Assembly (NCBI GenBank): GCA_015055965.1
Contig: SVHG01000004.1
Span: forward strand, 1 to 64,000
DNA length: 64,000 bases
Source: Clostridiales bacterium
GTDB taxonomy: Bacteria; Bacillota; Clostridia; Christensenellales; Borkfalkiaceae
Direction of reading: 5' to 3'
Positions 1-64,000 of this stretch are shown here, piece by piece. Each line of letters opens with the position of its first letter. Positions within the stretch are counted from its first letter, which is position 1. The notes beneath the pieces were generated by a model. It did not search any database, had not been told where the DNA came from, and saw only the letters and a list, made by a program, of their open reading frames with translations. A program made the translations under genes and the position numbers.

Positions 1-38
1 ATCCGGAATTGGCATTCTTTAGAGGACACGAGTGGTTT

Positions 39-440
39 TTATCCGATTACTATTACCTTGTCTTTAAGTGCCACATATCTTAAATGCAAATGAAATACTT
101 TCTCGGAAAATCCATTTTCGGTATATCCTTTATTAAAAGAAATTCTATCTTCGCTTTGCGACATACAAATATATCCGTTGTTTGCAACCAACTCTTTATA
201 ATCAAGCAGGTTGCTTTCCTTTGGAACTTCTACAAGAATATCAATAATCGGTTTCGCCCATATAGCAGGGAGTGCCGTACTTCCTATATGACTTATTTTT
301 TCGACCTGCGGAAGAATGTTTTTCAATAGTCTTTCTTCTTCCAAATACCATTCTTTCCAGTCTTCTTGATGTTTCGTTAAAATGATAGGAAACAACTGCC
401 ACAGTTCTTCTAAACTCATTTCGGTTAATTTTTTGCTCAT
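39..440 (-). pseudogene. GrpB-like nucleotidyltransferase-fold protein, C-terminally truncated
   Basis: The protein matches the GrpB family (nucleotidyltransferase fold, function poorly known): it has the HIGSTA(L)P block near residue 55 and AKPIIDILVEVP just after it. Family members are about 170 residues; this one stops after about 133, right after HLHLRY, where relatives continue with a conserved YFRDYL segment. I could not find that segment in another frame in the bases before position 39, so the end is lost, probably by rearrangement, rather than by a single frameshift. The start at 440 is chosen because GGAG lies six bases upstream; an upstream in-frame Met at 455 has no such site. It lies 23 bases after the PNPOx-like gene in the same direction. 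Confidence 0.7.
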
Positions 441-463
441 TATACACTCCGTCAAATTGGAAT

Positions 464-832
464 TTACTTAATTTCTACATTCTCAACCTTGACCTTAAAC
501 ATAATGAAATGTTCCATACCAACAGCACCAAATCTCTGCTGTAAAATAGGACATTCTTCAAGCATTCTTTGCTTTAAGTCTTTATCATCACATTCTATTG
601 CAAGTCCAGTAATTCTAATCCACTCTCTTGTTGCAGGTTTCTTTGCAACAATCTGTATATGCTCGTTTTCTCTCATTTGCTTGTGCGCTTGGTTCATATC
701 ATTGGTGGATAAATATAAATATTCTCCCACTTCCATTACAGCACCAAAAGGCCTGCCTGCGGGATACTCGCCATTGATAGATAACACAAAGAAAGAGCCA
801 CATTCTTTTAAAAATTCGTATGCTTTACTCAT
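464..832 (-). CDS. Pyridoxamine 5'-phosphate oxidase-like (split-barrel flavin) protein
   Basis: A 122-residue protein of the split-barrel, FMN- or F420/heme-binding PNPOx-like superfamily. The pattern SINGEYPAGRPFGAV followed by YLSTNDMNQAHKQMREN and KPATREWIRITG is typical of the small clostridial pyridoxamine-oxidase-family proteins, which are mostly uncharacterised reductases or flavin carriers rather than true PdxH. A GGAG site precedes the ATG. It sits between the CoA-disulfide reductase gene (22 bases upstream) and the broken GrpB-like gene, all on the minus strand, so the three may share a transcript. The substrate cannot be told from sequence. Confidence 0.8.
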   Translation of the reverse strand: MSKAYEFLKECGSFFVLSINGEYPAGRPFGAVMEVGEYLYLSTNDMNQAHKQMRENEHIQIVAKKPATREWIRITGLAIECDDKDLKQRMLEECPILQQRFGAVGMEHFIMFKVKVENVEIK

Positions 833-854
833 ATCAAATTACTCCTACAAATTC

Positions 855-2543
855 TTACTTCTCCATACCACAGGTATAGCATTGTTTGGACAACAATTCT
901 TCGTTTTTGATACTGCCGTATAATCTAAAACCACCTGCAAGGTTGTACGCATCAAAGCCGTTTTGCGTTAAAATTCGGGTTGCTAAATAACTGCGAAGTC
1001 CGCTTTGGCACATTACGTAGATTTTCTTGGTTTTATCAAGCTCGCCCAAACGCTCTCTTAAATCGTCCAAAGGAATATTGATAAATCCATCCGCCGCCCC
1101 ACGCATATATTCAAACGGCGTGCGCGTATCAAGTAAAATTACGTCCTTTCTTTCCCTTAAAGCGGGGATTTCCTCATAATAAAACTGCTTTACAACACCC
1201 TTTTTAATATTATCCGCAACGAAACCTGCCATATTTACGGGATCTTTTGCCGACGAATACGGCGGAGCGTACGCAAGCTCTAAATCCTTTAATTCATCTG
1301 CTTTCATCCCTGCTCTAATGGCGGTTGCAATAACGTCAATACGCTTATCAACGCCGTCATAGCCGACGATTTGCGCGCCCAAAATCTTATAAGATTGCTT
1401 TTCAAAAAGGAGTTTTAAGGTCATTACCGTTGCGTTTGGATAATACCCGGCGTGCGAATTTTGCGTTAAAATTACCTTTTCGTATTCTATACCGCTTGCT
1501 TTGGCTTGCTGTTCGTTTATACCCGTCGTTGCAACCGTCATATCGAAAAGCTTCAGCACGGACGAGCCTTGAGAGCCTTTATATTCGCTGTTCAACCCAC
1601 AAATATTATCGGCAGCAATACGCCCCTGCTTGTTGGCAGGCCCTGCTAAGGAAATAACCGCATCTTGCTCGGTAATAAAATGCTTTACCTGCACGGCATC
1701 CCCCACCGCATAAATATCGGGAAGGGATGTTTGCATTTTAGTATTTACCTTGATTGCACCCTTAACGCCAAGCTCTAACCCAGCTTTTTTCGCAAGGGTG
1801 TTTTCGGGCATAACGCCAACGGAAACCACAACCATATCTGCATTGAGTTTATTTCCATCCGCAAGCTCTAGCAATATTTGCTCGCCCTTTGCCGTTAATT
1901 TTTCCGTATTGGCATTTAGTAAAATCTGTACGCCGTGATAGCGGAAATTGGCGTGAATAAAGGACGCCATATCGCAGTCAACCGTCGGCAAAAGATGATT
2001 GCTACGCTGAATAACCGTAGTTTGAATACCAAGCTCGGCAAGATTTTCCGCAGTTTCCAAGCCAATAAAACCACCGCCTATAATAACGGCAGTTTTCGCT
2101 TTCTTTTGCTCTACAAACGCTCTTATTTTGAAGGTATCTTCCACCGTGCGTAGAGTAAATACTCTTTCATTTTCGGCGTAAAAATCGGGTAAAATCGGTT
2201 TTGCGCCAGGTGATAAAATTAGCTTATCGTAGCTTTCCGTAAAGCTTCTTCCCGTCTTCAAATCGGTTACGGAAAGGGTTTTGCTTTGCGCGTCGATATC
2301 CGTTACCTCGTGATTAACCTTCGCCACGATTTTGAAACGGCGGTAAAAGCTTTCGGGCGTTTGCAAGGTCAACTCTTCCCTATCCGCGATAACACCGCCG
2401 ATATAATATGGTAAACCGCAGTTTGCATACGAAATAAACCCCGAACGCTCAAAAATGATAATTTCCGCACGCTCGTTTAATCTTCTTATTCTTGCCGCCG
2501 CAGTTGCTCCGCCAGCAACACCACCTACGATTACGATTTTCAT
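855..2543 (-). CDS. cdr: CoA-disulfide reductase with C-terminal rhodanese domain (CoADR-Rhd)
   Basis: A 562-residue flavoprotein of the pyridine-nucleotide disulfide oxidoreductase class. The N-terminal FAD site GGVAGGATAAARIRR (residues 7-21), the single active Cys42 in SYANCGLP and the second Rossmann motif IIGGGFIGLETAENL mark it as a CoA-disulfide or CoA-persulfide reductase. After the dimerisation domain comes a rhodanese domain (about 465-550) with Cys512 in VMCQSGLRS, and the chain ends in a CxxC tail (CYTCGMEK). The family reduces CoA-disulfide, CoA-persulfide or polysulfide with NAD(P)H and serves redox or sulfur handling. By eye the gene is richer in G+C and in CG-rich codons than its neighbours, which may mean a separate origin. 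Confidence 0.9.
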   Translation of the reverse strand: MKIVIVGGVAGGATAAARIRRLNERAEIIIFERSGFISYANCGLPYYIGGVIADREELTLQTPESFYRRFKIVAKVNHEVTDIDAQSKTLSVTDLKTGRSFTESYDKLILSPGAKPILPDFYAENERVFTLRTVEDTFKIRAFVEQKKAKTAVIIGGGFIGLETAENLAELGIQTTVIQRSNHLLPTVDCDMASFIHANFRYHGVQILLNANTEKLTAKGEQILLELADGNKLNADMVVVSVGVMPENTLAKKAGLELGVKGAIKVNTKMQTSLPDIYAVGDAVQVKHFITEQDAVISLAGPANKQGRIAADNICGLNSEYKGSQGSSVLKLFDMTVATTGINEQQAKASGIEYEKVILTQNSHAGYYPNATVMTLKLLFEKQSYKILGAQIVGYDGVDKRIDVIATAIRAGMKADELKDLELAYAPPYSSAKDPVNMAGFVADNIKKGVVKQFYYEEIPALRERKDVILLDTRTPFEYMRGAADGFINIPLDDLRERLGELDKTKKIYVMCQSGLRSYLATRILTQNGFDAYNLAGGFRLYGSIKNEELLSKQCYTCGMEK

Positions 2544-2839
2544 AGCTCAAATCTCCTTTGGTCATATTGTATCATATACTTATTAAAATTTCAACTATTT
2601 TCCCTTTTTTTATTCACCTCATAGCAACTTTACTGCAGAAAACAAAATGAATCACACCTATTCCCTGTAACGTAAAAATACCCCCGTTTTACAGCGGAGG
2701 CATTTTAGAAATTATTGAATTTGCACGATAACCAAATGAACGGAAACGGCGCGAACACCACCTGCTAACGGATGTATTTACAAATTTAAGGGCTGGCGGT
2801 TTTTTCTTCCGCCAGCCCTTTTTTTGTGTTTATTAATGA
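2544..2839. other. Intergenic region upstream of CoADR gene
   Basis: Holds no gene I can support. It contains an imperfect hairpin at 2675-2706 (AAAATACCCCCG against CGGAGGCATTTT) and the strong terminator at 2788-2820. Between them (2722-2783, minus strand) is a 20-codon open stretch ending in VHLVIVQIQ and a stop; it could be the relic of the 3' end of a lost gene but is too short to call. Confidence 0.5.
2788..2820. terminator. Bidirectional-type terminator, copy 1 of a duplicated 37-base hairpin
   Basis: A 12-bp perfect stem, AAGGGCTGGCGG (2788-2799) with CCGCCAGCCCTT (2809-2820), and a nine-base loop; runs of A and T on both sides. It lies 20 bases beyond the stop of the kinase-like gene and so ends the 7.7-to-2.8 kb operon. 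The sequence from TTAAGGG to CCCTTTT, loop included, is identical to the hairpin at 7878-7910. Confidence 0.92.
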
Positions 2840-4036
2840 TTAGTATGGGAAAAGATCTAAGTAAAATTTTCTATTGCAATTAGGATAAGCTAATTCAAAC
2901 TCATCAATAGCATCTATGATTTTACTTTTATCAAATGCAACGACCTTTTCTACAAAACCCATAAATTGAGGAATGATTTTTCTTGCATCCTTCCAATAAT
3001 AGTCAATTATTTCGTTAAGATGTGAAAAATAAAAATTCTCATTATCATACTTAAAGCGGTAACGGTAAGCGTGAGGATGGAAAATATGATAACACATTTT
3101 TCTTCCGCCAAATCTTAAATATCTAACGATAAATGATATTGCAATATCTTCATTATAATTCAAAGAAGGTTCTCCACCCCAAACCAACGTTTTTAAATTA
3201 GGAAAGCCACCCCACATAATCTCATGGCAATTATACCCTATTGGGTCATCATATATAGTGGTTAGATGCTCGCATGAAGAAAAGTCAAAATCAACTATTG
3301 GCGCGTTTATAATACTTTGCCACTTACCTTCCTTTAACATATTAATAACTACTTCTTTTCGCTTTGCATCTGCGCTTAAAACGTCCTTATTATCATCTAG
3401 GTAACGTTCCAAATAAAGATCAGGCAAGTAAATTACCATATTCTTAGTAGTAGCGTCCCTAAAAGGAACAATTGCTATTTTTTCAAACTTTTTAATTATG
3501 TAATCCAATTCTTCGCCAAGCTTTACGTAATCTAGGTCTTTAAACTGCATTACTTCTGCTAATATGAAAACGATATTTTTTAATTTGTTTTGAGGATAAA
3601 CGACGCTTTTATTACAGTCCTTTGCCCAAGCAATTAAGCCCTTTTGAATAGCAATTTGCCGATTTAAGCATTTTTCCTTAAGTTGCGTAAAAATTTGGCT
3701 AGCACATTCCTTTAAATTAGGCATTGTTTGTTCTATTTCCTTGAGATAAGCAAGCATATTGTATACTCTAATACCATCAAAATACTCAATATCTAAATAT
3801 GGAACTCCACATTCAAATCCATGACCTAAAATTTTGGGAATGCCCTGAATATCTTGTGCGCATAAGTAATCGATAACTTTTATTTCGTTCTTATATTCTT
3901 CCATAGAAGTATTATATTTACGCATAATCATATTTGATCGGCTAAGATTTTTATCATCACGAAAAACCTTAATTTCTCTTTGATCCTTACATAAATCATC
4001 TTTAAAAATATCGATTAACTTTTTCGAAATATCCAT
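2840..4036 (-). CDS. APH/choline-kinase-like phosphotransferase, last gene of the TIR-fusion operon
   Basis: A 398-residue protein with a protein-kinase-like fold of the aminoglycoside phosphotransferase/choline kinase type. Candidate motifs: ATP-lysine in MIMRK (K40), an alpha-C Glu in EYKNEIKVI, hinge-like YLDIEYFDG (80-88), a catalytic-loop equivalent RDATTKN with D194 and N199 in the D-x4-N spacing, and the metal-binding IVDFDF (D249, D251). The usual His before the loop Asp is replaced (PFRD). Residues that matter for phosphotransfer are therefore mostly kept, so it may be active on a small molecule. It starts two bases after the TIR-SIR2-eIF2B gene, implying translational coupling and a shared function. 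The substrate is unknown. Confidence 0.7.
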   Translation of the reverse strand: MDISKKLIDIFKDDLCKDQREIKVFRDDKNLSRSNMIMRKYNTSMEEYKNEIKVIDYLCAQDIQGIPKILGHGFECGVPYLDIEYFDGIRVYNMLAYLKEIEQTMPNLKECASQIFTQLKEKCLNRQIAIQKGLIAWAKDCNKSVVYPQNKLKNIVFILAEVMQFKDLDYVKLGEELDYIIKKFEKIAIVPFRDATTKNMVIYLPDLYLERYLDDNKDVLSADAKRKEVVINMLKEGKWQSIINAPIVDFDFSSCEHLTTIYDDPIGYNCHEIMWGGFPNLKTLVWGGEPSLNYNEDIAISFIVRYLRFGGRKMCYHIFHPHAYRYRFKYDNENFYFSHLNEIIDYYWKDARKIIPQFMGFVEKVVAFDKSKIIDAIDEFELAYPNCNRKFYLDLFPY

Positions 4037-4038
4037 TT

Positions 4039-6306
4039 TTAACCACCTTTTGTTTTATCAACCAGCACGATATCTACGTCTATGTTTTTGCATTGAATGC
4101 TGGATTTTTCACTAACTAAAACTACTCCGTCATAAAATCTGCAAAAATCATAACCTATATTTTGAGTATTAATATTTTCATTCTTTGCCCATAATGCAAA
4201 TTTAAAATTATTATATATGGTTATTTCATGACCGTAAGATATCTCATATTTTAATGAGTCCCCTTCTTTTATGGCTTCCGTAAATTTACCGGTTTCTGCA
4301 ACGACGCAAACAGGTATTCCCTTTTCTTTTGCATAATTTAACAAGCCTGCCGTTCCGCAAGTATTAATAAAGCTTATCGGATTTTCTTGATATAAAACTA
4401 TATCGTGAGCGCCAAGAACCACAAGATCAATCAATCCCCTACTCATCATGTTAAATGCAGCCATATCTGGAATTATGGTTATATTATAAGAAGAATTGCT
4501 TTCTTTTAACAACTGACAGGTATTTTTAGCATCTCTAAAAGGCTCGTCACTTTTAGGGCGACATTCACAAATCCAAAGATTGCTATTCTTTTTAAACTCT
4601 TCACTTGCGCCGTTTAAATATTCAACAACTCTTAGACTTTGAGAATATAATAAAATATTACTTCCTTTACAATCCGTTAAGTTATTCTTGCCTTGCTTTC
4701 TTATTCCTTTGGAAATCTGACTCCTTTCCATTTTTACCTGTTGAACTATGAGTTCTAAGTCTTCTATAGAGTCAATCTCTCCCTCCGCAAGCTCTGCCTT
4801 AATTTTTAGCCAACACTTTTCAAAGGCGTTAAAATTAGGTTTAATTGCTTTTAAACAGCTAACGTTCTTATCGTATTTTTCTATTATTTTTTCAAGAGAC
4901 ATACGACTGCGAACGTCAAAATAAAGCTGTTCAAGTAATAACTTTATTGCTTGCGTTTCCGTTGGTGTTGCCGCGATTTTAAACAAGTCAACAACAAATT
5001 TATTATCGCCGTCGTTCATGTTTAATAATTTTTTAAATAATTCGTTTGAGGTTTCCATTTTATTGGCAAACGCCTCGGTAGAAATATTTATAACTGTAAA
5101 ACGGTTTTCTTTATCGTAAAAGAATGCTGGATATTCGCTATTATCCACTATTGCAATATTATTAGTACAAGTAAAGAAATCATCCCCTAACAGTTTACGA
5201 AGAGTAGCGCCAACTCTCTTATATCCATCATATTTATCATTGTAGCCTATGTACAAAATTCTACGCCCCGTTAATAGCATCTTTAATAGTGATGCAATTA
5301 TAGCGTTATCAATATTACAGTCATCAGTCCAAACGTTACTGCGTTTTAATTCAAACACGGGTATTTGCCCGTCTTGAAGATTTAAAGAATAAATATCCTG
5401 CTCTTCTCTAATTAAGGCGCTTTCCTTCCCTGCAAGCTGAATGGCTTTATCTATACGCGAATATTCATCCGTTGTTAAAAACGCCGCGAAGGGAAACTTG
5501 GAAAAATGTTGTATATATCTTGGTATTGAATCTTCAAAAAATGTTTTATTTAATGCGTCTTCTAAATGATTGCGCCCCCTATTTAATAGGCTTTCACAAC
5601 GTTCAAAAAAGGTAGAACCTACCCCCTCTGAAAAATTCAAGCATAATTCGTTTAGGGTTGGGCCTAATACAGCTACACAGTTTTGCGCAAACATTTCGTT
5701 TTCTATTTCAATAAAAATTTCTTTTAACTTTTTTGCGTCAACCTCTGCGCTTTCTGCCTTTTTTGCTGCGTGATCTAAATCCCATTTGTTTTGAATTTGA
5801 ATTGCCGTATCCAACCATTTTACAATGGGAATATATTTCCCATCTGAAGACTGATAATCACTCGCTAAAATATTGTTTAACGCATCCATACCGTATACTT
5901 GGTGAGCACAAAAGGCTCTTGCTTCCGCAGAATCTTTATCCTGACCGCAGTACACGAAATTTAACGTTTGTGGCGATTTTAAACCAGCGTTAACCTGAGT
6001 TTTAAAGGTGGACATTTCTACGTAAAGCTGATAAGGTTCGGGTGCTCCTGCAACGGTACGCTCTTTAGAAATCAAACCATTATTATCCAACAAAACACTT
6101 TGATTAAGAACGACCAACATTGTTCGGCTTTCTATTATAGACTTAGGTGTTTCAGCCCAAGAAGATCCGTCTTTTTCTTCAAAGATATAAACTGAATACC
6201 CCTTTGAACGTAAAAACGTTGCTATTTTTTTTGCTTCTGCATATGATCCATTTTGGGCATATGTGCCATGGTATGCAATAAATATATCGTTTACATATTG
6301 TGGCAT
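4039..6306 (-). CDS. Three-domain fusion: TIR + SIR2-like + eIF2B-alpha-like
   Basis: A 755-residue cytosolic protein with no signal or membrane segment. Residues 5-165 read as a TIR domain: IFIAYHGTY strand, SYAEAKKIATFLRSKGYSVYIFEE, SIIESRTMLVVLNQS, and E97 in LYVEM at the usual place of the NAD-cleaving Glu. Residues about 195-430 look like a SIR2_2-type Rossmann domain (VAVLGPTLNE, FLTTDEYSRID, RRILYIGYN), but the Asn of TTN is Asp and the catalytic His is absent (VFELKR). Residues about 515-735 match the eIF2B-alpha/ribose-bisphosphate isomerase family (CECRP at 580-584, ITIIPDMAAFNMM, VVLGAHDI, VVAETGKF), without the isomerase Cys and Asp. Inference: a TIR NADase controlled by nucleotide- and sugar-phosphate-sensing domains. 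AAGGAG precedes the start at 6306. Confidence 0.8.
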   Translation of the reverse strand: MPQYVNDIFIAYHGTYAQNGSYAEAKKIATFLRSKGYSVYIFEEKDGSSWAETPKSIIESRTMLVVLNQSVLLDNNGLISKERTVAGAPEPYQLYVEMSTFKTQVNAGLKSPQTLNFVYCGQDKDSAEARAFCAHQVYGMDALNNILASDYQSSDGKYIPIVKWLDTAIQIQNKWDLDHAAKKAESAEVDAKKLKEIFIEIENEMFAQNCVAVLGPTLNELCLNFSEGVGSTFFERCESLLNRGRNHLEDALNKTFFEDSIPRYIQHFSKFPFAAFLTTDEYSRIDKAIQLAGKESALIREEQDIYSLNLQDGQIPVFELKRSNVWTDDCNIDNAIIASLLKMLLTGRRILYIGYNDKYDGYKRVGATLRKLLGDDFFTCTNNIAIVDNSEYPAFFYDKENRFTVINISTEAFANKMETSNELFKKLLNMNDGDNKFVVDLFKIAATPTETQAIKLLLEQLYFDVRSRMSLEKIIEKYDKNVSCLKAIKPNFNAFEKCWLKIKAELAEGEIDSIEDLELIVQQVKMERSQISKGIRKQGKNNLTDCKGSNILLYSQSLRVVEYLNGASEEFKKNSNLWICECRPKSDEPFRDAKNTCQLLKESNSSYNITIIPDMAAFNMMSRGLIDLVVLGAHDIVLYQENPISFINTCGTAGLLNYAKEKGIPVCVVAETGKFTEAIKEGDSLKYEISYGHEITIYNNFKFALWAKNENINTQNIGYDFCRFYDGVVLVSEKSSIQCKNIDVDIVLVDKTKGG

Positions 6307-6324
6307 AACAATGCTCCTTTCTTT

Positions 6325-7008
6325 TTATTTTCTTTCTATAGTTATATCTGCAGTATATGAGGTTTTTCTTTCTAACACGTTAAACACTATAACTTTTGCA
6401 ACTTCTGCAGGATCCATAAATTTACTTACGTCAGGATTCAAACCACAATCAGGCTTCCAAAAAGCTGTTTGCATTCCACCAGGATATACCCCGATAACGT
6501 GAATATTTTTCTTTTTATAATAAGCCTTCATTGCCTCTGTAAATCCACGAACAGCCCATTTTGATGCGCAATATAGGCTTTCTTCTGCATTACCTTTTAA
6601 ACCCGCAGTTGAACTAATATTAATAATAGTTCCTCCTTCAATCATATTACGACAAGCCTCATATGAAATACACATTAATCCCACAACGTTACTGTTTATT
6701 ACGCTATTAATTTTTTGTATATCCATATCTACGGGAGCGCCAAAAATACCGATACCAGCGCAGTTATATAAATAATCAACGTAATATCCCTTTTTAGCTA
6801 AATCAGAAAAAACGTTTTTTACAAAAATTTCATCACATATATCTCCGCTATATCCAACTACTGTTCCGCCTACTTGCGCAATTGCGTTTTCTATTTTTTT
6901 AGCATCTCTTCCAATAATACAAACGTTTTGATTTTTACTAACAAGCTCTCTAGTTAATTCTAAACCAAGACCAGAAGCGCCACCTGTTACAATACTAATT
7001 CTTTCCAT
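6325..7008 (-). CDS. Short-chain dehydrogenase/reductase in the TIR-fusion operon
   Basis: A 227-residue classical SDR. The nucleotide site GGASGLG (9-15), the NCAG motif (82-85) and the catalytic Ser132/133, Tyr146 and Lys150 (NISS...YCASK) are all present, so it should be an active NAD(P)-dependent alcohol or carbonyl oxidoreductase. The substrate is not evident. The gene starts behind AGGAGG, ends 18 bases before the TIR-SIR2-eIF2B gene, and has its own likely promoter (7048-7076). An NAD(P)-using enzyme next to a probable NAD-cleaving one is notable. Confidence 0.88.
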   Translation of the reverse strand: MERISIVTGGASGLGLELTRELVSKNQNVCIIGRDAKKIENAIAQVGGTVVGYSGDICDEIFVKNVFSDLAKKGYYVDYLYNCAGIGIFGAPVDMDIQKINSVINSNVVGLMCISYEACRNMIEGGTIINISSTAGLKGNAEESLYCASKWAVRGFTEAMKAYYKKKNIHVIGVYPGGMQTAFWKPDCGLNPDVSKFMDPAEVAKVIVFNVLERKTSYTADITIERK

Positions 7009-7047
7009 TTTTAATCCTCCTAATATGAATATACGTTATGATTTTTA

Positions 7048-7076
7048 TTTATAAGTATATTTAATTTAATCTTCAA
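7048..7076 (-). promoter_or_regulatory. Likely promoter for SDR-TIR fusion-kinase genes
   Basis: On the minus strand, TTGAAG (7071-7076) and TATAAA (7048-7053) are separated by 17 bases, ending about 40 bases before the SDR start. It lies in the 96-base gap after the HAD gene, next to a perfect palindrome ATTTGCA-CC-TGCAAAT at 7080-7095. The last three genes may thus be expressed apart from the HAD gene. Confidence 0.5.
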
Positions 7077-7104
7077 GTTATTTGCACCTGCAAATTTTTC
7101 TTCG

Positions 7105-7722
7105 TTATATCATCCATAATAGCTCCGTTAAAGTTCTTATTTCATTTAGATTTAACGGCTCGTTTTCATTTCTATTTACGCGATAACATTTAATTCCTGC
7201 GTTATTAGCAAATTCCACGTCCGTAAGGCTATCCCCCACGTAAACACATTCATTTTTATTACACGATAATTCTTTTATACATTTTATTAATCCTTCCGGA
7301 TGCGGTTTTCTTCGTTTAACGTCATCACAACACAAAATAATTCTAAATAATTCTTTTTTTATATTATGAAACCGCAAGATTTGTTCCACACACTTCCTAT
7401 CTTTATTAGTAACGATTGATAAGCACCTCGTTTTAGAAAGTTCAGTTAATAGGTTAACTGTGTCATTATATAAAACAGACATTTCCGCCATTTTTTTATG
7501 TGAATAATAATAAAAAACTCTTTCAAATTCTGCATATTCTATAAGTGGATTTTTAATACGCAAATAAGTTGCATCTAAAAACTCCCCCATATATTTTGGC
7601 AAATCAAAACGTGAAAAATCTCCACCTGCAGCCAGTATAGCTTTTTCATAACAAAATGCCGATCCCTTAGATGTATCTACCAACGTCATATCAAAATCAA
7701 ATATAATTTGTTTGAAATTCAT
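7105..7722 (-). CDS. HAD-superfamily phosphatase (phosphoglycolate phosphatase-like)
   Basis: A 205-residue HAD hydrolase with the four motifs in order: D9-x-D11-x-T13 (FDFDMT), Thr in SIVTNKD, Lys in KRRKPHP and the acidic GDSLTDVEFA. The alpha-helical cap between motifs 1 and 2 is of the C1 type seen in phosphoglycolate phosphatase and beta-phosphoglucomutase. The substrate is probably a small phosphorylated sugar or nucleotide. It is the first gene of the operon that contains the TIR fusion, with GAGG before the ATG and a promoter at 7788-7816. A sugar-phosphate phosphatase would fit the eIF2B-like sugar-phosphate-binding domain downstream. Confidence 0.88.
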   Translation of the reverse strand: MNFKQIIFDFDMTLVDTSKGSAFCYEKAILAAGGDFSRFDLPKYMGEFLDATYLRIKNPLIEYAEFERVFYYYSHKKMAEMSVLYNDTVNLLTELSKTRCLSIVTNKDRKCVEQILRFHNIKKELFRIILCCDDVKRRKPHPEGLIKCIKELSCNKNECVYVGDSLTDVEFANNAGIKCYRVNRNENEPLNLNEIRTLTELLWMI

Positions 7723-7787
7723 TAAAAAACCTCATCTAAGCATCAACGTTTTAATAAAAACTTTTTTTATTTGTTTATATTAATAAT

Positions 7788-7816
7788 AGTATACCAAAAA
7801 AATATTCAATAGTCAA
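7788..7816 (-). promoter_or_regulatory. Promoter of the HAD-SDR-TIR fusion-kinase operon
   Basis: TTGACT (7811-7816) and TATACT (7788-7793) on the minus strand with a 17-base spacer. It lies just downstream of the terminator at 7878-7910, so the operon is transcriptionally separate from the aconitase X genes. Confidence 0.7.
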
Positions 7817-7877
7817 TACCCACAGCGCAATTTTTACTATAAACGTATAAGCAAAGTGTACAAAATGAAAAAAAATT

Positions 7878-7910
7878 AAGGGCTGGCGGTTTTTTCTTCC
7901 GCCAGCCCTT
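7878..7910. terminator. Terminator, copy 2 of the duplicated hairpin
   Basis: The same 12-bp stem and nine-base loop as at 2788-2820. It lies 79 bases beyond the stop of the aconitase X small subunit and ends that operon on the minus strand. The two copies bracket the four-gene operon exactly. Confidence 0.92.
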
Positions 7911-7988
7911 TTGCTGTTTTTATAAATTAAAGTTAATAACGTTATTGTTTGTAAACCGTATTTCTAGCAAGGCTATATGCTTTATGCC

Positions 7989-8432
7989 TTATTCTACTTC
8001 TACGATACCGTCAGGCTTAACTGTAATTTTCATGCCGTCCTTAACGTAATTAAGGAAATCATCCCCTAATTGGTCAACTACCGGCATAGTAACGCCATCT
8101 ACCCAAACGTCAGCTAAAACTGCCCCTGCTGCGGCAAGTGAATCTATACTGTTAGAAAATAACATACACGCGGGATTTTTCTTCATAGCACAAGCGCAAT
8201 ATAATACTAATCCACCCGTGGTAGAGCCTATAGTTTGCGGTAAGCATAAAGCCTTATTAATTAATGGCTTTCCGTAAAGCTCTTTATTGCTTTGATCCCC
8301 ACACTTTACTTCCTTATCGCCAAACTGTAACGCCATTTGTAAAGAAGCAAGCGTATTAAAGCCCTCTTTAGTTACAACAGCTTCAGCCGTTACCTCACCG
8401 GGAGTTACAACTCTTCCTTTAAACTGCTTCAT
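7989..8432 (-). CDS. Aconitase X small (swivelling) subunit, DUF126
   Basis: A 147-residue protein of the aconitase X swivelling-domain family. The block LPQTIGSTTGGLVLYCA carries the conserved Ser/Gly segment that completes the active site with the large subunit. Families known from experiment are the archaeal phosphomevalonate dehydratase and bacterial cis-3-hydroxy-L-proline dehydratase; which reaction this pair performs cannot be read from sequence. Its ATG overlaps the stop of the large-subunit gene by one base, so the two are translationally coupled. The gene is followed by the terminator at 7878-7910. Confidence 0.9.
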   Translation of the reverse strand: MKQFKGRVVTPGEVTAEAVVTKEGFNTLASLQMALQFGDKEVKCGDQSNKELYGKPLINKALCLPQTIGSTTGGLVLYCACAMKKNPACMLFSNSIDSLAAAGAVLADVWVDGVTMPVVDQLGDDFLNYVKDGMKITVKPDGIVEVE

Positions 8433-9706
8433 TATTTTTTACCTCCCGTAATAATAGTAAGAATTTCCGCATCGGTATAATATCTAGCGCTAGTATATGT
8501 ACGAAGCTTATTAGATGAGGTTATTACCGGCATTTTTTTGCAAAGGGGGTTATTCATATACATTAATGGGCAAATGTAAGAGGTAATAACGCCGGTTTCT
8601 TTAAGTCTTGCGGCGTATTCGGTTTTCTCAAAAGCCTCAAGAACAGCGGGCGCTGCGGTAAATACCGTGTTTATAACAACCTTCTTTTTGCCGTTATTTT
8701 TAAGCTCAAGTTCTATTTTTTGTGTCCAATCCTTAAGCTGTTCAAGTGATAAATGGGGGCAACCAACGAAGCAAAGCTTTGGCTTCGCATCGGGATTTTT
8801 CCATATTACGGGATAGTTATTCTTTACTCTTTCAAGCTCGGCGTCGTCAATTACGTATTCCTTAGCGCCTTCTGCTATAAGCTCTTCGCCAAGCTCAACG
8901 GCTTCCGGGGTAAGGTTTGCAATATGGTAAAGACCTACTGCGCCGTTTGATGCAGTTGCCGCGCCAAAGTCCTTTAAGTATGCGCAAGCAGAGCTGTTAA
9001 GCTCGCTACCAATCCACTTATCAAGCCCAACGACGTAAGGAACGTCTTCCATAACCTTCATACCGATAGCAGAGCCTAATAGCTGAGCTTCAGGCTTTTT
9101 GGTGGTTTGAATTTTAACCACCCAAGTAGCCCTTCTACCCTCGTCGGTAAGAAGTCCAAAATAGGGAACGTAACCAACGATAGAGCCCATAATATCTATA
9201 ATACCGGAGTTTCTGTTGCATCTTGCGCCAAGCACGGAATTTGCATAAACAACGGCGCTGGATTCCGCCCAAGAAAGAACGTCACCCTTTTTAGGCTTGT
9301 TGCCAACCTCATCCATATAACAGGTGCAGGTAAAGGCGTTTTTATCTAAAAGGCCAAGCTTGTTAAGCTGTTCTTCATAAAAGCCCTGCTTCGTGTACAT
9401 GAAATTGTTAAAAACGAAATTTTGTAAAAGGTTTGCAGGCACGTTTTTATCTAAGGGACGCGGATCAACGGAAAACTTTTGTTCTGAACAAACGCCAGCA
9501 TCTAAAAGCTGTTGCATTAAATCGTATACCGGCGACATAACCTTAAGACCGAAAGAGGTTACTAAATGATTATATTTTGAGGTGATAGGCACTAGCTTTT
9601 CTGCCCCAAAGGCATCACCGTACATCACTAACGTCTTCATAACCTTTGCAAGCGTTTCACCCTTTTCGCCGTTAAGAATGGCTTGCTGTTCCTGTGTAAG
9701 TATCAT
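8432..9706 (-). CDS. Aconitase X large (catalytic) subunit, DUF521
   Basis: A 424-residue protein matching the aconitase X catalytic-domain family, separate from the swivelling subunit (two-gene form). Candidate iron-sulfur ligands are Cys residues in FTCTCYMDEVGNKPKKGD, GARCNRNSGI and FVGCPHLSLEQL, in that order, as expected for the family's [4Fe-4S] or Fe-containing dehydratase centre. The VAVYANSVLGAR-like region and GFEE-type loops fit. It is the fifth gene of the run that starts at the marR promoter, though a 144-base gap before it leaves room for a promoter of its own. Neighbouring old yellow enzyme suggests a dehydration-then-reduction pathway. Confidence 0.9.
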   Translation of the reverse strand: MILTQEQQAILNGEKGETLAKVMKTLVMYGDAFGAEKLVPITSKYNHLVTSFGLKVMSPVYDLMQQLLDAGVCSEQKFSVDPRPLDKNVPANLLQNFVFNNFMYTKQGFYEEQLNKLGLLDKNAFTCTCYMDEVGNKPKKGDVLSWAESSAVVYANSVLGARCNRNSGIIDIMGSIVGYVPYFGLLTDEGRRATWVVKIQTTKKPEAQLLGSAIGMKVMEDVPYVVGLDKWIGSELNSSACAYLKDFGAATASNGAVGLYHIANLTPEAVELGEELIAEGAKEYVIDDAELERVKNNYPVIWKNPDAKPKLCFVGCPHLSLEQLKDWTQKIELELKNNGKKKVVINTVFTAAPAVLEAFEKTEYAARLKETGVITSYICPLMYMNNPLCKKMPVITSSNKLRTYTSARYYTDAEILTIITGGKK

Positions 9707-9850
9707 TTTTTTCTCCTTTAACTAGTTTATTAAAAATAGTGATATCACAAACAACGGCTGATTCTTTAACAAATAAATATACAAATAACGAACTACTACG
9801 AAGTATATAAAGCTTCTTTTATCAACCGTTTATGTGATAAACCTTTAAAA

Positions 9851-11920
9851 TTACAGCTTCATACAAACCGTCCACGCACCCCAAATAACGCTGCGTAGGT
9901 TACCCACCTTTAAGGCGTCACCGATTACGTGTACGTGTTTACCCTTTGCTTCGATAGGAGCGGGATTATAGCCAACTGAAAGTATAACGGAATCTGTATC
10001 AACTGCAAAGGTATTGCCCTCTTTATTCTTTAAGGTTACGCTGCCCTCGTTTATTTCTAAAAGAGCCGTTTCTAGATGTACCGGAACTTTATTAGTTTTA
10101 AAGAAATCACGCAAATAGCTAGTATTTGCAAGACAAACACCCTTAGTAGTAATAAGATCGTCTTGCATTTCTACGATAGTGGGCTTTTTACCCTTTAAGT
10201 AAAGGTCATATGCAATTTCACAACCGGTAAGTCCACCGCCGATAATAACTACTCTATCGCCAACAGACTTGTTGCCAAGTAAGTAATCAACCGCTTCAAC
10301 TGCACTATCAGCGCCCTTAACGGGGATTCTTTTTGCAACTGCGCCCGTTGCTATAATAACCTCATCCGCATCAAGAGAATTAACCTCTTTAACTTCAGTA
10401 TTCATTTTTACTTCAATGGGGTATTTTGCAATTTCCCTAACGTACCACGCGATAAGAGCCCTATCCTTTTCCTTAAAAGAGGGAGCAGCTGCAGCAATAA
10501 ACACACCGCCAAGCTTATCACTCTTTTCATAAAGCGTTACCTTATGCCCGCGCTTTGCGCAAAGAATAGCCGCTTCCATACCGCCAATACCACCGCCGAT
10601 AACGGCAATTTTTTTAGGTTTTTTTGCCGGTTCAACGTAGTATTTCTTTGACTGCATAGTTTCGGGATTAAGCGCGCAACGAGCAAGCCCCATAGTATCG
10701 GTAAGATCTTGAGTGTTTGCATGGCCCTTTGAAGAAGAGAAATTAAAGCAACCGCTATGACAGCAAATACAGGGCTTAATATCATCTAATCTATCTTCAA
10801 TTAGCTTAGTAATCCATTGGGGATCAACAAGGAATTGGCGAGCAACGCCAACTGCGTCAATCTTGCCTTCTGCAACCGCTTTTGCGCCAACCTCGGCATC
10901 CATTCTTCCCGCGCAAACAACGGGTATATCTACGAATTTTTTAATGTGAGCTACGTCTTCTAGGTTGCAGTTTTCAGGCATATACATAGGCGGATGAGCC
11001 CAATACCAAGAATCGTAAGTACCGTTATCTGCGTTAAGCATATCGTAGCCTGCATCCTGCAGATATTTAGCCGCCCTTTCTGACTCTTCCATATTACGGC
11101 CTACTTCAACGTAATCCTCGCCGGGCATAGCTCCTTCACAGAAGCCCTTCATTTTTGATTGAACTGAATAACGAAGTGATACGGGATAATCCTCTCCGCA
11201 GGCTTCCTTAATAGCCTTAACTACCTCTGCGGCAAAGCGATAACGGTTTTCAAAGCTTCCACCGTATTCGTCGGTACGCTTGTTAAAGAATTCTATTGAA
11301 AATTGGTCTAATAAATATCCTTCGTGAACGGCGTGTACTTCAACGCCGTCTACCCCTGCTTCCTTACAAAGCTTAGCGGTTTTAGCAAAGGCTTCAATTA
11401 TCTCGTGAATTTGCTCTACCGTCATTTCCGGGCATTCAATATCGTGCGCCCAACGCGAAGGCTGTGGAGAGGGAGAAGCTAACTCGTGACTGGTGTCGAT
11501 TATAGGCTTAATAAGTGCGCGGGTAAATTTATTTTTATGTAAGGGGGCTATAAGCTCCGTAATAGCCCATGAACGGCCCATACCTGCCGTAAGCTGAACA
11601 AACAGCTTTGCGCCGGTTTTATGGATTTCATCCATAAACACCTTAAGATCCTTGAACATTTTCTTGTTCTGCCAAAGCCATTTACCCCAAAAAGTATCGC
11701 GAAGAGGTGCAATACCGGGAATAATAAGACCTACGTTGTTCTTTGCTCTTTCAAGGAAAAGCTTAGCAGCTTCCTTATCAAAATGACAGCCGGTAAGCTC
11801 AAACCAACCGAATAAGGACGTTCCACCCATAGGACACATTACGATTCGATTTTTAATCTCTACGTTTCTGATTTTCCAAGGCGTGAACAAAGGACTGTAT
11901 TTTTCGTTAGTAGTGCTCAT
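9851..11920 (-). CDS. FadH/BaiCD-type NADH:flavin oxidoreductase (old yellow enzyme + [4Fe-4S] + FAD domains)
   Basis: A 689-residue multidomain reductase. Residues 1-360 form an FMN-binding TIM barrel (MCPMGG, HAVHEGYLLDQF, KRTDEYGGSFENRYRF, VARQFLVDP). A CxxCxxxC cluster (CICCHSGC) and a fourth Cys in LARCALNP bind a [4Fe-4S]. The C-terminal half has two Rossmann motifs, IAVIGGGIGGMEAA and VVIIGGGLTGCEIA, for FAD and NAD(P)H. This architecture is shared by 2,4-dienoyl-CoA reductase, trimethylamine dehydrogenase, 2-enoate reductase and the bile-acid enzymes BaiCD/BaiH. The substrate here is unknown, but an alpha,beta-unsaturated acid or CoA ester is likely. It sits 26 bases downstream of the GtrA-like gene. 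Confidence 0.92.
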   Translation of the reverse strand: MSTTNEKYSPLFTPWKIRNVEIKNRIVMCPMGGTSLFGWFELTGCHFDKEAAKLFLERAKNNVGLIIPGIAPLRDTFWGKWLWQNKKMFKDLKVFMDEIHKTGAKLFVQLTAGMGRSWAITELIAPLHKNKFTRALIKPIIDTSHELASPSPQPSRWAHDIECPEMTVEQIHEIIEAFAKTAKLCKEAGVDGVEVHAVHEGYLLDQFSIEFFNKRTDEYGGSFENRYRFAAEVVKAIKEACGEDYPVSLRYSVQSKMKGFCEGAMPGEDYVEVGRNMEESERAAKYLQDAGYDMLNADNGTYDSWYWAHPPMYMPENCNLEDVAHIKKFVDIPVVCAGRMDAEVGAKAVAEGKIDAVGVARQFLVDPQWITKLIEDRLDDIKPCICCHSGCFNFSSSKGHANTQDLTDTMGLARCALNPETMQSKKYYVEPAKKPKKIAVIGGGIGGMEAAILCAKRGHKVTLYEKSDKLGGVFIAAAAPSFKEKDRALIAWYVREIAKYPIEVKMNTEVKEVNSLDADEVIIATGAVAKRIPVKGADSAVEAVDYLLGNKSVGDRVVIIGGGLTGCEIAYDLYLKGKKPTIVEMQDDLITTKGVCLANTSYLRDFFKTNKVPVHLETALLEINEGSVTLKNKEGNTFAVDTDSVILSVGYNPAPIEAKGKHVHVIGDALKVGNLRSVIWGAWTVCMKL

Positions 11921-11946
11921 ATTTTTTCTCTATTCTCCTATATTAA

Positions 11947-12351
11947 TTATTTTTCAAGGGTATTTTCATTTCCCCTGTAAACGACGAATTTGCAAAATAG
12001 GTATTCTAACACAAAGTTAGATATCATTGTGATTGCCAAAATTAAAAAATCGTTAACGCCGTTGGCTTCCGCAAGGTCGCCAAGCCAAGTTGAAAGAGGG
12101 GTGAATACTAAGTAAAAGCCAAGCACCTTTGCCATAGCAATAGGCACGTTGGTTGCTGATTTAAAGGTGAATTTGCGGTTCATTGTAAAATTCCACAAAA
12201 TAGAAAGCAATAAGGATATTAAATAAACTATCCAGTAGGTTTTAATGAATATTTCCAGCAAGGCAAAAGAGCCAAGCTGAATAACACCTGCAGAGATAGA
12301 AAATAGGGTAAATTTTACAACCTGCCATATTTCTTTTTTATTATTAACCAT
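11947..12351 (-). CDS. GtrA-like small membrane protein
   Basis: A 134-residue protein with four predicted membrane helices (about 15-35, 37-56, 68-90, 97-122) and the family signature SILWNFTMNRKFTFKS at the end of the second. GtrA proteins are thought to flip lipid-linked sugars or assist cell-envelope glycosyltransferases. No glycosyltransferase is nearby; instead it lies 12 bases after the GNAT-like gene and before the old yellow enzyme gene. The link may only be positional. Confidence 0.87.
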   Translation of the reverse strand: MVNNKKEIWQVVKFTLFSISAGVIQLGSFALLEIFIKTYWIVYLISLLLSILWNFTMNRKFTFKSATNVPIAMAKVLGFYLVFTPLSTWLGDLAEANGVNDFLILAITMISNFVLEYLFCKFVVYRGNENTLEK

Positions 12352-12363
12352 ATAACCTTCCCC

Positions 12364-13488
12364 TTAAATGTTTTTTACGTAACAACGGCGACGCTTATGT
12401 TGCTTCTTCTCAAAGGGCTTCCAAAGGCTATGAACTGCCTTATTCGTTTCCAGCATCGGGCCTGTTTCGCAATATTTAACGCCGTTTTTAATGATATTTT
12501 TTAGTATGGTGGTAATTAAAATTGCAGGAACGCCCAACATTTGATATTCGGGCTTAACGGCAACGAAATACATTTCTAAAAGGTCGTTTTTACCCTTTAA
12601 CGCCCTTAACATTCTAAAAATACCAAAGGGGAAAAGCTTGCCGTTAGATTTTTTAAGAGCTTTTGCAATAGAAGGAACCATTACCCCAAAGGCAACTATA
12701 TTATCTTCTTCATCCTTAACGGAGCAAATATAATCTAAATTAACCAACGGTATGTAAGAATTAACTGCGTTTTCTATAATTTCAGGAGTGAGCGGAACTG
12801 TTCCGTATAGCTTAGAAAAGGCAATATCTATTATTCTAAACGCTTCTAAAGCGTCCTTATGTAAAACCTTTCTGTCGGTATAAGTAACAGCCTTAAATCC
12901 CTTCTTTTCTATTACGCGCTCTGAAATTTTAATAAGCACGGGGTCTATTTCACTTGGTACGGTTAGCTTATATTCAATCCAGTCTATATCCTTAACCAAG
13001 CCAAGCCTTTCCATATGCTCTAAATAATAGGGATGATTATAAAAGGTGATAGACATATTAAACTCGTCAAACCCTTCCACAAGCATACCCTCGTGATCCA
13101 TATCGGTAAAGCCGATTGGCCCCATTACAGAGGAAAACCCGCGTTCCTTACCCCACTCAACTACCGCGTCAAAAAGAGCTTTAGACACCTCGTAATCGTC
13201 AATAAAGTCAAACCTAGTAAAGCGAATGGCGTTTCTATCCCATTTTTTGTTGTAAGCGTGGTTAATAAGCCCTGCTATTCTGCCAACTATTTCGCCATTC
13301 TTATAAGCTAAAAACAACCGCGTTTCACAAAAGGCGTAAGCGGGATTTTTTTCTTTGGTAAAGGTTTCTATTTCGTCATTTTCTAAAAAAGGAACGAAAT
13401 TCGCGTTATCCTTATATAACTTAGTTGGAAACCTAACCCACTGCTTTAATTGCTTTTTGTTTAATACTTCCTTTACGGTAATACTCAT
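12364..13488 (-). CDS. GNAT-fold N-acetyltransferase-like protein
   Basis: A 374-residue protein resembling the large two-part GNAT-like family often found in Clostridia and Bacteroidetes. The first half contains LFLAYKNGEIVGRIAGLINHAYN, typical of strand 4 of the GNAT fold, and GPIGFTDMDHEGMLVEGF. The second half has LEMYFVAVKPEYQMLGVPAILI, close to the acyl-CoA-binding V-x-P-x-x-x-x-x-G segment. The acceptor is unknown. It follows the marR gene by 77 bases and precedes the gtrA-like gene by 12, so it belongs to the MarR-controlled run. Confidence 0.75.
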   Translation of the reverse strand: MSITVKEVLNKKQLKQWVRFPTKLYKDNANFVPFLENDEIETFTKEKNPAYAFCETRLFLAYKNGEIVGRIAGLINHAYNKKWDRNAIRFTRFDFIDDYEVSKALFDAVVEWGKERGFSSVMGPIGFTDMDHEGMLVEGFDEFNMSITFYNHPYYLEHMERLGLVKDIDWIEYKLTVPSEIDPVLIKISERVIEKKGFKAVTYTDRKVLHKDALEAFRIIDIAFSKLYGTVPLTPEIIENAVNSYIPLVNLDYICSVKDEEDNIVAFGVMVPSIAKALKKSNGKLFPFGIFRMLRALKGKNDLLEMYFVAVKPEYQMLGVPAILITTILKNIIKNGVKYCETGPMLETNKAVHSLWKPFEKKQHKRRRCYVKNI

Positions 13489-13565
13489 ACATTACCCCCC
13501 CAACGTATAAATTTTATATACTTATTTTGTTACGAGTTTACTTTAAAGCTCGTTTTAACCTAATT

Positions 13566-14018
13566 TTACGCTTTTTCTTCCATTTTATTACTAATTGCCG
13601 TAAGCCCACCGCTAACTATGGCTAAGCTACGGTAAAAATCCACCCTTTCCCTTTCAGATAAAGGACCACCAACCTCTTCTATAACGCGGTTTACCTTTTC
13701 TGCGATTATATCTGCCACCTTTTTACCCACTTCAGTAAGCAAAAGCCGACTTTTATACCTTTTTGCGCCACCGTTATCGCGAATCAAATATCCCTTTTTC
13801 TCTAAAAAATCAATAGAGCGGGATATAGTCGCCTTATCATCTTCACACTTATCGCATAAATCGGTGGCGGTAATAGAGCTTGAAAAACGCAAATAATACA
13901 AGCAAGAAACGTGCGAGCTTTTAAGCCCGTATTCTGCCATCGCCAAATTTTTAATTTTTCTTATGCTTTTACTGATTTTCGCAATTAAAACGGTAAACCT
14001 TTCAAAACGTTCCTTCAT
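13566..14018 (-). CDS. MarR-family transcriptional regulator
   Basis: A 150-residue winged-helix regulator. The recognition region SSITATDLCDKCEDDKATISRSIDFLEKKGYLIRD and the wing RYKSRLLLTEVGKKVADII fit the MarR fold, flanked by the N- and C-terminal dimer helices. It is the first gene of a run leading to the old yellow enzyme and aconitase X genes. A perfect 20-bp palindrome between its promoter and start codon is the obvious operator, so it probably represses itself and the downstream genes until a ligand binds. Confidence 0.92.
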   Translation of the reverse strand: MKERFERFTVLIAKISKSIRKIKNLAMAEYGLKSSHVSCLYYLRFSSSITATDLCDKCEDDKATISRSIDFLEKKGYLIRDNGGAKRYKSRLLLTEVGKKVADIIAEKVNRVIEEVGGPLSERERVDFYRSLAIVSGGLTAISNKMEEKA

Positions 14019-14034
14019 TTTTAACCCTCAATAT

Positions 14035-14092
14035 CTTGTTGAAATTTCAACAAGTTCTATATTAATATACCACCTTTTTATAATTTTGTCAA
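14035..14092 (-). promoter_or_regulatory. marR promoter with palindromic operator
   Basis: TTGACA (14087-14092) and TATATT (14064-14069) are spaced by 17 bases on the minus strand. Just downstream, covering the expected transcription start, lies the perfect palindrome CTTGTTGAAATTTCAACAAG (14035-14054). MarR proteins bind such 16-20-bp palindromes. Confidence 0.85.
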
Positions 14093-14139
14093 TAGCATTT
14101 TAAAAAATAATTTATCTCTTTTGCAATTTTTGCATAAAA

Positions 14140-14164
14140 AAAGATAGGCTACAAGCCTATCTTT
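14140..14164 (-). terminator. Terminator of the YDG-repeat gene
   Basis: An 11-bp perfect stem (AAAGATAGGCT with AGCCTATCTTT) and three-base loop, followed on the minus strand by a run of seven Ts. It begins nine bases after the stop codon at 14173. Confidence 0.9.
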
Positions 14165-14172
14165 ATTTTTAT

Positions 14173-15372
14173 TTAGTTGCTTGCGGCTTTAATTTCTGCC
14201 TGAGCCTTCATAGCCTCAATATATTCGCTTGAGCTTAATCCGCCAAAGGTATAATTCTTTGCTTCTGCACTACCCCCAAAAAAGTGAGTAGTAACGTTTT
14301 CTGCGCCCTTTGTTCCAACTGCTTCACTCGTCATAATAATTCTAAGGGTAAGCGTTTCACCCGTTAAAAGACCGCTAAATTCCCTTTCTATATAATTAGT
14401 TCCGTCGTATTCTTTAACGAAGCTAATGCCGGTAACGTCTAAATCAATAGGAGTAATAGTTACGGTTATTTGGGTTGCAGTAATATTATAATTTACGTTT
14501 TCGTATTCCAAGCTTGTAATAGCTTCGTCTTCCCATGCAACAACCGCGTTATTTTGAGATTTAACGTCCTTTCTGTTAACCGTTAAACTGCAAGTAATTT
14601 CATCCCCTTCAACTGCGCCGTTAGTTCCGTTAAGCGTTAAAGTGAACTCTTTAGTACCGTCGTAAACCTTAGTAATAGCGGGAAGAACGCTTATTTCCTT
14701 TTGAGCAATAGTAAATTCTTTTTCTGCGCTTGCTTCATAGTAAGTTGCGCTTTCTGCAACTATTACCTTAACGGTGTATGTACCGGCGTTTATAGGCGCG
14801 CTATCTAGCTTAGTTTCGCCTTGATACCATTCAACCGTAACCGCGCCACTAGTATTATTAGTAACGAAGGTAGGCTCTAAAACGCATTGTTTATCGTAAG
14901 TTTTAGAAAGGTCTTGAATACCGGTAACCTTTCCTTCCTTCTTTTGAATTTCAAAATATTCGGTAGTAGAAGGCTTTCCGCATTCGCATGATTTCCAATA
15001 TTGAGTATTACCGCTGGCGGAAGCTTCTGCCTTTAAGTAAGCGGCTTCTGCAATTTCTTGATTGTATACGTGAGCTTCTTCGTTTACCTTTGCCCCACAA
15101 ACGTTACAGGTTTGCCAATGCTTTGCGTCGTCGTAAAGAACGTTTGATAGCTCGTGCGCGCTAATATTGCTTTTCTTTTCCTTATGCTCACAGGTTGCAA
15201 CGTGCCAATGATTACCCTCGTCGTAAGTCCATTCGCTAGAAAAGGAATGCTTATGAAGCGCAGGGGGTAATAAAATAGCGCAAACAACGCCAACTATAAC
15301 CACTAACGCTAAAAGAAGGCTAATTAGCTTATGGCTTGCAATCCAAGCGCCAATTTTGCTTAAAAATTTCAT
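14173..15372 (-). CDS. Membrane-anchored protein with YDG/MBG-type repeats
   Basis: A 399-residue surface protein. Residues 17-37 form an uncleaved signal anchor (LISLLLALVVIVGVVCAILLP). Residues 40-140 hold two or three His/Cys-rich modules (NHWHVATCEHK, KHWQTCNVCGAKV, YWKSCECGKP) resembling the small Cys-pair modules of bacterial surface proteins. From 150 on come three beta-sandwich repeats that start with K-x-YD(G/K): LSKTYDKQ, ITKVYDGTKEF and FVKEYDGTNY, the YDG/MBG type found in adhesins. Role in adhesion or envelope architecture is inferred. It has its own terminator; the DUF4097 gene is 185 bases upstream. Confidence 0.75.
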   Translation of the reverse strand: MKFLSKIGAWIASHKLISLLLALVVIVGVVCAILLPPALHKHSFSSEWTYDEGNHWHVATCEHKEKKSNISAHELSNVLYDDAKHWQTCNVCGAKVNEEAHVYNQEIAEAAYLKAEASASGNTQYWKSCECGKPSTTEYFEIQKKEGKVTGIQDLSKTYDKQCVLEPTFVTNNTSGAVTVEWYQGETKLDSAPINAGTYTVKVIVAESATYYEASAEKEFTIAQKEISVLPAITKVYDGTKEFTLTLNGTNGAVEGDEITCSLTVNRKDVKSQNNAVVAWEDEAITSLEYENVNYNITATQITVTITPIDLDVTGISFVKEYDGTNYIEREFSGLLTGETLTLRIIMTSEAVGTKGAENVTTHFFGGSAEAKNYTFGGLSSSEYIEAMKAQAEIKAASN

Positions 15373-15557
15373 AATAATATCTCCTTTTTGCTTACACTTT
15401 TATATTTTTATAAAATAAAAAAGCGGTTTTGTAAATGGTTAAAAGACTTTTTTGACTGCCATTTTAACCTTACACAACCACTTTATTATATCACACATCC
15501 ACGCACAAAGCAAGATATTTTGTTAATTTTAGTAAATTAAGGGTATTTTATAATCCT

Positions 15558-16520
15558 TTAAGATTGGCTAATTGTTATTTTAATATCGCCGGTATCAGTT
15601 GTGATTTCACATCTTTCGCCTGAATGATCACTGGGAACTCTTACACTACCCGTATCGCTAGATGCAATAACGTTCTTTGGGGAGGCGAAAGATCCTTTTA
15701 CATCGCCGGTATCAGTTTTAATAACGATATTAAATCCGTCGCAGCGCTCAAGCTCAACGTCACCGGTGCTTCTTTCTACCTTAAAGCTTTCAGTTGCAAT
15801 AACCTTTTCTAACGATATATCGCCGGTAGAGCCTTTTGAAGTGAAATTGTTGCAAAGTATATTACTTAATTCCACGTCACCGGTCGTAGTTATTACTTGC
15901 AAGTCATTACAAACTACGTTTTCTATTTCAATATCTCCCGTGGTTACCTTAACGCTTAAGTTAGGGGCAGTTAAATGAGCCACGTTAATATCGCCGGTTG
16001 TAGCTTCAATTTCCATATTACCGCTTGAAGAAGCATAGCAATCAACATCACCCGTGTCAGTTTTAACGTTTACGCTTGCAAAGGTAAACTCTTTTGGAAT
16101 CTTAACGTCACCCGTATTAGTCGTTACGTTAAGCGCTTGATATTCGCTATTTGGTAGGTATACGGTTATTTTTTCACTATTCCAATTAATACCGATATAA
16201 TCAAACCATTTTCTTTCATCTTTAGCACTAACGGTAAGCGCGCCGTTTTCTACCGTTACGGTATGCTTTACCTTTTCATTCTCATAACAAACAACCTTGC
16301 ACTTTTCATCTGTAGTGGGAATAAGTATTATATCTGCAGTAATCGTATTTAGCGATAAAGAGTTAAACTCTTGGGTAATTTCATGCTCCTTGGTTTGATA
16401 ATCGTTATTACCCATTTTTGAAAAATCCCAACCGCTAGCGCCAAGCGCTATGGCAAAAATCAATATTCCTGCTACTATAAAACAGGTTGAAGCAATTAAT
16501 ATTTTAGCTATTTTACTCAT
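15558..16520 (-). CDS. DUF4097-family beta-helix envelope protein
   Basis: A 320-residue protein with an N-terminal membrane helix (about 7-28) and an extracytoplasmic DUF4097 domain. The domain is built from at least eight short repeats ending in TTGD(V/I) or TDTGD(V/I), for example TNTGDVKIP, TTGDINVAH, TTGDIEIE and STGDVELE, that would stack as a right-handed beta-helix. Its start overlaps the end of the DUF1700 gene by four bases. PadR-DUF1700-DUF4097 sets are common in Bacillota and are thought to act in envelope stress; the exact role is not known. Confidence 0.88.
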   Translation of the reverse strand: MSKIAKILIASTCFIVAGILIFAIALGASGWDFSKMGNNDYQTKEHEITQEFNSLSLNTITADIILIPTTDEKCKVVCYENEKVKHTVTVENGALTVSAKDERKWFDYIGINWNSEKITVYLPNSEYQALNVTTNTGDVKIPKEFTFASVNVKTDTGDVDCYASSSGNMEIEATTGDINVAHLTAPNLSVKVTTGDIEIENVVCNDLQVITTTGDVELSNILCNNFTSKGSTGDISLEKVIATESFKVERSTGDVELERCDGFNIVIKTDTGDVKGSFASPKNVIASSDTGSVRVPSDHSGERCEITTDTGDIKITISQS

Positions 16521-17119
16521 ACGGTTTTCTCCTTTTTAATAAAAAGTTTTTTTATAGCTATTCCTAATAATTTTACAAGCTTAACTAATCCCTTAGTTGC
16601 AATTTTGCAAGCGTAAAAGGTTAATATTGCAAGACCTATGCAAATTAAACCGCCTGCAAGTAAAAGTAATCCCCCGGCAACGTTTCCTGCAATAAAGCTT
16701 AAAGGCGCGCCTAAAATTCCACCTATGACGCAACCAACCTCGCCTGCAAAAACCGCCCAGAGTGAAACTACTATTGCAAAAATACTTGCATAAAGGGCAA
16801 TTATTATTGCAAATGCGCCTATTAAAAGGGAAAGCCATATTGGCGAGCCTATTACTAAAAGAGCTATCTCCCACCCGCCGATTTCACGTTTTGGCTTAAT
16901 TTTATTTTTTACTATTTTAAAGAAGGGGATTTCGCTTATGATTTGTGAAGCTACGTCTTCTACACTACCAATATCTTTAACGGCATCTTCTTCTAAAAGC
17001 CCTTCTTCCACCCTATCGTCTATCATTTCTGAATAAAAGGCAAGGCGCTCTTCAATTTCATTTTTAGGCAAGCCCTTAAGCTTTTCTGTTAAAGCGTTTA
17101 AAAATTCTTGCTTGGTCAT
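16517..17119 (-). CDS. DUF1700 family membrane protein
   Basis: A 200-residue protein. The N-terminal cytosolic segment MTKQEFLNALTEKLKGLPKNEIEERLAFYSEMIDDR (residues 1-36 region) is the hallmark of DUF1700/HAAS-type proteins, a helical domain that often works with PadR regulators. Residues 83-180 hold four hydrophobic helices rich in Gly and Ala. It overlaps the padR gene by one base and the DUF4097 gene by four, a tight three-gene operon. A role in relaying envelope state to PadR is inferred from the recurring gene order. Confidence 0.88.
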   Translation of the reverse strand: MTKQEFLNALTEKLKGLPKNEIEERLAFYSEMIDDRVEEGLLEEDAVKDIGSVEDVASQIISEIPFFKIVKNKIKPKREIGGWEIALLVIGSPIWLSLLIGAFAIIIALYASIFAIVVSLWAVFAGEVGCVIGGILGAPLSFIAGNVAGGLLLLAGGLICIGLAILTFYACKIATKGLVKLVKLLGIAIKKLFIKKEKTV

Positions 17120-17430
17120 TATTCTTCCTCCTTCATTACAAAGCTATAAATGGCAACGACTTCCTTCCATTCTGCCTTAAATTCTTCAATGCGCCCTAAC
17201 CCCTTGGGGGTGATTTGGTAATATTTACGAAGTCTGCCGTCGTGCTCTACGCTTCTAACGGTTAACATTTTAGCGCTTTCTAACCTTTTTAATATGGTGT
17301 ATAACGTGGATTCAGACATTTCTAAATAAGGCTTCATATCCTTAATTATTTTATACCCGTAAGACTCCCCGTTTTTTATACTTGCTAAAACGCAAACGTC
17401 TAATATTCCCCTTTTTAGCTGCGTGTCCAT
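17119..17430 (-). CDS. PadR-family transcriptional regulator
   Basis: A 103-residue winged-helix protein with the PadR signature YGYKIIKDMKPYL, STLYTILKRLESAKMLTV and RKYYQITPKGLGRIEEF. It is the short (subfamily 2-like) form without a large C-terminal dimer domain. It heads the operon with DUF1700 and DUF4097 genes and probably represses it from the promoter at 17455-17483. Confidence 0.92.
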   Translation of the reverse strand: MDTQLKRGILDVCVLASIKNGESYGYKIIKDMKPYLEMSESTLYTILKRLESAKMLTVRSVEHDGRLRKYYQITPKGLGRIEEFKAEWKEVVAIYSFVMKEEE

Positions 17431-17454
17431 AAAATACCTCTCTTTGTGTAATAC

Positions 17455-17483
17455 ATCATATCACGAAGTATTGCTATTGTCAA
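17455..17483 (-). promoter_or_regulatory. padR-DUF1700-DUF4097 promoter
   Basis: TTGACA (17478-17483) and TATGAT (17455-17460) on the minus strand, 17-base spacer, 25 bases before the start codon. The spacer-to-start region contains ATAC...GTAT half-sites that could be a PadR target. Confidence 0.8.
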
Positions 17484-17685
17484 GCGATTTTTAAAAAAAG
17501 TTAAAAAAATTTTTTAAGTAATAGCAACTTTTTTAAAAGAATATTATTCAAGCGTTTAACCTTTGCATTCGCATTATATAATGAAATTTACTCTATTAAT
17601 TACTTTGCTTTAATCTTTACCACTTTTTTCTTAAAAGGCTAAAATTATTTAGCTATTTATTACAAACTTAAAAGTAAATTCAAAC

Positions 17686-17712
17686 AAAAAGTGGCGCTAT
17701 AAGTCGATTAAG
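17686..17712 (+). repeat. Dispersed intergenic repeat, copy a
   Basis: Reads AAAAAGTGGCGCTATAAGTC followed by GATTAAG. The first 16 bases are identical to the copy at 36316. Here the right half of the hairpin is lost, so it is not a terminator. Confidence 0.7.
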
Positions 17713-17753
17713 TAATGTTTCAGCCTTTTTTTCATAAAGAAAAAGTGCAAAAC

Positions 17754-17789
17754 AAAAAAGGAAAGATTTTAATTCATCTTTCCTTTTTT
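17754..17789. terminator. Terminator after the alpha/beta-hydrolase gene
   Basis: A 14-bp stem, AAAAAAGGAAAGAT with ATCTTTCCTTTTTT, around an eight-base loop. It lies about 80 bases beyond the stop of the hydrolase gene and has A/T runs for either direction. Confidence 0.85.
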
Positions 17790-17867
17790 GATATAAAATT
17801 CAGTTTTGGAGAATTGCATTTTTTATAAATTTATTACTATTTTAAATAAGTAATCTTTGCTTTTTAA

Positions 17868-18743
17868 TTAAGACTTAAAGAAGCTTACAACGTCTTCAGC
17901 AAGCTTATCCGGGCAATCCACCATGGGTGAGTGACCGCAGTTAGGATAAGGTAGCAAAATAGCCTTATCGCCAAGCGCGTTATAGTTATCCATTACCATA
18001 TAGTCGGGAACTACTACATCCTTTTCGGCCATAGTTAAAGCAACGGGGCAAACGATATTTTTAATAGTGCCGTCGCCTAAGCCGTAAGGGGTATATTCAT
18101 CAGACATATTAAGGGTTGCAAGCGCCCAGTCTAAATCCACTAAGTTTCTTTGCTTTAAGGTTTCCTTCATCCAAAGCTCGTTTTGTTCTTTGGTGGGCTT
18201 ATTAACGGTATAAATGGTAGCATCCCAAATTGAAGTCATCATTGCAAAATCCCCTTTTTCAAATATATTAAGAATGGGAGCAACCTGCATGGGATCTTTA
18301 GCCATATCTTCCTTACAAGCGTAAGGCTTACCGGTTGATTTATAATTTTCCTTTTGATATAAGGGATAGCCCTTTAAGCCGGCGCCCTCTATATCGAAGA
18401 ACTTTTTAACCTTTTGGGGATATTTTGCGCAAAGCTTTAAAGAAACGCCACCGCCGTTAGACCAACCTACCAAGTAATAGCTATCAATGCCAAGCGCTTC
18501 GGTAAATGCGTTAACGTCATCTGCAAGCTCTTCTAAGGTATCAAAACGGTTGTTATAAGTGGAATCGCCAAATCCGCGAAGGTCAACGGCAATACATCTA
18601 AACTTATCGCTAATGCGGGTAATTAAAGGCTCGTAATGAATAGAAGAAGACATGTTACCGTGAACCATTAATACTACTTCGCCAGCGCCAACGTCTAAAT
18701 AAGCAATCTCTTCATGGCCTATTGATATTCTTTTCTTTTCCAT
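17868..18743 (-). CDS. Alpha/beta hydrolase
   Basis: A 291-residue soluble alpha/beta-fold hydrolase. It has the oxyanion HGNMSS near residue 29, nucleophile elbow GWSNGGG (Ser about 94), an acid in EKDVVVP and the catalytic His in NCGHSPMVD. The cap is helical and rather long. Relatives include 2-hydroxymuconic-semialdehyde hydrolases, lactonases and thioesterases, so no substrate is assigned. It is the last of three genes (CoA-transferase, hydrolase, hydrolase) and is followed by a terminator. Confidence 0.88.
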   Translation of the reverse strand: MEKKRISIGHEEIAYLDVGAGEVVLMVHGNMSSSIHYEPLITRISDKFRCIAVDLRGFGDSTYNNRFDTLEELADDVNAFTEALGIDSYYLVGWSNGGGVSLKLCAKYPQKVKKFFDIEGAGLKGYPLYQKENYKSTGKPYACKEDMAKDPMQVAPILNIFEKGDFAMMTSIWDATIYTVNKPTKEQNELWMKETLKQRNLVDLDWALATLNMSDEYTPYGLGDGTIKNIVCPVALTMAEKDVVVPDYMVMDNYNALGDKAILLPYPNCGHSPMVDCPDKLAEDVVSFFKS

Positions 18744-18792
18744 AATAAAACTCCTTAATGAGTATTTTGTAAAATAATTTTGGATGCGTTAA

Positions 18793-19614
18793 TTAAATTT
18801 TAATACCTTCATCTGAAAGGTTTGTAAAACCAAGCACTAGCGCGCAAAAAGCAGATGGGTTTTCATACATACTAGCGTGGCCCGCGCCGTTAATGGTAAC
18901 GTAAGTACTGCCCTTTATTCCTTGGTGTAAAATAACCTGTTCGGTGGGGGGAACTAAACCGTCCTCTGAAGCAGATATAATAAGCGTGGGGCAAGTGATT
19001 TTACTAATTCTATCCGTATAATCGTAATCGCGTGAGCTATCCGTTAAGCGAATAAGACTTTCTAAAACGTCTATGCGTGAAAAGTGAGCTTTTAAGGTGT
19101 TCTCTCTTGAATCCATCCACGCCTTTTCTCTTTCAAAAAAGCCGGTGGAATAAATTACGGGAATAGTCGTTAAATAGTAAGCGTAGCCGTTGCGGGTTTT
19201 TGCAACCTCGTTCCAGCCGTCCCCTATTTTGCGTAACCAATCAGAGGTTCTTGCCGCAGTATTCGCTAGAATTAATCTTCTTACTCTTTCGGGATGATTA
19301 ACTGCGTACTGCACCGCTATTTCACCGCCGTAAGATATACCCATAATAGATACTTTTTCAAATGGAAGTTGGTCTATAAGCGCGTTAACAAGCCTTACTT
19401 GTATTTCGTGATTATAGTCCTCTGACATTCTTGCGCTTCTTCCTTGGTCTAAAAAGTCCACTAAAATAGCAACATTGTTCTTAGAAAAATCCTTTATAAA
19501 GGGCTTCCAGCTAAGCGTAGACATCATTATACCGTTAAGTATAATTATTGGCTCTCCTGAATTGCCGTGAACCTCGTAATAGACCTGTTTACCTTCAAAA
19601 ATAAATTCTGCCAT
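18793..19614 (-). CDS. Alpha/beta hydrolase
   Basis: A 273-residue alpha/beta hydrolase, only distantly like its neighbour. Visible are NGIMMSTLSW (oxyanion region), the elbow GISYGGE (Ser about 94), acid in SEDGLVPP and the His of GAGHASMYE. The pattern is close to 3-oxoadipate enol-lactone hydrolase and related esterases, but that is a family resemblance only. It begins five bases after the CoA-transferase stop, pointing to a role in the same acyl-CoA pathway, for example releasing a free acid or opening a ring. Confidence 0.88.
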   Translation of the reverse strand: MAEFIFEGKQVYYEVHGNSGEPIIILNGIMMSTLSWKPFIKDFSKNNVAILVDFLDQGRSARMSEDYNHEIQVRLVNALIDQLPFEKVSIMGISYGGEIAVQYAVNHPERVRRLILANTAARTSDWLRKIGDGWNEVAKTRNGYAYYLTTIPVIYSTGFFEREKAWMDSRENTLKAHFSRIDVLESLIRLTDSSRDYDYTDRISKITCPTLIISASEDGLVPPTEQVILHQGIKGSTYVTINGAGHASMYENPSAFCALVLGFTNLSDEGIKI

Positions 19615-19619
19615 AGTAA

Positions 19620-20924
19620 TTATTTAGCTATAATTCCAGCTGCAATAGCTTCTTCTCTTAATGATTCCCTAAATTTGGGATGAGCAATAGCAATTATGCG
19701 GTTTACACGCTCTGCAAGTGAAGTTCCGCGAAGTGAAGCGCAACCGTATTCAGTTACTAAATAATCAACGTCGTTACGTGATAAAGATACCGCAGCGCCC
19801 GGCTTTAACTGACAAACGATTTTAGAAACCTCTTCACGCTCGCCCGTTGCGGGGTTTTTAACCATTGCGGTTGAATATAAAGCGATAATAGAACGGCCGT
19901 TCTTTGACTTTTGAGCGCCTACAGCCGTATCTGACTGACCGCCCGTACCGGAGAACTGACGTGAACCGATACTTTCTGAACAACATTGACCGGTAAGGTC
20001 AACTTCAATAGATGTATTAATTGATACCTGATTATCGTTTTGCATGATGGTATAAGGATCGTTTACGTAACCGCCGTCTAAAATAGCAACCGCAGGGTTA
20101 TCGTCTATATAATCGTATAATTCCTTGGGACCCATTGCAAACGCTGCAACCATTTTACCGTTGTGAATTTGTTTATATTTACCGGTGATAACGCCCGCCT
20201 TTGCAAGCTTAACCATACCGCTGGTTAACATTTCGGTATGAATACCAAGGTCTTTTTTATCCATAAGGCTTGCGGCAACGGCGTTGGGAATACCGCCGAT
20301 ACCAAGCTGAATACAGTCACCGTCGTTAATCATATCGGCAATAATTTTACCAATAACTAGGTCCTTTTCATTAGGCTCTACGTCAGCAAGCTCAGGAATG
20401 GGATAATCAACTTCTACAACGTAGTCGATTTCGTTCATATGAAGCTGAACGTCACCAAAGGTTCTGGGCGCGTTGGGGTTGATTTCAAGAATAACCGTTT
20501 TAGCTGCCTTTATCATCTTCATTTCATACGTGTTAGATAATGAAAGAGAAACGTAGCCGTGCTTATCCGGCATAGAAGCAATACCAACGTAAATATCAGG
20601 CGTGCGATAGAAAAGTCTTTTAGTTGCGGCAAGGTGAAGGTGGTTGGGAATAAATGAAATATTACCGTTTACTTGCGCCTTACGAAGAACGGGAGTATAG
20701 AACCAACCTTCGGTTGTAAACACGTCCTTATATTCGGGGTTGGTAATAAATTCATAAGCACCCATAGGTAAGCAGTTAGAAACTAAAACGTCTTTAACGT
20801 GGTCTGCAATAGTGTGAAGATTAGTCATAAACTCTCTACCCTCTGCAGCGCCAAGACCGGTAACTATATAATCACCGCTTTTAACTAAGCTTAAAGCTTC
20901 GCTAATAGATAAATACTTTGCCAT
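19620..20924 (-). CDS. Acetyl-CoA hydrolase/CoA-transferase family (butyryl- or 4-hydroxybutyrate CoA-transferase-like)
   Basis: A 434-residue family I CoA-transferase of the Cat/AbfT type. The second half holds the CoA-binding GIGGIPNAV (208-216) and the catalytic Glu231 in GIHTEMLTSG, the arrangement known from butyryl-CoA:acetate and 4-hydroxybutyrate:acetyl-CoA transferases. It would move CoA between an acyl-CoA and acetate. Position after a complete set of beta-oxidation-like genes suggests that it performs the last step (butyrate or related acid release) or activates the imported acid. It heads its own short operon with two hydrolases. Confidence 0.9.
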   Translation of the reverse strand: MAKYLSISEALSLVKSGDYIVTGLGAAEGREFMTNLHTIADHVKDVLVSNCLPMGAYEFITNPEYKDVFTTEGWFYTPVLRKAQVNGNISFIPNHLHLAATKRLFYRTPDIYVGIASMPDKHGYVSLSLSNTYEMKMIKAAKTVILEINPNAPRTFGDVQLHMNEIDYVVEVDYPIPELADVEPNEKDLVIGKIIADMINDGDCIQLGIGGIPNAVAASLMDKKDLGIHTEMLTSGMVKLAKAGVITGKYKQIHNGKMVAAFAMGPKELYDYIDDNPAVAILDGGYVNDPYTIMQNDNQVSINTSIEVDLTGQCCSESIGSRQFSGTGGQSDTAVGAQKSKNGRSIIALYSTAMVKNPATGEREEVSKIVCQLKPGAAVSLSRNDVDYLVTEYGCASLRGTSLAERVNRIIAIAHPKFRESLREEAIAAGIIAK

Positions 20925-21000
20925 AATATTACTCCTTAAAACATATATTTTATATATTACATAAACCGCTTTTTAAGCGAATCATTTCCAAATTTAAATA

Positions 21001-21037
21001 AAAAAGTTAGCGTATAAGCGCGTTAACCGCACTTTTG
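21001..21037 (+). repeat. Dispersed intergenic repeat, copy i (hairpin form)
   Basis: AAAAAGTTAGCGTATAAGCG, then CGTTAACCGCACTTTT. It aligns end to end with the copy at 36316-36351 (ATAA centre, CGNTTA, closing ACTTTT). Confidence 0.65.
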
Positions 21038-21214
21038 AATATTTTTTGTTCGTATATTTTCGTTATTATTAAAGATTGTTAAATTGATTGTTTTTTAATA
21101 ATTCTTTAAAAAAATATAAATCCCCCGCCCCGCCGTGCGAGGCGGAGAATTTTGTTTAAGCGCTTAAACAAAGCATACATTAAATGTGAGAATTAAGTAT
21201 GTTTTAATGATTTT

Positions 21215-21239
21215 TCTCTCCGCCAAAAAGGCGGAGAGA
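21215..21239 (-). terminator. Terminator of the acyl-CoA/liv operon
   Basis: Perfect 10-bp stem TCTCTCCGCC with GGCGGAGAGA and a five-base loop, 21 bases beyond the livK-like stop. The minus-strand tail is AAAAATCA, so the T run is weak (read as GAGAGAAAAA); efficiency may be partial. Confidence 0.65.
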
Positions 21240-21260
21240 TTTAATTTTAGTTATTGTTAA

Positions 21261-22766
21261 TTACTGAGCGTTACCTGCTAAAATTTCTCTGTATTGAGCC
21301 ATAGAGGTTAAGCCGTAAACGGTTGCACTTGATGCAGCGTGATATACACCACCACCTAATTCAGCGTTAAGATTGTATACGTCATAAATAGAGGTTAAAG
21401 CGAATGATTGAACACCTGATCTCATACCGTCAGCAAATGAAAGGTAATCTGCTAAAGCAATCTTGTATGACTTAGTTTCCATGATATTTACAAAGTTAGC
21501 TCTTGATAAAGCCTTTTCTTGTGCTTGTAATTCAGCAAGACCTTGACAGAATAAATCACCGGCAATATAACCAGCAAGTGCGTATGAATCGTAACTCATT
21601 GCGAATGCAGTGGTAGGATCAACGGTTAATGCGTAGCTATAGATGTTTTCTGCAACACCCCAGTATTCTTCGTTGAATCCAGGAACACCGTTTGCATAGT
21701 TATTAGTTCCTAATATAGTATCAAGATACTTATAAGCAGCTAATAGGGGGCTATCTGCCTTGTTATATACGTAAGTTAAAGAGCTGATGTCTAACCATGC
21801 TTGAGCAAAAATAGCCATAGTTGAGAATACGCTGGTATATTGTTCAGCAAGAAGGTTGTTTGCATCGTTAAATACTGCAGCACTTGCATTATTGTAAGAG
21901 GTTAAAACCTTGCAGAAGTATGCAGAGTTAGCCATAGTAGTAAGTGCGGTAGTAAAGTTAGCGCCGATAACTGTTAAAATAACGGTATCACAGCCTTGAG
22001 CCTTTAAAGCGTTAACTGCTGCAGAGTAATCTTCGCCAGCTACCTTTTGAACAACGATATTATTCTTTTGAGCTGCAGGAAGGTTAGCCATTTCTGCTTC
22101 AATACCTCTGTAAAGAGATTCTGATGCTTCTACTGAATTGTAGATAACACCAACCTTGGTTGCGCCAAGACCGCCCTTATCAGTGGGAGCGAAGGCACGA
22201 AGGATAAGCATTCTACCTTCGGTTTGGTTTAGAGGTTGAACGGGGAAAATACCCTTTTCGCCTAAGGTTTTAGCATCTTCGTTAAGAAGAGCGTTGTTAC
22301 CGGCTGCTGCATATACCATGGGAACTTCTTCATCAATAAGAGTATCAAGGTTTACGTCAACTGCATATGAACCGAAGTTACCAACGATTGCAAATACTTC
22401 GTCTTCGTGAATAAGCTTATCCATAAAGGTAGCAGCTTGATCAGCAAGACCGCCGTCGTCATAGTGTTTAAGCTTAACAGATCTACCGTTGAAGCCACCC
22501 TTAGCGTTGTAAGCAGCAAAAGCAGCTTCAATACCAAGATTAAAGGGAACGCCTATACCAGCAAGAAGGCCGGTAGTACCAGCAGAGTTACCAACCCAAA
22601 TTTCAGTTTCGGTAATACCCTTTAAATCGTCTTCTTCTTCATCCCATACTACTTCAGCAGGGCCATCTTCTGAACCAGTGCTATCAGTACCGGTACAAGC
22701 GAAGAAGGTGAATACTAAAACTAAAGCAAGTGACATAGCTAAAAGTTTTGATAAAAGTTTTCTCAT
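21261..22766 (-). CDS. Liv-type ABC importer, substrate-binding lipoprotein
   Basis: A 501-residue lipoprotein: signal peptide with lipobox FFAC (Cys24) and an acidic linker (GSEDGPAEVVWDEEEDD). The mature part is a type I periplasmic-binding fold of the leucine/isoleucine/valine-binding family (WVGNSAGTTGLLAGIGVPFNLGIEAAFAAYNAKGG, then KLKHYDDGG). Such proteins bind branched amino acids, aromatic or short carboxylic acids, amides or urea; the ligand is not readable. It is the last gene of the 12-gene run and is preceded by a structured spacer that may raise its expression relative to the pump genes. Confidence 0.92.
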   Translation of the reverse strand: MRKLLSKLLAMSLALVLVFTFFACTGTDSTGSEDGPAEVVWDEEEDDLKGITETEIWVGNSAGTTGLLAGIGVPFNLGIEAAFAAYNAKGGFNGRSVKLKHYDDGGLADQAATFMDKLIHEDEVFAIVGNFGSYAVDVNLDTLIDEEVPMVYAAAGNNALLNEDAKTLGEKGIFPVQPLNQTEGRMLILRAFAPTDKGGLGATKVGVIYNSVEASESLYRGIEAEMANLPAAQKNNIVVQKVAGEDYSAAVNALKAQGCDTVILTVIGANFTTALTTMANSAYFCKVLTSYNNASAAVFNDANNLLAEQYTSVFSTMAIFAQAWLDISSLTYVYNKADSPLLAAYKYLDTILGTNNYANGVPGFNEEYWGVAENIYSYALTVDPTTAFAMSYDSYALAGYIAGDLFCQGLAELQAQEKALSRANFVNIMETKSYKIALADYLSFADGMRSGVQSFALTSIYDVYNLNAELGGGVYHAASSATVYGLTSMAQYREILAGNAQ

Positions 22767-22797
22767 TAATTTTCTCCTTTATTTTTTTATTAACATT

Positions 22798-22861
22798 AAG
22801 CATTCTCACAATATGATGCAAATGTTTCAATACTTATATCCCGACTTTCACGGGAATGCTT
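22798..22861 (-). promoter_or_regulatory. Structured spacer between livF- and livK-like genes
   Basis: In the minus-strand RNA, AAGCATTC begins at the livF stop codon and pairs with GAATGCTT 50 bases later; inside the arm lies a second hairpin CCCG-UGAAAGU-CGGG (22840-22854). There is no T run, so it is not a terminator. Such structures can mark mRNA processing points and protect a downstream binding-protein transcript. Confidence 0.5.
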
Positions 22862-23574
22862 TAACCGCCTAAATATGCCGAAATAAGACGTTCATCCTTC
22901 ATAAGGTCCTCCGCCTTACCGTGCATGCTAATTTTACCAAGCTCTAAAACGTAAGCGTAATCTGCTATTTTTAAAGTAGCAAGCGCATTTTGCTCTACGA
23001 TTAGAATGGTAGTACCCTCTTCCTTAATTTTCTTTAAGGTTTCAAATATATCCTTAATAAGAAGAGGAGCTAAGCCCAAAGAGGGCTCGTCTAAAATAAG
23101 AAGCTTAGGACTGCCCATAAGCGCCCTACCTATAGCAAGCATTTGCTGTTCACCGCCTGAAAGGGTTGAAGATTGCTGTTTAGCACGTTCCTTCAAACGT
23201 GGGAATAAGGTATAAACTCTTTCAAAATTCCTTTCTAATTGAGCTTTATCCTTAACGTTATAGCCACCTACGCGAAGATTTTCTTCAACGGTAAGACCAA
23301 CTAAAACGTGACGGCCTTCGGGAGATTGCATTATACCCATTTTTGCTATTTTATGCGCAGACTTACCAGCTATATTAGCCCCGTCAAAGGCTATTTTACC
23401 GCCGGCAGGCTTTAATAATCCGGAAATAACCTTTAAGGTGGAGGTTTTTCCCGCGCCGTTTGCGCCAAGGATTGCAACTATCGTGCCCTCTTCAACGTTT
23501 AAATCAACACCCTTTAACGCAGTTATAGGTCCGTAATTAAGTCTTAAGCCTTCAACCTTTAAAAGCTCACTCAT
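22861..23574 (-). CDS. livF: Liv-type ABC importer ATPase (LivF-like)
   Basis: A 237-residue ABC ATPase with Walker A GANGAGKTS, Q-loop SPEGRHV, signature LSGGEQQ, Walker B LLILDEPSLGL and the short LivF end (LMKDERLISAYLGG). The start at 23574 is preferred because GGAGG lies nine bases upstream; an in-frame ATG at 23583 abuts the same site. It begins one base after the livG-like stop. Energises the LivHM pump. Confidence 0.95.
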   Translation of the reverse strand: MSELLKVEGLRLNYGPITALKGVDLNVEEGTIVAILGANGAGKTSTLKVISGLLKPAGGKIAFDGANIAGKSAHKIAKMGIMQSPEGRHVLVGLTVEENLRVGGYNVKDKAQLERNFERVYTLFPRLKERAKQQSSTLSGGEQQMLAIGRALMGSPKLLILDEPSLGLAPLLIKDIFETLKKIKEEGTTILIVEQNALATLKIADYAYVLELGKISMHGKAEDLMKDERLISAYLGG

Positions 23575-23575
23575 A

Positions 23576-24988
23576 TTACTCATCCTCCTCTACGCCTAGG
23601 TATGCTTCTTGAACTGCTTTATTGCTTTGAATTTCTTCGGGTGTGCCTATTGCAAGAAGCTGACCGAATGAAATTGCGCAAATGTTATCGCAAACGCTCA
23701 TAACAAGCTTCATATCGTGTTCCACAAGTAAAATAGTTACGCCAAACGTGTCCCTAATTTTACGAATAATTTCAGTTAATTCAATAGTTTCAACGTCGTT
23801 AAGCCCTGCAGCAGGCTCATCCATAATAATTAGATTTGCATCTGCCATTAACGCACGGGCAATTTCTACCTTTTTAAGAATACCGTAAGGAAGTCCCATA
23901 GCAATCCAACCTGCGTACTGCTCTATTTGCATAAATTTTAAAATACGCATAGCCTTTTGCCTTAACATTTTTTCTTCCTTTTTAAGTGAAGGAAGCCCCA
24001 GAGCGTGAACTGCAAAGCCTGAACGGTAAGTTCTTGTTGCTGCAACTAAAAGGTTTTCTAAAACGGAAACCTCTTTAACGAGCTCTATGTTTTGGAAGGT
24101 TCTTGATATACCTTGAAGTAAAACGTCGTGAACCTTAAAGTCACGCATGTTAACCACTTCGCCGTACTTATTTTCAAAGTACATATCACCACCCGTAGCA
24201 TCGTAGAAACGGGTAATACAGTTAAACACGGTGGTTTTACCAGCACCGTTAGGACCGATTAAACCAAATATTTCGCCCTTCTTAACGTTGAAAGATAAAT
24301 CGTCTACTGCCTTTAATCCGCCAAAATACATTTTAAGGTTTTTAACCTCTAATAAAACGTCAGGCTCAAGAGTTTTTTCAACCTTTACCTTTGATTTTAT
24401 TAAATTAATTTTCTCTTCCGCCTTAGTAAGCTTATTTTCTAAGCGAGCCTTTTCCTTTTGAAAAATACCCTCGTATTTTTTATCTACGGTAGCCTTAAAC
24501 GCTTCATATTCCGCTAATAATTGATTTTTTAGCCTATCGTAAGCGCTTGAGTCCACCTTTTCTACGGTAGAATTATTTGATAATTCATTAACCTTACTTG
24601 CATAATTAGCTCTTTTTTCAATAAGCTTTTTATACTTTTCGTTATGACCGGGTAAAATGCTTTGCCAATCGTTACCTGCTTTAATAGCCTTAAAAATAGC
24701 CTTTGCATCACCGTGATTTAGCGCGCGGTGATTCATATAGTTTTTAACGTCAAAGCGTTGTAATTTTTCTTCTATTAAAGCATTAACGTACTCGCTTTTA
24801 TCAATGGTATAGCCAAGTTTAGCAAGCTGTTTATTAGCGCGAACTACAAATCTATCAAGTTCTACTTGCTTTTTAGTGTTAATTCTTTCTTCTAATCCTA
24901 AAAGCTCTTCCTTAATCCAGTCATAATTTTGGCGAGCCTTAGTAAGTTTGCCTGAATGAGCTAATAATTTATCCAAGATCTTTACCAT
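23576..24988 (-). CDS. livG: LivG-like ABC ATPase with a 210-residue N-terminal coiled-coil extension
   Basis: A 470-residue protein; normal LivG is about 255. Residues 1-210 are charged and helical ([55 protein letters not shown]) with no ABC motifs and no membrane segment. The ABC part starts at about 212 with Walker [10 protein letters not shown], then the LivG-specific [13 protein letters not shown], Walker [14 protein letters not shown] and the C-terminal [20 protein letters not shown]. The missing perfect LSGGQ (here [17 protein letters not shown]) is replaced by LPYGILKK, as in other LivG proteins. Its start overlaps livM by 20 bases, so the extension is genuinely translated with it. 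The extension's task is unknown. Confidence 0.9.
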
Positions 24989-26063
24989 ATTTCGCCTCTC
25001 TCAGTTTTAATGCAAACTTCTTAATTTTATATTTTAATCCACCAATAAGCTGAGCTAAACCACCGGGGTAGAACATTACGATTACTATAACTAAAATACC
25101 TGAAATAAATACCATAAGCTCGTCACTTAAGAAATCAATATTGCTAAGTATAGTAGTTTTTAATCCGTAAAGCACGAAAGTGCCGAAAATCGCGCCCCAG
25201 ATGGACTTATACCCACCTATAATTACCGCCGCAAGTATGTTAAGTGAGGTTATTAAAGCATAGAAGCCCGTGCCTTCACTTGCTCTTGCAGAACGCAACG
25301 TTACCATAAGTAACACGCCTGAAAGAGCTGCGTAAACGGTACAAATAATAAACGCAAGCAAGCGGTATTTAATTAAGCTTATACCCATTGCCTGAGCTGC
25401 CGCCGTTGAGTTTTTCATAGCTAGCATTGCCCTACCCGTGGGGCTATTGATAATATTATGCGTAATTATCATTACGATAACCAATAAACCCATAACGATA
25501 TAGATAGCGTGTTGACGTTTAAATAAAAAACCAACAAACTCAAAGTTTTTAATCTTAATACTATCTTCAATAACGACGTATAGGTTACGCAAGATTTCAG
25601 AAAGACCTAAGGTTAAAATTACAAGATAAATACCTTCTATTCTAAGTGAAATAAAGCCAACGATTGCGCCAATTATTATTGCAACGGCTATTGCAACCAA
25701 AATAGCAAGCCACAAAGAAAGACCAGATACGTTTATAATATAATAAACCGCGTAAGTTCCTATACCTATAAATCCACCCGTACCAAGCGAAGCTAGTCCT
25801 GAATATCCCATGAGTAAGCAGAAACCTATTGAAGCTACTGAATACGCCATTGTAACCGATAATGCAGACGCCCAAGAATAAGGTATTATATTCGGAAAAG
25901 TCTTTTCAACTGCTAAATAAGCAATTAAAACGATAATTAAACCAAATAAAAGAAAGTGGATTGAGGGTGATTTTGCAAACGATTTAACACCTTCAAGCAG
26001 GTTGTTTTTGGTTTTGGGATTACTGCCTAGAAGGGTATATTTTTCAGATAAACGTTTATTCAT
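24969..26063 (-). CDS. livM: Liv-type ABC importer permease (LivM-like)
   Basis: A 364-residue permease of the branched-chain amino-acid/urea type with about nine membrane helices; the core motif GYSGLASLGTGGFIGIGTYAVYYI and GAIVGFISLRIEGIYLVILTLGLSEI are typical of LivM. The ATG at 26063 is chosen: it lies two bases after the livH stop with AAGGTG upstream. An earlier in-frame start at 26093 would add ten Arg-rich residues inside livH. Confidence 0.92.
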   Translation of the reverse strand: MNKRLSEKYTLLGSNPKTKNNLLEGVKSFAKSPSIHFLLFGLIIVLIAYLAVEKTFPNIIPYSWASALSVTMAYSVASIGFCLLMGYSGLASLGTGGFIGIGTYAVYYIINVSGLSLWLAILVAIAVAIIIGAIVGFISLRIEGIYLVILTLGLSEILRNLYVVIEDSIKIKNFEFVGFLFKRQHAIYIVMGLLVIVMIITHNIINSPTGRAMLAMKNSTAAAQAMGISLIKYRLLAFIICTVYAALSGVLLMVTLRSARASEGTGFYALITSLNILAAVIIGGYKSIWGAIFGTFVLYGLKTTILSNIDFLSDELMVFISGILVIVIVMFYPGGLAQLIGGLKYKIKKFALKLREAKYGKDLG

Positions 26064-26064
26064 A

Positions 26065-26973
26065 TTACACCTTCTTTGCAATCTTCTTGCCAAATATGCC
26101 CTGTGGCTTAAAGAATATAATCACTAGGGCAATAACGTAAACGAAAACCATTGACCAACCGGTAAGATCAGGGCGATTTGCTACGTTTACCAAATAACTT
26201 ATAAGATTATTTGCCAAAGGTATCATTAGCGCTGCTATAACCGGGCCGTGGAAGGTTGAGAACCCGCCTAAAATACCCGCAAGGAAAGCGTATACCTGAT
26301 AGTTAGTCATAAAGTAAATGTTAATAGTAGTACCTGATGAAGCGTTAATTGATGCGGCTAACGCGCCTAAAGCACCTGCAATACCCCAAGATAACGCGGT
26401 TACTATATGAGTATTTATACCCATCATACCCGCAACGTACTCGTTTGATGCAGTAGCTCGAACGGAAAGCCCCCATTTACTGTACTTTAATAGTACGAAA
26501 ATAAGCACTATTACGATAGCGGTTATACCTGCGCAAAAAATAGAGTTCCAAGTAAACGCAACGCTACCGCCTGCAACTTCAAAGGTCTTAACACCATCAA
26601 TAAAGGGCTTAAACAACGGCGTTGCTATACCATATACCAACGGCGTTGCGCCTACTATAATAGATATAAGACCCATTGTTATGATCTGCTTACCCAATGC
26701 GTTAACGTATCTGCCTCTTCTAAAAATACCAACGTCAATAACTATTGCCATTAGCATAGAAACAAGCATACCCGCGGGAACTGATAACCAAATGGAATAC
26801 CCCCACTTGGTAAGCATAGTTGCCACGAAATACGCGCCGAACGCAGAAACAACACCCTGAGCAAAGTTCGTTGTGAACGAGGTTTTGAATATTAGTGTTA
26901 TTGCCAACGTTACTAACGCCGTTACGCACATCGGAGTTAAAGATCCGAATAACGTGTCAAGAAAAAATGCCAT
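26065..26973 (-). CDS. livH: Liv-type ABC importer permease (LivH-like)
   Basis: A 302-residue membrane protein with about eight helices. TTNFAQGVVSAFGAYFVATML near the N-terminus and GILGGFSTFHGPVIAALMIPL near the C-terminus match LivH. It begins seven bases after the KASIII-like stop. Location directly behind acyl-CoA enzymes implies that the transported compound is either substrate or signal for that pathway. Confidence 0.92.
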   Translation of the reverse strand: MAFFLDTLFGSLTPMCVTALVTLAITLIFKTSFTTNFAQGVVSAFGAYFVATMLTKWGYSIWLSVPAGMLVSMLMAIVIDVGIFRRGRYVNALGKQIITMGLISIIVGATPLVYGIATPLFKPFIDGVKTFEVAGGSVAFTWNSIFCAGITAIVIVLIFVLLKYSKWGLSVRATASNEYVAGMMGINTHIVTALSWGIAGALGALAASINASSGTTINIYFMTNYQVYAFLAGILGGFSTFHGPVIAALMIPLANNLISYLVNVANRPDLTGWSMVFVYVIALVIIFFKPQGIFGKKIAKKV

Positions 26974-26979
26974 AAAATA

Positions 26980-28002
26980 TTAGCCCCATTGAATAATGTT
27001 TGCTGCCCAGGTGTAGCCGATACCTGCAGCAATCATACAAACGGTGCTACCGGGTTTAACCTTACCTTCCTTTAAAGCAAGCTCTAAAGAAAGAATTTGG
27101 TCTATTTGACCGATATGACCGTAATCTTCAAGATAAATAGTCTGCTCTTCGGTTAAGCCTAAGTCTGCAAGCATAGCCTTGTGACCTGAACGCTTAATGT
27201 GAAGAATTGCAAGATAATCTATGTCTGCGCGGGTTTTGCCTGATTTACGAAGAGCTTCGTCTATACAGTGATACCAGTTAGGCATAGAAACGGTATTTAA
27301 AAGACCTTTCATCTTGGGTGAATCCATAAGGCGAAGCATATTCATTTCCTTAACGTTTTCTGCAGTTACGGGATTAACGATACCGCCAACCTTTGAACCG
27401 CAGGTATGAACTACAGAACCGTCACTCATAAGGTGAGTTCCTAATAAAAGGTTCTTGCCGTAGTTCTTCTTAAGAAGAATTGCACCACCGCCCGCGCCAA
27501 GGTTAAACATGAATGATACACCGCTATCGGTATAGTCAATCATATCGCAGTTACGGTAACCGCCACAAACTAAAATCATATTCATTTCGTCGTCTGCAAT
27601 AAGCATATCCTTAGCCATTTTCATAGCAGATACTGCCGTGCAGCAACGGTTTTGAACGTCTATACCCCAAGCGTTCTTCGCGCCAATTCTATCTTGAACG
27701 TAGCAAGCAGAGGTGGTTAAGGGATATTCCTTCCATTCTTCGGTGATACATAAGATAGCGTCAATTTCAAGGGGATCAACACCGGTATTTTCTAAGCACT
27801 TTAAAGCTGCTAAAGCGCCCATTTCCTGAGTGCCGTCACAAGCCTCGCCGGAAGGCATATATTTTTGCTTAATACCTAATTTTTCTCTTACCGCTTCTTC
27901 GCTCCAAACGCCGTTAGTAGCATCTGAAATTTCCTTTGCGGTCATAATATTCTTGGGTAGATAAGTACCTACGCCAACTATACCAACGTTAGCTTTTTCC
28001 AT
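26980..28002 (-). CDS. KASIII (FabH)-like thiolase-fold enzyme with altered triad
   Basis: A 340-residue thiolase-superfamily protein related to 3-oxoacyl-ACP synthase III and HMG-CoA-synthase-like enzymes. The nucleophile is Cys120 (VQNRCCTAV); His268 in LHIKRSGHK takes the place of the FabH His. The third residue, Asn in FabH (NYGNTS), is His296 here (DYGHIGQIDQ). The FabH ACP-contact motif QANxRI is replaced. This argues for a CoA-dependent condensing or cleaving role rather than fatty-acid initiation. The start at 28002 has GGAG ten bases upstream; a TTG at 28017 is less likely. It sits seven bases before livH. Confidence 0.85.
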   Translation of the reverse strand: MEKANVGIVGVGTYLPKNIMTAKEISDATNGVWSEEAVREKLGIKQKYMPSGEACDGTQEMGALAALKCLENTGVDPLEIDAILCITEEWKEYPLTTSACYVQDRIGAKNAWGIDVQNRCCTAVSAMKMAKDMLIADDEMNMILVCGGYRNCDMIDYTDSGVSFMFNLGAGGGAILLKKNYGKNLLLGTHLMSDGSVVHTCGSKVGGIVNPVTAENVKEMNMLRLMDSPKMKGLLNTVSMPNWYHCIDEALRKSGKTRADIDYLAILHIKRSGHKAMLADLGLTEEQTIYLEDYGHIGQIDQILSLELALKEGKVKPGSTVCMIAAGIGYTWAANIIQWG

Positions 28003-28023
28003 AAGTCTATACTCCAATAAATC

Positions 28024-28743
28024 TTATAATCTCATACCGCCGTTTACAGAAAGAACGTGGCCGGTTACGTAAGAAGCGTCGTCACTTGCTAGGAATAATG
28101 CAGCCTTAGCAATTTCTTCGGGTTGACCTAAACGGCCAAGCATGGTAAGACCTGCGAATTTCTTAAGTAGATCTTCAGGAACGGTCTTCATCATATCAGT
28201 CATGATATATCCGGGAGCAATAGCGTTTACTCTTACGGGAACGCCCTTTCTAGCAAATTCCTTTGCCCAAGTCTTGGTTAAGCCGATAACACCGGCCTTT
28301 GATGCAGCGTAGTTAGCTTGACCGATATTACCGTATTCGCCTACTACTGAAGAAATATTGATTATGCTACCGCCACCGATTTCTTCCATGAAAGGTCCAA
28401 CGTGACGGGTAAGATTGAATACACCCTTAAGGTTAATATCAATTACAAGATCCCATTGCTCGTCGCTCATCTTTCTAGTCATAGCGTCTCTGGTAATACC
28501 AGCGTTGTTAACTAGTATATCAATTCTTCCGAATTTTTCCTTAGCGTATTCAAATAAAGCCTTACAAGCTTCGCTATCGGTTACGTTTAATTGATAAAAT
28601 TCAACGTTTTCACATTCATAGGTTAAAGGCATCATATCTACTGCGATAACCCTTGCGCCTTCTCTTGCGAAGGTTTGAGCCATTTCTCCGCCAAGACCTT
28701 TTGCTCCACCAGTTACTATTGCTACTTTTCCTTGTAATCTCAT
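28024..28743 (-). CDS. FabG/PhaB-like 3-oxoacyl-CoA (or -ACP) reductase
   Basis: A 239-residue classical SDR with cofactor motif GGAKGLG (12-18), NNAG (79-82) and catalytic Ser132, Tyr145, Lys149. C-terminal GHVLSVNGGMRL is standard for FabG and acetoacetyl-CoA reductase. Being inside a thiolase/MaoC/acyl-CoA dehydrogenase operon rather than a fatty-acid operon, it most likely reduces a 3-oxoacyl-CoA to the (R)-3-hydroxyacyl-CoA, as PhaB does. Confidence 0.9.
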   Translation of the reverse strand: MRLQGKVAIVTGGAKGLGGEMAQTFAREGARVIAVDMMPLTYECENVEFYQLNVTDSEACKALFEYAKEKFGRIDILVNNAGITRDAMTRKMSDEQWDLVIDINLKGVFNLTRHVGPFMEEIGGGSIINISSVVGEYGNIGQANYAASKAGVIGLTKTWAKEFARKGVPVRVNAIAPGYIMTDMMKTVPEDLLKKFAGLTMLGRLGQPEEIAKAALFLASDDASYVTGHVLSVNGGMRL

Positions 28744-28780
28744 TTTAGTTTTCTCCTTTATTCATATATTTTTTTTATTT

Positions 28781-29986
28781 TTATAAATTTTTAAGTATAA
28801 CTGCAGTACCCATACCGCCACCGATACAAAGTGATGCAACGCCGTAGGTTTTACCGCTGTGCTTTAATTCGTGAGCTAAAGTTACTATAATTCTGTTACC
28901 GCTTGCGCCAACGGGGTGACCTAATGCAATTGCACCACCGTTTACGTTGCAACGCTCTTTAATAGCTTCTTCGCTTACGCCGTGTTGTTCGCTTAATAGT
29001 TTAACAACACCTAACGATTGAGCCGCAAACGCTTCGTTAAGTTCTAAAACTTCCATTTCTTCAAGCTTCATACCCGCGTTCTTTAATGCGTTTCCTACTG
29101 CGGGAACAGGACCTAAGCCCATAACGTCGGGTTCAACACCGCCCTGACCTACGCCAACGATTTCTGCCATAGGAGCAAGGTTATATTTCTTAACTGCTTC
29201 TTCACTTGCAACGATAACGAAGCTTGCACCGTCGTTAATACCTGATGCGTTACCTGCAGTTACAGTTCCGTCCGGCTTAAACGCGGGGCGTAACGTGCCA
29301 AGCTTTTCTAAAGAAGTTGAGCGGTTGATATATTCGTCTGCATCAAATAAAACTTCCTTTCTGCCAACCTTAACGGTAAGAGGAACTATTTCATCTTTAA
29401 ACTTACCTGCATCTTGCGCTGCGATTGCCTTTTCTTGTGACTTAATAGCAAACTCATCCTGCATAGCGCGAGTAATGCCGTATCTTTCTGCAACGTTTTC
29501 TGCAGTGATACCCATGTGCATATTACCAAAAGCGTCGGTAAGAGAATCTATAAGCATATGGTCGATAAGCTTCATTTCGCCCATCTTGTTACCTGAACGA
29601 ACCTTTCCGGGAACAAGGAAGGGAGCTCCACTCATAACCTCAGTTCCACCAGCTGCAATTAAATTAGCTGCGCCTGCTTTAATAGAAAGAACTGCGTTAA
29701 TAACAGCCTTCATACCGCTACCGCATACCATATTGATTGAATAAGCGGGAATTTCAACGGGAACGCCTGCGTTAATAGCAACCTGTCTTGCAGGGCCTTG
29801 CTTTAAGCCTGCGGGTAAAACGTTACCTACGATAACCTCGTCTAACCATTCGGGATTAACGTTACCTGCTTCAAGAGTAGCCTTTAAAACTCTTGCGCCT
29901 AAATCGGTAGCCGTGGTATTTGCTAAAGTTCCGAGCATACTACCAATAGCGCTTCTTTTTGCGCTTACTAAATATACTTTGCTCAT
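28781..29986 (-). CDS. Thiolase (acetyl-CoA C-acetyltransferase-like)
   Basis: A 401-residue thiolase with nucleophile Cys88 (NMVCGSGMKAV), catalytic His357 (ALGHPVGASG) and Cys387 (CIGGGMGTA). The length and the GG-Q-G-x-A-RQ segment fit biosynthetic or degradative acetoacetyl-CoA thiolases. It would join two acetyl-CoA or cleave 3-oxoacyl-CoA. It lies between etfA and the FabG-like gene. Confidence 0.93.
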   Translation of the reverse strand: MSKVYLVSAKRSAIGSMLGTLANTTATDLGARVLKATLEAGNVNPEWLDEVIVGNVLPAGLKQGPARQVAINAGVPVEIPAYSINMVCGSGMKAVINAVLSIKAGAANLIAAGGTEVMSGAPFLVPGKVRSGNKMGEMKLIDHMLIDSLTDAFGNMHMGITAENVAERYGITRAMQDEFAIKSQEKAIAAQDAGKFKDEIVPLTVKVGRKEVLFDADEYINRSTSLEKLGTLRPAFKPDGTVTAGNASGINDGASFVIVASEEAVKKYNLAPMAEIVGVGQGGVEPDVMGLGPVPAVGNALKNAGMKLEEMEVLELNEAFAAQSLGVVKLLSEQHGVSEEAIKERCNVNGGAIALGHPVGASGNRIIVTLAHELKHSGKTYGVASLCIGGGMGTAVILKNL

Positions 29987-30017
29987 TGGGTTTTCCTCCT
30001 AAATCATTAATTATATA

Positions 30018-30983
30018 CTATAATATTTTTTGAAGCTCTTTGAGTACTGCGCCTGCATCTGCAACTATGCCAAGGTTAGCAACCTTGAATATAGGCGCGT
30101 TCTTATCAGTGTTAACTGCAACTATGAATTCAGATTCTTCCATACCTGCAAGGTGTTGAATTGCACCGCTAATACCAAACGCTAAATATGCTTCGGGGCG
30201 AACGGTTTTACCCGTTTGACCTACCTGTGAACAATGACCTATAACGCCGGCATCTACAAGTGAACGTGATGCAGATACCATACCCTTAAGCTTACCTGCA
30301 ACCTCAAAAGCAGGTTCAATATTCTTAACGCCTCTACCGCAAGATACTAAAATCTTTGCTTCCTCTATATTTTCAACGCATTGAATTTCCTTAACCTCTT
30401 CTACTACCTTAACTGCGAATTTTGATTCTTCCCAAGTAATAGAATCGCAAACGATTTCACCCTTTCTTGAATTATCTTTTTCAAGCTTCTTCATAACGCC
30501 GGGGCGTACCGTTGACATTTGAGGACGGCTATCCGGGCAAATAATTGTTGCAAATAAATTTCCGCCAAAGGCAGGACGTGTCATAAATAAGCTACCCTGC
30601 TCATCCATTTCCAGCTTAGTACAGTCAGCGGTAAGACCGGTTTTTAGTCTTGCTGAAAGTCTGGGCGCTAAATCTCTACCAATGCTGGTTGCGCCAAATA
30701 AAATAACTGAAGGCTCGTACTGCTTAGCGAGGTGAGTAACTGCTTGAGCGTAAGGCTCTGTTACGTAGGTTGCAAGTCTTTCGTCATCTACAACGTGAAC
30801 CTCGTCTGCGCCGTAAGCAATAAGCTCGCTTGCCTTTTCCTTAATATTATTACCCAATAAGATTGCAATAACCTTTTCATTAGTTTTTTCTACTAACTCG
30901 CGGGAAGCGCCTAAAAGCTCGAACGCAACGCTTTGAATTTCACCGTCGCGCTGTTCGCAAAATACCCAAACGTTTTTTGCCAT
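30018..30983 (-). CDS. etfA: Electron transfer flavoprotein alpha subunit
   Basis: A 321-residue EtfA with the C-terminal FAD-binding signature SRSLVDAGVIGHCSQVGQTG followed by VRPEAYLAFGISGAIQH. It begins 14 bases after etfB. Acts as partner of the acyl-CoA dehydrogenase encoded two genes upstream. There is no added ferredoxin domain. Confidence 0.95.
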   Translation of the reverse strand: MAKNVWVFCEQRDGEIQSVAFELLGASRELVEKTNEKVIAILLGNNIKEKASELIAYGADEVHVVDDERLATYVTEPYAQAVTHLAKQYEPSVILFGATSIGRDLAPRLSARLKTGLTADCTKLEMDEQGSLFMTRPAFGGNLFATIICPDSRPQMSTVRPGVMKKLEKDNSRKGEIVCDSITWEESKFAVKVVEEVKEIQCVENIEEAKILVSCGRGVKNIEPAFEVAGKLKGMVSASRSLVDAGVIGHCSQVGQTGKTVRPEAYLAFGISGAIQHLAGMEESEFIVAVNTDKNAPIFKVANLGIVADAGAVLKELQKIL

Positions 30984-30997
30984 ATTTCTTTACCTCC

Positions 30998-31783
30998 CTA
31001 TATCAAGTGACGCGTTTTTAAAGCGTCCACAATGGTCTTAGCTGCGCTTTCAGCGTCTAATTCCAACGTTTCAATAGTCTTATCAAACTGCTTGGTGGCG
31101 GTTGATTTTACCTTGGTGGGTGAACCGCTTAAGCCGATATCTTCACGGTTTAAGGTTAAATCCGCAAAGGTGATTATACCTATTTCCTTTTCATCTTGAT
31201 CAACTATATCCCAAACGTTCATGTATCTTGGGGGACATAAGGTTGAAAGAACGGTTACTAAGCATTGACCGCTAACCTCTAAGGTTTGATATCTATCTTC
31301 AAACTGTCTTTTAACGATAAGAACTTCTCTTTCGCTATCGTAATCAACTGCGGCAGCGTAAGTTATTTGAGGAATTTGTAAATGCTCTGCAATTTGAGGA
31401 CCTACTTGAGCGGTATCCCCGTCTATTGCCTGACGGCCACAGAATACGATATCTGCCCCCAATTTCTTAATTGCGCCTGCTATAATGGTGGAAGTTGCTA
31501 AGGTATCGCTGCCGGCAAACGCTCTATCGGTAAGCAAGAAGGCTTCGTCTGCGCCCATTGCAAGCGCTTCTCTTAACGCCTTTTCTGCTTGTGCCGGGCC
31601 CATAGTTAATACCGTTACGGTTGCACCGTGCTTTTCTTTAAGCTGAAGAGCAACCTCTAAAGCCGTCTTATCGTCCGGGTTTATAATACTTGGAACACCG
31701 TCACGCTTTAAAGTGTTGGTAACGGGATCTATTTTAATTTCCGTAGTGTTAGGAACTTGCTTAATACAAACTATAATTTTCAT
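30998..31783 (-). CDS. etfB: Electron transfer flavoprotein beta subunit
   Basis: A 261-residue EtfB (IKQVPNT near the start, INPDDKTALEVALQLKE, LTMGPAQAEKALREALAMGADEAFLL, DGDTAQVGPQIAEHL). Clostridial EtfAB with butyryl-CoA dehydrogenase can bifurcate electrons from NADH to ferredoxin and crotonyl-CoA; whether this pair does so needs the NADH-site residues compared by alignment. Spacing to neighbours is 11-14 bases. Confidence 0.95.
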   Translation of the reverse strand: MKIIVCIKQVPNTTEIKIDPVTNTLKRDGVPSIINPDDKTALEVALQLKEKHGATVTVLTMGPAQAEKALREALAMGADEAFLLTDRAFAGSDTLATSTIIAGAIKKLGADIVFCGRQAIDGDTAQVGPQIAEHLQIPQITYAAAVDYDSEREVLIVKRQFEDRYQTLEVSGQCLVTVLSTLCPPRYMNVWDIVDQDEKEIGIITFADLTLNREDIGLSGSPTKVKSTATKQFDKTIETLELDAESAAKTIVDALKTRHLI

Positions 31784-31794
31784 ATCTTAGCACC

Positions 31795-32931
31795 TCACTT
31801 TTTCAAAAGAGCTCCCGAAATAACCATTCTTTGAACCTCACTGGTTCCTTCGTAAATTTCGGTAATCTTAGCATCTCTCATCATTCTTTCAACGGGATAC
31901 TCACGAGTATAGCCGTAACCGCCGTGTAGCTGAACGCATTTAGTAGTAACTTCCATAGCCGTTTCTGATGCAAATAGCTTAGCCTGTGCAGCGTTTACGG
32001 ATAAGGTGGGAAGCTTGTTTTGCTTAGCGTCGGTAGCAACGTAAACTAAACATCTTGCAGCCGCAATCTTAGTTGACAAATCAGCAAGCACGAACTGCGT
32101 GTTTTGGAAGGCAGAAATGGGCTTTCCAAACTGCTTTCTGCTCTTTACGTAAGCAACGGTAGCGTCTAACGCGCCTTCTGCAATACCAAGAGCTTGAGCC
32201 GCAATACCGATACGTCCGCCGTCTAAGGTCTTCATTGCAATCTTAAAGCCGTCGCCACGCTTACCTAATAGATTTTCTTTGGGCACTTTTACGTTTTCAA
32301 AGATAAGCTCGCAGGTAGAAGAGCCTCTAATACCCATCTTCATTTCCTTTTTACCAACGGAAAAGCCTTCAAAATCGCTTTCTACTATAAAGGCAGACAT
32401 TTCAGGGCCTTTAAGTCCTTTGCCCGTTACCGCTATAATAATATAAACGGACGCGTATCCTGCGTTAGTAATAAATATTTTGCTACCGTTTAATAGGTAG
32501 TGATCTTCTTTTTCTATTGCAACCGTCTGTTGGTTACTAGCGTCAGTACCCGCGTTGGGCTCTGTAAGGCCGAACGCGCCAAGCTTAGCGCCACTTGCTA
32601 AATCAGGAAGATATTTTTGCTTTTGTTCGGGTGTGCCGTATTCTAAAATAGGAGCTTGACAAAGTGAGGTGTGAGCAGAAAGAATAACGCCCGTGGTTGC
32701 ACAATGCTTAGAAAGCTCTTCAACCGCGCTTATATACATATTATAATTTCCGCCCGCTCCGCCGTATTCCTTGGGTACGATAATACCAAGCAAGCCGGCT
32801 TTTGCCATTTTTTCTACCGTTTCAACGGGAAAACGCTCCTGCTCGTCTACTTCTTGAGCAAGAGGCTTAACCTCCTTTTCGGCAAAATCCTTAATCATCT
32901 GTTCAAATAAAATGGATTTATAATCAGCCAT
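31795..32931 (-). CDS. Short-chain acyl-CoA dehydrogenase
   Basis: A 378-residue acyl-CoA dehydrogenase. Conserved signatures AFGLTEPNAGTDASNQQT and QLHGGYGYTREYPVERMMRDAKI are present, and Glu361 in YEGTSEVQR is the catalytic base in the position used by butyryl-CoA dehydrogenases. The start at 32931 has AAGGAG upstream; an in-frame ATG at 32952 lies inside the MaoC gene. Converts enoyl-CoA and acyl-CoA with EtfAB as redox partner. Confidence 0.95.
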   Translation of the reverse strand: MADYKSILFEQMIKDFAEKEVKPLAQEVDEQERFPVETVEKMAKAGLLGIIVPKEYGGAGGNYNMYISAVEELSKHCATTGVILSAHTSLCQAPILEYGTPEQKQKYLPDLASGAKLGAFGLTEPNAGTDASNQQTVAIEKEDHYLLNGSKIFITNAGYASVYIIIAVTGKGLKGPEMSAFIVESDFEGFSVGKKEMKMGIRGSSTCELIFENVKVPKENLLGKRGDGFKIAMKTLDGGRIGIAAQALGIAEGALDATVAYVKSRKQFGKPISAFQNTQFVLADLSTKIAAARCLVYVATDAKQNKLPTLSVNAAQAKLFASETAMEVTTKCVQLHGGYGYTREYPVERMMRDAKITEIYEGTSEVQRMVISGALLKK

Positions 32932-32941
32932 ATTTTTCTCC

Positions 32942-33349
32942 TTAAGCGTCAAACTTAACGGTTGCCATACCGGTTATAACAGCCTTACCGTCTTGATTAT
33001 AACAAGTGGTGTTTAGTTTAATAATCTTTTTATCTTCACGTATTTCTGCAATTTCTACCTCTGCAGTTACGTCGTCACCTAAAAATACGGGAGCAGTAAA
33101 ACGTAATTCTTGGCCAAGATAAATCGTTCCGGGACCGGGAAGCTTATTAGCAAGAACTGCAGAAATAAGACCACTGGTTAAAATACCGTGTACTATTCTC
33201 TTTCCGAACACCGTTTGTTTAGCGTAACCGTCGCTCATGTGAATGGGATTTACGTCTAAACTAATGCCTGCGAATGCAGTTACGTCAGCTGCTGTAAAAG
33301 TCTTTTGAATTGACGCCTTTTGACCTACTTTCAATTCGCTAAAAGTCAT
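32942..33349 (-). CDS. MaoC-like (R)-specific enoyl-CoA hydratase
   Basis: A 135-residue single hot-dog domain protein with the hydratase 2 motif: Asp32 and His37 in GISLDVNPIHMSD, then GKRIVHGILTSGLISAVLANKLPGPGTIYL. This is the PhaJ/FabZ-like (R)-hydratase type, not crotonase. It is the first gene of the long operon, just behind the TetR-type operator. With the PhaB-like reductase it implies an (R)-3-hydroxyacyl-CoA intermediate. Confidence 0.92.
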   Translation of the reverse strand: MTFSELKVGQKASIQKTFTAADVTAFAGISLDVNPIHMSDGYAKQTVFGKRIVHGILTSGLISAVLANKLPGPGTIYLGQELRFTAPVFLGDDVTAEVEIAEIREDKKIIKLNTTCYNQDGKAVITGMATVKFDA

Positions 33350-33370
33350 TTTTTAATACCTCCGTTAAAG

Positions 33371-33433
33371 AAATATGAATAATGTTCATATTTTGTCTAT
33401 CTATATTATATTACATAAATTGGGCTTTGTCAA
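33371..33433 (-). promoter_or_regulatory. Promoter and TetR-type operator of the acyl-CoA/liv operon
   Basis: TTGACA (33428-33433) and TATAAT (33405-33410) with a 17-base spacer on the minus strand. Directly after the expected start site is the inverted repeat AAATATGAA-taatg-TTCATATTT (33371-33393, nine-base perfect arms). The tetR gene lies 280 bases away in the opposite direction, so this is its likely target. Confidence 0.85.
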
Positions 33434-33608
33434 TAGCAAATTTGAAAAAAGTTTAGTAAAAAAGTAATTTTTTTTCCTTTTTTTCATTAAAAACCTCTAA
33501 ATTAATAAAAATTAGTCCCATCACGCATATTTTAACGGTAATTTTTTTATTAACGTAAGCCAATAGTAAATTTTAAAACAACTACTAGACTTTTTTCTCT
33601 TTTTACTG

Positions 33609-33637
33609 TTGCAATATAGCAAAAAATGTGCTATAAT
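33609..33637 (+). promoter_or_regulatory. tetR promoter
   Basis: TTGCAA (33609-33614) and TATAAT (33632-33637), 17-base spacer. The spacer itself is spanned by a second inverted repeat TATAGCA-n7-TGCTATA (33615-33635), unlike the operon operator, which could be another regulator's site. Confidence 0.75.
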
Positions 33638-33672
33638 CTTATTATAATATTGTATTAAAGGATTTTTTTTTG

Positions 33673-34290
33673 ATGGAAACTAAAGAAAGCTTGCACCACG
33701 GTATTAATAAGCCAAAAACCAAACTTGGGCAAATAAAAATGGATAAGCTTATAACGACTGCAGAGCATTTGTTTACCCAAAAGGGGTTTTATAATACCTC
33801 TATAGCTGATATCTGTAAAGAAGCGCAAACAGCCGTTGGTACTTTTTATATATATTTTGATACCAAAACGGACGTTTATCGCTTTTTAATGGAAAAGTAT
33901 AAAAACGAAATTAAAAATCTGCTTGCTAAGGGTATTGAGAACTGCACTACCCGTTACGAAAAGGAGCGTGAGGGTATTAAGTGCTTCGTTAAGTACGCGG
34001 TATTAAATCCCAACGTATACGACATTATTTGGGGAAGTCTTTCTATAGACCGCAATATGTTCGTGGATTATTACGAGTCCTTTGCTAAAAGCTACACCAA
34101 ATCGTTAAATCGTGATGGAAAAGAGGTTTCTTCCTTAGATCATACCACCATAGCCTATATTTTAATGGGTATTTCAAATTTCCTTGGACTAAGAGCTATG
34201 TTTGAGGAAATGACGGATGAAAAAATAGATGAAATGGTCGATAACAGCGTTATGCCGGCACTTTCTAAAGGTTTTTTACATTTTAATTAG
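33673..34290 (+). CDS. TetR-family transcriptional regulator
   Basis: A 205-residue TetR protein. The N-terminal helix-turn-helix is clear: KLITTAEHLFTQKGFYNTSIADICKEAQTAVGTFYIYFDTK. The C-terminal ligand domain is all-helical and has no known signature. The ATG at 33673 is taken as start; the codon before it is TTG. It faces away from the acyl-CoA/liv operon and probably controls it in response to an acyl-CoA or to the transported ligand. Ends with a strong terminator. Confidence 0.92.
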   Translation: METKESLHHGINKPKTKLGQIKMDKLITTAEHLFTQKGFYNTSIADICKEAQTAVGTFYIYFDTKTDVYRFLMEKYKNEIKNLLAKGIENCTTRYEKEREGIKCFVKYAVLNPNVYDIIWGSLSIDRNMFVDYYESFAKSYTKSLNRDGKEVSSLDHTTIAYILMGISNFLGLRAMFEEMTDEKIDEMVDNSVMPALSKGFLHFN

Positions 34291-34297
34291 TATATTT

Positions 34298-34318
34298 AAG
34301 CGCGTTTCATACGCGCTT
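34298..34318 (+). terminator. tetR terminator
   Basis: AAGCGCG-TTTCATA-CGCGCTT followed by a further run of Ts (to 34323), eight bases after the stop codon. Confidence 0.9.
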
Positions 34319-34413
34319 TTTTTATTTAATTTTTGCTGTTTTTACCAATTTTTATCTCCCCCATTTACAAGCCTAATAAGATAAATTTCTTAAAATAAAT
34401 TTTAAAATTAGTA

Positions 34414-34442
34414 TTGACATATATTATATTTGGTGGTATAAT
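34414..34442 (+). promoter_or_regulatory. Promoter for riboswitch-nucleoside kinase
   Basis: Consensus TTGACA (34414-34419) and TATAAT (34437-34442) with a 17-base spacer. The expected start, about 34449, lies just before the purine riboswitch. Confidence 0.9.
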
Positions 34443-34457
34443 AGCCTTTGCACCACT

Positions 34458-34518
34458 CGGTATATACTTGCAATACGGGCAAGAGTTTCTACAAGCCACC
34501 TTAAATGGTTAACTACCG
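34458..34518 (+). ncRNA. Purine riboswitch aptamer, guanine-type (C74)
   Basis: The 61-base element follows the purine-riboswitch plan: P1 CGGTA/TACCG, J1/2 TATA, P2 CTTGC/GCAAG with L2 AATACGG, J2/3 AGTTTCTACA, P3 AGCCA/TGGTT with L3 CCTTAAA, and J3/1 AAC. The loop-loop and core bases (ATAnGG, GTTTCTAC, CCnTAAA) are those of the xpt class. The specificity base in J3/1 is C, as in guanine/hypoxanthine sensors; adenine sensors have T. It lies in the leader of the nucleoside kinase gene. A possible expression-platform hairpin (CTTTAC 34526-34531 with GTAAAG 34553-34558, T run at 34566-34570) follows, but its strength is uncertain. Confidence 0.93.
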
Positions 34519-34604
34519 CAATCTACTTTACTTTATTAACGCGTTATAAGTGGTAAAGGTAAAAATTTTTAAACGAAATTAACCATAAGGAAGGTAAAAA
34601 ATAT

Positions 34605-36308
34605 ATGAAGCTTATTATTGACGGAAGGGAGACGGTAGCCCACCCAAATCAAACACTTTTACAAATAATAACCGAAATGGGCTTAATAAACGGCAAGCTT
34701 TCACACGATCCTATCGTTGCAAAAATTGCGGGAGAGGTTTTTACTCTTAACTACGTTCCCACACGCAAAAGAAGAAGCAAAAACGATAAGCCATCTTTAA
34801 GAAAGGCGATCGAAGCTTCTAACGGTAAGGTTACCCTTTTAAGATATCAAGATCCCCTTGGTATGGACGCGTATAAAAGAACCGCGCAATTTATTTTATT
34901 TGCAGCAATCAAAAAGCTTTGGCCGGAATCTGAAGCTCAAATGAACTGCACCGTTGGCTCCGGTTTATACATTAAAGTTACTAACGCAAAGGATTTTAGC
35001 GTTAAAAAGTTAAAGGCTCAAATTGCAAAAACCGTTAGAAAAAACGTTATCTTAAAACGCAAAACCGTTTCAACGGAGGAAGCAATAGAATTCTACCGTA
35101 AACAAGGTCAGCTTGATAAAGCAAGGCTATTAGAATACAGAACAAACAAGACCTTTAGCATGTATCATTACGGCGACTTTGCAGATTACTTTTACGGCGA
35201 AATGGCCCCCTCTACCGGTTTTTTAAGGGTATGGGATATAACTCCTGCACCAAGCGGTTTTATGTTTATTTTTCCGGACTCGCTTAACCCGGATAAGCTT
35301 TCTCATTATAAGGAAAGCCCAAACTTCTTTAACGTGTATACGGAGGGCAAACAATGGGGCGAGCTTATGAAATGCAAAACGGTTGCAGATCTTAACGAAA
35401 TGGTCGATAACGGGCATATACGCACACTTATTCAAGTTAACGAAGCCCTTCACGAGAAGCGTTTTTCACAAATCGCAGACGCTATTTGCCAAAGGGGAGC
35501 AAAGATTGCTATGCTTGCAGGTCCTTCATCCTCAGGCAAAACCACTTCTGCAAACAGGCTTGCAACACAGCTTAGAGTTCACGGCAAAAATCCGATTTTA
35601 ATGAGTCTTGACGACTATTACTTAGATAGAGATAAAATCGCACCCGGTCCGGACGGAACTATTGACCTTGAGCATATTAATACCATTGATACGGACCTTT
35701 TTGCAAAACACCTTGCACAGCTTTTAGCAGGCGAAGAGGTTGAGCTTCCCACCTTTAATTTTAAAATTGAAAGGCGCGAATGGCTTGGCCATAAGCTAAA
35801 GCTTGATGAAAGCACGGTAATTATAGTTGAAGGACTGCACGCCCTTAACCCGGTATTGCTTCCCAAGGATGCAGACGCTAACTCTATAGTTAAAATATAC
35901 GTAAGCCCCTTGCTTGCCCTTAACTTAGATAACCACAACAGAATACCTTCTAGCTATCTAAGACTATTAAGGCGCACCGTGCGTGACTACGAAACCAGAA
36001 ACTCATCCGTTCAAAAAACCCTTTCCATGTGGGATTCGGTTAGACGCGGTGAAGAAAGATGGATATTCCCATTCCAAGAACAGGCAGACTTTATCTTTAA
36101 CAGCTCTACCCTTTACGAGGTGTGCATTTTAAAAAGACATATCTTCCCCTTGCTTAATAAGGTTGAACCGTGTGACGACTGCTACGACGAGGTTCGCTCT
36201 ATGGTTAAATTCCTTAACTTTATTCACGAGGCGGACGTGGATGATGAAATCCCGCCCACTAGCTTAGTACGCGAATTTATTGGCGGAAACACCTTCTATC
36301 TTAAATAA
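34605..36308 (+). CDS. TGS/ThrRS-N-like + uridine-kinase-like nucleoside kinase
   Basis: A 567-residue protein. Residues 1-60 form a TGS-type domain; about 75-160 resemble the threonyl-tRNA synthetase editing-side domain; from about 300 a Udk/PRK-type P-loop kinase begins with AGPSSSGKTT, followed by LMSLDDYYLDRDKI, TFNFKIERREW and VIVEGLHALNP. The family is usually annotated as uridine kinase-like, without proof of substrate. Control by a guanine-type riboswitch instead suggests a purine nucleoside or purine-salvage related substrate. AAGGAAGG precedes the ATG. A terminator built from the dispersed repeat follows eight bases after the stop. Confidence 0.88.
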   Translation: MKLIIDGRETVAHPNQTLLQIITEMGLINGKLSHDPIVAKIAGEVFTLNYVPTRKRRSKNDKPSLRKAIEASNGKVTLLRYQDPLGMDAYKRTAQFILFAAIKKLWPESEAQMNCTVGSGLYIKVTNAKDFSVKKLKAQIAKTVRKNVILKRKTVSTEEAIEFYRKQGQLDKARLLEYRTNKTFSMYHYGDFADYFYGEMAPSTGFLRVWDITPAPSGFMFIFPDSLNPDKLSHYKESPNFFNVYTEGKQWGELMKCKTVADLNEMVDNGHIRTLIQVNEALHEKRFSQIADAICQRGAKIAMLAGPSSSGKTTSANRLATQLRVHGKNPILMSLDDYYLDRDKIAPGPDGTIDLEHINTIDTDLFAKHLAQLLAGEEVELPTFNFKIERREWLGHKLKLDESTVIIVEGLHALNPVLLPKDADANSIVKIYVSPLLALNLDNHNRIPSSYLRLLRRTVRDYETRNSSVQKTLSMWDSVRRGEERWIFPFQEQADFIFNSSTLYEVCILKRHIFPLLNKVEPCDDCYDEVRSMVKFLNFIHEADVDDEIPPTSLVREFIGGNTFYLK

Positions 36309-36315
36309 AACAGTT

Positions 36316-36351
36316 AAAAAGTGGCGCTATAACACGATTATCGCCACTTTT
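36316..36351 (+). terminator. Terminator formed by dispersed repeat, copy b
   Basis: AAAAAGTGGCGCTATAACAC then GATTATCGCCACTTTT: a 10-bp stem AAAAGTGGCG/CGCCACTTTT ending in Ts, right behind the kinase stop codon. This is the most complete copy of the repeat family described in the findings. Confidence 0.8.
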
Positions 36352-36365
36352 ATATTAGGAGAATT

Positions 36366-38222
36366 ATGCACAAATATAACTTTTATACTACCCAAGAATT
36401 AAAACCTAAGGGCTGGCTTTTAAACCAATTAAGGCTACAGGCAAATAGCTTAAGCGGTAATTTAGATAAGGTTTGGAATGACGTTAAAAACAGCGCTTGT
36501 ATAGGCGGTGACGCAGAAGGCTGGGAGCGCGTTCCCTACTGGTTAGACGGCTTTATTCCCCTAGCTTATCTTCTTAACGACGAGGATCTTATTTCAAGAG
36601 CGCAAAAATACGTTAAGGCAATTGTTAATAATCAAGAAGAGGACGGTTGGATTTGCCCCTGCTCAAAGGAAAACCGCAAAAACTACGACGCATGGGCTGT
36701 TTTACTTATTTCCAAGGTACTAACCGTTTACGCCGAATGCTCTTTAGATAAAGATATTCCCAAGGTTATTTTTGACCTTTTAAGCAATTTATATACCCTT
36801 TTAAAAAATGGCGAAATTAAGCTCTTTGATTGGGGCAAATACCGTTGGTTTGAGGGCTTAATTGCTATTGAATTTACTTTAAAGCATTACAACGAAGAAT
36901 GGCTTTACGATTTGGCAAAACTGCTAAAGGAAGAGGGAATAGACTATAAAGGCGTTACGAATTTATGGGAACGCCCCCTGAATAAATGGACGTTAGACAC
37001 CCATATAGTTAATATTTGTATGGCGCTAAAGGGGGAAGCCCTTTACTCTTCTTTATTTGGTAACGCTAACACTAGCGAGGTTGATTACCTGCTTTCCGTT
37101 TTGCAAAAATATAACTCTACCCCCGTTGGAATTTTTACGGGAGACGAGTGCTTATCCGGACTATCCCCAATTCAAGGAACTGAGCTTTGCGCCGTTGTAG
37201 AGCAAATGTATTCTTACGAGCTTCTTTATAAAATCACGGGGCAAGCGCGCTGGGCAGAAATGCTTGAATTAGTTAGCTTTAACGCTCTACCCGCTACCAT
37301 TTCAGACGATATGTGGGCGCACCAATACGTGCAAATGAGCAACCAAATTGCTTGTAAAAAATTCCCCGGTAAGCCAATTTTTAGAACTAACGGTGATGAA
37401 TCACACTTGTTCGGATTAGAGCCAAATTACGGGTGTTGTACCGCAAACTTTAACCAAGGCTGGCCCAAGCTTGCTCTTTCTGCTTTTGCGTATAATGAAA
37501 ATGAAGTAATAAGCGTTACCCCACTACCCACAAAATTAACTACTAACGACTTTAATATAGAAGTTATTACCGAATATCCCTTTAAAAAGTCTATCAATTA
37601 TAAAATAAGCGCTAAAAAGCCCTTTGCTTTCTCCGTAAGGATTCCCTCGTTTATAAAAAGCTTAACGGTAGACGGAATGGCTTATAAAGCTACTAATGAA
37701 AATATTTCCTTTAATATTGAAAAGGGGGAAAGAGAAATTGCAATAAGCTTTGAGGTTGAGCCTGAAATTATTAGCAGACCTTACGGGCTAAACTGCGTTA
37801 AGTACGGCTCTTTAATATTTGCCTTACCCATAGAATATGAAAAGGTAATGCTAGAATATGAAAGAAAGGGGGTTGAAAGGAAATTTCCCTATTGCGACTA
37901 CGAATATTTACCCTTAAGCGATTTTAATTACGCCTTATTTAGCAAAAAGCTTACCGTTGAAGAAGGAAAGGTTGACGCCCTTCCCTTCTCTTCGCAAAAC
38001 CCACCTATAGTTATTAAATGTGAGGCGGTAAAAATTGATTGGGGCTACGAGGACGGTTACGATAGCGTATGCGCAAAAATTCCTAACGACCTTACCCCTA
38101 TTAGCAATATAGAAGAAAAGCAGTTATATCCTTACGGCTGTGCCAAACTTCGCATAACGGAAATACCGTTTGCAAAAAAGCAACTTTATCATTTAAAACA
38201 AAGCAATATTAAAGGCGGTTAA
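36366..38222 (+). CDS. GH127-family (DUF1680) beta-L-arabinofuranosidase-like glycoside hydrolase
   Basis: A 618-residue protein with the (alpha/alpha)6-barrel family pattern. The zinc/cysteine active site known from GH127 beta-L-arabinofuranosidase can be placed: Glu273-x-Cys275 in GTELCAVVEQ and the Cys357-Cys358 pair in NYGCCTANFNQGWPK. C-terminal beta domains follow. No signal peptide, so it acts in the cytosol on imported plant-type oligosaccharides. Related families (GH146 and others) share these residues, so the precise sugar is not certain. No transporter for the sugar is adjacent. AGGAG precedes the ATG. Confidence 0.88.
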   Translation: MHKYNFYTTQELKPKGWLLNQLRLQANSLSGNLDKVWNDVKNSACIGGDAEGWERVPYWLDGFIPLAYLLNDEDLISRAQKYVKAIVNNQEEDGWICPCSKENRKNYDAWAVLLISKVLTVYAECSLDKDIPKVIFDLLSNLYTLLKNGEIKLFDWGKYRWFEGLIAIEFTLKHYNEEWLYDLAKLLKEEGIDYKGVTNLWERPLNKWTLDTHIVNICMALKGEALYSSLFGNANTSEVDYLLSVLQKYNSTPVGIFTGDECLSGLSPIQGTELCAVVEQMYSYELLYKITGQARWAEMLELVSFNALPATISDDMWAHQYVQMSNQIACKKFPGKPIFRTNGDESHLFGLEPNYGCCTANFNQGWPKLALSAFAYNENEVISVTPLPTKLTTNDFNIEVITEYPFKKSINYKISAKKPFAFSVRIPSFIKSLTVDGMAYKATNENISFNIEKGEREIAISFEVEPEIISRPYGLNCVKYGSLIFALPIEYEKVMLEYERKGVERKFPYCDYEYLPLSDFNYALFSKKLTVEEGKVDALPFSSQNPPIVIKCEAVKIDWGYEDGYDSVCAKIPNDLTPISNIEEKQLYPYGCAKLRITEIPFAKKQLYHLKQSNIKGG

Positions 38223-38244
38223 ACCCAATCGGTTAACCGCCTTT
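38211..38244 (+). terminator. Terminator overlapping the GH127 stop codon
   Basis: AAAGGCGGTTAA (38211-38222, containing the stop) pairs with TTAACCGCCTTT (38233-38244), followed by more Ts to 38247. Confidence 0.9.
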
Positions 38245-38250
38245 TTTGTT

Positions 38251-38284
38251 AAAAATATGCCGTTAATCGCGCTATAGCGCAACT
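38251..38284 (-). repeat. Dispersed intergenic repeat, copy h
   Basis: On the minus strand: TTGCGCTATAGCGCGATTAA, then CGGCATATTTTT. It touches the stop of the ABC exporter gene and may serve as its weak terminator. Confidence 0.65.
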
Positions 38285-40056
38285 TATTCAGCTAAACTCT
38301 TAAATTGATATTTGTATAATTCGGAATATATTCCACCTTTTGCTAAAAGATTGGTATGAGTACCGCGCTCTGCCACACCCTCACTTGTAATTACGATAAT
38401 TTCATCCGCGTTTTTAATTGTGGAAAGACGGTGAGCTACCACTATGGTAGTTCTGCCCTCAGATAGCTTTTCTAAGCTTTCTTGAATTAACATTTCCGTT
38501 GCGTTATCAAGCGCACTGGTTGCTTCGTCTAAAATAAGAATGGGGGGATTTTTTAAAAACGCCCTTGCAATAGAAACGCGTTGCTTTTGTCCGCCGGAAA
38601 GCTTAACCCCGCGCTCACCAACGTAGGTATCGTAGCCGTTTGGTAAGCCCATTACGTATTCGTGAATATTTGCAAGCTTTGCAGCTTCAATAATATCTTC
38701 GTCGCTTGCATCAAAATTACCGTACGCTATATTTTCCTTAACAGTTCCACCGTATAGAAAAACGTCCTGCTGAACTATGCCGATATTTCTTCTTAAATCG
38801 GTTAAAGACATATCCTTAATATCTATGCCGTCAATTAAAATATTACCGCTATCAATTTCGTAAAATCTTGGGATTAGGTTGCAAAGAGTTGTTTTACCAC
38901 CGCCCGAAGGACCTACTAAAGCAACGGTGTGTCCCTTGGGAATATTTAAGTCCATATTATCGATAATCAACTTATTGGGGGACTTTTCATCTAAATCTTC
39001 ACTTTTATCGTAAGCAAAGCTAACCCCTTTAAATTGAATGTTTCCTTGTAAAACGTCAACCTTAATCTTTCCTTCGCTAAAGTCCTCCGGCTCTATTTCC
39101 ATAATCTCTTGGAAGCGCTTGAAGCCTGATAATCCCTCTTCTACCTGTTCAAATAAGGTAACGAAAGTTCTTATGGGGTTAATAAGCATAGAAATATAAA
39201 GAATGTAAGCAGTCATTTCGCCAGCGCCTATCTTGCCTATTGCAAAGAAGATACCGCCCGCGACCAAGGTTATAAGATACAACATATCGGTACATAAGTT
39301 CATTGAAGTATTAAACTTACTCATTACCAAATAGTTATTTTTTCTTGCCTTTTTAAATTCTTCGTTAGTTTGATTAAACTTTTCTATTTCGTGCTTTTCT
39401 GCGGTGTAAGATTTAGAAACTCTAATACCTGAAAGAGCGCTTTCTACCCCGGCGTTTATTAAAGAGGTCTTTTCCCTTGACTGACTGAATACGTCTAACA
39501 TCTTTTTACGCATACCTATAACGATTGCAAACATTACAGGTAAGAAAATTAATACCATCAACGAAAGCCATGGGTTAATGCCCAAAATCATTATTAGCGC
39601 GCCCACTATGGTTATTAAAGATATGAATAGGTTTTCCGGGCCGTGATGGGCAAGCTCTGCAACCTCGAATAGGTCGTTAACCAGTCTAGACATAACAGAG
39701 CCAACCTTGGTTTCGTCATAGTAAGAAAAGGGCAACTTTTCTAGATGCGAAAAGAGTTGAGCTCTCATATCCCCTTGCATACGCATCCCCACCAGATGTC
39801 CCCAATAGCTTACGCTAAAGTTTAAAAATGCCTTTAGTAAGAAGATTGCTAGCATTATTGCCCCAAAAAAGGCAACTGCCCTCCAATCCCCTGCGGGCGC
39901 GTGAATATCAATAATGTCGCCCGCTATGTAGGGATATATTAAATTGCAAAGCGCCATTAAAAGAGCGCAAAACATATCGAATGCAAAAGCGCCTTTATAG
40001 GGCTTATAGTAGCCCACGAACCGCCCTAATAGGCTTTTATTTTTGCCTTTAGCCAT
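38284..40056 (-). CDS. ABC exporter (fused membrane + ATPase, MsbA/LmrA-like half transporter)
   Basis: A 590-residue half transporter: six membrane helices in residues 15-310, then an ATPase with Walker A GPSGGGKTT, Q-loop VQQDVFL, signature LSGGQKQR, Walker B ILILDEATSALD and H-loop VAHRLST. It would work as a homodimer because no partner half is adjacent. Exported substrate unknown. Its start overlaps the end of the DUF4062-TPR gene by eight bases, so the two are translationally coupled. Confidence 0.93.
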   Translation of the reverse strand: MAKGKNKSLLGRFVGYYKPYKGAFAFDMFCALLMALCNLIYPYIAGDIIDIHAPAGDWRAVAFFGAIMLAIFLLKAFLNFSVSYWGHLVGMRMQGDMRAQLFSHLEKLPFSYYDETKVGSVMSRLVNDLFEVAELAHHGPENLFISLITIVGALIMILGINPWLSLMVLIFLPVMFAIVIGMRKKMLDVFSQSREKTSLINAGVESALSGIRVSKSYTAEKHEIEKFNQTNEEFKKARKNNYLVMSKFNTSMNLCTDMLYLITLVAGGIFFAIGKIGAGEMTAYILYISMLINPIRTFVTLFEQVEEGLSGFKRFQEIMEIEPEDFSEGKIKVDVLQGNIQFKGVSFAYDKSEDLDEKSPNKLIIDNMDLNIPKGHTVALVGPSGGGKTTLCNLIPRFYEIDSGNILIDGIDIKDMSLTDLRRNIGIVQQDVFLYGGTVKENIAYGNFDASDEDIIEAAKLANIHEYVMGLPNGYDTYVGERGVKLSGGQKQRVSIARAFLKNPPILILDEATSALDNATEMLIQESLEKLSEGRTTIVVAHRLSTIKNADEIIVITSEGVAERGTHTNLLAKGGIYSELYKYQFKSLAE

Positions 40057-42298
40057 TTTCTTCCTCCGTTAGATACCCTTTAAGCCCGTAAGCTTCGATA
40101 TCCTTATTTATATATCCCATCCATCTCATATCGTCTGCAGTTGGGTTTTCTATTTCGCCGTAAAGCTCAAGCGATTTTTTATAAGCCAGCGCGCAAGACT
40201 TATAATCCTTCAAATAGCGCAAATAGTAGGTTGCCACCGTGTAATACTGGTAGGCCCTTACCCTTGAGCTTCTGCCCTTTTGCTCCCCTATTTTAACGTA
40301 CGCATCTATTGAGCTTTGTATATATTCTTTAGCGCGCGCATCTCCTCTAGCAAAATAGAATTTACCAAGCCTTCCGTTTACGTAAGCGTAAGAATAAAGG
40401 GTAGAAAACTCGTCTATTGCAAGCACGCGCTTATAAATTGCAATTGCCTGCAAATAAAAGACCTCCGGCGAGCCATCTTCAAATTTCACACCTTGAGCGT
40501 AATCCTCAATATTTTTACCTATATCAAATAAAACTCCGGCGTAAAGATCGTCGTAACGGGCGGGGTTTTTATCTGAAAGCTCTTTTGCCATCCCGCAAAT
40601 ATTTTGAATTAGCTCACGCTCAAAGCTCAAAGGCTCGTAGCTTTTATTAATTTTAATATTAAAGCAAGCGTAATATTTTGCAGCAAAAATATAATCTGCA
40701 ATTTCACTTTCGGTTGCATCCCCTGCTTCTATTCTAGTAAGCAATACTTCATACGCCCTTTTATAGTAAAACGCCTTTTGACTATCTACCGCAAAGGACC
40801 AAGCAAGCTGCATATACGCGCCTGAAAGTCTTCTTGCGTGCCTTTTGGGATTAATATTAAAGAGCTTTTCAAACTCTTCAACGCTTTCCTTTGCAAACTC
40901 AAAAGCCTTATCCTTACAGTCGTTTTTACCGTAAGCAAGTGAAATATTATAGCTTAATTTTGCCTTGTTTAAAGAATTTTCTTCACTAGGGCTTAACTGG
41001 CAAAGCACACCGTTAATCTTATACGCTTTATCGTAGCATTCAAGCCCTTTATATACGTTAGAAGAAGAAAGGTAATTATTGCCTAACGAACGCCAATAGT
41101 CACATTTTTCTTCCCACGTACCGAATTTTTCAAAGCATTCGCGCACTTCTTCTAGTAATTTAAGCTCCTTTGCGTCCTGCTTTTGCAAATGCAAGAAGTT
41201 AGAATACTCTAAGAATATTCTTTTATCTAAAGAGTGCTTTTTACAAAGCTCGCACGCCTTAGCGTAAAGCTCTTCTATTTCTATTGCGCTATCTTTAGTT
41301 ACACCCTTAATTTTTAGCGTTTCTATGCGCTGCAAAATTTCGTTTACATTGATTTGAAGATTTGCCCTTGCCGCTGAAACTATTGCTTCGCCACGCTCTA
41401 ATAAACGCTCGTTTTCAAGCGCTTCAGTAAATATCTCTTCACTATCTAAAATAGCAAGCGCTTGCTCGTATTTACCCCGTTCTATCAACCTATAGCCCAA
41501 GATTTGCCTTTCTGAAAGCTTGCCGGAATCTGCAACGGCGTATATGTTTTGAAGCTGATTAAATATCTTTTCCTCTGCGGATTTTATCTTCTCTTCTATT
41601 TCAGCTTTTGCCTTAGAGCTTGTTGAATATTTAAGATAAAGCTCTAAATCGTTGGGGTTTTCTAAATACTCTGCCTTTTGCCTTAAATAGTCGTTTTTAA
41701 CAACAGAAAGCTCTTGTTGTAGCTTAGCAAGCTCTTCGTGATTACAAAAGGCGGGAGCGTTGGAATATACGGCAATAGATTCGCCGTTAACAAGCACTCT
41801 TCCTCCCTTAAATTCCACCATGCTTTGATCTAAGCCCATGCACTTAATTTGCATAATTAGCCAAAGCTTTAAAGAGTCCGTATTAGAATAGGTCTTGTAA
41901 TAATGCTTAAGCTCCTTATCAAGCTTATCTGCAAAGTGCTGAACGGAAGAAACTATTTCGTTTTTATCGTTAACGCACTTAAAAACGGTTAAAATTTTGG
42001 GGCGTAGCTCCCTTTTAAAATGAGAATAAGCAACCTCAAACTCATGCTCCGTATATTCGCCAACCTTTTTGAAAAAGATAAAAACGGAAAGCTCACTATC
42101 TTCAATTTCCTTATCGTATTTGCTTTGCTTACCGCCCGTTTCAATAGCGTCGTCATAATCCTCGCACATAACGAGCTGAAAATACAATCCGTTATCTAAA
42201 TACAGATCGTTAAGCTGACGGAAAAAGTTACCGATAGCAACTCTATCCTCTTTAAGTTCTTCAATAGAAGAGCCTATAAAAATCTTAATTTTTCTCAT
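40049..42298 (-). CDS. DUF4062 (TIR-like) domain + TPR-repeat protein
   Basis: A 749-residue soluble protein. The first about 110 residues are a DUF4062 domain (KIFIGSSIEELKEDRVAIGNFF, then YDKEIEDSELSVFIFFKKVGEYTEHEFEVA), a TIR/SEFIR-like flavodoxin-type fold seen in signalling and conflict proteins. Residues about 195-260 are coiled coil, and from about 270 to the end run helical pairs consistent with ten or more TPR units (LIERGKYEQALAIL, SLGNNYLSSSNVYKGLECYDKAYK). ATG at 42298 has AAGGAG five bases before it; a GTG at 42304 is possible. Coupled to the ABC exporter. Function unknown; a sensor-scaffold is plausible. Confidence 0.82.
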   Translation of the reverse strand: MRKIKIFIGSSIEELKEDRVAIGNFFRQLNDLYLDNGLYFQLVMCEDYDDAIETGGKQSKYDKEIEDSELSVFIFFKKVGEYTEHEFEVAYSHFKRELRPKILTVFKCVNDKNEIVSSVQHFADKLDKELKHYYKTYSNTDSLKLWLIMQIKCMGLDQSMVEFKGGRVLVNGESIAVYSNAPAFCNHEELAKLQQELSVVKNDYLRQKAEYLENPNDLELYLKYSTSSKAKAEIEEKIKSAEEKIFNQLQNIYAVADSGKLSERQILGYRLIERGKYEQALAILDSEEIFTEALENERLLERGEAIVSAARANLQINVNEILQRIETLKIKGVTKDSAIEIEELYAKACELCKKHSLDKRIFLEYSNFLHLQKQDAKELKLLEEVRECFEKFGTWEEKCDYWRSLGNNYLSSSNVYKGLECYDKAYKINGVLCQLSPSEENSLNKAKLSYNISLAYGKNDCKDKAFEFAKESVEEFEKLFNINPKRHARRLSGAYMQLAWSFAVDSQKAFYYKRAYEVLLTRIEAGDATESEIADYIFAAKYYACFNIKINKSYEPLSFERELIQNICGMAKELSDKNPARYDDLYAGVLFDIGKNIEDYAQGVKFEDGSPEVFYLQAIAIYKRVLAIDEFSTLYSYAYVNGRLGKFYFARGDARAKEYIQSSIDAYVKIGEQKGRSSRVRAYQYYTVATYYLRYLKDYKSCALAYKKSLELYGEIENPTADDMRWMGYINKDIEAYGLKGYLTEEENG

Positions 42299-42479
42299 TT
42301 TCACTCCTTAATGCGAATAAAATTTTGCCTTAAACAACCAATAAAAAGGCAATTCAACGGTAAAATAACGATAATGCAAATATTATAACATATTTTTTTA
42401 AGTATTTCTATCATTTGTCAATTGTTTTTTATTTTTTAAATAAAAAATTGACTTTGTATTCCTAGCGCTATTAAAATAT

Positions 42480-42509
42480 TTGACAAAATTACGCACCCTA
42501 TTGTATAAT
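42480..42509 (+). promoter_or_regulatory. bipA promoter
   Basis: TTGACA (42480-42485) and TATAAT (42504-42509), 18-base spacer, 24 bases before the start codon; AAGGAGA at 42521-42527 is the ribosome site. Confidence 0.85.
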
Positions 42510-42533
42510 TTCAAGGTTGCAAGGAGAAAGCTT

Positions 42534-44354
42534 ATGAAAAGAGAAAATATTAGAAATATTGCAATTATAGCCCACGTTGACCACGGTAAAACCACCTTGG
42601 TAGACGCATTACTTAAACAAAACGGCGTTTTCCGCACCAACGAAGTCGTTCAAGACAGAGTTATGGACAGTAACGACCTTGAAAGAGAACGCGGTATTAC
42701 CATCTTAGCAAAGAACACCGCAGTTCACTATAACGGCACTAAAATTAATATTATAGACACACCCGGCCACGCCGATTTTGGCGGAGAGGTAGAGCGTATA
42801 CTTTCTATGGTAGACGGCGTTGTGCTTTTAGTAGACGCGGTTGAAGGCGTTATGCCACAAACCAGATACGTTTTAAAAAAGGCGCTTAACCTTAACAAAA
42901 AGCCCGTTGTTGTTATTAATAAAATAGACAAAGGCGGTGACCTTGAAAGCACGATTGACGGTGTTATAGAGCTATTTATTGACCTTGGCGCTAACGACGA
43001 TCAGCTTGATTTTAAAACCATTTATGCAAGCGCAAAATTTGGTTGGGCAAAGAAAGATCTTAGCGATCCCGAAGTAAATATGTCCCCTCTTTTAGATACT
43101 ATTTTATCTGAAGTTCCCGCACCCGAAGGTGACTTTGATAAACCCCTACAAACGATAATTTGCAACGTTGACTACGACGAATACGTTGGAAGAATAGGTA
43201 TAGGCAAAATCGTTCGCGGTAAAATTGCCAACGGCCAGCCCGTTAGCATTTGCCACACGGACGGAACGGTAAGCCAAGGCAGAGTTGCGCGCCTTTACCA
43301 GTTTGAAGGATTAAAGCGCGTTGAGGTTGAAACGGGCGAGGTTGGCGATATAGTTGCAATTAACGGTATTGATAAAATTAATATTGGTGAAACCATTTGC
43401 TCACTAGACTGCCCTGAAGCACTACCCTTCGTTGCAATTGACGAGCCCACTATTTCTATGCTATTTATGGTAAACAATAGCCCATTTGCAGGCAAAGAAG
43501 GTAAATACGTAACCTCACGCCATCTTCGCGCGCGCTTGTTTAAGGAAATAGAAACCAACGTTAGTATGCGTATTGAAGAAACTGAAAGCGCAGATACCTT
43601 TAAGGTTTACGGCAGAGGGGAGCTTCATCTTTCTATACTAGTTGAAGAGATGCGCCGTGAAGGATATGAATTCCAAATTTCACGCCCCAAGGTTATCTTT
43701 AAGGAAATAGACGGAAAGACGTACGAGCCCGTTGAAAATTTAGTTATTGAAGTGCCCGACGAATACGTTGGCGCAGTTATGAATAAAATTGGGCAAAGAA
43801 AGGGCGATTTAGTAACCATGACCTCTAACGGCAACGGCGAAACCAGACTTGAATTTAGAATTGCTTCACGTTGCTTGTTTGGCTATAGAGGTGAAATGCT
43901 TACGGACACTAAGGGCTTTGGCGTTATGTATCACGTATTTGACTGCTACGAGCCTTATAAGGGAGATATGAAGGAGCGTAACCGCGGAAGCTTGGTTTGC
44001 TTTGACACGGGCGTTACCACACAGTACGGCTTATACAACGCACAAGAAAGAGCAACCCTATTTATCGGAGCAGGCGTAAACGTTTACGAAGGTATGATTG
44101 TTGGCGAAAACTCAAGAGAGGACGAGCTTGTTGTTAACGTATGCAAGAAGAAACAGTTAACGAACAACCGCGCTAGCGGTAGTGAAGAAGCCTTAAAGCT
44201 AATCACCCCCACAGTTTTAAGTCTTGAACAGTGCATGGAATTTATTGCCGACGACGAGCTTGTTGAGCTTACCCCCAAGAGCATTCGTTTAAGAAAGAAA
44301 ATCCTTTCACGCGAACTAAGAATGAAGGAATGGGCAAAGCACAGAAAGTCTTAA
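42534..44354 (+). CDS. typA: Ribosome-binding GTPase BipA/TypA
   Basis: A 606-residue translational GTPase with G1 [10 protein letters not shown]3 [16 protein letters not shown] and G4 NKID, followed by EF-G-like domains and the BipA-specific C-terminal region ([18 protein letters not shown]). The start at 42534 directly follows AAGGAGAAAGCTT; an in-frame ATG at 42480 falls in the promoter. Acts in ribosome assembly and stress adaptation. Stands alone, with its own promoter and terminator. Confidence 0.97.
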
Positions 44355-44420
44355 TTTAAAGAATTTTTGCGTTGACCGTTTAAAACAAAAACAAATTAAA
44401 ATAGACCTTTAAAAATAATA

Positions 44421-44448
44421 AAAACTCGGTTATTTTTAGCCGAGTTTT
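44421..44448 (+). terminator. bipA terminator
   Basis: AAAACTCGGTTA and TAGCCGAGTTTT form a 12-bp stem (one G-T pair) with loop TTTT, followed by further Ts to 44451. Confidence 0.92.
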
Positions 44449-44520
44449 TTTGCGCAAAAAATTATATAAAAGCTATTTTTAACAAGAAATTATTATATAA
44501 AATTATGTTAAAAACATATA

Positions 44521-44557
44521 AAAAAGTCGCGGTATAGCACTGTTACCGCGACTTTCG
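44521..44557. repeat. Dispersed intergenic repeat, copy c (hairpin form)
   Basis: AAAAAGTCGCGGTATAGCAC then TGTTACCGCGACTTTC. The stem AAAGTCGCGGTA/TACCGCGACTTT is a perfect 12 bp. Compared with the copy at 36316, both arms have changed together, keeping the pairing. Confidence 0.75.
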
Positions 44558-44670
44558 TTTTGTATCTATTGATTATTCATTTTTATTTATAGCTTTAATA
44601 ATAAAGAAGTTTTTAAATTAATATTTTTAAGCAATAATAATTTCTTTATTTGTGCAGTACTAGTAGAAAC

Positions 44671-47600
44671 TTATTCCTCGTAGCCCCAAAGAACAGGTCT
44701 ACTATTAGGATTCCAATTAGAATCCCAACTTTCAGGCTGACTTTCCGCTTCACAATAAATTGTTAAACTATCGCAATAAGCGAACGCCCAATCACCAATT
44801 GAAGTAACGGATTTACCAATCACAACCGAAGTTAAACTATCGCAAAAAGAGAACGCACACCCACCAATCGAATTAACTGAGTCACCGATTACAACCGAAG
44901 TTAAACTATCACAATTATAGAACGCATATTTACCAATGGAAGTAACGGAATCAGGAACGTAAAATTCACCAATTTTTCCAGGTGCAAATATCAACAGTGT
45001 TTTTGCATCTTTGCTATAAACGTTGCCATTAATTGAACAATAAGTTTCATTATCTTCACTTACTTCAATGCTTGTTAAACTCTCGCAATAATCGAACGCC
45101 TCATAACCAATAGAAGTAACGGAATCACCAATTACCACCGAAGTTAAACTACCGCAATAAAAGAACGAACCATCCCCAATCGAAGTAACTGAATTAGGTA
45201 TTACTATTGAAGTCAAACTATTACAATAAGCGAACGCTCTTTTACCAATTGAAGTAACGGAATCAGGAACGTAAAATTCGCCAATTTTTCCAGGTGCAAA
45301 TATCAACAGTGTTTTTGCATCTTTGCTATAAACGTTGCCATTAATTGAACAATAAGTTTTATTATCTTCACTTACTTCAATGCTTGTTAAACTACCGCAA
45401 TAAACGAACGAACCATCCCCAATCGAAGTAACGGAATCACCAATTACCACCGAAGTTAAACTACCGCAATAAACGAACGAACCATCCCCAATCGAAGTAA
45501 CGGAATCACCAATTACCACCGAAGTTAAACTACCGCAACTTCTGAACGCCCAATCACCAATTGAAGTAACGGAATCAGGAACGTAAAATTCGCCAATTTT
45601 TCCAGGTGCAAATATCAACAGTATTTTTGCATCTTTGCTATAAACGTTGCCATTAATTGAACAATAAGTTTCATTATCTTCACTTACTTCAATGCTTGTT
45701 AAACTCTCGCAATAATCGAACGCCTCATAACCAATAGAAGTAACGGAATTAGGTATTACTATTGAAGTCAAACTATTACAATAAGCGAACGCCCAATCAC
45801 CAATTGAAGTAACGGAATCAGGAATTTCGATTGAAGTTAAACCACTGCAATTAACGAACGCTTCATTACCAATGGAAGTGACTGAATTGGGAATTACCAC
45901 CGAAGTTAAACTACCGCAATAAACGAACGAACCATCCCCAATCGAAATAACTGAATTAGGTATTTCTATCGAAGTTAAACTATCGCAATATCTAAATGCA
46001 TAAGAACCAATAGTACTAATTAATTTACCTTCATAAGTAGAAGGTAAAATAACTTCAGCAGGCATATTACAAACGGCTTTTGCAGCAATTGAATAAGTAT
46101 CATCCTCTAATAACGTAAAAGTAAAATACTCATATGGTGTGTGTTCTTCCTCTTCTTTATAGCCCCAAACAACAGGTCTATTATCAAGATTCCAATTAGA
46201 ATCCCAACTTTCAGGCTGACTTTCCGCTTCACAATAAATTGTTAAACTATCACAATAAGCGAACGCACATTCACCAATGTAAGTGACTGAATTGGGAATA
46301 ATAACGCACTCAAGCAAGGTGCAATCCATAAACACACTATTACCAATTGAGGTTACTGTGTTAGGAAGACTAATTGTTTTGAGTGATTTACATCCACTAA
46401 ATGCAGAACCAGCAATTGTTGTTAATTTACTACCTTCTTCAAAAATTATATTTTCTAATAAGGTGCAATAATTAAATGCTGAATTGCCAATTGATGTTAC
46501 CGTATTAGGAATAGTAATACTTTGAAGTGTTTTGCAACCAATAAATGCAGAACTGCCAATTCTATTTAACTGACTATTTTCTTCAAAAATAACACTACTT
46601 AGCATATGACAGTGCGCGAATGCCCAATCACCAATAGTGGTTACGCTACTTGAAATTTTTACACTTTCTAAATAACTGCACTCGTTGAAAGCATATGTCC
46701 CAATAGTGGTTACGCTATTTTGAATTTCAAAAGAAGTTGCGGTTTTGCCTTTAACTAAAAGTATTAACTCTTTGCCATCTTTAGAATACAAATCGCCATT
46801 TATCATTTTAAAGTTTTCATTGTTTTCAATTACTTCCATATTTGTTAATGAATAGCATCCCATAAACGAAGTAATATCGATAGATTTTACTCCACTACCT
46901 ATTTCAACACTTGTTAATGACTCACAACCAGCAAATGAATAATAACCAACGTTTTTTATGCTATTTGGTATTTTTATTGAAGCAAGTGAAATACAATTAT
47001 AAAACACATAGGAATTAATAGTAGTTAAAGAACTATTTTCTTCAAATATTACGCTTTGTAATGAAGCGCAAGATTCAAATGCCTTTTCTCCAATAGATAT
47101 AACGGAATTAGGTATCACAATTGATGTAAGTGAACCGCAAGATTCAAATGCCTTTTCTCCAATAGATGTAATGGAATTACCTATTTCAACAAAAGTAAGT
47201 GAACTGCAAAATCTAAATGAAGATTCACCAATAGAAATTACAGTATCTGGAATAATAACTGAAGCGATCAAACTGCAATTATAGAAAACCATATTAGCTA
47301 TAAATTTACAACCGTCAGTTATAACCACTGCACCATCTCCATCATCCCTTGAATACAAGTCCTCTTCAATTAAATATAAATAGGGATTGGATTCATTACC
47401 TAAATACATTAAATTATCTTTTTCGTTATATTCTAAATTATAACAATATTTAAATGCATTATTTCCGATAAAAGTTATGCTATTAGGAATTATAACCGAG
47501 GTGAGAGTATTGCAACTTTCAAAGGCGCCTGCCTCAATTGAAGTTACGTTATATACCTTATCTCTATATTCTATAGTTGAAGGTATATGCACTGTTTCTA

Positions 47601-50600
47601 TAGATTTATTTTGCTTATTGGTTACCTTAGCACCGCTATCGTTGATAGCATAATTTATACCATCAATAGTGGTGAGTATATAACCATCTTGAGTGTATTC
47701 ATTATTATTGCAATCCCATATAACAGGGCATTCACCATTCCAATAATAATCCCATCCGCTTGGTTTGCTTGCTACTTCACAATAAATAATTAATAAATCA
47801 CAATAGTAAAATGCATAATCACCAATTGAAGTTACATCATTAGGTATAACTATAGAAGTTAAATTGCTACAATCCCTAAACGCAGCAGAACCAATCGAAG
47901 TTAATTGACTATTCTCGACAAACTCAACCGAAGTTAAACTACTGCAATTATAGAACGCATACCCACCAATCGAATTAACTGAGTCACCGATTACCACCGA
48001 AGTTAAACTACTACAGTAATAGAACGCATATTTGTAAATCTGTGTAATATATGAAGGTAACACTAAATTTGTTTCGCTTCCAAAATAACCAACTAAAATC
48101 TTTTCTTCACCTTCAGTATAAACTATATACCCATTATCGTTAGACATTCTACTTACGTAAGAATCATCACAGTTAGATACTGATAATGCATAATATCCTA
48201 CGCAACCATTATCTTCACTACCTTTTGTTACAGTTATATGTGATGATTTGTTTATTACTTCTACTAATCTATAGCATTCATAAAACGCAGAAGAACCAAT
48301 CGAAGTAACTGAGTCGGGTATTTTAATTGAAGTTAAACTACTGCAATTATAGAACGCATCAGAAGCAATAAACCTACAACCTTCATCGATATTTACACTT
48401 GTTAAATTGAAATTATTACTTTCTGCTAAATATAAATATGGATTTGTTGAATTACCCAAATAATATAAGCCATCACCATTCTTATTATATTGCAACTTGT
48501 TGCAAGAATAAAAAGCGTCCTCTCCAATAAGGGTAACAGAATTAGGTATTGAAACGTAAGTAAGCGAGTTACAGTCTTTAAACGCATTTGCTTCAATAGA
48601 AGTCACGTTATAAGTAAGTCCATTATAAATTAACGTTTCAGGAATTTCAGCCGTTTGAATGTTTTTATCTTGACCAATTACTTTCGCTTCACCATCTTTT
48701 AATTTATAACGTATATCTTCTATGGTTGCATAAATGTTACCATTGTCATCTATTCCGCCATTATTGCAATCCCATATAACAGGGCATTCACCATTCCAAT
48801 CCATCGCCCAACCAATCGGCTTGCCTTTTGCTTCACAATAAATAACTAATGAATCACAACCATAAAAGGCATCTTCACCAATAAAGGTGACGGATGATGG
48901 TATAGTTATAACCGTTAATTCATCGCAATACTTAAAAGCACTATTCTCAATTATAGTGAGTGAGTTAGGAAGCACTATTTCCATTAAGTCGTCATTATCA
49001 TAAAACGCATACTCACCAATCGAAGTCAACTGACTTCCTTCTTCAAAAAGCACTTTTGTTATCCCGTTACAATCAGTAAATGCTTTATTCCCTATAGATG
49101 TTACCGATGCAGGTATTACTATCTCTCCTTCAATATGGCATTCAAAAAATGCCACATCGCTAATTGTGGTTACAGTATTAAGTATTTTTAAATTATGATA
49201 ATAATAGTCACCCACTCCAGCTATTAGAGTCTTTCCATCTGCAGTATATAAAACACCCTCTGCAATTTTGAAACTGGTGTTATTCTCATCAATACTAACT
49301 TGTGCATCACTCACAAAAAATGGATTACCACCAATTGAAGTTACCGACGCAGGTATTATAAATTCATCTAAGCTACAATCGGTAAATGCAAAATCACCAA
49401 TTGTTTTTAGTTGACTATTTTTACTGAAAATTATTTCTCTAACGTGAGCGCTATAAAAAGCTGTAGCGCAAATTTCAATAACAGAATCTGGAATTATAAG
49501 AGATTCTACATCTGTATCCCATTCAAAGGACTCAGAACCAATAAATTTACAATTTTCATCAATGCTAACAGTAGTAAATTCTCCAGATGAAATTTCAGCT
49601 AAATATAAATACGGGTTGTTATCATTACCTAAATATTTTATATTATCTTTAATTTTGTATCTTAGTGAACTACAACCATAAAATGTATTTAAACCGATTG
49701 AAGTTACTGAATCAGGTATAGTAATCGACGTTAAAAAATTCCCACTATAAAAGGCATAATCGCTAATTTTTGTTACAAATTCAGGTATTTCAAAATACGT
49801 TCTTGGTTTACCAATTGTATACTGAATTAAAGTTTTTGTATCCTTTGAATATAAATTGCCTTGTATTGACGTATAATACTGATTTTCCGCATCAACTTCA
49901 ATTCGTTTTAATGACGTGCACATGCAAAAAGAAGGTTCTCTAGCATATTCAGCAAGATAATTAAATTTATGACTGATTTTTTCAAGTGTTTTTGGTATTT
50001 CTACCGTATGCAGTATATCACATCCATAGAAAGCAGAATTTTCTATCTCTTTATAACCTTCTGGTATTACAAGAGTTTTAATTGTATCACAGTTCCAAAA
50101 TCCCTCTGCCGCAATAACGGTTACAGGCTTACCTTCGTAAGCATTTGGCAATATAACATTCTCGGGCATATTTCTATTATTTTTTGCTGCAATCGCGTAA
50201 GCTTCATCTGGCAATGGTATAAAAACAAAATATTCGTAAGGTGTATGTTCTTCTGCCGATTTTCCGCAGTAAATACAAACACCATCTACATATTTATGTT
50301 TACCCAAAGGTAATTCTTCTTTATAACTAAAATCACATTTTTCATCTTTGCATTTCCAAAGATGATAGCCATTCGTTATACAAGTGGACTCAACCACTTC
50401 CACTAATTCTAATCTGTGTTTTAATTTAAAATCATATTGCTTATAACCGCAATCTATGCATTCTCTATAACGAATACCATTTAAAAAGTCGTTGCTATCT
50501 AAAAGTGTAATCCATTTTTCAAAAGTATGATTGCAGTTTTTTTGCATTTCCGTTTGTGTTTTGAAAAATAAGGTATTCCAACCTTTACCATTATTATATG

Positions 50601-50937
50601 ATATTTCCCAATAACCATTTTCTGCATTTTCTTGAATTAACGGAATTATTCCTATTTGAAATTCATCACCTTTAACAAGTTCAAACCACTCATCAAAAGA
50701 AAGAACCACGATTTGCATTTCCTCAGCATAATCACAGTAAATAGAGTAAATTTTTTTCATATTGACGTCTTTAAACAATTCTTCAATCGGAATATCATTT
50801 GGGAATGATTCATCATCTTCAATTGATAATTCTCCCGATAATGATGAAGAGTTTCTTTGGATGGGTGTGCAAGAAGCAAAAACCACAGTTAAAGAAGCCA
50901 TCATAGCAATGATAATTAGTAGTAAGAGTTTCTTCAT
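44671..50937 (-). CDS. Giant BspA-type leucine-rich-repeat surface lipoprotein
   Basis: A 2088-residue lipoprotein: signal peptide with lipobox FASC (Cys23) and Ser-rich start. Residues about 130-230 hold Cys/His-rich modules (CIDCGYKQYDF, CVYCGK-type). From about 235 to the end run dozens of about 23-residue LRR_5 repeats of the form LTSIxIPNSVTSIGxxAFxxC, as in BspA. Four blocks end in a cap of the type IYCEAxxxPxxWxxxWN...PVxW, so the protein is built from at least four LRR modules. BspA proteins bind host matrix and other bacteria. The last modules (44.9-45.8 kb) contain nearly identical repeats. Expression seems to be controlled by a structured leader (50967-51143). Confidence 0.92.
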   Translation of the reverse strand: MKKLLLLIIIAMMASLTVVFASCTPIQRNSSSLSGELSIEDDESFPNDIPIEELFKDVNMKKIYSIYCDYAEEMQIVVLSFDEWFELVKGDEFQIGIIPLIQENAENGYWEISYNNGKGWNTLFFKTQTEMQKNCNHTFEKWITLLDSNDFLNGIRYRECIDCGYKQYDFKLKHRLELVEVVESTCITNGYHLWKCKDEKCDFSYKEELPLGKHKYVDGVCIYCGKSAEEHTPYEYFVFIPLPDEAYAIAAKNNRNMPENVILPNAYEGKPVTVIAAEGFWNCDTIKTLVIPEGYKEIENSAFYGCDILHTVEIPKTLEKISHKFNYLAEYAREPSFCMCTSLKRIEVDAENQYYTSIQGNLYSKDTKTLIQYTIGKPRTYFEIPEFVTKISDYAFYSGNFLTSITIPDSVTSIGLNTFYGCSSLRYKIKDNIKYLGNDNNPYLYLAEISSGEFTTVSIDENCKFIGSESFEWDTDVESLIIPDSVIEICATAFYSAHVREIIFSKNSQLKTIGDFAFTDCSLDEFIIPASVTSIGGNPFFVSDAQVSIDENNTSFKIAEGVLYTADGKTLIAGVGDYYYHNLKILNTVTTISDVAFFECHIEGEIVIPASVTSIGNKAFTDCNGITKVLFEEGSQLTSIGEYAFYDNDDLMEIVLPNSLTIIENSAFKYCDELTVITIPSSVTFIGEDAFYGCDSLVIYCEAKGKPIGWAMDWNGECPVIWDCNNGGIDDNGNIYATIEDIRYKLKDGEAKVIGQDKNIQTAEIPETLIYNGLTYNVTSIEANAFKDCNSLTYVSIPNSVTLIGEDAFYSCNKLQYNKNGDGLYYLGNSTNPYLYLAESNNFNLTSVNIDEGCRFIASDAFYNCSSLTSIKIPDSVTSIGSSAFYECYRLVEVINKSSHITVTKGSEDNGCVGYYALSVSNCDDSYVSRMSNDNGYIVYTEGEEKILVGYFGSETNLVLPSYITQIYKYAFYYCSSLTSVVIGDSVNSIGGYAFYNCSSLTSVEFVENSQLTSIGSAAFRDCSNLTSIVIPNDVTSIGDYAFYYCDLLIIYCEVASKPSGWDYYWNGECPVIWDCNNNEYTQDGYILTTIDGINYAINDSGAKVTNKQNKSIETVHIPSTIEYRDKVYNVTSIEAGAFESCNTLTSVIIPNSITFIGNNAFKYCYNLEYNEKDNLMYLGNESNPYLYLIEEDLYSRDDGDGAVVITDGCKFIANMVFYNCSLIASVIIPDTVISIGESSFRFCSSLTFVEIGNSITSIGEKAFESCGSLTSIVIPNSVISIGEKAFESCASLQSVIFEENSSLTTINSYVFYNCISLASIKIPNSIKNVGYYSFAGCESLTSVEIGSGVKSIDITSFMGCYSLTNMEVIENNENFKMINGDLYSKDGKELILLVKGKTATSFEIQNSVTTIGTYAFNECSYLESVKISSSVTTIGDWAFAHCHMLSSVIFEENSQLNRIGSSAFIGCKTLQSITIPNTVTSIGNSAFNYCTLLENIIFEEGSKLTTIAGSAFSGCKSLKTISLPNTVTSIGNSVFMDCTLLECVIIPNSVTYIGECAFAYCDSLTIYCEAESQPESWDSNWNLDNRPVVWGYKEEEEHTPYEYFTFTLLEDDTYSIAAKAVCNMPAEVILPSTYEGKLISTIGSYAFRYCDSLTSIEIPNSVISIGDGSFVYCGSLTSVVIPNSVTSIGNEAFVNCSGLTSIEIPDSVTSIGDWAFAYCNSLTSIVIPNSVTSIGYEAFDYCESLTSIEVSEDNETYCSINGNVYSKDAKILLIFAPGKIGEFYVPDSVTSIGDWAFRSCGSLTSVVIGDSVTSIGDGSFVYCGSLTSVVIGDSVTSIGDGSFVYCGSLTSIEVSEDNKTYCSINGNVYSKDAKTLLIFAPGKIGEFYVPDSVTSIGKRAFAYCNSLTSIVIPNSVTSIGDGSFFYCGSLTSVVIGDSVTSIGYEAFDYCESLTSIEVSEDNETYCSINGNVYSKDAKTLLIFAPGKIGEFYVPDSVTSIGKYAFYNCDSLTSVVIGDSVNSIGGCAFSFCDSLTSVVIGKSVTSIGDWAFAYCDSLTIYCEAESQPESWDSNWNPNSRPVLWGYEE
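44930..45770 (-). repeat. Tandem near-identical LRR blocks in the BspA-type gene
   Basis: A coding block for LTSIEVSEDNxTYCSINGN followed by VYSKDAK(T/I)LLIFAPGKIGEF and YVPDSVTSIG occurs three times, at about 44940-45070, 45240-45390 and 45560-45700, almost unchanged at the DNA level. Such recent duplications permit repeat-number change by recombination or slippage. Confidence 0.8.
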
Positions 50938-50966
50938 AAAATTTCTCCTTTAAAATTTTTGGCAAT

Positions 50967-51001
50967 AAAAAAGTGCCGCTTATTTTTGCAATAAGTGGCA
51001 C
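50967..51001 (-). terminator. Intrinsic terminator in the BspA leader
   Basis: On the minus strand GTGCCACTTATT (51001-50990) pairs with AATAAGCGGCAC (50984-50973), 12 bp with one G-U, loop GCAAA, followed by TTTTTT. It lies between promoter and gene, 30 bases before the start codon, so it must be an attenuator, not the end of an upstream gene. Confidence 0.88.
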
Positions 51002-51143
51002 CTAGTAAAGTGACTTATCGCTCAGTTGCGACACCAAATTAAAAAACATAATCTCACGTATATGATTTTTTGTAACGCGAAAAAGTACACTTATACTTAT
51101 AAGTATACACATACGTGAAAAATATATTAATTTGGAATCGCAA
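50991..51143 (-). ncRNA. Riboswitch-like structured leader with antiterminator upstream of the BspA-type gene
   Basis: The minus-strand leader begins with a long nested fold: outer stem 51127-51143 with 51026-51042 (TTGCGA and CCAAATTAA arms), middle stem TCACGTATGTG (51108-51118) with CATATACGTGA (51054-51064), and an inner hairpin GTATACTTAT/ATAAGTGTAC. Several pairs are G-U, which implies selection on RNA. ATAAGTCAC (51018-51010) can pair with GTG-CC-ACTTAT (51001-50991), which is the 5' arm of the terminator: a ready antiterminator. GCGA at 51022-51019 region can compete for the 3' side of the outer stem. The layout is that of a riboswitch, but I do not recognise the class. Confidence 0.6.
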
Positions 51144-51147
51144 AATT

Positions 51148-51176
51148 ATTTTAGCACTTTTTGATTATTATTGCAA
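51148..51176 (-). promoter_or_regulatory. Promoter of the BspA-type gene
   Basis: TTGCAA (51171-51176) and TAAAAT (51148-51153) on the minus strand with a 17-base spacer. The start site would fall at about 51141, the very beginning of the leader fold, giving a 5' UTR of about 200 bases. Confidence 0.75.
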
Positions 51177-51295
51177 GTTTTTTTATAATTTTTTGGTATT
51201 TTTTTATTATAAAAAATAATCACACTTTAAAATCTTTTTCTACTACAAAGTTTATTTAAGAAACCATTAATACACCATTTCTCAAACAAAACGTA

Positions 51296-51338
51296 AAAAG
51301 TAAGGCTATAGCGCGATTAACTCACACTATAGCCTTTT
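51296..51338. terminator. Terminator formed by dispersed repeat, copy d
   Basis: AAAAAGTAAGGCTATAGCGC then GATTAACTCACACTATAGCCTTTT. The stem AAGGCTATAG/CTATAGCCTT closes it. It lies 22 bases beyond the stop of the LamG-like lipoprotein gene (minus strand), and the T run ACTTTTT follows. Confidence 0.75.
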
Positions 51339-51360
51339 AAATTATTTGTTCTGTTTTAGC

Positions 51361-52266
51361 TTATTCACATTTACCGCTAACTTTAAAATTAGTAAAGCTT
51401 ACGCCCGCAGCACCGGTGCGAAGACCAAATCCGCCACCCGTTAAAAAGCGTGTTTCTGAATAGCCAATGTAAAGCTCGCCGTTAACGTAGCAGTAAATAT
51501 CCGTTCCGTTAAGAATAACCTTTATAGTGTAGCTCTCGCCCTGAACGAAACCATCTATGGGAAGCACCTTTAACGCGCTCCACTTGCCGTTATCTACCTT
51601 ACCAAGATAAGCAAGTCCTTCAATATTTACAAAGAAGAAATAGTAAGAAACGTTGCTTTCCCAGAAGGTGCTACTGCCGTTATTTTCTAAACAGAAGATA
51701 ATACCGCTATCAGATGGATTAGAAGAGCTAACCGTAACCTCTATACTACCCCTATCAAAATCTTGAGTGGTATTAGCCATTACGTTAGCGCCATTACCTG
51801 AAACAAATCCACCTTCCGTGGTTATGGGCGCGCCCATTGCAACGTATAAATCACTTGAATAAACCTTTTCCCAAAGCGCTTGAATAGTAATATTTTTAGT
51901 AACGGGCGCGGAAAAATCATATTCCTTACCATCGCTAAACCAACCAAGGAAGATATGCTCACCAAAGGTGGGCGTAGTAGGCTGAGCAAAAGCTTCGCCA
52001 CGCTTTACCTGATAAATTTTTTCAAGCGAACCGTTATTTAAAATTAGTGTTACGTAAACGTATTCCGCGCTTTCTTGACTGTTTAGCAGTAAATTATCTT
52101 CATTCTTTTTATCAGCCATATCAATTCCGGTAACCTCTTGAGTTAAACCGTTAATAAGCTCTTCTGCTTCTCCGTTGGAAAGAGAGCCTTGAGCGCATCC
52201 GCCAAGAGTGAAGCAAAGCAATAAAACAACTAAGGTTAATCTTTTTAAAATCTTAAAAGCTTTCAT
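51361..52266 (-). CDS. Lipoprotein with InlB-type repeat and LamG/concanavalin-like domain
   Basis: A 301-residue lipoprotein with lipobox LGGC (Cys24). Residues about 80-135 form an InlB_B/Listeria-Bacteroides repeat (YQVKRGEAFAQPTTPTFGEHIFLGWFSDGKEYDFSAP region). Residues about 140-300 look like a concanavalin-like jelly roll (MANTTQDFDRGSIEVTVSSS, GESYTIKVILNGTDIYCYVNGELYIGY). It shares that jelly-roll pattern with the 825-residue lipoprotein two genes upstream. The gene starts inside the last codons of the phosphoesterase gene (four-base overlap). Carbohydrate or matrix binding at the surface is inferred. Confidence 0.8.
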   Translation of the reverse strand: MKAFKILKRLTLVVLLLCFTLGGCAQGSLSNGEAEELINGLTQEVTGIDMADKKNEDNLLLNSQESAEYVYVTLILNNGSLEKIYQVKRGEAFAQPTTPTFGEHIFLGWFSDGKEYDFSAPVTKNITIQALWEKVYSSDLYVAMGAPITTEGGFVSGNGANVMANTTQDFDRGSIEVTVSSSNPSDSGIIFCLENNGSSTFWESNVSYYFFFVNIEGLAYLGKVDNGKWSALKVLPIDGFVQGESYTIKVILNGTDIYCYVNGELYIGYSETRFLTGGGFGLRTGAAGVSFTNFKVSGKCE

Positions 52267-54116
52267 ATTTGTTCCTCCTTACGTTTTGCTTTTACAATAG
52301 CGCACATAGCGGTAAGACCGGTAAAGCTCATAGCCGCAACACCTTGAAGAGAAGAAGCGCTTTCGCCATCTTCAGTAGCGGTAGCAAGCTCTTGAACCAC
52401 GCTGTTTTCCTGTTCCTCTACCCCGCCAATCGTGGGATTGAATTCATCCGCAAATGACATCGTAAACTGGTTTTGTAGGTTATAACAAGCGTCGTATTCG
52501 GGGCTATAATAACAGAAGTTCATCGTTTTATTTCTTTCGTTAACCTTAATTACTAATAAGGTATTCATTGCGCTAGACATCATTGCGCCCTGAAGGTCTA
52601 CTAAAACGGAAGTAAAGGTGTTTCCGTGAATTCCCTTATCTTGGCGTCTAAATAGGTAATCTGCGGGAATGTGACCGCTAAACGCCATAAATACGTTAGA
52701 GTGCTTACTTAAAACCTTTTCCCACATTTGCTGAGCCCTGTAAGAGTCAGCGTAATTATAAGGGTTATACGTACCGCTATCAAGCTTACCGTGGCTATCC
52801 ATAAAATAGTGAGTTGTTACTATAACTCTGCAGTCGGGATGCTCGGAAATCATTCTATCCGCCCAGTTAACTACGTTAATTCTAGGTAAGTATTCTAAGC
52901 TTAAAATCATATATTTAACGTCGCCAACGGAAAAGATTGAATAATAGTTATCCATATAACCTTCTTGGAAAGCTCCGCCAAAATAATCGGTTTTGCTATA
53001 CTTTTCGTATGGGAAATATTTGTTAAACATAGAGGTATCTCTGGTTGCACCCCAATCGTTATAGTCGTGATTACCTAAAACGAAGGAATAGCGAACCTTG
53101 CCGTCCAGCATAGAAATACAGCTACGCGCCGTTTCCCATTCAGAGGTGCTTAATTCGGGCTCTTTAACGTATTTATGCTCCGTCATATCCCCTAAGTACA
53201 TAACGAACTGAGTATTAAGCTCTTTTGCGCTATTAACTATCCATTGACTTTGCTGAACGAAGTTTTCCTTTTTATATGCGTTCATAATTTGCATATCGGG
53301 AACTACTAATAAGCTATAGTCGTAATCCTCAAACTCCTCTACTTCAACGTATTTATCGTAAGTACCAACGGTACAATGGTTTGCGGTACTTGAGGTATCT
53401 TCTACCATTTCGTTATCGAAGCTCCATTTCTTACCGAAATACCAGTTAGACATAAGACCTTCTCTTTCGTTAGAGGTTATAACGCGTTTAGTCATATCTT
53501 CACGGATAATTTCTTGCGGTTGCGCGCTTGAATAAACGGTAACCTGCTCTATTTTGCCGTAGAAAGGTGTTTTTTCGTTATACCAGTTATTCCAGTCCGT
53601 TCCGATACCAAATCTTAAATCGCTTACACACTCGCCTAAAACGACTTCAACCTCTTCTTTAACCTCGCCGTTTACGTAGTATAAAATTTTATTAGCTGAA
53701 GCATCTCTTACGATTGCAACGTGCGTCCATTCGTCGTTTCTTAAGTCCACGCTGGTAAAGGTGTGGGTAAACGCGCCGTCATTCCAAAATAGGTGGAAGT
53801 TACCGTTCGTGCCTACCCCAAAGTTTACAGTTCCGGGGAATTTGCTATGAGCGTTATAATAACTACCCATAATTACACCGCCCGTAACGCTATCAGCAAG
53901 ATCAGCGGGAAGCTGAATCCACGCTTCAAAGGTGTTTATGGTTTCATAATAAGGGGACTGAGTTTCATACATTATTCTATCCGTAATAATAGAATATACC
54001 TTTTCGCCGTTTTCAAGCGAATATGCGTTTACCGTTCTGCCTTGAAACCCCGAAATAAATGGGGTTAACGATAAAGCAAGTAATAAAGCTATCGCTAAAT
54101 AACGTAACTTTTTCAT
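52263..54116 (-). CDS. Exported LamG-domain + calcineurin-like metallophosphoesterase
   Basis: A 617-residue secreted protein. Signal peptide, then a LamG-type sandwich (about 45-210; FEAWIQLPADLADS, WTHVAIVRDASANKILYYVNGEV). Metallophosphoesterase motifs follow: VVPDMQ, YLGDMTEH, LGNHDYND, TTHYFMDSHG and FSGHIPAD, so the dimetal site is complete. The end has a weak hydrophobic segment and KAKRKEE tail, probably a membrane anchor. The start at 54116 has GGAGG nine bases upstream; ATGs at 54122 and 54125 are closer to it. Middle gene of a three-gene surface operon; substrate unknown. Confidence 0.88.
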   Translation of the reverse strand: MKKLRYLAIALLLALSLTPFISGFQGRTVNAYSLENGEKVYSIITDRIMYETQSPYYETINTFEAWIQLPADLADSVTGGVIMGSYYNAHSKFPGTVNFGVGTNGNFHLFWNDGAFTHTFTSVDLRNDEWTHVAIVRDASANKILYYVNGEVKEEVEVVLGECVSDLRFGIGTDWNNWYNEKTPFYGKIEQVTVYSSAQPQEIIREDMTKRVITSNEREGLMSNWYFGKKWSFDNEMVEDTSSTANHCTVGTYDKYVEVEEFEDYDYSLLVVPDMQIMNAYKKENFVQQSQWIVNSAKELNTQFVMYLGDMTEHKYVKEPELSTSEWETARSCISMLDGKVRYSFVLGNHDYNDWGATRDTSMFNKYFPYEKYSKTDYFGGAFQEGYMDNYYSIFSVGDVKYMILSLEYLPRINVVNWADRMISEHPDCRVIVTTHYFMDSHGKLDSGTYNPYNYADSYRAQQMWEKVLSKHSNVFMAFSGHIPADYLFRRQDKGIHGNTFTSVLVDLQGAMMSSAMNTLLVIKVNERNKTMNFCYYSPEYDACYNLQNQFTMSFADEFNPTIGGVEEQENSVVQELATATEDGESASSLQGVAAMSFTGLTAMCAIVKAKRKEEQI

Positions 54117-54135
54117 ATTCATCATCCTCCTTTAA

Positions 54136-56613
54136 TTATTGTTCGTAAGGGGTAAATACCATATTTGTAAAGGTAGTTCCCGTAGTGTAAGTGTTAAATC
54201 CAACGCCTACGCATTGAGCGTCGCCGTCAAATAAACCAAGATCTTCTTCTGCAGTACAAGTGTAAATACATTCGCCGTCTACGTAAATCTTAATATAGTC
54301 AGGCATAATCTCTATTGCAAGATTCATAGTTAAGCTATCAGTTTCCCCTGCGTGGAATGCTACGTTTCTTGCGTAATATTCGCCAAGCGCTCCTTCCGTA
54401 TCTGCGGTGTATTTAGCAACTTGGATATTCTTTTCACTTCCGTCAGGTCTACCCTGATAAACACCGTTGTTTATAGTTGTTAAGGTGAAGTTAACGTTAC
54501 CTGAAACACTGTGGTGTAAATAATAACATTTGATTTCGCCGTTACTGTACTTAACCAAACCGTCACTGCTGGGAACGTATGCGTTCATATATAAGCCTAC
54601 TCTTGAATTATTTCGTTCGGTTACCGTTACGTCTACCGACCACTTACCGTATCTACCGGTAATGCCGTCTACCGTAATAGCTGCGCGAAGCTCGTTTGAG
54701 GTATAGCTCTTTCCGTCTGCGCTAATAGTATAACCGTTTTTAGTGGTTTCACTGGGCTGTACTTCAACCGCGCTCATAGGCGTAAAGGTGTAATTAGCAA
54801 ACTTAGTGCCTGCGGTTGCGGTGGTAAAGCCAACGCCTACGCATTGAGCGTTGCCGTCGAACAAGCCAAGGCCTGAAGCGTTGGTATATTCAATTACGCA
54901 TTCGCCGTCCACGTAAACCTTAATATAAGTGTTAAGCACTTCTACTGCAAGATTAAAGGTCAAGCTTTCAGTTGTTCCCGCAATAAATTGCGCGTTTCTT
55001 GCGTAATAATTAGCAAGAGCGCCCGCCGTGCTTGCGGTGTAATTTTTAACCTGTAAATTTGCCTTAGTTCCGTCCGGTCTTGCTTGGTAAACACCGCCCG
55101 CAATAGTGGTTAAGGTAAAGTTTGCGTTCGCCTTTACGTTGTGGTGCACGTAATAACCGCTAATTGCGCTATTTCCGTAAAGAATTGATCCGCTTGACTG
55201 GGGTACTGTTGCATTTATTAGTAGACCTAATCTATTATTAGTTCTATCGTTTACCGTAATATCAACCGACCATTTACCGTATCTTCCGCCCATATTGGGA
55301 ACTGTTACCGTAGCGTTTGCAACCGCTGCTTCGTAAGTTCCGTCGGGATATACGTTATAACCGTTTGCCGTGCTTACCTCTTGAAGCTTAGCGTATACCG
55401 TTAGATCTTCGGTAACGGAATAGGTTGAATCTATTTTTTGGGTTAACCCTTCGTCTGCAAACCAACCCATAAAGCCATAACCTTCTACGCTTACGTTGGG
55501 AAGGTAAACCCCTTCGCCCTCCGTAGCAAGTCTTTGCGTTATAATCTCGTCGGTAAGAGTATTAACGTAAGTAACCGTATGAGTTGAAGCAGATTGAGCG
55601 CTGGGTGTAAATCTAATATTTCTTGCGCCGTTTCCTGCGGTATTCGTTCTAATGCCAACGTGATCGCCAACGACGGTGTTTAACCAATCGCCGGTGTAAG
55701 TGTAAAGCTCTTCGCCGTCGATATATAATTTGATATATTCAGCAGTAAAATCAACTGAAAAATCAACCGTTAAAGTACCGCCAAAGGTTCTCCATTCACT
55801 CCACTTCGTTTGCCAAGATTCAGGTGATGCAGTTAAGCTTACCGTCTTTGCAACCAAGTAATCATTCTTAACCTTTGCAAGCTGGAATCCACCGTTAGTT
55901 GCGTTTAGGTGCATATACCAGTACTCACAGTTGGTATCGTAAAGATAATCAATCTCTTCGTACGCTAAATTCCAAATAATACCAATACCACTAGTAGTTG
56001 CAACGTTAATATCTAAGGTAACGCTTAAGCTTCCGTAATGACCTTTTGGCGCATTTTTTGCAGGACGTATACCTGATTTTATGGACGTATAGCTATCATT
56101 TTCCGCATTATAGCCCCAACCGAAAAGCTGTGGCATATCGTAACCAGCATAAAATGCCATAGAGTGATTTGGCATAATAAAATCTTCAGTTACGGCGTTT
56201 TCTAGCCATTCGTCGTACCAGCATTCAAAGGGTAATTCTTCCCCTTCAAACATTATTCCGCTGGGAATTGGCCAAGCAGAAACGTCTACCGTTTCACCCG
56301 CTTCATATTCTACTACGGTGTATTCGTCGTAAGCATGGTAAAGTCTTATGGCGTGACTTTGCGGTTGGTTATCTTCGGAGCTAGAAGAATCCTCGCTTGA
56401 AGAATCAAAGATGCTTGACGAATCTTCCGTTGAAGAGCTTTCGTTTGAGCTTTGTGTTGAAGAGTCCGATAATACTTCACTTGAAGAGCTCTCACTTGAA
56501 ACATTCTCGCTTGAAGATTCACCAGAAGAATTTACGCCCGATACCGTTTGACATGCAACGACTGATAGCATGGCGCAAACAATTAAAAATAACATTAAAA
56601 ATTTGCGTTTCAT
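54136..56613 (-). CDS. Large surface lipoprotein with three LamG-like modules and an InlB repeat
   Basis: An 825-residue lipoprotein: lipobox VVAC (Cys21), then a Ser/Glu-rich stalk (residues 25-90). A first LamG-like module covers about 160-345, an InlB-type repeat about 350-410 (TVTYVNTLTDEIITQRLATEGEG, LPNVSVEGYGFMGWFADEG), and two closely similar LamG-like modules lie at about 415-620 and 630-825 (both with GRYGKWSVD, YYARN and CVGVGF). The last two are an internal duplication of about 200 residues. First gene of the operon with the phosphoesterase and the smaller lipoprotein; promoter at 56648-56676. Confidence 0.87.
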   Translation of the reverse strand: MKRKFLMLFLIVCAMLSVVACQTVSGVNSSGESSSENVSSESSSSEVLSDSSTQSSNESSSTEDSSSIFDSSSEDSSSSEDNQPQSHAIRLYHAYDEYTVVEYEAGETVDVSAWPIPSGIMFEGEELPFECWYDEWLENAVTEDFIMPNHSMAFYAGYDMPQLFGWGYNAENDSYTSIKSGIRPAKNAPKGHYGSLSVTLDINVATTSGIGIIWNLAYEEIDYLYDTNCEYWYMHLNATNGGFQLAKVKNDYLVAKTVSLTASPESWQTKWSEWRTFGGTLTVDFSVDFTAEYIKLYIDGEELYTYTGDWLNTVVGDHVGIRTNTAGNGARNIRFTPSAQSASTHTVTYVNTLTDEIITQRLATEGEGVYLPNVSVEGYGFMGWFADEGLTQKIDSTYSVTEDLTVYAKLQEVSTANGYNVYPDGTYEAAVANATVTVPNMGGRYGKWSVDITVNDRTNNRLGLLINATVPQSSGSILYGNSAISGYYVHHNVKANANFTLTTIAGGVYQARPDGTKANLQVKNYTASTAGALANYYARNAQFIAGTTESLTFNLAVEVLNTYIKVYVDGECVIEYTNASGLGLFDGNAQCVGVGFTTATAGTKFANYTFTPMSAVEVQPSETTKNGYTISADGKSYTSNELRAAITVDGITGRYGKWSVDVTVTERNNSRVGLYMNAYVPSSDGLVKYSNGEIKCYYLHHSVSGNVNFTLTTINNGVYQGRPDGSEKNIQVAKYTADTEGALGEYYARNVAFHAGETDSLTMNLAIEIMPDYIKIYVDGECIYTCTAEEDLGLFDGDAQCVGVGFNTYTTGTTFTNMVFTPYEQ

Positions 56614-56647
56614 TAAAAATTCCTCCTATTATAACTAACGCAATTTT

Positions 56648-56676
56648 ATTATAGCATTATATAATATAATTTTCAA
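56648..56676 (-). promoter_or_regulatory. Promoter of the surface-lipoprotein operon
   Basis: TTGAAA (56671-56676) and TATAAT (56648-56653), 17-base spacer, minus strand. It is divergent from the regulator promoter 60 bases away; an inverted repeat CAACA-AA-TGTTG (56716-56727) lies between the two. Confidence 0.8.
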
Positions 56677-56735
56677 CTTAAATATTGTATTTTTTAAATT
56701 ACATCTTTCAAATTCCAACAAATGTTGTAATTCAC

Positions 56736-56764
56736 TTGCCTTAAAACTCTTTTATTAGTATAAT
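56736..56764 (+). promoter_or_regulatory. Promoter of the winged-helix regulator gene
   Basis: TTGCCT (56736-56741) and TATAAT (56759-56764), 17-base spacer; GAGGTG precedes the ATG at 56794. Confidence 0.75.
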
Positions 56765-56793
56765 AAAAGTGCAAAAAATACCGAGGTGTAATT

Positions 56794-57813
56794 ATGGATA
56801 AGCATATTAAGCATGAAGACAATTCAAGGTTAAAAGCGTTAAATTTATACGATAACGAGGAAGAAATAGCAAAAATTTCCTCCGCGCTATCCGTAAAAAC
56901 AAGAAGAGATATTATTAAGCTTGTAAACACTTCCGGGATTACTATTAGCGAAATTGCTTGGAAGTTAAATATTCCCGTTTCTACCGCTTCATTTCACGTT
57001 AAAACGCTAATTGATGCAGGACTTTTAATTTATTCTAACACAAATAAGAAGGTGGGAAACGAAAAAAGAGTATTTTTAGGCAACTATCTATTTACTCTTT
57101 TCACAGGAAACGCACGCGCCCAAGCTACCATTAAGGAAGAAACTAAAACGATTAATATTCCCATTGGCAGCTATACGGACTACCAAATTGAACCAACCTG
57201 CGGTATTGCAACCGAAAAGGGGCATCTTTTTATATCTGATACCCCTTGCATATTCTCTTCCCCAAACCGCTTTGAGGCCGGCTTAATTTGGCTTAAGCAG
57301 GGCTTTTTAGAATATTCCATTCCCCTGCTTGATTTTAATTACGCTCAAGATACCGGTGTGAGCTACAGCGATAAAAAGTCTATTATTTCACTTTCGTTCA
57401 GCTTTGAAATTTGCTCTGAATGCGCTAATTATAATCACAATTTTAAAAGCGATATAACCTTTAGTATTAACGGAGTTGAGCTATGCACCTACCTTTCCCC
57501 CGGCGATTTTGGCGAAAGACGCGGTAAGCTTAACCCTGAGTGGTGGGTAGATAATAATACCCAATACGGAATTTTACTAAATTTGGACGTTCGCTTTGAC
57601 GGCACGTACCTTAACGAAAAGCGCGTTTCAGACGTTAGTATTGCAGATATAGGGCTGTTAAACAGCAATCTTTTAAAATTTAAAATAGAAGTAAAAAAGG
57701 ATGCAAAGCACGTTGGCGGTTTTAATCTGTTCGGCAAAGGCTTTGGCGATTACGATCAAGATATTTTACTTGCGGTAACCTATCAAAAATCAATAGCAAA
57801 AATAGATAAATAA
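56794..57813 (+). CDS. ArsR-type winged-helix regulator with large C-terminal domain
   Basis: A 339-residue protein. Residues about 20-95 are an ArsR-like helix-turn-helix (SALSVKTRRDIIKLVNTSGITISEIAWKLNIPVSTASFHVKTLIDAGLLIY). Residues 110-335 form a beta-rich domain with no family that I recognise; it has ICSECANYNHNF and FSINGVELCTYLSPGDFGERRGKLNPEWW. Related regulators in Clostridia pair with sugar-utilisation genes. It is divergent from the surface-lipoprotein operon and may control it. A 40-base spacer leads to a shared terminator. Confidence 0.78.
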   Translation: MDKHIKHEDNSRLKALNLYDNEEEIAKISSALSVKTRRDIIKLVNTSGITISEIAWKLNIPVSTASFHVKTLIDAGLLIYSNTNKKVGNEKRVFLGNYLFTLFTGNARAQATIKEETKTINIPIGSYTDYQIEPTCGIATEKGHLFISDTPCIFSSPNRFEAGLIWLKQGFLEYSIPLLDFNYAQDTGVSYSDKKSIISLSFSFEICSECANYNHNFKSDITFSINGVELCTYLSPGDFGERRGKLNPEWWVDNNTQYGILLNLDVRFDGTYLNEKRVSDVSIADIGLLNSNLLKFKIEVKKDAKHVGGFNLFGKGFGDYDQDILLAVTYQKSIAKIDK

Positions 57814-57817
57814 AGTT

Positions 57818-57850
57818 AAAAAGCCCCTTTATAGGTTGATTAACACCTAT
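57818..57850 (+). repeat. Dispersed intergenic repeat, copy e
   Basis: AAAAAGCCCCTTTATAGGTT then GATTAACACCTAT, four bases after the regulator's stop codon. TATAGGT and ACCTAT can pair, giving a short hairpin. Confidence 0.65.
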
Positions 57851-57859
57851 TTGAGCATA

Positions 57860-57890
57860 AAAAAACGAGCGGTTTTCCCGCTCGTTTTTT
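57860..57890. terminator. Bidirectional terminator between convergent genes
   Basis: AAAAAACGAGCGG-TTTTC-CCGCTCGTTTTTT: a 13-bp perfect stem that serves both the plus-strand regulator and the minus-strand membrane-protein gene (stop at 57892). Confidence 0.95.
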
Positions 57891-57891
57891 A

Positions 57892-58827
57892 TTACATATA
57901 TTTAAGTAAATCCGCGTGTTTTCTCATTTGTCTTGGGGTTACTATTTCTTCAGCTGAAACATAATATCTTCTGCCTGAAAGCTGGTAATGATCAACGAAT
58001 CCAACCAATACTACGAAAAGGGAAGTTAAAGGAATGGAAATAATCAAGCCAACACCTAAGGTGAATACCGCTACGGAAACGTTTAAGTAGAATGAAAGCA
58101 TAATTACGAAAGCGTAATTACCTACCATGTGAATAAAGCCTTCTCTTTTCTTAAAGCAAGACCTAAACGCTTTACCCATAGACATTTTATCTGTAACAAC
58201 GAAGGGAAGAAATCTTGTAAGAATAGTGAACTTACAGCTAAGCGCAAGAACTATGAACATAATTCCTAAAACGATAGCGAATATAGAAATTAATCTTAAG
58301 CCGTAAACGGCAATTAAAATTCCAAGCGTTAGTACGATACCGTCAAATAACATAACCACGGGAACGATAATAATAGAATAAAGTAAAGCCTTACCGAAGT
58401 TTGCAATTAAAATAGCTACCATACTGTACTTGGTTAGCGCAGACATATAGGCGTTGGTTAAAACGCCGATTGCGTAATTACCCATTCTTTCTATTACGTT
58501 AAGCAGGAATAGGAAGAATCCAATTTTTAACAGCGCAATAAATATTTCTAACACGTTCTTTTGAAGCATTGCGATAACTGCATCAAAGGCGGTGGGTAAT
58601 AGCTCCGTGTTAAAGCCCTCCCCTTTAATAAAACCGCTAAAGGTGGTTAATATTGCAGACCAGAAGTCAAGAACCTCTTGCGTGTGCAATAAATGACCTA
58701 TATCGTTTGCTATAATAAAATATGATATTAAAGAAATAACCGAACCGGTTATTAGCTTAAACATCATTGATTTATAAATAACCGAAGAATTACCTATTAA
58801 TATTTTAAAGGCATTTTTAATACGCAT
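57892..58827 (-). CDS. Multi-pass membrane protein of unknown function
   Basis: A 311-residue protein with about six or seven hydrophobic helices (about 22-42, 85-112, 130-175, 178-205, 232-275). No enzymatic motif is visible. The layout (N-terminal amphipathic start, GNYAIGVLTNAYMSAL, LTRFLPFVVTDKMSMGKAFRSCFKKREG) resembles DUF975-like membrane proteins with a helix-loop between transmembrane pairs, but I would not assign it. It is expressed alone, ending at the bidirectional terminator. Confidence 0.75.
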   Translation of the reverse strand: MRIKNAFKILIGNSSVIYKSMMFKLITGSVISLISYFIIANDIGHLLHTQEVLDFWSAILTTFSGFIKGEGFNTELLPTAFDAVIAMLQKNVLEIFIALLKIGFFLFLLNVIERMGNYAIGVLTNAYMSALTKYSMVAILIANFGKALLYSIIIVPVVMLFDGIVLTLGILIAVYGLRLISIFAIVLGIMFIVLALSCKFTILTRFLPFVVTDKMSMGKAFRSCFKKREGFIHMVGNYAFVIMLSFYLNVSVAVFTLGVGLIISIPLTSLFVVLVGFVDHYQLSGRRYYVSAEEIVTPRQMRKHADLLKYM

Positions 58828-58967
58828 AACGTACCTCTTATATTAAATGATGGTATAGTTATTTTACTATATATAAACTTTTATGTCAACTTATTTTTTG
58901 CTTTTTATTAACCTTTATTCTTTTTTTAAGATATAAAAAAAGGGCTTTTCTATTTAATAAAAACAGT

Positions 58968-59004
58968 AAAAAGCCCCGCTATAGGTCGATTATCTGCCAT
59001 TTTA
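58968..59004 (+). repeat. Dispersed intergenic repeat, copy f
   Basis: AAAAAGCCCCGCTATAGGTC then GATTATCTGCCATTTTAAC. Very close to copy e over the first 20 bases. Confidence 0.7.
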
Positions 59005-59006
59005 AC

Positions 59007-59034
59007 AAAAAAAGAGCCTGCTAAAAGCAAGCTC
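59007..59034 (-). terminator. Terminator of the methyltransferase-yebC genes
   Basis: On the minus strand GAGCTTGCT pairs with AGCAGGCTC (nine bp, one G-U) around TTT, followed by seven Ts; 20 bases after the yebC stop. Confidence 0.9.
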
Positions 59035-59053
59035 ATTTTTCCTTTTTTACCAA

Positions 59054-59794
59054 TTAGTCTTCATCCTCTTCTTCAGGAAGATCAACGTTGTGGTAAACGT
59101 CTTGAACGTCGTCGTTATCTTCAAACGCGTCTAACATCTTATTAAATTTAACAAGCTGTTCTTCACTTAAAGTAATCTTATCGTTGGGAAGCATTTGAAT
59201 TGCGGCTTCAATAAAGGTGTAACCTCTATCTTCAAAATACTTTCTTACGCCTGAGAATGCAGCGGGAGAGGTTTTGATTTCATAAACGTCATCTTCGGTA
59301 ACAACGTCATCTGCACCGCTATCTAAAGCAAGCTCCATAACGGTATCTTCATCTAAATCAACAGTTCTTTCAATAACTAAAAGACCGCAGTTTTCAAACA
59401 TAAATGAAACTGAACCGCTAGTACCAAGTGAACCGCCGAACTTATCAAAGATATGTCTTACTTCGCCAACCGTTCTATTCTTATTTTCGGTAAGAGTGCT
59501 AACGATTACTGCACTACCGCCAATACCGTAGCCTTCGTAAACTAGGTTTTCGTAGTTAACGTTACCAAGCTCGCCGGTTGCCTTTAAAATACTTCTTTTA
59601 ATATTATCGTTAGGCATATTAGCTGCTTTAGCCTTTGCAATAACGTCGGCAAGCTTAGAGTTAGTGTTGGGGTCTGCGCCTGCTTTTGCAGCAACGGCAA
59701 TTTCTCTACCAAGCTTGGTAAAGATTTTACCCTTTGCAGCATCCGTTTTAGCTTTTTTGTTCTTTATATTAGCCCATTTGCTATGTCCTGACAT
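59054..59794 (-). CDS. yebC: YebC/PmpR-family protein (translation/transcription factor)
   Basis: A 246-residue YebC: N-terminal MSGHSKWANIKNKKAKTDAAKGKIFTKLGREI (typical start), GGSLGTSGSVSFMF and the acidic tail DLPEEEDED. Family members act as DNA-binding regulators, and recent work shows some relieve ribosome stalling at proline runs. It follows the methyltransferase gene by two bases. Confidence 0.96.
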   Translation of the reverse strand: MSGHSKWANIKNKKAKTDAAKGKIFTKLGREIAVAAKAGADPNTNSKLADVIAKAKAANMPNDNIKRSILKATGELGNVNYENLVYEGYGIGGSAVIVSTLTENKNRTVGEVRHIFDKFGGSLGTSGSVSFMFENCGLLVIERTVDLDEDTVMELALDSGADDVVTEDDVYEIKTSPAAFSGVRKYFEDRGYTFIEAAIQMLPNDKITLSEEQLVKFNKMLDAFEDNDDVQDVYHNVDLPEEEDED

Positions 59795-59796
59795 AA

Positions 59797-60546
59797 TTAT
59801 CTCCTTTTGTTATTATATAAAAGTGTGTATAGCGTTACGCCCGTTGCAACGGATACGTTTAAGCTTTCCACCCCACTATTCATGGGGATAGCAATAGTTT
59901 TACTTGCGCTTTTTAAAAGGCTATCGCTTATACCGTTCCCCTCGTTACCAACGCAAAGGCAAAAGCTTTCTGAAGGGGTATAATCGAATAAATTTTCGCC
60001 ATCCATATCCGCGCATATTAGCGGCACTCCGTTTTTTTGAAGAAGAGATAACGCCTCGCCTTCGCTTACCTTGATTACGTTCACACGGTAAATACCGCTC
60101 ATAGAAGAACGAACTGCCTTTGGTGAATAAGGATCTGCACTATCAATTAGCAAAACGTCCTTTATTCCGCAAGCCGCAGCAAGTCTCATAATAGTACCAA
60201 CGTTACCGGGATCTTGAACCCTATCAAGCAGTAAACAGCGTGATAACGAAGCTATAGCCCCACTTTTAGGAATTTCTAAAACAGCTAACGAGCCTTGAGG
60301 GGTAACCTCGTCACTCATACATTTAAACACGGGCTCGCTAACTACGGTAACGGGGCAATCAAAGCCTTCAAAGGAAGAAGCGTTGTTTTCCGTTGCAAAG
60401 ATTTCTAAAATCTTTACGTTTGCATTTCTTGCATCCGCAATCATTTTAAAGCCTTCCACAACGTATTTTGAATTAAGCTCCCTACCCTTTTTTTGCTTTA
60501 AGGAAGCAACCGTTTTAACCGTTTGGTTTTGTTTAGAAGTTATCAT
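59797..60546 (-). CDS. SpoU/TrmH-family RNA 2'-O-methyltransferase
   Basis: A 249-residue enzyme: N-terminal substrate-binding region (KQKKGRELNSKYVVEGFKMI) and the SPOUT trefoil-knot domain with LLLDRVQDPGNVGTIMRLAAACG, LCVGNEGNGISD and IPMNSGVESLNVSVATGVTLY. These are the three SAM-site motifs of TrmH-type RNA ribose methyltransferases. Location after rplT suggests rRNA as target, as for other rplT-linked members, but tRNA is possible. Confidence 0.93.
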   Translation of the reverse strand: MITSKQNQTVKTVASLKQKKGRELNSKYVVEGFKMIADARNANVKILEIFATENNASSFEGFDCPVTVVSEPVFKCMSDEVTPQGSLAVLEIPKSGAIASLSRCLLLDRVQDPGNVGTIMRLAAACGIKDVLLIDSADPYSPKAVRSSMSGIYRVNVIKVSEGEALSLLQKNGVPLICADMDGENLFDYTPSESFCLCVGNEGNGISDSLLKSASKTIAIPMNSGVESLNVSVATGVTLYTLLYNNKRR

Positions 60547-60560
60547 ATACCGTAAAAATA

Positions 60561-60588
60561 GGCTGCCGACAAAATTTTGCAGACAGCC
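60561..60588 (-). terminator. Possible terminator after rplT
   Basis: GGCTGCCGACAAAA and TTTTGCAGACAGCC form an imperfect stem; on the minus strand it is followed by TATTTTTA. It would partly separate the ribosomal-protein genes from the methyltransferase gene. Confidence 0.55.
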
Positions 60589-60597
60589 CCTCTTTGA

Positions 60598-60951
60598 TTA
60601 GTTAAGTTTTGATTTAGCGGTTTCGCAAAGAGCAGCAAAGCCCTGAGCGTCGTTAACAGCCATATCTGCAAGAACTTTTCTATTCAAGGTAATACCTGCA
60701 AGGTTTAAACCGTGAATGAACTTGCTGTAAGATAAACCGTTAAGACGGCAAGCTGCATTGATTCTTGCAATCCAAAGCTTTCTGAAATCTCTCTTTTTAG
60801 CCTTTCTGCCAACGTAAGCATAAGCAAGTGATTTCATAACCGCTTGACGAGCGATTCTGTATAATTTACTCTTTGAGCCAAAGTAACCCTTAGCGAGTTT
60901 TAATATTTTTCTACGTTTCTTAACTGCATTAACGCCTCTTTTAATACGCAT
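60598..60951 (-). CDS. rplT: 50S ribosomal protein L20
   Basis: A 117-residue L20 ([57 protein letters not shown]). Last of infC-rpmI-rplT. In Bacillota L20 feeds back on the infC leader to cause termination, matching the leader seen at 61745-61880. Confidence 0.98.
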
Positions 60952-60971
60952 AACCGTAACCTCCCTTTAAA

Positions 60972-61166
60972 TTAAGCTTGAATAAGAGTTTTAACCATTT
61001 TTTCCTGCGTACGAGAAACGTAGGTGGTGGTTCTTAATCTTCTCTTTCTCTTGGTGTCTTTCTTGCTGAGGATGTGACTCTTGTTTTGGTGTCCTCTTTT
61101 AACTTTTCCGCTAGCGGTTACAGAAAAACGCTTCTTTGCGCCGCTATGAGTTTTCATTTTAGGCAT
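60972..61166 (-). CDS. rpmI: 50S ribosomal protein L35
   Basis: A 64-residue L35 starting [14 protein letters not shown]. The ATG at 61166 has AGGAGG upstream; an earlier in-frame ATG at 61226 lies inside infC and would add 20 unrelated residues. Basic, rRNA-binding; 20 bases before rplT. Confidence 0.97.
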
Positions 61167-61200
61167 AATATTTATTCCTCCGTTTTTATTTCTTATTTTA

Positions 61201-61722
61201 TTAACCCTTATTTGAAGCCGGCGCAACGATCATTATGATATTGCGGTTTTCGGTAAGGGGTTTTTTCTCTACTACTGCGGCAGAGCCAAGCATTTCTGCA
61301 AACTTCTGCATTACTGCAACACCGAGGTCTGCGTGAGCGTTCTGTCTTCCGCGCATTCTGATAGAAACCTTAACCTTGTTTCCATCTGCTAAAAACTTTA
61401 ACGTTTGCTTTGCTTTTACGTTAAGGTCGCCAACGTCAATAGTCATAGAAAGCCAAATTTCTTTAACTTCAACAATCTTTTGGTTTTTCTTTGCTTCCTT
61501 TTGACGCTTTAAAAGTTCAAATTTGAATTTACCGTAATCTAAAATCTTACATACGGGTGGAACTGCGTTGGGTGAAATCTTAACAAGGTCAAGCCCAGCT
61601 TGATCTGCAATCTCTAACGCTTGACGAGAGCTCATAACACCAAGCATCTCCCCATCTTCGCCAATAAGTCTTACCTCGCGATCCCTAATTTCTTCGTTGA
61701 TTTGATGTTGATTTTTAATAAT
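61201..61722 (-). CDS. infC: Translation initiation factor IF-3, with an AUU start codon
   Basis: IF-3 with both domains: [21 protein letters not shown] at the N-terminus, [20 protein letters not shown] in the C-terminal domain. The first ATG in frame (61647) would remove the conserved [10 protein letters not shown] segment. Upstream the frame is open back to three consecutive ATT codons (61725, 61722, 61719) behind AAGGGAAGG. The middle one is six bases from the AGG and gives 173 residues, the normal length. AUU is the known autoregulatory start of infC, where IF-3 rejects its own initiation. Confidence 0.92.
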
Positions 61723-61744
61723 AATGTACCTTCCCTTATTATAT

Positions 61745-61880
61745 TAAAAAAATATCGGGCTACTAAGCATAGTAACCCGAGAATACACAATAAGCCTTAG
61801 CCGTTAAGGATAAGAAAAATTATGAGCCGTTTCGACCATTGCCAAACGGCGAGAAGGGTTAACTTCTGCTTACCAGCCTT
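61745..61880 (-). ncRNA. infC/L20 leader with terminator
   Basis: From the start site at about 61877 the minus-strand RNA contains AGAAG...CTTCT and GCCGTTTGGC hairpin segments and ends in a strong stem, CGGGTTACTA with TAGTAGCCCG (61759-61782 region), followed by ATATTTTTTT just before the infC ribosome site. This is the architecture of the Bacillota L20-controlled attenuator. Confidence 0.82.
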
Positions 61881-61883
61881 AAT

Positions 61884-61912
61884 ATATTATCATAATGATA
61901 AAGCGTTGTCAA
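61884..61912 (-). promoter_or_regulatory. infC operon promoter
   Basis: TTGACA (61907-61912) and TAATAT (61884-61889) on the minus strand, 17-base spacer, about 160 bases before the infC start. Confidence 0.88.
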
Positions 61913-61989
61913 ACGTTTTTACACCGTTTACAACTAAATTTTAAAAAGATTTTTATTTAATTTAAATCCTTATTACGGTTAGCTTTTAA

Positions 61990-63234
61990 TTACGACTTTT
62001 TCGTTTTATTTTTTGAAAATATTAGCTTTACCGTTTTAATTAAGCTCTTGTTTTCTTTTGCAAGCTTTAAGCAAATTTTAGTGTCAGAACCGGCTTTACT
62101 CTTAAATTCAGCCTCTAAATACAATTTTTTAAGCTGTTCGGGAGTAATTTCCTTATCGTATTTATAAAAGCATCTTAAAAACACTCTTGAGGTAAATAGC
62201 TCCGTTTTGTAATGCTTAACAAACCTTCTTATGCCGCGAAAATCCTTATTTCTTTTGCCCTTTTTCCTTGCATGACTTAAGTGACGAATGCTCTCTTCAC
62301 AAGGGATATATTCCCCGTCTAAGGTTAAAGCTGTGGTAAAGTCAACCTCCGGCAAATGTCTTTTTCTTTGCGAATAAGAATAAATATCAATAACAAATCC
62401 TTCCTCACAAATATATAAGCCTGCTATACGCCAAGGCGAGCTTTTAGTTGCAAACTTTTTATCTATATGAATTCTTTTACCCGGCTTTGCGCCTTCTTTA
62501 AACTGTAAAAAGTAGGGCTCTCCGTAATATACCTTTCTGAATAATGAAGAAAAGAAATCCTCTATTTCATCAGTATATTTAAATGCAAACACAAAGGAAA
62601 CTATAAATAAAATTATAACTAAAATTAGCGCGGATATACCCCATACGTCCCACGTAAGCATTTGACCGGACATAAATAGGAGGGTTACGAAAATAGAAAG
62701 CGCTCTTGTAATTAACTGAATCCCGGCAAAGGTTAAAAAGCTAAAGGGTAATAATCCCGCAATTGCGCATAAAACGTCGTCAGGGAAAAGGGGGACTAAG
62801 AAAAGGAAGAAAATTAAAACGCCTTCTTTACCCTTTATTTTATACAACCAATCGTCTACCTTTTCCTTACTGCCAACTATCCAGTTAACGAACGGCCTAC
62901 CTATTAGCTTACCTAAAGCAAATGCCGTCATCGCCCCGCAAAACATTCCTATATAAGAATATAAAAAGCTTCCTGCAATACCAAATACGTAGTTACCTGC
63001 CAATATAGTTACTATTGCGGGAACGGGGATTAGCGTTACCTGTAAAAAGCTTATAAGAATAAAGGCCAAGGGGGCTTTTGCACCCTGACTTTCTACGATT
63101 TCCTGTATCTCTTCCTTGGTAATATCCTGTAATCCGATTTTCTTCATGACAAAATAGACTGCCAATACAAGCAATCCTATTACTGAAGCCGAAATTATTA
63201 ACTTAATAATAGAGTTTTTCTTTTCAGTAGTCAT
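61990..63234 (-). CDS. TVP38/TMEM64 (VTT/SNARE-associated) family membrane protein with extra C-terminal domain
   Basis: A 414-residue protein. Residues about 15-240 form the VTT-domain membrane part (ITKEEIQEIVESQGAKAPLAFILISFLQV, GNYVFGIAGSFLYSYIGMFCGAMTAFALGKLIGRPFVNWIVG, FPDDVLCAIAGLLPFSFLTFAGI). These are the DedA/TVP38-like segments thought to move lipids. Residues 245-414 are a soluble, basic domain not normal for the family. The ATG at 63234 follows AAGGTG; an in-frame Met at 63327 lies in the promoter region. A likely promoter is TTGACA (63374-63379)/TAATAT (63351-63356). Confidence 0.85.
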   Translation of the reverse strand: MTTEKKNSIIKLIISASVIGLLVLAVYFVMKKIGLQDITKEEIQEIVESQGAKAPLAFILISFLQVTLIPVPAIVTILAGNYVFGIAGSFLYSYIGMFCGAMTAFALGKLIGRPFVNWIVGSKEKVDDWLYKIKGKEGVLIFFLFLVPLFPDDVLCAIAGLLPFSFLTFAGIQLITRALSIFVTLLFMSGQMLTWDVWGISALILVIILFIVSFVFAFKYTDEIEDFFSSLFRKVYYGEPYFLQFKEGAKPGKRIHIDKKFATKSSPWRIAGLYICEEGFVIDIYSYSQRKRHLPEVDFTTALTLDGEYIPCEESIRHLSHARKKGKRNKDFRGIRRFVKHYKTELFTSRVFLRCFYKYDKEITPEQLKKLYLEAEFKSKAGSDTKICLKLAKENKSLIKTVKLIFSKNKTKKS

Positions 63235-63447
63235 TTCGCACCTTGATCGTTTATTTTGAAATAAAACAGTTGCTTTTAAGAAATATTTTTCGTAGCGGAG
63301 ATATTTGACCGTACTTATATTATACAACTAAAAATTAAAAATTCCTTGTAATATTAACAATTAAATAAAAAAATGTCAATTAAAAAAAGCTAAAATTTTC
63401 TTTTCTTAATTATTTCCTTTTTTGCCCTTTAACGCTCGTTAATTCAC

Positions 63448-63481
63448 AAAAAAGCGTTTAATCGCGCTATAGGCGGATTTA
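63448..63481 (-). repeat. Dispersed intergenic repeat, copy g
   Basis: Minus strand: TAAATCCGCCTATAGCGCGA then TTAAACGCTTTTTT. Same core (CTATAGCGCGATTA) as copies d and h. Confidence 0.65.
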
Positions 63482-63550
63482 TTAGCAATATAGGCTTTAT
63501 AAAAATAGAAAATTTCACTTTTAAATTATTTGTCACCACTACTATTATTA

Positions 63551-63579
63551 TTGATAAAAAAGTTCTTTTATGTTACAAT
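63551..63579 (+). promoter_or_regulatory. Promoter of the M32 carboxypeptidase gene
   Basis: TTGATA (63551-63556) and TACAAT (63574-63579), 17-base spacer, about 56 bases before the ATG. Confidence 0.75.
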
Positions 63580-63635
63580 ATAAGCACACTTGCGGCTTTA
63601 ACAATCCGCTATAAAAAAACTTTTAGAGGTAAAAT

Positions 63636-64000
63636 ATGAATAACGCCCTTAAAATTTATAACGAAACGAACGAAAAGATTAAAGCTCTTTCTTTGGCAGG
63701 CTTTTTAATAGGTTGGGATATGCAAACGGAAATACCCAAAAAAGCAGACCATTCTAAACAGCTTGCAACCCTTTCCGAAATGGAATATAACCTTGCAACC
63801 ACACCAGAATATAAAAACGCAATAGACCTTCTTTTTGCAAATAAAGACTCTTTAGACGAGGTTTTAAAACACGAAATTACCGTTATGAAGGAATCTAATG
63901 ATAAGCTTTCTAAGATCCCCGTTGAGGAATACGTTGCCTTCTCCTCTTTAACCAACGAATTTTACAACGTATACGTTGAATGCAAGCAAAATAACGATTT
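63636..64000 (+). CDS. M32-family metallocarboxypeptidase (thermostable carboxypeptidase Taq type), N-terminal part
   Basis: An open frame runs from the ATG at 63636 (AGAGGT upstream) to the window end, at least 121 residues. The family's N-terminal pattern is clear: LAGFLIGWDMQTEIPKKA (usually WDQxTxMPxxA), followed by KQLATLSEMEYNLATTPE and EYVAFSSLTNEFYNVYVECKQNNDF. The HEXxH zinc site would lie beyond the window. Cytosolic peptidase that trims C-terminal residues. Confidence 0.88.
   Translation, partial: MNNALKIYNETNEKIKALSLAGFLIGWDMQTEIPKKADHSKQLATLSEMEYNLATTPEYKNAIDLLFANKDSLDEVLKHEITVMKESNDKLSKIPVEEYVAFSSLTNEFYNVYVECKQNND

Follow-up and report, generated by a model that had tools for sequence, protein, structure and literature searches.

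A cassette of four genes in the Clostridiales contig SVHG01000004.1, which belongs to a gut-type Clostridia genome, encodes a protein of 755 residues in which a TIR domain, a SIR2-like domain and an eIF2B-alpha-like domain follow one another, together with a kinase-like protein, a short-chain dehydrogenase (SDR) and a HAD-family phosphatase-like protein. We propose that the cassette is a TIR-type NAD-cleaving switch controlled by a metabolite sensor that resembles eIF2B-alpha and lacks catalytic activity, a reading to which slightly less than an even chance (about 0.45) is given. The window refers to the whole stretch of DNA that was analysed (64,000 nucleotides), and the coordinates of the cassette within it are collected in Table 1.

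Table 1. Features of the cassette and its borders (positions in the window)
Feature	Position	Strand	Remarks
Hairpin/terminator-like direct repeat, downstream cassette end	2782..2837		91% identical to 7872-7927; fold z -7.1
Kinase-like protein	2840..4036	-	398 aa; 28% identity, 5e-31 to L027 fusion
TIR / SIR2-like / eIF2B-alpha-like protein	4039..6306	-	755 aa
eIF2B-alpha-like domain	4102..4986	-	about residues 441-735
SIR2-like (ThsA-like) domain	5017..5694	-	about residues 205-430; degenerate active site, D280 = N112 equivalent, His-Gly motif absent
TIR domain	5797..6306	-	residues 1-170; FIAYHG motif (9-14) and putative catalytic-type E97; Pfam TIR_2 2.7e-4
Classical short-chain dehydrogenase (SDR)	6325..7008	-	adh_short 1.8e-43; 60% identical to SDR beside L028 homologue
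HAD-family phosphatase-like protein	7105..7722	-	HAD_2 9.9e-35; 36% identity, upstream of SDR in L028 too
Promoter-like TTGACT-17-TATACT with TG	7788..7816	-	consensus match only; within cassette, upstream of HAD
Hairpin/terminator-like direct repeat, upstream cassette end	7872..7927		partner of 2782-2837

Domain organization and the TIR domain

The 755-residue protein is read from a single uninterrupted ORF of 755 codons on the minus strand (frame 1 of the plus strand is full of stops over the same interval) and is present as a single copy in its own genome. Pfam recognizes IF-2B at residues 519-720 (6.7e-18, above its cut-off) and TIR_2 at residues 8-72 (2.7e-4, below the curated cut-off), and gives no match in the middle part. 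The TIR assignment is strengthened by a relative from a Clostridia MAG (L027, contig CANQYT010000022), which matches TIR_2 at the cut-off (3.2e-6). The AlphaFold model of the whole protein is poor (pLDDT 44.7) and usable only in the eIF2B core.

In a search of 396 genomes of the order for relatives, a single Clostridiales MAG (L028, contig JAITOQ010000213) was found to encode TIR, SIR2-like and eIF2B-like domains in this order at 32-33% identity, in a homologue that is cut by the contig end. An assembly chimera is ruled out because this independent MAG carries the same domain order. An earlier note on this DNA had described three domains in the order TIR, SIR2-like, eIF2B-alpha-like, and this architecture is borne out by Pfam, relatives, PDB profile matches and Foldseek. 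That the first or third part might belong to another fold, or that the fusion might be an assembly error, had been named there as possible objections; the TIR and eIF2B-like folds stand, and the fusion recurs in L028.

TIR NADases are turned on by assembly and occur with many sensors. All 13 FIAYHG-type TIRs that were aligned, most of them at 13-27% identity, share the Glu at E97, whose position is presumably that at which TIR NADases carry the catalytic Glu of their C helix (the SARM1 Glu), the equivalence being taken from alignment position. E97 is a putative catalytic-type Glu of this kind, through which the TIR domain may cleave NAD.

The eIF2B-alpha-like domain

When the eIF2B-like segments of the four family members were compared with solved structures, human eIF2B-alpha was the best match (1.6e-10), followed by MtnA (3.6e-8) and ribose-1,5-bisphosphate (R15P) isomerase (7.8e-5). 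Foldseek on the eIF2B region of the AlphaFold model likewise returned eIF2B subunits (6.4e-9, probability 1.00) with R15P isomerase close behind, both groups scoring at about 1e-8. In R15P isomerase, a Cys and an Asp have catalytic roles, and the Cys-to-Ser form retains substrate binding (PMC5789824). These two residues align with S555 and H634 of the 755-residue protein, and none of the four members has Cys at the first position or Asp at the second, by which an active isomerase is ruled out on residues.

Human eIF2B-alpha, on the other hand, is a proven non-catalytic sugar-phosphate sensor, in which ligand binding promotes assembly and A129, Y130, R132, G196, E198, N208 and K234 contact the sugar-phosphate (PMC8187479). 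By alignment, the fructose 6-phosphate (F6P) contacts G196, N208 and K234 are kept as G632, N648 and K674, and R132, E198, Y130 and A129 are changed, the phosphate contact R132 to L558 and the sugar contact E198 to H634. The Asn at N648 is found in all four members, and a Lys lies at or near K674 in the three that are long enough. This pattern fits a ligand-binding, non-catalytic domain with an altered ligand; since the R132 and E198 contacts are not kept, the ligand may differ or may not exist.

The SIR2-like domain

The identity of the middle part was obtained through L028, in which it matches Pfam SIR2_2 above the cut-off (4.9e-11), the PADLOC model of ThsA from Thoeris (4e-11) and also the LmuA model. 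A joint profile of the two SIR2 parts retrieved ThsA-like chains from the PDB (1.2e-6 and 2.9e-4). It also matched, at 2.8e-6, an intact SIR2 protein from a different genome. ThsA requires Asn112 and His152 (PMC7272460). The equivalent of Asn112 is D280 in the 755-residue protein and Asn in L028, and at His152 the His-Gly segment is missing in the former and replaced by Phe-Gly in the latter. Because both ThsA-required residues are lost, the SIR2-like domain is probably not an NADase, and an active SIR2 NADase was rejected on these residues. The earlier SIR2-like call stands through L028 as a relation to the ThsA sirtuin, but NAD cleavage by this part is improbable. An immune-type protein that retains a sirtuin apparently devoid of catalytic activity is also a case open to direct testing.

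Operon partners and relatives

In transcription order, the cassette comprises the genes for the HAD protein, the SDR, the TIR protein and the kinase-like protein, separated by gaps of 96, 18 and 2 nt. The three-domain ORF of the earlier note is real, but the unit is a four-gene cassette. In L028, the order is HAD, PvcA-like, SDR and TIR protein. The PvcA-like gene that separates HAD from SDR in that locus (L028:2648-3685), PvcA being an isonitrile synthase, is a weak Pfam match and has a distant relative in a biosynthetic-looking cluster of Rhizobium.

Two further relatives, L027 and L078 (from the window's own family), are TIR-eIF2B-kinase-like fusions of 905 and 831 aa without a SIR2 part, so that the SIR2-like part is present in two of the four family members. 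The kinase-like part, which is a separate adjacent gene in the window, belongs in these two loci to the same polypeptide as TIR and eIF2B, and the three parts can thus be said to travel together. Because L027 and L078 join them without SIR2, the smallest unit that recurs consists of the TIR, eIF2B-like and kinase-like parts, to which the SIR2-like domain is an addition. In both fusions, the partner retained by TIR and eIF2B is the kinase-like part instead of the sirtuin. Upstream of the L027 fusion lies a YpsA-type SLOG gene (L027:3936-4520).

All three kinase-like relatives contain an alpha-C-type Glu, a hinge-like G[IV]R, PFRD[AS]T.KN and FDF[SA]SC, the last two of which read PFRDATTKN and FDFSSC in the 398-aa protein. 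These motifs resemble the D-x4-N of the catalytic loop and the DFD-type metal motif of aminoglycoside-phosphotransferase-type kinases. Since Pfam APH reaches only 0.23 and the AlphaFold model is uninformative (no Foldseek match below 0.001), the 398-aa protein is called kinase-like rather than a kinase.

A first scan of genome contigs with the single protein as query found no relative. No further full-length member was detected in 391 genomes of the class with the kinase-like query or in 398 genomes of the phylum with the TIR protein as query, and the family is consequently rare. Among 141 genomes of the window's own bacterial family, only the genome of the window and one with a TIR-eIF2B-kinase fusion were positive, a patchy presence.

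Several other TIR proteins were encountered in the course of these searches. A two-gene unit recurring in several families of this order (L029, L030 and L040-L044) consists of a FIAYHG-type TIR-DUF5919 fusion followed by an inositol-monophosphatase (IMPase) gene, with a HAD phosphatase often fused to the latter or following it; a literature search found no description of this unit. In L037 and L039, TIR proteins of 953-987 aa end in an HD_3 nucleotidase-type domain, with a NUDIX gene immediately downstream in L039, and L036 and L038 encode TIR proteins (about 920-950 aa) with weak AAA or NACHT matches past the TIR.

Cassette borders and surroundings

The four cassette genes have a GC content of 0.31-0.35 and a GC3 of 0.20-0.29, whereas the directly flanking genes have 0.41-0.44 and 0.35-0.44, respectively. 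Both cassette ends carry a 56-nt direct repeat containing a perfect 33-nt hairpin, of which these are the only two copies in the 2.06 Mb assembly; it may be either a recombination site or simply a duplicated terminator. In a same-genus genome, the neighbouring AcnX genes are kept at 86% identity and the downstream region is different. No relative of the TIR protein was found in two same-genus genomes (one of them only 61% complete). Low GC, flanking hairpins and this absence fit a mobile accessory module, and the cassette appears to have been horizontally acquired. A phage or plasmid origin was rejected: searches of phages, plasmids and IMG/VR gave no relatives, and IMG/VR also lacks the hairpin.

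No defence genes were found around the cassette, whose neighbours are metabolic, and the defence island that the earlier note had suggested looking for is not seen. Elsewhere in the window, aconitase X subunits adjoin a BaiCD-like flavoenzyme (7989-11920), a purine riboswitch is located at 34438-34535, and a 590-aa protein (38284-40056) matches PADLOC mad3 at residues 480-559 (1.3e-33).

Proposed mechanism and alternatives

Briefly, the TIR domain would be the effector, or the producer of an ADP-ribose-type signal. The eIF2B-alpha-like domain would form, together with the degenerate sirtuin of ThsA type, a non-catalytic platform to which a small sugar or nucleotide carrying phosphate would bind. 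This binding would alter dimerisation or assembly, as in eIF2B-alpha, and the change would unite the TIR domains and turn on NAD cleavage via E97. Making, removing or modifying the ligand or the TIR product would most likely fall to the kinase-like protein, the SDR and the HAD phosphatase. The domain homologies, the loss of catalytic residues, the retention of the TIR Glu and of three ligand contacts, and the limits of operon and cassette were observed; NAD cleavage, the nature of the ligand, activation through assembly, the roles of the accessory enzymes and a function in defence against phages or in dormancy under stress are inferred from them. The earlier suggestion that TIR activity is set by sensing is retained as far as a sugar-phosphate-type sensor is concerned, which the closeness to eIF2B-alpha and the invariance of E97 fit, but the SIR2-like part is probably not an NADase. 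Counting against an NADase switch are the metabolic neighbours in place of defence genes, the absence of a PADLOC match to the protein, the changed R132 and E198 contacts, the poor whole-protein model, the small number of members found (four) and the accessory enzymes, which could equally constitute a metabolic pathway.

In such a small-molecule pathway, NAD would be split by the TIR domain to give an ADP-ribose compound, from which the kinase-like, SDR and HAD proteins would produce a modified signal or toxin; the eIF2B-like and SIR2-like domains would do no more than bind intermediates. This pathway is considered unlikely. The three adjacent genes for phosphate/redox chemistry point to it, as do the SDR as the best conserved part (60%), the extra PvcA-like gene of L028 (itself a weak match) and the IMPase, HAD or NUDIX genes that adjoin other FIAYHG-type TIRs. 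However, no SDR or HAD gene lies beside the L027 and L078 fusions in the stretches read, so the TIR-eIF2B-kinase core can do without these two enzymes. The metabolic surroundings and the eIF2B-alpha similarity would also suit a housekeeping regulator of sugar-phosphate metabolism with the TIR domain as a scaffold rather than an immune enzyme; the patchy distribution, the low GC with flanking hairpins and the invariant TIR Glu make this quite unlikely. Finally, the 2-nt gap between the TIR and kinase-like genes indicates tight coupling, and together with the mobile-looking borders it recalls a toxin-antitoxin-like or element-stabilising module, in which a toxic TIR protein is restrained by the kinase-like or HAD protein. 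This is very unlikely: two relatives have the TIR protein and the kinase-like part in one fusion, an unusual arrangement for an antitoxin.

A more far-reaching and rather doubtful reading is that of a bacterial immune or stress receptor, in which a sugar-phosphate sensor of eIF2B-alpha type would monitor the metabolites of the cell and set off a TIR NADase upon any disturbance of their pool. In its logic, such a receptor would be the prokaryotic counterpart of metabolite sensing in the integrated stress response. Should the domain indeed sense sugar-phosphates or nucleotides, bacteria would here guard metabolism, not a phage protein, and if so, this guarding would use the fold by which eukaryotic translation senses sugar-phosphates.

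Comparison with known systems

The earlier note knew of no described defence protein with this combination, and its statement agrees with what was found: no PADLOC model matches the 755-residue protein, and open-licence papers, which are weak evidence of absence, yielded nothing relevant on TIR with eIF2B, ISOCOT or IMPase. A TIR-NADase-type system with an eIF2B-alpha-like sensor was nowhere found described, and the cassette would represent a new variant.

Thoeris (ThsB TIR and ThsA SIR2-SLOG) likewise brings a TIR and a ThsA-type sirtuin into one system, with NAD chemistry expected in both. However, ThsB and ThsA are separate proteins, whereas TIR and SIR2-like domains share one polypeptide here, and ThsA has an active SIR2, whose catalytic residues are lost in the 755-residue protein. 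The latter shows no match to SLOG or another known Thoeris sensor in Pfam or PADLOC and has the eIF2B-alpha-like domain in the place of SLOG, and its partners are the kinase-like, SDR and HAD proteins. SARM1 and the bacterial TIR NADases have the TIR fold and the catalytic-type Glu in common with the 755-residue protein, but differ in their sensor. With regard to the eIF2B-like domain, R15P isomerase and MtnA belong to the IF-2B fold family as well, yet carry the catalytic Cys and Asp where Ser and His are found here. Among solved structures, eIF2B-alpha is closest, with the isomerase residues absent there too and the N208 and K234 contacts in common, whereas the protein described here is bacterial, fused to TIR, changed at R132 and E198 and not part of a GEF complex.

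Follow-up and report, generated by a model that had tools for sequence, protein, structure and literature searches.

Here, we provide structural, covariation and distribution evidence for a widespread family of RNA leaders in Clostridia that very probably function as cis-acting transcription-attenuation switches. The copy from which the analysis started lies on the reverse strand of a 64,000-nt window (the whole stretch of DNA analyzed, positions 1 to 64,000 of contig SVHG01000004.1 from the Clostridiales bacterium assembly GCA_015055965.1), in front of a gene (44671-50937) for a 2088-aa lipoprotein-like BspA/LRR_5 protein (open reading frame; Pfam LRR_5, E 6.5e-299, 16 stretches). The family is apparently uncatalogued, riboswitch-like and new to Rfam 15.

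The leader region of the window is bounded by a terminator-like hairpin (51336-51302) that follows the upstream gene and by the start codon at 50937. All of its parts lie on the reverse strand. A consensus-like promoter occupies 51148-51176 (-35 box TTGCAA at 51176-51171, 17-nt spacer, -10 box TAAAAT at 51153-51148), exactly where the preliminary description had placed one, and the end of the -10 box is separated by 5 nt from the first helix, P1. The 5' strand of P1 (51127-51142) pairs with its 3' strand at 51042-51027, as indicated by the predicted fold and by covariation. It encloses P2 (51109-51120 with 51063-51052; fold and two-sided changes in 10 of 11 counted pairs) and P3, whose 5' strand GUAUACUUAU (51099-51108) pairs with 51094-51085 according to the fold and to sequence conservation. 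Between the 3' strands of P3 and P2 runs J3/2 (51064-51084), a conserved single strand with the sequence UUUUUCGCGUUACAAAAAAUC that is complementary to a downstream segment, the tail (51008-51021). Fold, permutation and covariation assign the tail two kinds of partner: it can pair with the 3' strand of P3 together with J3/2 (hereafter P3'/J3-2; 51092-51077), or it can serve as the 5' strand of the antiterminator and pair with 51003-50999 and 50996-50988. The antiterminator 3' strand (50988-51003) overlaps the 5' arm of an intrinsic terminator, which consists of a hairpin at 51001-50973 followed by six U (50972-50967) and ends 29 nt before the ATG.

The predicted minimum free energy of the leader is -60.7 kcal/mol, compared with -32.4 +/- 3.6 kcal/mol for 200 dinucleotide shuffles, none of which was as low (z = -7.84). 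Predicted energies of the competing structures are nearly equal, with -12.9 kcal/mol for the antiterminator, -14.7 kcal/mol for the terminator and -13.2 kcal/mol for the helix between tail and P3'/J3-2. The three nested stems that the preliminary description had claimed for 51026-51143 thus reappear as P1, P2 and P3, and its terminator (50973-51001 plus six Ts) matches ours, with the hairpin and U-tract recurring in 136 of 143 relatives. Its antiterminator is real, with a predicted pairing (51021-51008 with 51003-50988) that is longer than described, lies at slightly different positions and comprises two helices, 51021-51013 with 50996-50988 and 51012-51008 with 51003-50999. The mutual exclusivity of antiterminator and terminator likewise holds, but the third pairing, of the tail with P3'/J3-2, had been overlooked. 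The terminator of the window leader is absent from the output of an automatic terminator scan, probably because of an A-C mismatch.

We scanned the window and 59 related loci against the 4227 families of Rfam 15, and none of these reached its gathering threshold at the element, in line with the earlier view of this leader as unrecognised. At the element in these same sequences, the c-di-GMP riboswitch models gave no covariance-model match and the T-box model gave no match. The sole Rfam match in the window is a purine riboswitch at 34438-34535 on the forward strand (49.1 bits). It precedes a gene (34605-36308) whose 567-aa product, judged by eye, resembles a P-loop protein of the uridine-kinase type that has a TGS-like domain at its N terminus; a purine sensor and a putative kinase make an unusual pairing.

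Relatives of the leader were recovered by DNA search as copies of 70-75% identity, in the same genome and in other genera, preceding different genes. All three helices recur in the hand-aligned copies: P1 as UGCGAC.../...GUCGCA, P2 with a hypervariable sequence and P3 with the conserved strands GUAUACUU/AAGUGUAC. J3/2, some 20 nt long, is conserved too, with a consensus of about CUUUUUCGCRUUACAUAAAAAUC. Because automatic alignment misaligned P2, we built the seed alignment manually and padded it with N. Two-sided changes occur in 18 of 33 pairs of the family alignment, and 95.5% of cells are complementary, compared with 77.5% after shuffling and 36-56% in slid controls. The slide control is biased in favor of the structure because the structure was derived from the same sequences; the two-sided changes in 10 of 11 P2 pairs are not so explained. 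Copies of a divergent clade from the wider class have tails similar to AAUCGGAGCUAUGCAUUUUUCGUGCG, and their lower P1 is near-invariant. In these class copies the near-invariance covers the lower ten P1 pairs (UGCGACAYAA/UUGUGUCGCA) and goes beyond what pairing alone needs. The two clades cross-match, with the second family model (R2) finding class copies down to E 1e-10 and the model built from the divergent class clade (R3) finding the window copy at E 0.001. The sensor-like domain is conserved, and its conservation is backed by covariation.

The position of the element relative to promoter and gene is equally well kept. A sigma-70 promoter was found in 124 of 143 family and order copies (12 after shuffling), with a distance from the end of the -10 box to P1 of 5 nt in 116 and 6 nt in 6 of these 124; among the class copies, 86 of 98 have a promoter, at 5 nt in 69 and 6 nt in 16. 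This near-invariant spacing puts the predicted transcription start of the window leader at about 51141 and not downstream of 51026. Terminator-like hairpins follow in 136 of 143 family and order copies and in 99 of 99 class copies, and in nearly all copies of the family and order set a start codon with a ribosome-binding site usually lies 65-100 nt past P1. The element is therefore a 5' leader between promoter and gene with termination built in. Roughly one class copy in three lacks a clear gene start in the 140 nt or so that follow. Class loci such as L259, L263, L267, L272, L273, L283, L284, L290, and L297 are promoter-RNA-terminator units with no clear gene start close downstream, and such units could be stand-alone RNAs or decayed leaders. 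Tandem copies were seen at L304, L223, L247, L280, L078, L175, L242, and L243, some about 215 nt apart and some with their own promoter; at L304, three RNA copies stand consecutively before one gene. Given these gene-less and tandem copies, some members of the family may act otherwise than as attenuators.

The family is widespread within the class Clostridia. Within the same family, the first model (R1) gave 1-5 matches per genome in 86 of the 301 genomes sampled. R2 matched 27 of 347 genomes from the order, where further families carry copies, and 23 of 341 from the class, the class matches representing the divergent clade. With R3, 95 of 391 class genomes proved to carry copies (66 of 318 among good ones), and nine class genomes that were searched more sensitively had 8-21 each. 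The genome of the window carries five copies, with R3 matching two further ones besides the window copy; in the window itself, the family models match one place, the leader. Outside the class, phylum samples of 348 and 179 genomes gave zero matches, the window's own genome alone being matched. An exact-pattern scan of named genomes returned at least 35 stretches; among the matches listed, all were from metagenome-assembled genomes of Clostridia or Clostridiales, and many were labelled as ruminant gut samples. The pattern had zero matches in IMG/VR viral contigs and none in plasmids. One record filed as Bacteriophage sp. (L313, MT835845.1) contains a class copy; its neighboring genes look chromosomal (clpB-type, yicC-type), so the record is probably bacterial DNA. 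The preliminary description had pointed to conservation in close relatives and to covariance-model searching in front of the LRR_5 genes of Clostridia as informative; structure and sequence proved to be kept in close and distant relatives alike, and the search yielded hundreds of copies, many of them before LRR_5 genes.

Indications of a switch come from the tail. Its best predicted duplex with P3'/J3-2 has a median length of 16 bp. When tails were permuted among copies, copy-specific complementarity between tail and J3/2 gave z = -4.5 in 112 near copies, -8.7 in 46 divergent copies and -13.0 in 99 class copies, and complementarity between tail and terminator 5' arm gave z = -14.2, -12.1 and -12.5, respectively. 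Such permutations do not fully remove relatedness, and control regions serve as guard: under the same permutation they mostly stayed at |z| < 2, the larger values in near copies belonging to the P3 region (-3.2) and J3/2 itself. Covariation points the same way. In 53 class copies, 92.6% of the cells of the helix between tail and P3'/J3-2 are paired and six pairs show two-sided changes. The two-sided cells number 44, compared with 16.9 after shuffling (0 of 500 shuffles reached the observed value); the number of pairs alone is unremarkable (112 of 500). This alignment was hand-anchored, and the 53 counted copies are what remains of the 99 class copies after removal of 17 outside the search pattern, 21 that repeated another copy at these positions and 8 by hand. 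The pairing is kept through sequence change, as UUUCGC/GCGAAA near the window, as GCUC/GAGC in the class and as UCUCUC/GAGAGA in two copies from the window's own genome. Because the tail is complementary to both P3'/J3-2 and the terminator 5' arm, its capture and antitermination are mutually exclusive. Complementarity, permutation and covariation thus agree on an expression platform with mutually exclusive structures, which presumably alternate in cells.

Attenuation by this leader could proceed as follows. The RNA would begin at P1, right after the promoter, and P1, P2, and P3 would form and leave the conserved J3/2 single-stranded. The tail would then have two exclusive partners, either J3/2 plus the P3 3' strand or the terminator 5' arm. 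J3/2, which we propose as both toehold for the tail and candidate ligand site, would offer the single strand by which the tail invades P3. Capture of the tail by P3'/J3-2 would allow the terminator to form and would turn the gene off, and if P3/J3-2 were held closed, the tail would build the antiterminator and transcription would enter the gene. We infer that a signal decides between these alternative pairings; whether a ligand turns the gene on or off is a matter of guessing, and our guess leans slightly towards on.

Several other explanations of the same layout deserve weighing. P1 arms that resemble inverted repeats, together with many copies per genome, would suit a mobile repeat (MITE) or DNA palindrome in which P1 forms terminal inverted repeats without any RNA function. 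However, the conserved promoter and tail fall outside the inverted repeats, there are no matches in viral contigs or plasmids, and P2 diverges yet covaries, as do the tail pairings; covariation refutes a repeat without RNA function, and we give this explanation next to no weight. A leader-peptide attenuator based on ribosome stalling is just as improbable. It would account for the antiterminator and terminator, and a short frame is readable in the window leader, but a short frame with a ribosome-binding site is present in just 13 of 144 and 15 of 99 leaders and a translated short frame is thus not conserved. The layout of promoter, RNA, and terminator, or most of it, in every copy examined could also be expected of stand-alone terminated small RNA genes that lie upstream of genes by chance, as could the tandem copies and the class copies without a close gene. 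Against this speak the gene start and ribosome-binding site at their usual 65-100 nt past P1 in nearly all family and order copies, the recurrence of LRR_5 genes downstream in distant lineages and the conserved antiterminator, which would be purposeless in a simple small RNA. We therefore regard stand-alone small RNAs as improbable, if less so than the two preceding explanations.

A more serious competitor is an attenuator controlled by a protein or a trans-acting RNA, in which the pairings would be the same but decided by an RNA-binding protein or small RNA at P3/J3-2 or at the invariant lower P1. The very high conservation of P3 and J3/2, and of the lower P1 in the class clade, would fit such a factor, and so would the diversity of the target genes. 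On the other hand, a candidate protein was not identified, and many copies per genome before unrelated genes fit a small signal too. We consider control by a protein or trans-acting RNA unlikely, although clearly ahead of the other alternatives. The near-invariant lower half of P1, which plain pairing does not explain, also counts against the attenuation reading as a whole.

The genes behind the leaders are varied. LRR_5 domains were detected in 56 of 139 downstream proteins of the first set, in which the first 400 aa were scanned, along with Listeria-Bacteroides repeats, collagen repeats, and zinc ribbons. In the class set, 14 of 59 downstream proteins have LRR_5, and copper-amine-oxidase N-terminal and S-layer domains also occur; 13 class copies are part of the first set, which slightly reduces the independence of the two sets. 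In the genome of the window, four of five copies precede LRR_5 lipoproteins. LRR_5 domains are matched 113 times in the 2.06 Mb of this genome; counting one gene per match, LRR_5 genes are estimated at roughly 6% of its approximately 1900 genes at most, and the association of the leader with LRR_5 is thus well above background. A lipobox-like motif is present in 83 of 137 proteins of the family and order set. The earlier proposal of a riboswitch-like leader controlling a BspA adhesin is supported; the regulated genes also extend beyond adhesins. Downstream of many class copies lie genes for small proteins that have no Pfam name, and most of the small downstream proteins scanned received no useful name from Pfam, NCBIfam, and PHROGs. 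Proteins of 49-82 aa directly behind class copies fall into three recurring families (L103, L095, L236, L250, L274; L238, L252, L294; L091, L100, L278) with the motifs MNIKVELLKNYISDF..., ...TPGNxGKDCxGNG...CCCDEC... and ...YKxLYFxLF...; where scanned, these three families received no Pfam, NCBIfam or PHROGs name. The three genes upstream of the leader in the window (51361-56613, reverse strand) also resemble genes for exported surface proteins by eye, with LamG-like domains, a metallophosphatase, and Listeria-Bacteroides-type repeats.

The diversity of downstream genes, which include LRR lipoproteins, zinc-ribbon proteins, and small proteins, means that gene context names no ligand; such variety would be more in keeping with a signalling molecule than with a pathway intermediate. 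We moderately favor a small molecule bound by P3/J3-2 as the signal. Cyclic di-GMP was rejected as general ligand and is unlikely in this role, since GGDEF domains occur in 5 of 27 carrier genomes and are missing from 22, including the window's own. Cyclic di-AMP and (p)ppGpp are nucleotide messengers made by most Firmicutes, and either may be the signal.

By its location, its sensor-like domain, and its exclusive platform the element is of the riboswitch kind, and ligand binding by the element is putative. It resembles transcription-attenuating riboswitches of the purine, SAM-I, TPP, and c-di-GMP types in being a 5' leader with a structured sensor-like domain, an exclusive antiterminator and terminator and several copies per genome. 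It differs from them in its linear P1-P2-P3 arrangement, the conserved bulge J3/2 of about 20 nt and the lack of an Rfam match. In riboswitches with a pseudoknot platform, such as preQ1, SAM-II, and c-di-GMP-II, the strand that pairs back into the sensor domain comes from the 3' side of the main helix. The likeness to these, drawn by general description only, is the back-pairing 3' strand; here, however, pairing of the tail with P3'/J3-2 can also displace the 5' strand of P3, and there was no covariance-model match. T-box leaders share transcription antitermination in Firmicutes leaders, but the present family has no Rfam T-box match and its regulated genes are not related to tRNAs or amino acids. 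A literature search confined to main texts, and largely to freely accessible papers, found no prior description. Fremin and Bhatt (2021; PMC8040213) computed 3161 unnamed RNA candidates from human microbiomes, some of them in Clostridiales, and the present family could be among these; a term search of the main text of that paper found no lipoprotein- or adhesin-linked candidate.

It is intriguing to propose that the leaders represent a new class of riboswitches, one that ranks among the more abundant ones in Clostridia. Such a class would sense an unrecognised signalling molecule other than c-di-GMP and determine which surface LRR proteins and small unknown proteins are displayed by gut Clostridia, with the tail acting as a mimic of one sensor-helix strand. 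Taken as a whole, this proposal is tentative and falls a little short of an even chance. About a quarter of the sampled Clostridia genomes carry this RNA family, with up to 21 copies each and without a match in Rfam 15. The family provides a defined sequence and structure for asking how BspA-type surface proteins are controlled in gut Clostridia, a question that concerns uncultured commensals. If a small molecule is bound, the family would be an abundant orphan riboswitch whose ligand could reveal an unrecognised signal, and it would give a first functional clue for the uncharacterised small proteins encoded downstream.
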